A DNA stretch of 19,243 nucleotides from Bacteroidota bacterium. GTDB taxonomy: Bacteria; Bacteroidota; Bacteroidia; JACCXN01. The notes beneath the pieces were generated by a model. That model worked only from the letters and a program-made list of their open reading frames with translations, had not been told where the DNA came from and ran no database searches. Position 1 is the first letter of the stretch. Each line of letters begins with the position of its first letter. Below are positions 1 through 19,243 of this stretch, piece by piece. Made by a program: the position numbers and the translations under genes. Location: the NCBI GenBank assembly GCA_013696965.1, contig JACCXN010000053.1, positions 1-19,243 of the forward strand. The letters run 5' to 3'.

Positions 1-1
1 T

Positions 2-109
2 GAAAGTTACAGAAGGTTAAGTAAAGATTTTGAATATCATACTGATACAAGTGAAACTATGATACAATTAGCAATGATTCGACTAATGCTTAATAGAATT
101 AAAAATTAA
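2..109 (+). CDS. IS5-family transposase, C-terminal fragment (cut by window edge)
   Basis: An open frame enters from the left edge and ends at TAA 107-109. Its 35 residues include RRLSKDFEY and ETMIQLAMIRLMLNRI. This matches the end of IS5-family DDE transposases (IS427/IS1031-like), where an arginine-rich RRLSKDYE stretch and a SEAMI..AMIRLMLRRL tail follow the catalytic glutamate. The catalytic residues would lie outside the window, so whether the element is intact cannot be judged. A probable terminal repeat follows within 20 bp, as expected for the right end of such an element. The family assignment rests on these 35 residues only. Confidence 0.75.
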   Translation, partial: ESYRRLSKDFEYHTDTSETMIQLAMIRLMLNRIKN

Positions 110-110
110 A

Positions 111-125
111 TTCAAAACAGTTTCT
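111..125 (+). repeat. probable right terminal inverted repeat of the IS5-type element
   Basis: The 15-mer TTCAAAACAGTTTCT directly follows the transposase stop codon. Its reverse complement, AGAAACTGTTTTGAA, has the look of IS5/IS427-type ends, which usually begin with a G/A-rich run and lie within a few tens of bp of the transposase stop. The next bases are AATAA, so a 2-3 bp target duplication (TA or TAA) is possible. The partner repeat is outside the window, so this is an inference. Confidence 0.5.
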
Positions 126-230
126 AATAATTCCAGAATTAACCCTCTAATAAATTCACCTAATGCTGAATTCGAGCAACGAATTAACAAAACAGCTAAA
201 GAAGTTAATCGGATAAATATTAAAAATTGA
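126..230 (+). pseudogene. possible 3' remnant of a gene interrupted by the IS element
   Basis: Directly after the presumed IS end an open frame runs to TGA at 228-230. It contains the residues SPNAEFEQRINKTAKEVNRI, a charged, helix-like composition typical of a protein C-terminus and unlike translated AT-rich spacer. No start codon is suitable, because the frame runs back into the IS. I do not recognise the protein. It may be the tail of a gene cut by the insertion, or chance: 34 open codons are not rare in AT-rich DNA. Confidence 0.3.
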
Positions 231-262
231 TGTTAATCAAAAAGGGGGAATAAAATTTTCAT

Positions 263-298
263 AAAAAAAGCGCCTCAAAGAATTGAGGCGCTTTTTTT
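263..298. terminator. bidirectional intrinsic terminator
   Basis: GCGCCTCAA (270-278) pairs perfectly with TTGAGGCGC (283-291) around an AGAA loop. The stem is flanked by an A run (263-269) and a T run (292-298), which makes it a U-tailed terminator on both strands. It lies 18 bp past the stop of the minus-strand sorting-domain protein gene, and would also stop plus-strand transcription leaving the IS element. Confidence 0.9.
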
Positions 299-315
299 AT
301 AGAAAAATTAATCGC

Positions 316-2649
316 TTAGTTAGTAATATATACCTTTTCAACTACTGTACCAGTGGCAGTTACTACTTTAACAAAATAAACACCCTTTGCCTCATTTGAA
401 AGGTCAAAAGATAATTTATTGTTTCTTGTATTTGTTGCACTAATTACAGAACCAATAGCATTGTAAACAACAACAGTAGCATTTTCTGAAGTACTTACAT
501 TAAAGATACCATTGGATGGATTAGGATAAATAGAAATTACACTATTTATAGTTTGCTTGTTAATAGAAACAGCCACAATTGTTACAGTTTCAAATTGAGA
601 CACAGAACCACAACCATCAGTAACAGTAAGTGTAACTGTATAGGTTCCATTTACAGTATAGGTATGAGATGTTGTAACCCCAGAACCTGCTGGTGAACCA
701 TCACCAAAATTCCATGAATAACTCAATGATCCTGTTCCTGTAGAAGCCGATGCATCAAAATCAACTGCAACACCACTTACATTAACTTGAGTAAATGAAG
801 CAACAGCTGCAGCATTTACTGCTATTGTAACATCATCCATTGCACTACTTGGAGAAGCACATGCTAAGCTTGATTCCAATTCAACAGAAAGAACATTTCC
901 ATTAGTAAATGCTGAAGAAGTATAAGCATTACCAGTTCCAACTGAAACCCCATCTACAAACCATTCATAAGTAGGAGAATTTCCGCCATTGCTTTGGGTT
1001 GCGTTAAAAGTAACTGATGCTCCAGAGCAAATAGTATTGTTGCCAGAAATAGTTACAACTGGTTCAACTGTCATTCCAGCATCAACAGTAATTATCGCTG
1101 GTGCAGAAGTTGCAGTTGAAGAAGTTGTGCAATTTGCATTTGATGTCAAAACTACAGACAGCTCATCCTGATCAGTAAAAGAATCAGAGGTAAAAGTATT
1201 GCCAGTACCAACAGAAACCCCTCCAATAAACCAAGTATAAGTAGGAGCTGAACCTCCGCTTAAAGGAGATGCAGTATATGTTATTTCGCCACCAGGGCAG
1301 GTAGGATTACTTCCATTTGTTAAAGAAATGCTTACAGATGGTGTAACACTATTGTTTACTACCATAGTTACAGCATTGGAAGTTGCAGTTGGATTGCTTA
1401 AACAACCTGTAGCATTAGAAGTCATTACACAAGTAATCACATCTCCATTATTTAAAGCAGAAGAAGAGAAAGTGCTTCCTGAAGAAGTAGAAGTTGATCC
1501 AACAAACCATTCATATGTTGGAGCAGTTCCTCCTGAAGTAGGAGTTGCAGAAAACATTACTGCATCACTTACGCAGGAAGGATTAGTTCCACTAGTTAAA
1601 GCGATGTTAACAGCTGGTATTACAGCTGGTGCAACTGTTATCGTTGATATTTTTTCATCAAAGCACCAACCTGTTCCCCATCTGTATAATACACTAAATA
1701 AGGAAACATCATATGACCCAGATGTTGAAAATGCATAGTTAACTGCAGCACCGGTGTTTTCAATAGCCGGTTCACCAGTACCCAAATCCCACTCATAATA
1801 AGTATAAGTTCCGTTAGAAAATTTATTTAAGAATACAACAAGATTGTACATTTTGTTATTCAAAACAGAAGAAGAAGTATTAACAAAATTAACGTTGGTT
1901 CCAGAACAAATTTGTGATGGACTGGATGTGAAATTTGAAGTTAAATTATAACTAACAACAGGCTGAATTAAATGATCGAAATCACGATTAGCAGTTGGAG
2001 AATTCCATTCTTTTACTTTTTCCCAACCGTATGTTGCACTATATATTAAATTTAACTCTTCACCTCTACCACTCAAAGTATCACCTGCAGCATTCCAATA
2101 GCTGTTATAAAAGGCTGCTTGAGTACTTAAGGTGTTACGAATTGCTAAAACATAGGCAGAATTAGCAACAACCGGTACAGCGAAATTTACATTTCTTTGC
2201 ATACCTGCAAGCGTTGTTTGATAGTCAATTGTAACAAGTGAGGAAGCTAATGCAGCTCCCGTAGGAAGACTATCAGCACCAGCTAAATAGATTCTGGCTT
2301 CTATAACAGTAGTTGTTCCTGCTCCAGTTGTTCTTCCGAAAAAAGAAAAACCATGCACAGTAATTGGCTGAGGTGCATCAAAATACTGACCAGCAGTGGA
2401 CCATGTACCACCATCAGTATATAAAAATCCTCCAACTGTATTTCCTATGTTCTTTTGATAACCATACCATACAGTATCATTTGGACATGCAACTGATCTT
2501 GATGCTTTTTCATTTAGTGTTGTAATTCCAGAATAATTTTTTTCTAGATTGTCTTGCAAGGTTAATGTTGTAGGAGCTGTGCGATTTTGGGAAAAAGCGC
2601 TCGTTCCTAAAGCCATCAATGCAAACAGACTAAGTAGTTGTTTTTTCAT
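316..2649 (-). CDS. secreted PKD/Ig-like repeat protein with T9SS type A sorting domain
   Basis: Large exported protein (777 aa from the chosen start). A signal peptide (MKKQLLSLFALMALGTSAFS, then Q) is followed by a roughly 190-residue N-terminal beta-rich region, a PKD-like domain at about 240-340, three similar 90-residue Ig-like modules (about 343-432, 434-523, 524-612) each with a PTYxWF core, and a canonical PKD domain (about 613-693, with SWNFGDGSPAG and HTYTVNGTYTVTLTVTD). The C-terminal 77 residues carry ISIYPNPSNGIF, NKLSFDLS and GVYFVKV, the hallmarks of the type A Por/T9SS sorting domain. It should therefore cross the outer membrane by the type IX system and be released or surface-anchored. 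No catalytic domain is visible; an adhesive or structural role is inferred. An upstream ATG at 2691 would add 14 residues, but it sits inside a candidate promoter and spoils the signal peptide, so 2649 is preferred. Confidence 0.9.
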   Translation of the reverse strand: MKKQLLSLFALMALGTSAFSQNRTAPTTLTLQDNLEKNYSGITTLNEKASRSVACPNDTVWYGYQKNIGNTVGGFLYTDGGTWSTAGQYFDAPQPITVHGFSFFGRTTGAGTTTVIEARIYLAGADSLPTGAALASSLVTIDYQTTLAGMQRNVNFAVPVVANSAYVLAIRNTLSTQAAFYNSYWNAAGDTLSGRGEELNLIYSATYGWEKVKEWNSPTANRDFDHLIQPVVSYNLTSNFTSSPSQICSGTNVNFVNTSSSVLNNKMYNLVVFLNKFSNGTYTYYEWDLGTGEPAIENTGAAVNYAFSTSGSYDVSLFSVLYRWGTGWCFDEKISTITVAPAVIPAVNIALTSGTNPSCVSDAVMFSATPTSGGTAPTYEWFVGSTSTSSGSTFSSSALNNGDVITCVMTSNATGCLSNPTATSNAVTMVVNNSVTPSVSISLTNGSNPTCPGGEITYTASPLSGGSAPTYTWFIGGVSVGTGNTFTSDSFTDQDELSVVLTSNANCTTSSTATSAPAIITVDAGMTVEPVVTISGNNTICSGASVTFNATQSNGGNSPTYEWFVDGVSVGTGNAYTSSAFTNGNVLSVELESSLACASPSSAMDDVTIAVNAAAVASFTQVNVSGVAVDFDASASTGTGSLSYSWNFGDGSPAGSGVTTSHTYTVNGTYTVTLTVTDGCGSVSQFETVTIVAVSINKQTINSVISIYPNPSNGIFNVSTSENATVVVYNAIGSVISATNTRNNKLSFDLSNEAKGVYFVKVVTATGTVVEKVYITN
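814..1623 (-). repeat. three tandem Ig-like module repeats (about 270 bp each)
   Basis: Within the sorting-domain protein, three consecutive segments (about 1354-1623, 1081-1350 and 814-1080) encode modules with the same order of motifs: a Ser/Thr-rich NPxC or TIC segment, SxGGxxPTYxWF, a GxTF or GxAY turn, then VLTSN or VELES with a cysteine. The conserved pair of cysteines probably forms one disulfide per module. The modules are diverged at DNA level, so the duplication is not recent. Confidence 0.8.
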
Positions 2650-2688
2650 ATTTATTGCTTTTTTATTGTTAGTAAATTTATTAATACG

Positions 2689-2720
2689 CAATAATACAAT
2701 AATATTAAGTGAATTTAAAA
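2689..2720 (-). promoter_or_regulatory. candidate promoter for the T9SS cargo gene
   Basis: Read on the minus strand: TTTT, 20 nt, TATTATTG. This is one mismatch in each half from the Bacteroidota consensus TTTG-N19-21-TAnnTTTG. Transcription would begin near 2683, giving a leader of about 34 nt to the ATG at 2649 and excluding the longer start at 2691. No stronger match is seen in the gap. Confidence 0.3.
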
Positions 2721-2836
2721 GGAAATGTGCTTTTTTTTAAAAATAATTTATGGGAATAAATTAGCACTATTCCTTTCTAGCAAGGAGTACGTAGCTAATA
2801 ACTGGAAGAAATAATCATAAGAATGAAAAAAAATGC

Positions 2837-4093
2837 TTATTCTGAAAGCAGTTTATCTACAAAGAATGTAGTTTGTTCAACATATTTATTGTAATAATTC
2901 CCTGTTCCAGGGCCAGTAAAGCCCGTGTGAATTTTTCTTACATTTCCTTTTTTATCCACAAAAATAGTAGTAGGAAAGGCCATTACATGATTTAAAAAAG
3001 GCAATGTCTGTGATGCAGCTTTTTTACTGGATGTTCCAGCTATTAAAAAATCATATTGTGCATTTGCTTTTTTTACTAATCGTTCAACATTTGTTTTTGC
3101 CTTGTTAAAATCAGATGAAGTTTCATATGCAAGTGCAATAATTTCAAGCCCTTTATTATTGTATTCTTTGTATAACTGATTCAAAAAGGCTGTTTCATCA
3201 AGGCAATTTGGACACCAGGATCCCATAATTTGAACAATTACAACTTTATTGTTGTATTTATTATCTTTAAAAGATGTTTGTTTACCAGATAAATTAGGGA
3301 AAGAAAAATCAATTTCAGTAAAGCCATTATTTAAAAAAGTAAGAGAATCTGCATCAGGAAGGGTGAAATTATCATTTGGTTCAGCCAACCATTTTTCACT
3401 CCAATGCAACCCTGACCAAAAATCTCCTTCCAGTCGATTGTTTTCAATTTTTGCTTTAAACAAAAATGCATGAGCTCCATTAAAACTCGAAAACACAACT
3501 TCATCACCATCTACAATGCCCTCCAGATACCTGTAATCTCCTGTTGGGGTAATAATTGTTCCTGTTACAATTTCATCCTTTTGCATGAATTCACCAATTG
3601 CTTTATGAACCATAAAATCGCCACTTTCTGAAGGATTGTAAAATCCTATTTCCCATCTTCCTGTTATGTTGTGGTTTGGTTTATTCTTAGCTTCAAACCG
3701 TTTAATTACAGCGTGATTTGCCTTAAAAGGAATCACATTGTTTTCTGTCCTTGCATTATTATACCAATTACCTATTAATTCATCTCCAGTTGTTTTGCCT
3801 CTAATCTCTGAATCAAAAACTGGGAGTTTTATAAAAAAAGAATCCCCTTTTAAAATAATCTCGTCTACAAAAATCCTTTCATCTCCATTTGATATTTCAA
3901 ACTGGTAACTCCCTACTGTGTCTTTTACTTCGAACAAAAATGGCAATGAATTATTACTTAATTCCAAAACTCCTCTCCATTTACCTAAAGCAATGCCATG
4001 TGCAGTTTCGGTTTGTTTATCCAAATTGCAGGAAAAAATAAAAACTAAAGAGAATGAAAATAAAAGGGCTTTATTTCTACCTATCTGAATCAT
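2837..4093 (-). CDS. thioredoxin-fold (TlpA/ResA-like) lipoprotein with long N-terminal beta-rich region
   Basis: 418 aa from ATG 4093. A lipoprotein signal (LLFSFSLVFIFSC) puts the lipidated cysteine at residue 22, so the protein is membrane-anchored and probably periplasmic. About 230 residues follow with no family I can name, apparently two beta-rich repeats (RWEIGFYNPSESGDF, GDYRYLEGIVDGDEVVFSSF). The C-terminal ~145 residues are a TlpA/AhpC-TSA thioredoxin domain: VVIVQIMGSWCPNCLDE holds the CPNC redox pair, and AFPTTIFVDKKG holds the cis-proline. The family reduces or isomerises periplasmic disulfides, or delivers electrons for cytochrome c maturation; the target here is unknown. An ATG at 4117 also opens the frame, but ATG 4093 follows the upstream stop as TAATATG and gives a normal-length signal, so it is preferred. 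Probably translationally coupled to the small lipoprotein upstream. Confidence 0.85.
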   Translation of the reverse strand: MIQIGRNKALLFSFSLVFIFSCNLDKQTETAHGIALGKWRGVLELSNNSLPFLFEVKDTVGSYQFEISNGDERIFVDEIILKGDSFFIKLPVFDSEIRGKTTGDELIGNWYNNARTENNVIPFKANHAVIKRFEAKNKPNHNITGRWEIGFYNPSESGDFMVHKAIGEFMQKDEIVTGTIITPTGDYRYLEGIVDGDEVVFSSFNGAHAFLFKAKIENNRLEGDFWSGLHWSEKWLAEPNDNFTLPDADSLTFLNNGFTEIDFSFPNLSGKQTSFKDNKYNNKVVIVQIMGSWCPNCLDETAFLNQLYKEYNNKGLEIIALAYETSSDFNKAKTNVERLVKKANAQYDFLIAGTSSKKAASQTLPFLNHVMAFPTTIFVDKKGNVRKIHTGFTGPGTGNYYNKYVEQTTFFVDKLLSE

Positions 4094-4094
4094 A

Positions 4095-4637
4095 TTATAA
4101 AAATTTTGCATTAACATGGTAATTTGTCTTATATATAAATCTAATGCTTAGTTCTCCAAGAATGCTATATCCTGATTTTTTAGTGTATTGCATGTACTGT
4201 TTAGAACTAAATAAGGCGTTAGTATTGTTTTTCTCAATCTTGACAAAAGTACAAGAATTATTTTCATACAAGAGTGATATATTACGAATTGTGGAAGATT
4301 CTTCTATTGAATTATAATAAATTTCATATGAATCACCTGAAACAACAATTGTATCAACGGTAAACGAATTAATTAATGCAGGTTTGTTAATGTCAACATC
4401 AATAAATGCAGCTAGTTCCTTTTGCCAATCAGGAGTTTTAATTATTTTATCTTCTCTTTCTTCGTCTTTACTTATTTCTTTTATTATTGGATTTTCTGTT
4501 TCATTTAATCTTTTTAATTCCTCAATAAAAAATCCTGGAATATCAAAATGCTTTTGATCCACCTTTGGAGCAATTTCCAAAAAATCACAGCATGAAAACA
4601 GAAAAACAATAAAAACAACAAAAAAAATATTTTTCAC
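4095..4637 (-). CDS. small lipoprotein of unknown function
   Basis: 180 aa starting with GTG (reverse complement of CAC at 4635-4637); no in-frame ATG is available upstream. The signal MKNIFFVVFIVFLFSC is a good lipobox with the lipidated cysteine at 16, doubled by C17. The mature part has a charged helical segment (FFIEELKRLNETENPIIKEI, then EEREDK), a DWQKELAAFIDVDINKPA stretch, and then alternating beta-like strands (YEIYYNS, ISLLYEN, YSILGELSIRFIYKT). I recall similar Bacteroidota lipoproteins of unknown role but know no function. It starts just after the terminator of the aldehyde dehydrogenase gene and ends one base before the thioredoxin lipoprotein, so the two are likely a functional pair. 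No good promoter was found, so read-through past the terminator may drive it. Confidence 0.75.
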   Translation of the reverse strand: MKNIFFVVFIVFLFSCCDFLEIAPKVDQKHFDIPGFFIEELKRLNETENPIIKEISKDEEREDKIIKTPDWQKELAAFIDVDINKPALINSFTVDTIVVSGDSYEIYYNSIEESSTIRNISLLYENNSCTFVKIEKNNTNALFSSKQYMQYTKKSGYSILGELSIRFIYKTNYHVNAKFL

Positions 4638-4650
4638 AAAGGATTAAAAT

Positions 4651-4678
4651 AAAAATCCCCACATGAAAAGTGGGGATT
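4651..4678 (-). terminator. intrinsic terminator after the aldehyde dehydrogenase gene
   Basis: AATCCCCAC (4654-4662) and GTGGGGATT (4670-4678) form a perfect 9-bp stem with a 7-nt loop. On the minus strand it is followed by TTTTTATTTT. It lies 12 bp past the dehydrogenase stop and 14 bp before the GTG start of the small lipoprotein, so it separates two transcription units or attenuates read-through. Confidence 0.8.
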
Positions 4679-4689
4679 GTAAAACATTG

Positions 4690-6249
4690 TTAAAGGCCGA
4701 ATTTAATTCCCTGAGCAAGGGGTAAATCATCACCATAATTAATGGTATTGGTTTGTCTTCTCATGTATATTTTCCATGAATCAGACCCGGATTCCCTGCC
4801 TCCCCCTGTTTCTTTTTCTCCCCCAAAAGCTCCGCCAATTTCAGCACCTGAAGTTCCAATATTAACATTGGCAATTCCACAATCAGAACCTTGTTGAGAA
4901 AGGAACATTTCTGCCTCTCTAATATCCTTGGTCATAATTGCTGATGACAATCCCTGTGGAACATCATTTTGAAGAGCAATTGCTTCTTCCAAAGTGGAAT
5001 ATTTCATCAAATAAAGAATGGGTGCAAAGGTTTCATGCTGAACAATAGCGTAATGGTTTTCAACCTCAGCAATACAAGGTTTCACATAGCATCCGGATTC
5101 ATATCCTTCTCCTTGAATAACGCCTCCATCTACAACCATTTTTCCTCCCTGCTGCTTAATTTTTTCAATAGAAGCCAAATAATTGTTAACAGCATCCGTA
5201 TCAATTAATGGACCTACATGATTTTTCTCATCCAAAGGATTGCCTATTCTCAATTGAGTATATACTTTTTCTAATTTTAATTTAAGCAATTCATAAATGC
5301 TTTCATGAATTATAAGCCTTCTTGTTGTTGTGCATCTTTGCCCTGCAGTACCAACTGCGCCAAAAACTACTCCTACAAGAGAAATATCCAAATCCGCATT
5401 TGGAGTAATAATTACCGCATTGTTACCTCCTAATTCCAATAGAGATCGTCCAAGTCTTTGTGCAACTGCCTGTGCAACTGCTTTGCCCATTCGTGTTGAT
5501 CCTGTAGCTGAAACAAGTGCAACACGAGGATCATTACTTAATAATTCACCTATTTTAGCATCTCCTACTATTAAGCATGAAACTCCTTCCGGAACATTAT
5601 TTCTTTTGAAAACTTCTGCAATAATATTCTGACAGGCAATGGAACATAAAGGTGTTTTTTCAGAAGGTTTCCACACACATACATCACCACAAACCCAGGC
5701 AAGCATTGTATTCCAAGCCCAAACCGCAACCGGAAAATTAAATGCAGAAATAATTCCTACAATCCCCAATGGGTGATATTGTTCATACATTCTGTGCTTT
5801 GGACGCTCAGAATGAATCGTTAAACCATATAACTGACGTGAAAGGCCAACGGCAAAATCACAAATATCTATCATTTCCTGCACTTCCCCATATCCTTCCT
5901 GTAAGCTTTTGCCCATTTCATGAGACACAAGTTTTCCTAAAGGAGTTTTATATTTTCTGAGTTCATCTCCTATTTGACGCACGATCTCTCCTCTTTTTGG
6001 AGCAGGCACCATTCTCCATATTTTAAAGGCTTGTGTTGCAGTTTGTAAAACTTGCTCGTAATTATCTGCATTAGCAGATTCAACCTTGCCAACCAATGTT
6101 CCATCAACAGGTGAATAAGAGTGTATAAATTCACCATTTGCTTTATGCCATATTGTTCCGGTTGAAACTCCGGTGTTTGTTGGTTCTATACCTAGAGTTT
6201 TAAGTGCTTCGGCAATGCCAAATTCATCTTTCAATAATTGTTGTTCCAT
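4690..6249 (-). CDS. NAD(P)-dependent aldehyde dehydrogenase, ALDH7/antiquitin type (probable L-2-aminoadipate-6-semialdehyde dehydrogenase)
   Basis: 519 aa, normal length for the family. Catalytic residues are in place: nucleophile C306 in GTAGQRCTTTRR, general base E272 in LELGGNNA, oxyanion N171 in AFNFPVAVW, and cofactor-binding K194 (VWKPSEKTP) with the SATGSTRMG loop near 247-255. The C-terminal signature GTSGAEIGGAFGGEKETGGG followed by RESGSDSWKIYMRRQTNTINY is characteristic of ALDH7A1/antiquitin, which oxidises aminoadipate semialdehyde in lysine breakdown. The substrate is inferred from family, and no other lysine-catabolism gene is in view. A cytosolic soluble enzyme. A TAATTTTG element 18 bp upstream and a terminator just downstream suggest it can be transcribed alone, although it follows the rseP cluster by 64 bp. 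Confidence 0.92.
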   Translation of the reverse strand: MEQQLLKDEFGIAEALKTLGIEPTNTGVSTGTIWHKANGEFIHSYSPVDGTLVGKVESANADNYEQVLQTATQAFKIWRMVPAPKRGEIVRQIGDELRKYKTPLGKLVSHEMGKSLQEGYGEVQEMIDICDFAVGLSRQLYGLTIHSERPKHRMYEQYHPLGIVGIISAFNFPVAVWAWNTMLAWVCGDVCVWKPSEKTPLCSIACQNIIAEVFKRNNVPEGVSCLIVGDAKIGELLSNDPRVALVSATGSTRMGKAVAQAVAQRLGRSLLELGGNNAVIITPNADLDISLVGVVFGAVGTAGQRCTTTRRLIIHESIYELLKLKLEKVYTQLRIGNPLDEKNHVGPLIDTDAVNNYLASIEKIKQQGGKMVVDGGVIQGEGYESGCYVKPCIAEVENHYAIVQHETFAPILYLMKYSTLEEAIALQNDVPQGLSSAIMTKDIREAEMFLSQQGSDCGIANVNIGTSGAEIGGAFGGEKETGGGRESGSDSWKIYMRRQTNTINYGDDLPLAQGIKFGL

Positions 6250-6266
6250 GTCTAAAAAAATTTATT

Positions 6267-6299
6267 CAAAATTAAAAAAATCAGTAACGGTTTAGTAAA
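6267..6299 (-). promoter_or_regulatory. candidate promoter for the aldehyde dehydrogenase gene
   Basis: On the minus strand TTTA, 21 nt, TAATTTTG. The -7 element matches TAnnTTTG exactly and the -33 element has one mismatch. The start of transcription would be about 10 nt upstream of the ATG at 6249. Homopolymer A/T surroundings make chance matches common. Confidence 0.35.
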
Positions 6300-6313
6300 A
6301 AATTCCAGTAAAA

Positions 6314-7129
6314 TTATTCCAGGGAGAATATTTTGGCTATTTGAGAAGTTCCTGGCTTAATTCCTTTTTGAAAATAAGAATAAAAGGATCGATCTTTTGA
6401 GGGAACCTCTGAAGAAGAAATCCCGGCAGCTAACCTTTTGCCCTGGTAATCCAATATAGTATAATGAATTCTTACCTCCTTAATGTATTCGTTGTCCTGT
6501 ATCTCATATACTGTGGTTCCTGATTTTCTTTTTACATCCAATTGATTTACAAAAACAAAATATTCTACATCATATTTTTTATTCAAATAATTCAGTAAAT
6601 TTTCATTTGTAATGGTTGTTGCCATAAACTTCTCCTGATTATCCTGATTATCCAAAAGCTGGCCTTTGGATATTTTGCCCTTTTCATTAACTGACTGAAT
6701 CTTTTTAGTCGAATTCCTGTTTTGTACCTTTGTTTGAGTTGAGCTTTCATCAACAGGTAAAACTTCATAACTGTAACCAATTCCTGCATAAATAAGGTCA
6801 ATGTCATTTTCATATTCAGAGCCTTTTCTAAGCATACTGAGCACATTACAAATGGGTAAAAAGTTCAGGTAAAGTGCAGTGTCAACACCATTTCTGAATT
6901 TATCCCTTATTTGCTGAAAGCTTAAATTATCTGCTTCTGAAATTTCTTTGTCAAATTCCGAAAAATACATTCTTTCTTCAAAAGGAATGATCATTACTTT
7001 GTTTTTAACAACAGAATCTGTCGAATTCTTTTGAGTTTTTTCTTTTCCTCCAATTGTTAAATCCTGAGCAAATAATTGTGCTGTAAAAACCAGAAAACTT
7101 AAAACAAGAAGAATTTTTATTTCCTTCAT
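6314..7129 (-). CDS. exported protein of unknown function, coupled to rseP
   Basis: 271 aa with a cleavable signal peptide (MKEIKILLVLSFLVFTAQLFAQ). No lipobox, membrane segment or known domain is visible. Notable segments are VMIIPFEERMYFSEFDKEI (residues 45-63), QQIRDKFRNGVDTAL, a polar linker rich in Lys, Asn and Gln (about 133-165), then YDVEYFVFVNQLDV and VRIHYTILDYQGKRLAAGI, which look like alternating strands of one domain. The gene overlaps the rseP stop by one base (TAATG), so its translation is probably coupled to rseP. That suggests a periplasmic partner or envelope-stress role, but this is context only. The frame from 6592 to 6846 on the same strand is a shadow and not a gene. Confidence 0.75.
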   Translation of the reverse strand: MKEIKILLVLSFLVFTAQLFAQDLTIGGKEKTQKNSTDSVVKNKVMIIPFEERMYFSEFDKEISEADNLSFQQIRDKFRNGVDTALYLNFLPICNVLSMLRKGSEYENDIDLIYAGIGYSYEVLPVDESSTQTKVQNRNSTKKIQSVNEKGKISKGQLLDNQDNQEKFMATTITNENLLNYLNKKYDVEYFVFVNQLDVKRKSGTTVYEIQDNEYIKEVRIHYTILDYQGKRLAAGISSSEVPSKDRSFYSYFQKGIKPGTSQIAKIFSLE

Positions 7130-8451
7130 TATTTAAACAATTTTAGAATATCATTTCCATTTGCAAAAAGCAGCAAAGAGAGCAATAGAATCATTCCTGC
7201 ATATTGAGCATATTCAAGAAATTTCTCATTCGGTTTACGTCCTGTAACAACCTCATAAAGCAAAAACATTACATGGCCTCCATCCAGAGCGGGAATTGGC
7301 AGAATGTTCATAATAGCAAGAATGATTGACAAAAAAGCAGTAAAGCTCCAAAACCTTACCCAATCCCATTGGGGACTAAATGCTTTCCCTATGGTTATGA
7401 ACCCTCCAACACTCTCAGAAGCATTTACATTTGGCGAAAAAAGAAGTTTCATAGATCTGATATAATCTTCAAAAGTTGTGAAAGCTTTATTCACTCCGGC
7501 TGGAATGGCAGAAGCAAGATTGTAATTTATCTTTTTTACTTCAAAAAAATCAGCAATGTCACTTTCTACCTGTATGCCCAATAATCCAGTTTCTGTTAAT
7601 TGGACCTCAATATCTTCCTTAGCGTTATCTCTTATTACTGTTACCGTAATTTTTTCTCCTTTATGTTTACTCATTTGCTCTCTAAATTCCTGGAAATATT
7701 CAGTTTCCTGGCCATTTAAAGCAACAAACCTGTCACCCTCTTTTATGCCTGATTCCTCTGCAACGGAGTTTTCAGCTACCATCTGTACAACGTAAGGAAT
7801 TCTCGGGGTTATGAAAGTTGCTTTTGTACTTACTAATTTTTTAAACACTTCACCTGGGATCTCCAATTCCATAACCTCTCCATTTCTTTGGATTGTAAGT
7901 GATTTTGCCTCATTAATAATTATTTCCGGCAGGATTCGCTGAAAATCTTCTACCTGTTTGCCATCTACAGCAAGGATATTATCTCCATGCTCAAGTCCCA
8001 TTTCCATTGCAAGGGAGTCAGCATGAATTCCATAAGTAACATTTTCAGCTGGCAAATATTCCTCGCCTATAATAAACAACATCATGATATAAATAAAAAT
8101 TGCCAGTAAAAAATTCACTGTAACTCCTCCTATCATTATAATTAATCGTTGCCACGCAGGCTTTGACCGGAACTCCCAGGGTTGAGGCTCTTGAGCAAGT
8201 TGCTCCTTGTCCATTGATTCATCAATCATTCCGGATATTTTAACATATCCGCCAAGGGGAAGCCAACCCATTCCATATTCGGTATCCCCTTTTTTAAATT
8301 TAAAGATCGAAAACCAAGGATCAAAAAACAGGTAAAATTTTTCAACTCTGGTTTTAAAAAGTTTTGCCGGTATAAAATGTCCCAACTCATGAAGAACAAT
8401 GAGAATTGATAAGCTTAAGATGAGTTGCGCTGCTTGTATAAGTCCGTCCAT
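7129..8451 (-). CDS. rseP: RseP-type site-2 zinc metalloprotease (M50B) with two PDZ domains
   Basis: 440 aa membrane protease. The zinc motif HELGH (H21, E22, H25) lies in the first transmembrane helix, and the third ligand D390 is in NILPIPALDGGH in a C-terminal helix. Other membrane helices are at about 103-128 and 415-432. Between them lie two PDZ domains (about 137-198, with GLEHGDNILAVDGKQV; about 222-290, with GIKEGDRFVALNGQET), the arrangement of E. coli RseP. The family cleaves anti-sigma factors and remnant signal peptides inside the membrane. The gene starts 27 bp after dxr; dxr and rseP are also near each other in many other bacteria. Length and motifs look complete. Confidence 0.95.
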   Translation of the reverse strand: MDGLIQAAQLILSLSILIVLHELGHFIPAKLFKTRVEKFYLFFDPWFSIFKFKKGDTEYGMGWLPLGGYVKISGMIDESMDKEQLAQEPQPWEFRSKPAWQRLIIMIGGVTVNFLLAIFIYIMMLFIIGEEYLPAENVTYGIHADSLAMEMGLEHGDNILAVDGKQVEDFQRILPEIIINEAKSLTIQRNGEVMELEIPGEVFKKLVSTKATFITPRIPYVVQMVAENSVAEESGIKEGDRFVALNGQETEYFQEFREQMSKHKGEKITVTVIRDNAKEDIEVQLTETGLLGIQVESDIADFFEVKKINYNLASAIPAGVNKAFTTFEDYIRSMKLLFSPNVNASESVGGFITIGKAFSPQWDWVRFWSFTAFLSIILAIMNILPIPALDGGHVMFLLYEVVTGRKPNEKFLEYAQYAGMILLLSLLLFANGNDILKLFK

Positions 8452-8478
8452 TATTTGTAAAATTTAATGTCTTTTATA

Positions 8479-9642
8479 TTAATTATTTAATAAATCCTTT
8501 GCTACTTTCCTTGTTTCAATGTCAGTTTGAACATAATCATCATAAACTGGCTTACTTATAAAATTTATTTTTTGCATGCATTTTTCAATGAGTTCTGGCA
8601 TTTTAAAAAACGCTACTTTCTCCTGCAGAAAGGCATCAACCATTACTTCATTGGCAGCATTAATTACACATGGCATATTTCCACCGGCATTTAATGCTTC
8701 AAAAGCGAGTGCAAGGTTACGAAAAGTTTTTTTATCAGGTTGTTCAAAAGTAAGTTCAGGATAATCCAAAAAATTAAAACGTTTTATATTTGATTTTAAT
8801 CTATTCGGATATGAAAGTGCATATTGGATGGGTAATTTCATATTTGGAAGCCCCATCTGTGCTTTCATCGACCCATCTTCAAACTGCACAATGGAATGTA
8901 TTATTGATTGAGGATGAACAATTACATCAATTTGATTTGGTTTTAAATTAAATAACCATTTGGCCTCTATAACCTCAAGTCCTTTATTCATTAAAGTGGC
9001 AGAATCTATGGTTATTTTAGCACCCATTTCCCAATTGGGGTGCTTAAGGGCTTGTAATTTGGTTACTGTTTTTAAGTATTCTGCATTCTTGCCTCTGAAT
9101 GGCCCTCCTGATGCTGTTAAATAAATTTTTTCAATTGGATTGTGAAATTCACCAACAAGGCACTGGAAAATTGCAGAATGCTCCGAATCAACAGGGTAAA
9201 TATTAACTCCTTTTCCCCTTGCCTCGGAGGTGACCAGTTCCCCTGCAACAACCAGGGTTTCTTTATTTGCCAAGGCAATTTGCTTTCCAGCTCTAATTGC
9301 ATTCAAAGTTGGTTTTAAACCAGCATACCCAACAAGAGCGGTAAGCACAATGTCTATCTCCTCCATTTCAACCACCTGGCAAACAGATTCAATACCAGCA
9401 TAGACTTTAATATCAAGGGGCTGTAAAACCGAGGCTATATATTCGTATTTTGTTTCATCAGCAATTACAACGGCATTGGGTTTAAACTCAATTGCCTGCT
9501 TAATCAATAAATCAGCATTAAAATTGGCAGTAATTACCTCCAATTCAAATACATCTCTATGCTCTTTAATTACTTCCAGAGCCTGTGTGCCTATGGATCC
9601 TGTTGAGCCTAGAATGGCAATATGCTTTTTTTCTTTACTCAA
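8479..9642 (-). CDS. dxr: 1-deoxy-D-xylulose 5-phosphate reductoisomerase
   Basis: 387 aa, full length. It converts DXP to 2-C-methyl-D-erythritol 4-phosphate with NADPH, the committed step of the MEP isoprenoid pathway. The NADPH loop GSTGSIG is at 12-18, the metal ligands D152 and E154 are in YPVDSEHSAIFQC, and a third acidic ligand E223 is in SATLMNKGLEVIEA. LTASGGPF and the flexible-loop region HPNWEMGAKITID are intact. The start is the odd point: the frame opens with TTG (reverse complement of CAA at 9640-9642), no in-frame ATG lies upstream, and the NADPH loop begins at residue 12, so a later start is impossible. A rare TTG start is therefore likely. It is preceded by a 92-bp gap after the GH3-like gene, and no convincing promoter is seen there. 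Confidence 0.95.
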   Translation of the reverse strand: MSKEKKHIAILGSTGSIGTQALEVIKEHRDVFELEVITANFNADLLIKQAIEFKPNAVVIADETKYEYIASVLQPLDIKVYAGIESVCQVVEMEEIDIVLTALVGYAGLKPTLNAIRAGKQIALANKETLVVAGELVTSEARGKGVNIYPVDSEHSAIFQCLVGEFHNPIEKIYLTASGGPFRGKNAEYLKTVTKLQALKHPNWEMGAKITIDSATLMNKGLEVIEAKWLFNLKPNQIDVIVHPQSIIHSIVQFEDGSMKAQMGLPNMKLPIQYALSYPNRLKSNIKRFNFLDYPELTFEQPDKKTFRNLALAFEALNAGGNMPCVINAANEVMVDAFLQEKVAFFKMPELIEKCMQKINFISKPVYDDYVQTDIETRKVAKDLLNN

Positions 9643-9734
9643 TTTTTTTATAAAATTTATTCTTTTCTGTTTGAAAGATAATTATCAAAGATGAAAAAAG
9701 TTATTATTTTGTTTTGCTTAAAATATTTCGCAAG

Positions 9735-11228
9735 TTAAATGTATTTGTTCAATTCATCTGCAAAAATTCTGTCATTTGATAATCTTGGAACTTTGTTCTG
9801 TCCGCCCAATTTACCCTGAGATTTCATGTAATTTATAAAGCCATCTTTTTGAACAGGTTTAATAATGAGTGTTTGCAATATGTTGCCCTTAATCAAATCA
9901 CGGTAATAAATATTTAAATCCTGCATCTCTTTATCGAGCTTCATTCTAAAGGCTTCCATATCAACAGGAGTTTTTGAAAACTCAATAAACCATTCATGAT
10001 AAGGCAAACCATTCAAGGGTGCAACTTGCGGAGCAACTGTATATTCAACTACTTCGGCCCCATACTCAAAAGAGGCTAATGCAATTGCTTTATCCACTTC
10101 CTCAGCTATTACATGTTCTCCAAAAGCAGATGTAAAATGTTTTATGCGGCCTGTAACAATTAAACGGTAAGGTTTAACTGAAACAAACTTAACAGTATCT
10201 CCAATGTTGTATCCCCAAAGCCCAGCGTTTGTATTTAAAATTATCACATAATTAATTCCAGCTTTCACTTCTTTTAAAGCAATACGGGTAGGATTTTCAT
10301 TAAAAAATTCATCTGTAGGAATAAATTCAAAAAATATACCTGCATTTACATTCAGCAGCAATCCCGGCTCTTTTTGTGAATCCTGAAATGCAATAAAGCC
10401 TTCTGAGGCTGGGTAAGTTTCAATGGAATCGATCTTCTTTCCTATAGTATTTTCAAACTTTGACCGGTAGGGCTCAAAGTTAACTCCCCCATAAATAAAC
10501 AGGGAAAATTTTGGAAAAACAGCAGCAATATTCTTTTTTCCTGATTTCTCAATTATTTTATCAAAATACATTTGCACCCAAGAGGGAATACCACTAATAA
10601 GGGTCATTTTTTCATGCAATGTTTCATTGGCAATTACATCTACCTTATGTTCCCAATCCTCAATGCAATTGGTTTCATAAGAAGGTACCTGATTCTTGCG
10701 TAAATATCCTGGCACATGATGATTTACAATTCCTGAAAGCCTTCCGAGGTTAATACCTCCTATTTTAGTTAAAACAGGGCTACCAGATAAAAAAATCATT
10801 TTCCCTTCAACAAAATCAGTTTTTCCAGTTTCTGCAATATAGGAAAGTATTGCATTTCGAGCTGTATTTATATGATTAGAAATGGATTGTTTGGTTATAG
10901 GAATGTATTTAACTCCAGAAGTGGTACCAGAAGTTTTGCAAAAATATATAGGTTTTCCTTTCCATAAAACATCGTTTTCTCCGGCAATAATTCTATCAAT
11001 ATAAACCCGATGTCCTTCATAATCTCTTATAGGAACATATTTTTTGAAATCAGCATAGGATTTAATTTCGCAGAAATTATGGTCCTTCCCAAAAGCTGTT
11101 TTTTTTGCCCCATCCAATAAGGATATAAAAACATTTTCCTGTGCTTTTAAAGGTTCTTTGCTCCACTTATTAATTTCAGCTGCAATGTATCTGGCAAATA
11201 TTTTACTTAAAGATGCTTTTAATCCCAT
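9735..11228 (-). CDS. GH3-like acyl-adenylate (acyl acid-amido synthetase superfamily) protein
   Basis: 497 aa. Adenylate-forming motifs in GH3 order are present: an ATP-binding loop KTSGTTSGVKYIP (98-110), ETYPASEGFIA (about 270-280), and GDTVKF with LIVTGRIKHFTSAFGEHV (343-373). Plant GH3 enzymes adenylate a carboxylic acid and transfer it to an amino acid. Bacterial members are common in Bacteroidota and usually annotated as GH3 auxin-responsive promoter family, but their substrates are unknown. No signal peptide, so cytosolic. The gene starts one base after the M23 peptidase stop (TAATATG), so it is probably coupled to it; a role in an envelope compound is possible but is inference. Confidence 0.85.
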   Translation of the reverse strand: MGLKASLSKIFARYIAAEINKWSKEPLKAQENVFISLLDGAKKTAFGKDHNFCEIKSYADFKKYVPIRDYEGHRVYIDRIIAGENDVLWKGKPIYFCKTSGTTSGVKYIPITKQSISNHINTARNAILSYIAETGKTDFVEGKMIFLSGSPVLTKIGGINLGRLSGIVNHHVPGYLRKNQVPSYETNCIEDWEHKVDVIANETLHEKMTLISGIPSWVQMYFDKIIEKSGKKNIAAVFPKFSLFIYGGVNFEPYRSKFENTIGKKIDSIETYPASEGFIAFQDSQKEPGLLLNVNAGIFFEFIPTDEFFNENPTRIALKEVKAGINYVIILNTNAGLWGYNIGDTVKFVSVKPYRLIVTGRIKHFTSAFGEHVIAEEVDKAIALASFEYGAEVVEYTVAPQVAPLNGLPYHEWFIEFSKTPVDMEAFRMKLDKEMQDLNIYYRDLIKGNILQTLIIKPVQKDGFINYMKSQGKLGGQNKVPRLSNDRIFADELNKYI

Positions 11229-11229
11229 A

Positions 11230-12105
11230 TTAAAAAATTATATAATCCTGAGGATTAATTGCAATCCCATTATACCATAATTCAAAATGAAGGTGGGGCC
11301 CGGAAGTTAAATCACCAGAATTGCCAATAATGGCTATTGCCTCCCCTGCCTTAACATAATTTCCTGTCTTTTTCAATACTACTGAATTGTGCTTGTATAC
11401 AGAAAGCATATTATCCTCATGTTGGATTTGAATAACATTTCCATATTCAGTTGTCCATGATGAAAACACAACTGTACCATTGAGCGTAGCTTTAACCACT
11501 TCATTCTCTGCAGCTGCTATATCAGTTCCATAATGGCCTTCAAAAACATTAAATGATGCGGTAACAGTACCATTTATTGGGGTAAAGAAAAAAAAGCTGC
11601 TAATACTTTTCTTTTGGTTTCTTTCCTCTTTTGAAGTCAAACTGTATAAATCCTGGGATTCTATCTGGTCTCTTAATAAAGAGTCCTCTTTGGACTTTAC
11701 AAGAATGATATTATCGTAATTTTTTGTAGAATCGGGCATTCCTGTGATTTCATCAACCGGTATTTTCCCCTCAAGTACATTTGCTAGTGAATTTAAATAA
11801 TAATTTTTCATTTTTATTTCCTGCTCAAGTGAATCGGCCTTAAGTACTGCTTGTAAAGCGCTTCTCCTTAAATTCACATCTGCATAGCCAGGAATAAACT
11901 CCCGTATTGGGGTAAATGCAATAAAACTAATTACAATGGTTATTAAAACAATTAGGATGGTACCCGAAAGTATAAAAACATTTAATGGAGAAAGCCTAAG
12001 AGATATTTTTTCTTCGAAACTGTCATCGTTAAGCAGCACCAGCCTGTATTTGTTTTTCAACCTGCTAATTAACCTATTCCGGTTTTCCTGCTTGCTTTCT
12101 GACAT
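11230..12105 (-). CDS. M23-family (LytM) metallopeptidase with single membrane anchor
   Basis: 291 aa from ATG 12105. The cytoplasmic N-terminus is basic (about 35 residues), followed by one transmembrane helix (about 39-64, FILSGTILIVLITIVISFIAF) and a periplasmic stalk with helical/coiled character. The C-terminal LytM domain has all zinc and catalytic residues: H191 and D195 in EGHYGTDIA, H239 in VYKHN, and H271 and H273 in GPHLHFELW. The family cuts peptidoglycan cross-bridges or stem peptides, or in degenerate form activates amidases; since the ligands are intact an active endopeptidase is likely. The frame opens at 12147, but those 14 extra residues overlap a candidate promoter region, and ATG 12105 gives the usual short basic start. 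First gene of a minus-strand cluster. Confidence 0.9.
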   Translation of the reverse strand: MSESKQENRNRLISRLKNKYRLVLLNDDSFEEKISLRLSPLNVFILSGTILIVLITIVISFIAFTPIREFIPGYADVNLRRSALQAVLKADSLEQEIKMKNYYLNSLANVLEGKIPVDEITGMPDSTKNYDNIILVKSKEDSLLRDQIESQDLYSLTSKEERNQKKSISSFFFFTPINGTVTASFNVFEGHYGTDIAAAENEVVKATLNGTVVFSSWTTEYGNVIQIQHEDNMLSVYKHNSVVLKKTGNYVKAGEAIAIIGNSGDLTSGPHLHFELWYNGIAINPQDYIIF

Positions 12106-12144
12106 TATTTGAATAACCTTTATTACAAAATGACTGTAAAAATA

Positions 12145-12177
12145 CAAATATCGGCAAAAATCTGTTCTTGCCGCAAT
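12145..12177 (-). promoter_or_regulatory. weak candidate promoter with inverted repeat, upstream of the M23 gene
   Basis: On the minus strand ATTG, 21 nt, GATATTTG: each half has one mismatch to the Bacteroidota consensus. The spacer is filled by an inverted repeat, CGGCAA (12152-12157) and TTGCCG (12168-12173), which could be an operator or a chance hairpin. Start of transcription would be near 12139, about 34 nt before the ATG at 12105. Confidence 0.25.
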
Positions 12178-12296
12178 TCTTTTTTTAGAATAATACCTAA
12201 ATCCAGGAACTTAAATCAATTGTTCCTATTCAATTATTGTTTGGATGAGTTTTGAAACAATAAACCAGAGGAGAATTACTTATAAAATATAACCTT

Positions 12297-12353
12297 GTAA
12301 TGGAATTCATTTTTCTCCCTTCAACGTAATGGAATTCATTTTTCTCCTTCAAC
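12297..12353. repeat. tandem duplication, 29 bp + 28 bp
   Basis: Two head-to-tail copies beginning GTAATGGAATTCATTTTTCT are at 12297-12325 and 12326-12353 and differ by one C. An inverted piece of the same sequence (AATTCCATTA) recurs near 12370-12379. On the minus strand the duplication covers the stop codon of the relic described at 12336-12490. Origin unknown: slippage during decay, or the edge of a lost mobile element. Confidence 0.85.
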
Positions 12354-12490
12354 TTTTTTTCCTGTTTCTAATTCCATTAAGCTTACAATTGCCTTTGCCA
12401 CTTTCTGGTTTTTAGGTGTATTTTAAGCTATGTGGTGCCTTTGGGTGGATAATTAGGTGGCTGAATATCCTTATAATTATTAATACTATT
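12336..12490 (-). pseudogene. possible decayed coding relic in the spacer before tRNA-Gln
   Basis: On the minus strand two adjacent open pieces read like one protein tail. The first (about 12431-12490) includes YKDIQPPNYPPKGTT and ends in TAG. The second, in another frame (12336-12422), includes VAKAIVSLMELETGKK and ends in TGA. A single frameshift would join them. Composition is protein-like, while the surrounding DNA is plain AT-rich spacer. I do not recognise the family, and no start codon or promoter is seen. It could be coincidence. Confidence 0.3.
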
Positions 12491-12576
12491 TTATACTATT
12501 TTGAACAAAGCAGCAATGTAAGATACTGCAAACAAAGGATCAAGCAAACAAAGAACTTTTGTAAAATATTAGGTAT

Positions 12577-12602
12577 AAAAAAAGCCCCGTATTAGGGGGC
12601 TT
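12577..12602 (-). terminator. intrinsic terminator of tRNA-Gln
   Basis: On the minus strand AAGCCCC (12596-12602) pairs with GGGGCTT (12582-12588), followed by a T-rich run. It begins a few bases after the 3' end of the tRNA, so it ends a single-tRNA transcript. Confidence 0.85.
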
Positions 12603-12605
12603 GGG

Positions 12606-12678
12606 TTGTCCGACTAGGGCTCGAACCTAGACTCTTCTGGACCAAAACCAGACGTGTTGCCAATTACACTATCGGACA
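12606..12678 (-). tRNA. tRNA-Gln (anticodon TTG)
   Basis: 73 nt. The acceptor stem TGTCCGA/TCGGACA closes perfectly. The anticodon stem TCTGG/CCAGA holds the loop TTTTGGT, anticodon TTG, which reads CAA glutamine. The T arm is CTAGG, TTCGAGC, CCTAG. The 3' CCA is not encoded: after discriminator A come CCC and AA. It has its own consensus promoter and terminator. Confidence 0.95.
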
Positions 12679-12708
12679 ATTTCTTGCATTTTATGCAATT
12701 TTGGAGCG

Positions 12709-12740
12709 CAAAGGTAATAAAGGAAACATTAACCACCAAA
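12709..12740 (-). promoter_or_regulatory. consensus Bacteroidota promoter of tRNA-Gln
   Basis: Minus strand TTTG (12737-12740), 20 nt, TACCTTTG (12709-12716), an exact match to the TTTG/TAnnTTTG consensus of the main sigma factor. Transcription would start near 12703, about 25 nt before the mature 5' end. The leader contains a small perfect hairpin (TTGCAT/ATGCAA, 12684-12698). Confidence 0.85.
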
Positions 12741-12795
12741 TTTATAAGAAAAAGGTATTAAAATTTATAGAATTACGTTTTATAGACTAATTAAC

Positions 12796-12827
12796 TTTAA
12801 TAGCTTAAATTTATTTTTATAATTTCG
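12796..12827 (+). promoter_or_regulatory. candidate promoter of the DUF2723 gene
   Basis: TTTA (12796-12799), 20 nt, TAATTTCG (12820-12827), one mismatch in each element from the Bacteroidota consensus. It gives a leader of about 22 nt to ATG 12855. Also expected from the divergent orientation to tRNA-Gln. Confidence 0.45.
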
Positions 12828-12854
12828 CACCTCATTTAACTTTTATTCATTCAA

Positions 12855-15800
12855 ATGAATTACAATAGAATTAACATCATCACCGGTTGGATCGTTTTTT
12901 TGGTAGCATCCTTTGTTTATTTAGCAACCATTGAGCCTACCACCAGTTTTTGGGATGCAGGAGAATATATCTCAACAGCATATAAGCTTCAGGTAGGACA
13001 TCCTCCAGGAGCTCCTTTTTTTCAATTAGCAGGAAGATTTTTTTCCATGTGGGTGGCCCCTGACAAAGCTGCAATGATGGTTAATGCTATGTCTGCTCTT
13101 AGTAGTTCCTTTACAATTCTTTTCCTTTTCTGGACAATTACTATGCTTGCAAAAAAACTGTTGTCCAAAACCAGCGAAGCTAGCAGCGCTAATGTTTATG
13201 CCATAATGGGAAGCGGAATTGTTGGTAGTTTAGCCTACACCTTTTCAGATTCATTTTGGTTTTCAGCAGTTGAAGGCGAGGTGTATGCCATGTCTTCTTT
13301 TTTCACCGCAGTAGTTTTCTGGGCCATTCTTAAATGGGAATCAGAATCAGATAACCACCGTTCTGTTAAATGGATTATTTTAATTGCCTATCTCGTTGGC
13401 CTTTCTATAGGTGTTCACCTTTTGAATTTGCTTGCAATTCCTGCAATTGTTTTTGTTTACTATTTCAAAAATTATGCACCAACCCGCAAAGGATTTATTA
13501 TTACCGGAATATTGTCAATAGTTATTCTTGGGATTGTACAAGTTGGGATAATTCCTGGAGTTGTTAGTCTTGCAGCTAAGTTTGAATTGTTTTTTATTAA
13601 TTCTGCCGGTTTACCATTTCATTCCGGCACTATAATCTATTTTATTTTACTAATAGGAGCAATTGTTTGGGGTTTACGTTATACAATACAAAAGAAAAAG
13701 CCAATTTGGAACACCGTCATTTTATCTTTTACAATGATTTTAATTGGATATTCATCCTTTTTTCTGCTTGTAATCCGATCCAATGCAAACACTCCTATTG
13801 ATGAAAACAATCCTGAAAATGCAATAAACCTGCTTTCTTATCTTAACAGGGAACAGTACGGAGACTGGCCTATTACCAAAGGGCAATATTACAATGCACC
13901 GCTTGACAAAAGAAATCCATATAGTGACGGGAACCCTGTTTATAAGGAGGATAAAGAAAAAGGAAAATACATTATCACTGATGACAGGAAAAGTTCAATC
14001 CCAAATTACGATCCTGCCTTTTCAACTGTTTTTCCTAGGATGTACAGTTCTCAAAGCAACCATATTGCAGGTTATAAGGCTTGGGGGGATGTTAAAGGAA
14101 CGCCAGTAAGAACATTGAATGCAAAAGGTGAACCTGAAGTAATTCAAAAACCAACTTTTGGAGAAAACCTTAAATTCTTTTTCCGATACCAAGTAGGCCA
14201 TATGTACCTGCGCTACTTTTTCTGGAATTTTGTTGGAAGACAAAATGATATTCAAAATCACAATGGAAACATTATTGAAGGAAACTGGATGAGTGGAATT
14301 CCTTTTATCGATTCAATTTTCTTGGGCTCACAAGAAAAATTACCACAAAGTATGACCAAAAATAAAGCAATGAATCATTTTTATTTCCTGCCACTAATTC
14401 TTGGCTTGTTGGGTATATTTTTCCAATTTAAGAAAGCACCTGAGGATGGTTGGGTTGTTTTTCTGCTTTTCTTTTTCACAGGATTTGCAATTGTACTTTA
14501 TTTGAATCAAACCCCATATCAACCAAGGGAAAGGGATTATGCATACGCTGCTTCTTTTTATGGTTTTGCAATTTGGATTGGGTTGGGAGTCCTTTACATA
14601 TTTGATTTTTTAAACAAAAAATTACCTGGCAAACTTAGTGCTATTTTCACATCATTAGTTTGCTTAGTCCTTGTTCCAGGCATTATGGCCAAAGAGGGCT
14701 GGAATGATCATGATCGTTCGGGTAGGTATACTGCCAGGGACTTTGCTATGAATTATCTTGATTCTGTTGAGCCAAATGCAATAATTTTCACCAATGGTGA
14801 TAATGACACATTTCCTCTTTGGTATGTGCAGGAAGTAGAAGGTTATAGAACTGATGTAAGGGTATTAAATCTTAGTCTTTTAAATACTGATTGGTATATT
14901 GATCAGGCAAAAAGAAAGGCATACGAATCTGAACCAATACCTTTTTCATTAACCGAAGAAAAATACAGACAAGGAACCAGGGATTATGTGCCTTTTTATG
15001 ATAAGGGAATTCAAGGACATGTTAATCTTAAGGAGTTAATGGACTTTGTAGGAAGCGATGACAATAGAACCCGTGTTCAGATGCAAACCGGAAGAATGCT
15101 TGATTATTTACCAACAAATAAGTTCAGGCTTCTTGTTGATTCAACCACAGTAATAACAAACAATACTGTTCCTGCTAATATGGCTGATAAAATTTTACCA
15201 TTTATTGATTGGCAAATGGATAAAAGCTATGTACTTAAAAATGAATTAATGGTACTTGACCTGTTGGCTAACAACAATTGGCAGAGGCCAATTTATTTTG
15301 CTATAACCACAGGGCCGGACAGTTATTTAAACCTACAGGATTATTTCCAACTTGAAGGCCTAGCATATAGACTAGTTCCAATAAAAAACGTAAGTACAGA
15401 TGGGCAGGTTGGCAGAGTAAATACTGAAGTAATGTATGAAAACCTGATGAATAAATTCAAATGGGGAGGAATGGATTCAAAAGACTTATGGATGGATGAA
15501 AACAACATAAGAATGACTATGAACTTCCGCAACAATTTCAATAGGTTAGCTGATGCATTGTTGAAAGAAGGAAAAAAAGACAAGGCTATTGAGGTGCTTG
15601 ATAGAGCAATGGAAGTAATGCCTGCCAAGAATGTTCCGCTGAACTTTTTTGTTATGTATTTTGCGGATACATATTATAAAGCGGGAGCAACAGAAAAAGC
15701 AAATGAATTGATTAAACAATTAGGTGAATTGTATATCGAAGATTTGAATTATTATGCTTCCCTTGATGACAGGTACGCAAAAACCATTAACAGAGAAATG

Positions 15801-15956
15801 GAACAGGGTATGCAGATTTTAAGGCAAGTGATGTTTATGGCCTCAAGCAACGAACAGGAAGAACTTACCGAACAATTACAAGCACAGCTTTCCTTAATTC
15901 CAGCAGGTAAAAGCTTGCTTTTTAAAGATATTAGGGGTAAATTTTTTCCTCAATAA
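12855..15956 (+). CDS. DUF2723 / GT117-type membrane glycosyltransferase (TMEM260-like)
   Basis: 1033 aa, typical for the Bacteroidota family. The N-terminal half is a polytopic membrane region starting at residue 8. It includes the family motif SFWDAGEYI (31-39) followed by [14 protein letters not shown] (48-60), which resembles the acidic active-site loop of GT-C protein O-mannosyltransferases. A long extracytoplasmic loop (about 305-450, with NREQYGDWP) lies between the membrane blocks, and a second block lies at about 500-615. The soluble C-terminal region has [20 protein letters not shown] and ends in TPR-like helices (about 890-965, [20 protein letters not shown]). The human relative TMEM260 O-mannosylates proteins; bacterial substrate and donor are not known. 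Overlaps the next gene by one base. Confidence 0.9.
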   Translation: [1033 protein letters not shown]

Positions 15957-16573
15957 TGTTCCCGGTCAAGCCTCCATATTTGCTGCAAGCAATTTTTAGC
16001 AGTTTTATATGGAGGTATGAACCATCTGAAAAAAAAAGCCTTTATCTTACTTTTGATGATGGTCCTGAACCTCAAGTTACCCCTTTTGTACTTGATATAT
16101 TAAAACAATATAAAGCCAAAGCAACTTTTTTTTGTGTAGGAGAAAACGTGCACAAAAATCCGGACTTATATAAAAGAATTTTAATTGAGGGACATAAAAC
16201 AGGAAACCATTCCTATAACCATTTGAATGGTTGGAAAACAAAATCAGAAAATTATATTAATAATATTCAAAAGTGTGCATTAGTAGTAAATTCAAAACTA
16301 TTCAGGCCTCCCTATGGAAAAATAACTCCAAAGCAAGCAAAATTACTAAGGCCTTTTTTTAAAATTGTAATGTGGGATGTTTTAAGCGGCGATTACAGCG
16401 AACAAAATTCCGAAATGAAATGTTATGAAAACATTGCAAATCATGCAAGTAATGGATCAATTATTGTTTTTCATGACAGTTTAAAATCAAAAAAAAACGT
16501 ATTAAGTGTTTTACCAAAAACACTTGAACATTTTTCAAAAAAAGGATATTCATTCCTACCCGTTCCTGATTAA
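15956..16573 (+). CDS. NodB-type polysaccharide deacetylase (carbohydrate esterase 4)
   Basis: 205 aa, essentially one NodB domain. Motif 1 is LTFDDGP (catalytic base D34, metal ligand D35), motif 2 HSYNH supplies metal ligands H85 and H89, motif 3 is FRPPYGK, motif 4 is MWDVLSGDYS, and motif 5 is IVFHDS with the catalytic histidine. All residues needed for an active zinc-dependent N- or O-deacetylase are present. There is no clear signal peptide (only a short hydrophobic PYLLQAIFSSFIW stretch near the start), so location is uncertain. ATG overlaps the stop of the DUF2723 gene (TAATG), which implies coupling and a shared role in surface glycan building. It ends convergently on the histidine kinase gene. 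Confidence 0.9.
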   Translation: MFPVKPPYLLQAIFSSFIWRYEPSEKKSLYLTFDDGPEPQVTPFVLDILKQYKAKATFFCVGENVHKNPDLYKRILIEGHKTGNHSYNHLNGWKTKSENYINNIQKCALVVNSKLFRPPYGKITPKQAKLLRPFFKIVMWDVLSGDYSEQNSEMKCYENIANHASNGSIIVFHDSLKSKKNVLSVLPKTLEHFSKKGYSFLPVPD

Positions 16574-17271
16574 TATATTGTATTCTTTTTTTTGAATCTA
16601 ATGGTAAATTCAGAACCATGTCCTAGCTTACTTTTTACATGCAATGAGACATTCACCTCTAACAACAAATTGCGGGTTATTACAAGTCCTATACCCAGTC
16701 CCCCTATTTTCCTGGTAAAAAAGGGTTGAAACAATTTTGTTTTATCGCACTCACGTATACCTGATCCATTATCAGCAATTTTAACAGAATAAGAAAGTTT
16801 ATCCTCGCTTGATGTTATTTGAAGAATCCCTTTTCCTGTTTCCATGGATTCAACTGCATTGATAATAATATTAAGAAATGCTATGCGAAAATTATCATGC
16901 TGTGATAAGGGAACCGATTTGTCAATACAAAACGACTTCTCAATTGCAACTTTTTTAAGATTGATCCGATCCGATGCAAGAAAAAGGCTCTCCTCTAAAA
17001 TTCCATTAATTGAATTATCAAGGCTTTTGGACTCCTGCCCTTTTTGTACAAAATCAACAATAAGTTGATTCATTCTGCTGCAATTTCTGGCTATTATTTC
17101 AAGACTTTTGCTTAGGGTTTCCTTATCGGGATTTTTGTTTTTTATTTCTTCTAATAAATAATCACAAGATAATATTACATTGGTTAAAGGATTCCTTAAT
17201 TCATGGACCATTGTAAATTGATTTGCTTTATTTATTTTCCCTTTACTTGCTTTTATTTTTATAATCGACAT
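16570..17271 (-). CDS. compact soluble sensor-less histidine kinase
   Basis: 233 aa. The DHp helix has the phospho-acceptor H23 in MVHELRNPLTNV. The ATPase domain follows with an N box (NIIINAVES, N138), G1 box (IADNGSGI, D167) and G2 box (GGLGIGL, 190-196), and FQPFFTRK as the F box. These are the parts of an NtrB/AtoS-like kinase. No transmembrane segment, PAS, GAF or receiver domain is present; only about 20 residues precede the H box, so the input must come from a partner protein or from regulation of its level. No response-regulator gene is in the window. Its stop overlaps that of the deacetylase gene on the other strand (shared 16571-16572), and no terminator lies between them. Confidence 0.9.
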   Translation of the reverse strand: MSIIKIKASKGKINKANQFTMVHELRNPLTNVILSCDYLLEEIKNKNPDKETLSKSLEIIARNCSRMNQLIVDFVQKGQESKSLDNSINGILEESLFLASDRINLKKVAIEKSFCIDKSVPLSQHDNFRIAFLNIIINAVESMETGKGILQITSSEDKLSYSVKIADNGSGIRECDKTKLFQPFFTRKIGGLGIGLVITRNLLLEVNVSLHVKSKLGHGSEFTIRFKKKNTIY

Positions 17272-17316
17272 GTTAATTTTCCGGGTTTTGAAAAAAGTCT
17301 TACATTTTAGAGTCTA

Positions 17317-17348
17317 CAAAAGTAGACCTTAAATAATAAATCATCAAG
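17317..17348 (-). promoter_or_regulatory. histidine kinase promoter with palindrome over the -7 element
   Basis: Minus strand CTTG (17345-17348), 20 nt, TACTTTTG (17317-17324); the -7 element is exact and the -33 element has one mismatch. An inverted repeat GTCTAC/GTAGAC (17312-17317 and 17322-17327, 4-nt spacer) is centred on the -7 element, so it is a candidate operator. The leader to ATG 17271 is about 40 nt. Confidence 0.5.
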
Positions 17349-17589
17349 TATTTTAGCCTTTATTATTCGTTTGTCGTAAAAAAAGTGATACTTGTCGAAA
17401 AATATAAAAAAAGAGACTGCTAATCAATTAATTATATTTTAAAAAAAAACAAAAACAGAATCATCTAAAAAAAATACCAGGTAATTTTATCAAGTTAATC
17501 GAAATAAACATTAATTTAATCTAAACCTATTTTGTCCATAAATCATGTTTCAGCTGAATAGTAAACCAAAAATTTTTGTTCTTTTAATT
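17349..17589. other. AT-rich divergent intergenic region
   Basis: The 370-bp gap between the kinase and the oxidoreductase has no coding frame worth calling, and I see no RNA gene. It holds two direct copies of TTGTCG (17371-17376 and 17392-17397), 21 bp apart and both followed by A-rich runs, and a 12-bp palindrome CAAAAATTTTTG (17567-17578). These may be protein-binding sites; the rest is A/T homopolymer-rich spacer. Confidence 0.4.
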
Positions 17590-17621
17590 ACTGAATCATT
17601 CTAATATAAAAATTACTTTTG
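17590..17621 (+). promoter_or_regulatory. candidate promoter of the FAD oxidoreductase gene
   Basis: TACTTTTG at 17614-17621 matches the Bacteroidota -7 consensus exactly. At the right distance (20 nt) upstream there is only ACTG, a weak -33. The start of transcription near 17627 gives a leader of about 15 nt to ATG 17642. Confidence 0.5.
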
Positions 17622-17641
17622 CTTTATTTAATATTGTAAAA

Positions 17642-18700
17642 ATGGATGTTGATTATCTTATTGTTGGACAAGGAATTGCAGGAAGTTTATTGGCCGAGGA
17701 ACTTATTAAACGGAATAAAAAAATTATTGTAATAGATAATAATCATCAAAGTTCTTCCTCCCTTGTTGCTGCAGGTTTATACAATCCAGTTGTTTTTAAA
17801 CGATTTACCAAAAGTTGGATGGCTGATGAGCTTATTCCTTTTGCAATAGAAACATATACCCACCTTGAAGAAAAATTAAAAGTAAAATTTCATTTCCAAA
17901 AAAACATCATTAAGGTTTTTGCCTCTGATGATGAATTTAATCTTTGGGAAAAACGAAGATTGGAAAATCATTTTATGCTTTCTGCCATTAAACACAATAA
18001 GGAATTGGAAAATTCAATTCATGCTCCTTGGGGTACTGGAGAAGTAAGTCATGCAGGAAATGTAAATTTGCCCCTGCTTCTTTCTTCTTTTAATAATTAT
18101 CTTAAAAAAGAAAATCTTCTTATAAATGAAAAATTGAATTACAAGGATATTATTTTTGAAAATAATGGCATTACATGGAAAAACATTAAAGCCGAAAAAA
18201 TAATATTCTGCGAAGGGCACAAAGCAATTAATAACCCGTATTTCAGCTGGCTTCCCTTTAAACTAACCAAAGGAGAATTGCTTAAGGTGGAAATAAATGA
18301 ACTGAAGTCAGAAAAAGTAATAAATAAAGGTGTTTTTATTCTCCCGGCAGAAAAAAGTATTTACCATGTTGGCGCAACATACAATTGGAATGAATTTACT
18401 GAACAGCCTACGCAAGAAGGCAAATCAGAATTAAAAGAAAAACTGGAAAAACTCTTAAAAGTGCCTTATACTATTTTAGATCATCGTGCAGGAATTAGGC
18501 CAACTGTTGAAGACAGACGACCTCTTATTGGTGCCCATCCAAAAAATAATTGTTTGCTTGTGTTTAATGGAATGGGAACCAAAGGCGTAATTATTGCTCC
18601 GTATTTTGCATCACAATTTGCTGATTTTTTAACAGGGAAAGCAATTGAAATTCATAAAGAGGCAGACATTTCAAGAGTATTAAAAAAAATAACTATTTAG
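17642..18700 (+). CDS. FAD-dependent oxidoreductase, DAO family
   Basis: 352 aa, one DAO fold. The dinucleotide-binding motif is GQGIAG (9-14) with the ribose-binding acid D32 after the second strand (IIVIDNN). AAGLYNPV (43-50) is the second FAD contact. Near the C-terminus are AGIRPTVEDRRPLIG and NGMGTKGVIIAP, which close over the flavin. Relatives include glycine/D-amino-acid oxidases and the C-terminal domain of MnmC; the substrate cannot be told from the sequence. No signal peptide or membrane segment, so cytosolic. It appears monocistronic: its own promoter upstream, and a repeat array and a separate exported-protein gene downstream. Confidence 0.88.
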   Translation: MDVDYLIVGQGIAGSLLAEELIKRNKKIIVIDNNHQSSSSLVAAGLYNPVVFKRFTKSWMADELIPFAIETYTHLEEKLKVKFHFQKNIIKVFASDDEFNLWEKRRLENHFMLSAIKHNKELENSIHAPWGTGEVSHAGNVNLPLLLSSFNNYLKKENLLINEKLNYKDIIFENNGITWKNIKAEKIIFCEGHKAINNPYFSWLPFKLTKGELLKVEINELKSEKVINKGVFILPAEKSIYHVGATYNWNEFTEQPTQEGKSELKEKLEKLLKVPYTILDHRAGIRPTVEDRRPLIGAHPKNNCLLVFNGMGTKGVIIAPYFASQFADFLTGKAIEIHKEADISRVLKKITI

Positions 18701-18713
18701 GTTTGTATATTGA

Positions 18714-18740
18714 CAATAGAAAATCTCATATTGCTTTTTT
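18714..18740 (+). terminator. weak possible terminator after the oxidoreductase gene
   Basis: CAATA (18714-18718) pairs with TATTG (18729-18733), followed by CTTTTTT. The stem is only five A/T-rich pairs with a 10-nt loop, so it may not work alone. Confidence 0.25.
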
Positions 18741-18759
18741 AAATTTTCAATTACCTTTT
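18731..18759 (+). promoter_or_regulatory. weak candidate promoter upstream of the repeat array
   Basis: TTG (18731-18733), 18 nt, TACCTTTT (18752-18759): one mismatch in the -7 element and a short spacer. If real, transcription would begin at the first repeat and all three units would form a 5' leader of about 285 nt for the exported-protein gene. Confidence 0.2.
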
Positions 18760-18818
18760 AAATTTATGAAATAGCCATGCACCAAACGTGCGCAAACACT
18801 AATGAATATAACATGGTT

Positions 18819-18836
18819 ATCCCGATAAATCGGGAT
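18819..18836. repeat. REP-like palindrome in unit 1
   Basis: ATCCCGAT, AA, ATCGGGAT: perfect 8-bp arms with a 2-nt centre. Such CCCGATAAATCGGG palindromes are common intergenic repeats in Bacteroidota genomes, from general knowledge. It could act as a terminator-like or mRNA-stabilising hairpin within the leader. Confidence 0.85.
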
Positions 18837-18916
18837 GACAGTTAAAAAACAAATTATATACATATGAAATAGCCATGCACGAACCGTTCACAAACGCTAA
18901 TGAATATAACATGGTT

Positions 18917-18934
18917 ATCCCGATAAATCGGGAT
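18917..18934. repeat. REP-like palindrome in unit 2
   Basis: An identical copy of the 18-bp palindrome lies at the same place in the second repeat unit, 98 bp from the first. The third unit has CTATACCATATGAC there instead, so the palindrome was lost, or never gained, in that unit. Confidence 0.85.
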
Positions 18935-19050
18935 GACTCTTAAAAAACAAATTATACACATATGAAATAGCCATGCACAAACCATGCACAAACAGCAATG
19001 AATATAACCTGGCTATACCATATGACTATTAAAAAACAAATTATATACAT

Positions 19051-19243
19051 ATGAAAAAATTCTACATCCTTTTTCTGCTTCTGCCTTTCCAGGTATTCTC
19101 GCAAATTTCATTGAATTGGACAGACACGCTTGTGGTAAACAGATTTACCCCGAATGCTTTTACAAGACCAAAAATTGCATTAACCAAAAATAACGTTCCT
19201 GTTGTAATGTGGGGAAGAAAACCAAACCAACGGGTATTTGTTT
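19051..19243 (+). CDS. exported protein, N-terminal part (runs off the window), possibly BNR/propeller-like
   Basis: An open frame from ATG 19051 to the window end, 64 codons. A clear signal peptide (MKKFYILFLLLPFQVFSQ) is followed by ISLNWTDTLVVNRFTPNAF and RPKIALTKNNVPVVMWGRK. The pattern of a proline, a short strand ending in A or L, then NNVPVVMWG resembles a blade of BNR/sialidase-like beta-propellers, often found in T9SS-secreted Bacteroidota proteins. That resemblance covers only 20 residues, so function is not assigned. Its 5' leader is the last copy of a repeated sequence, which may bear on its expression. Confidence 0.75.
   Translation, partial: MKKFYILFLLLPFQVFSQISLNWTDTLVVNRFTPNAFTRPKIALTKNNVPVVMWGRKPNQRVFV

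Follow-up and report, generated by a model that had tools for sequence, protein, structure and literature searches.

Introduction

Among the described elements closest to the locus studied here are the REP sequences, whose length is given as 20 to 40 nt (PMC3733652) or 21 to 65 nt (PMC6006769) in the sections of these two papers on which we draw. For Bacteroidetes, the corresponding section of PMC6006769 (Quentin et al. 2018) states that RAYT genes of subclass 2.6 are flanked by "atypical secondary structures," which are weak, do not carry GT[AG]G, and have copies elsewhere in the genome. Here, we analyze an array of three tandem units in front of a gene start on a Bacteroidota contig (JACCXN010000053.1, assembly GCA_013696965.1). 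The window, i.e., the whole stretch of DNA that was analyzed, comprises 19,243 nucleotides. Its array most probably goes back to a noncoding and nonautonomous mobile DNA element of about 90 to 98 bp that inserted into one site three times independently, irrespective of the enzyme that moves it.

Results

An array of three units precedes a gene start

The array begins 65 bp after the stop of a gene encoding an FAD-dependent oxidoreductase (positions 17642 to 18700, PF01266), and this gene and the features of the array lie on the forward strand. Direct reading reveals three units in head-to-tail order, namely, copy 1 (18766 to 18863, 98 bp), copy 2 (18864 to 18961, 98 bp), and copy 3 (18962 to 19050, 89 bp). 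Units start with ATGAAATAGCC and end with TTAAAAAACAAATTATA(T/C)ACAT, i.e., ...TTAAAAAACAAATTATAYACAT, and are followed by ATGAAA. Copies 1 and 2 belong to a hairpin variant (CCCGATAAATCGGG), whereas copy 3 is a variant without the extra hairpin (ACCATATGAC). Only the fourth ATGAAA, at 19051, opens a gene. Its open reading frame (ORF), MKKFYILFLLLPFQVFSQ... (19051 to 19243), has a signal-peptide-like N terminus and runs off the window; the 64 residues that lie within the window have no match in Pfam. This arrangement of units with a common leader, first described in a sequence-only reading of the locus, is also recovered by Tandem Repeats Finder (18765 to 19016; period, 98; matches, 90%; score, 404). 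Another tandem repeat, of two 29-bp units with 96% matches, is located at 12297 to 12353 of the window.

The units belong to a dispersed family

With the array as the query, the host genome (3.86 Mb in 106 contigs) yielded 55 matches, many of them at contig ends. The left end ATGAAATAGCCATGCAC is present 158 times when up to three mismatches are allowed, compared to 5 times for a reversed control pattern. The right end TTAAAAAACAAATTATATACATATGAAA and an alternative tail module (GCTTTAGCATTC...TTCCTTA) are found 105 and 33 times, respectively, with 0 control matches for either. A genome search for further copies of the leader or unit had been proposed from the sequence alone, and these counts answer it: the array is not private but one instance of a dispersed family with about 150 left ends. 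In 528 kb that were read, a sample picked largely around copies, 131 units are distributed over 66 arrays, of which 26 consist of one unit, 24 of two, 10 of three, and the others of up to six; a 127-nt overlap between adjacent contigs means that a few loci enter these numbers twice. Full copies mostly measure 86 to 101 bp.

None of the copies examined contains a Y1 transposase gene. No autonomous copy was encountered either: of the two fully read left ends without an ordinary right end, one is a truncated copy and the other is a longer module variant. A composite long copy (C29:297-480, locus L118) combines the usual left end with another middle part, containing AACAATTCCATATGACC, and the usual right end before a gene start, as if variants had exchanged modules.

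At least 15 contig ends are located in or beside arrays, making the element family a main cause of assembly breaks. Two contig ends, C35 (80470) and C73 (13224), have different upstream arrays but the same terminal 127 nt, of which 49 nt lie beyond the start codon of one gene. This common end may reflect a duplicated gene start, population variation, or an assembly artifact.

Insertion is precise and occurs at TGAA

On contig C42 (position 47857), a 90-bp unit splits a Y1_Tnp gene (IS200-like transposase, PF01797) that has an intact paralogue on contig C4. The left flank corresponds to residues 1 to 87 of the paralogue and the right flank to residues 90 to 177, with 88 to 89% identity. Judging from this alignment, the intact paralogue represents the empty site, and the split gene has gained exactly one unit at TGAA with no host bases lost. 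Units on C29 and C100 appear to split phosphatase-like and PAS-type genes, respectively, as identified by eye.

Among 188 units of the host genome and Algoriphagus-type genomes, TGAA is the sole sequence common to both junctions. The base to its left varies with the host, the base to its right varies with the gene (ATGAAT, or Met-Asn, starts exist), and the inner bases are set by the element; variation at the left copy is underestimated, as the left-end patterns used for unit collection fixed part of it. The element can thus be written as approximately A-TAGCC...CANA between two TGAA copies. In the window, the outer copies of the target tetranucleotide are 18767 to 18770 and 19052 to 19055. 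At the right end of copy 3 (CATATGAAA, 19048 to 19056), CAT and the A of ATG are assigned to the element, and TGAA forms the right junction. Some right copies deviate from ATGAA, e.g., ATTAA, which counts against reading the units as insertion elements. The base before ATGAA is T in 40 of 42 first units, in contrast to 24 of 70 gene-start ATGAAA sequences (p about 1e-16), marking a strong preference for T. Changes of GTG or TTG to ATG start codons at four loci (L129, L206, L317, and L362) fit an A that is brought by the element, although they cannot serve as proof because the same pattern would arise if the left copy, which is dispensable, had mutated afterward.

Gene starts are frequent landing places

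By hand classification of the 528 kb read, approximately 34 arrays are at gene starts and 16 are elsewhere, so that about two-thirds of the sites that could be evaluated have TGAA within the ATGAAA start of a gene. Under a stricter rule, in which a gene start requires an ORF of 60 amino acids or more, this holds for the last units of 22 out of 43 cases in the host and 64 out of 82 Algoriphagus-type copies. The downstream genes are of unrelated kinds, and units are also present within genes and at intergenic sites other than starts. For comparison, a 400-kb sample contains 842 ATGAAA sequences, of which 70 are gene starts, 667 are within genes, and 105 are elsewhere in intergenic regions, with genes predicted by a simple ORF caller at a minimum length of 90 codons. 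The gene-start excess is mostly explained by selection against insertions within genes. What is left is some preference for starts relative to other intergenic sites, which depends on gene calling. Strand bias is confounded because the orientation of the element is fixed by the start codon.

Arrays grow from different copies

The nearest neighbor (or a tie) lies in the same array for 6 of the 79 units of multiunit arrays, compared to a mean of 1.7 and a maximum of 8 with shuffled labels. In the window, copies 1 and 2 are closest to units on contigs C13 and C32, respectively, and copy 3 is identical to a unit on C99; these are three separate arrays. On these relationships, arrays are built up as different copies insert one after another into the same site, and tandem duplication is excluded as the main route. 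The initial suggestion that one element had inserted several times directly behind codon 2 and left a scar was therefore essentially right: the unit is dispersed, only TGAA is duplicated, and the three units have their closest relatives in three different arrays.

The competing suggestion, a 5' leader with mini-ORFs that is varied by recombination between units, finds no support. Units of the same array are hardly more alike than units of different arrays, and the rarity of nearest neighbors within an array speaks against such recombination for the array in the window. Moreover, the putative Met-Lys-stop mini-ORF (ATG-AAA-TAG) is specific to copies with TAG as the third codon and, from the copies compared, is not conserved between species: by eye, the matching frame has about 24 open codons in Algoriphagus-type copies, compared to about 19 in those of Chryseobacterium and Dysgonamonadaceae. 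An encoded peptide was considered for the 22-codon frame that follows ATG-AAA-TAG in copies 1 and 2 and was rejected, as one-base length differences break this frame in sister units. The units may nevertheless influence expression of the downstream gene.

Relatives occur in other Bacteroidota

The right-end pattern matches 24 stretches of named Bacteroidota contigs. The taxa include Algoriphagus, Chryseobacterium, Sphingobacterium, Pedobacter, Galbibacter, Fluviicola, and Dysgonamonadaceae, and an uncultured Bacteroidetes metagenome-assembled genome (MAG) has six matches. Most of the stretches continue with an ORF from the matched ATGAAA, and most have a left ATGAAA 60 to 170 bp upstream. The right-end version of the host itself was matched in 4 of 395 genomes of a phylum sample, the host included, indicating that close relatives of this version are rare. 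The host order is sparsely sampled within Bacteroidota. Algoriphagus-type versions amount to about 80 to 100 per genome in the three genomes searched, while two genomes of the host family (G001 and G002) have no copies and viral contigs have no match to the right-end pattern. Across the three Algoriphagus-type genomes, for which the sampled loci are incomplete, the element-bearing genes gave one weak overlapping pair among 64 proteins, as expected from lineage-specific insertion.

A conserved stem and a guide-like stretch

The main hairpin of copy 1 consists of a 5' arm, ATAGCCATG (18771 to 18779), that pairs with a 3' arm, CATGGTTAT (18812 to 18820), and both arms show compensatory changes between species. 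In an alignment of 26 sequences, 83% of main-stem cells are paired, compared to 25 to 48% for slid versions, and 12 cells are altered on both sides, compared to 4.0 in shuffles; as the stem pairs were picked after viewing the alignment, this test leans toward structure. The conserved fold is a single covarying stem at the left end. A second hairpin, ATCCCGATAAATCGGGAT in copy 1 (18819 to 18836), is optional, being present in copy 2, missing from copy 3, and absent from many other copies. The element had no match above the gathering score in an Rfam scan of the window and six relatives. A DUF805b RNA (RF02914) scores above the gathering score at L171:4217-4252 of Algoriphagus yeomjeoni.

The right end, CANATGAAA, can pair with a guide-like stretch, TTCCATNTG. 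At base N, 69 of 89 Algoriphagus-type units show complementarity (28 expected, p < 1e-4; G-C, 30; C-G, 23; A-T, 16); more weakly, the base before ATGAA in the target is complementary to the guide in 23 of 55 cases (15 expected, p = 0.011, one of several comparisons), with both p values too small because copies of common descent are not independent. In copy 3 of the window, the equivalent stretch would be ACCATATG (19017 to 19024), complementary to the right-end CATATG; its assignment relies on the covariation between the guide and the right-end base in other copies. Many host units have a hairpin in place of the guide, and no guide could be parsed in 48 of 84 units, so it may be dispensable in some copies.

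The non-Watson-Crick cells of the main stem in Algoriphagus-type copies include conserved G-A/A-G, and G-T outnumbers A-C, which suggests that the leader-sense strand is the one that folds. A guide of the IS200 type, 5' of the hairpin foot, would need the strand opposite the leader, and the apparent folding of the leader strand speaks against it.

Candidate mobilizing enzymes

The host has 12 Y1_Tnp genes and six other carriers have 3 to 10, compared to none in the two element-free genomes of the same family. Sphingobacterium faecale and Pedobacter nyackensis, with one right-end match each, have no Y1 match, and a third single-match genome has one weak Y1_Tnp match. In element-bearing genomes, the examined Y1 genes are bordered by other palindromes, and only in a few cases (e.g., L261, L265, and L392) does the fetched stretch contain copies of the element; at L261, two copies lie downstream of the RAYT gene. 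Y1 genes were rejected as carriers of the element, as the inspected flanks show other repeats. Several palindromic repeat families unrelated to the element are found in the flanks of Y1/RAYT genes at L048, L049, L051, L054, L384, and other loci. Retroposition was also dismissed, given that the host genome has no RVT_1 match.

Discussion

In the mechanism that we propose, the element would insert at TGAA, nearly always within (T)ATGAAA, leaving TGAA on both sides without loss of host bases. The target would often be met at gene starts, where ATGAAA (Met-Lys) is common, and insertions inside genes would mostly be selected away. A gene would keep a start after insertion because the right end of the element carries an A-rich leader and the A of ATG. 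As ATGAAA is also left on the left side, later insertions could hit the same place and build an array. A trans-acting enzyme is envisaged to recognize the hairpin, with the guide positioning the cleavage site.

As to this enzyme, our preferred, though tentative, candidate is a single-strand transposase, namely, a Y1 (HUH) enzyme related to those of IS200 and RAYT. We consider it just as possible that an enzyme of another kind, such as a tyrosine or serine recombinase or an RNA-guided or bridge-RNA type, chooses TGAA via the internal guide. In line with this, the guide pairs with the right end and to some extent also with the target, and the leader-sense strand appears to fold. However, searches for Y1_Tnp and RVT_1 yielded no candidate gene for it, and reverse transcription is unlikely without an RVT_1 match in the host genome.

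We regard it as rather unlikely that the units are REP sequences of a known type, namely, the "atypical secondary structures" beside subclass 2.6 RAYT genes, moved by those enzymes. The examined multicopy carriers do have Y1_Tnp genes and the two element-free relatives do not, and the structures are characterized in the cited section of PMC6006769 as weak, as lacking GT[AG]G, and as having further copies in the genome. Nonetheless, the subclass 2.6-like genes, assigned via residue motifs, are flanked by other sequences, and the REP lengths stated in the cited sections of PMC3733652 and PMC6006769 are shorter than those of the units.

A regulatory 5' leader, in which the repeats are retained for the influence of their mini-ORFs or hairpins on the level or variation of secreted-protein gene expression and copy number changes through recombination between units, is improbable. 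The position of arrays directly before start codons, the compensatory changes in the main stem, and the 127 nt common to C35 and C73, which could reflect rearrangement between arrays, would be in line with it. Against it stand the unrelated kinds of downstream genes, the units inside genes and at nonstart intergenic sites, the lack of conservation of ATG-AAA-TAG, and the observation that array units have their nearest relatives elsewhere; element-bearing genes also hardly overlap between the Algoriphagus-type genomes. Local tandem duplication by replication slippage, despite the exact phase of the head-to-tail units, is highly implausible, being contradicted by the different subvariants in one array, which match units elsewhere better, and by single copies at many sites.

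If the array indeed results from repeated insertion, the right end of the element, by supplying a leader and completing ATG, would allow it to settle at start codons without destroying genes. In one genome, the 5' leaders of dozens of genes would have been replaced, a clear example of how mobile DNA can exchange leaders. The element would also give rise to errors when Bacteroidota genomes are annotated and assembled. A bolder and decidedly speculative extension is that guide-bearing elements throughout Bacteroidota pick start codons by base pairing, with a single guide pairing with both its own end and the target. A change of the guide base would then shift target preference, a ready-made leader and start codon would be provided, and the enzyme could be a new guide-dependent transposase. 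Should the guide set the target, this would be a natural base-pairing-directed insertion system at gene starts.

Comparison with known systems

The element is absent from Rfam, and the literature searched contained no description of it. It shares several properties with the REP/RAYT systems, including those of Bacteroidetes subclass 2.6: it is short, noncoding, and multicopy, has a hairpin, is mostly intergenic, is present as single and clustered copies, and is presumably mobilized in trans; its multicopy genomes also contain Y1 genes. Unlike REP (20 to 65 nt), it measures about 90 to 98 nt, has no GTAG/GGAG foot, resides at the TGAA of start codons, and brings along both a leader and the A of ATG, and the Y1 genes are not flanked by it.

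Similar to IS200/IS605 (HUH, Y1), the element has no terminal inverted repeats and shows a tetranucleotide at both junctions without a longer target duplication. A hairpin and a candidate internal guide, which pairs with the region of the cleavage site, may be further common features: one stem at the left end covaries while a second hairpin is optional, and the guide-like stretch lies 5' of the hairpin foot only on the strand opposite the leader, whereas the leader strand is the one that appears to fold. In contrast to these insertion sequences, the element has no transposase gene, and the Y1 genes have other flanks; a single hairpin and a single guide-like stretch apparently serve its two ends together, and its guide pairing extends over about 7 to 9 nt.

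Like MITEs and other small mobile sequences (RU-1/2/3, BOX, RUP, and RPE), the element is short, dispersed, and nonautonomous and is sometimes found within genes. It differs from MITEs in that its ends, TAGCC and ATACA, are not inverted repeats and no autonomous copy was found, as well as in its start-codon context and its strict orientation toward the downstream gene.
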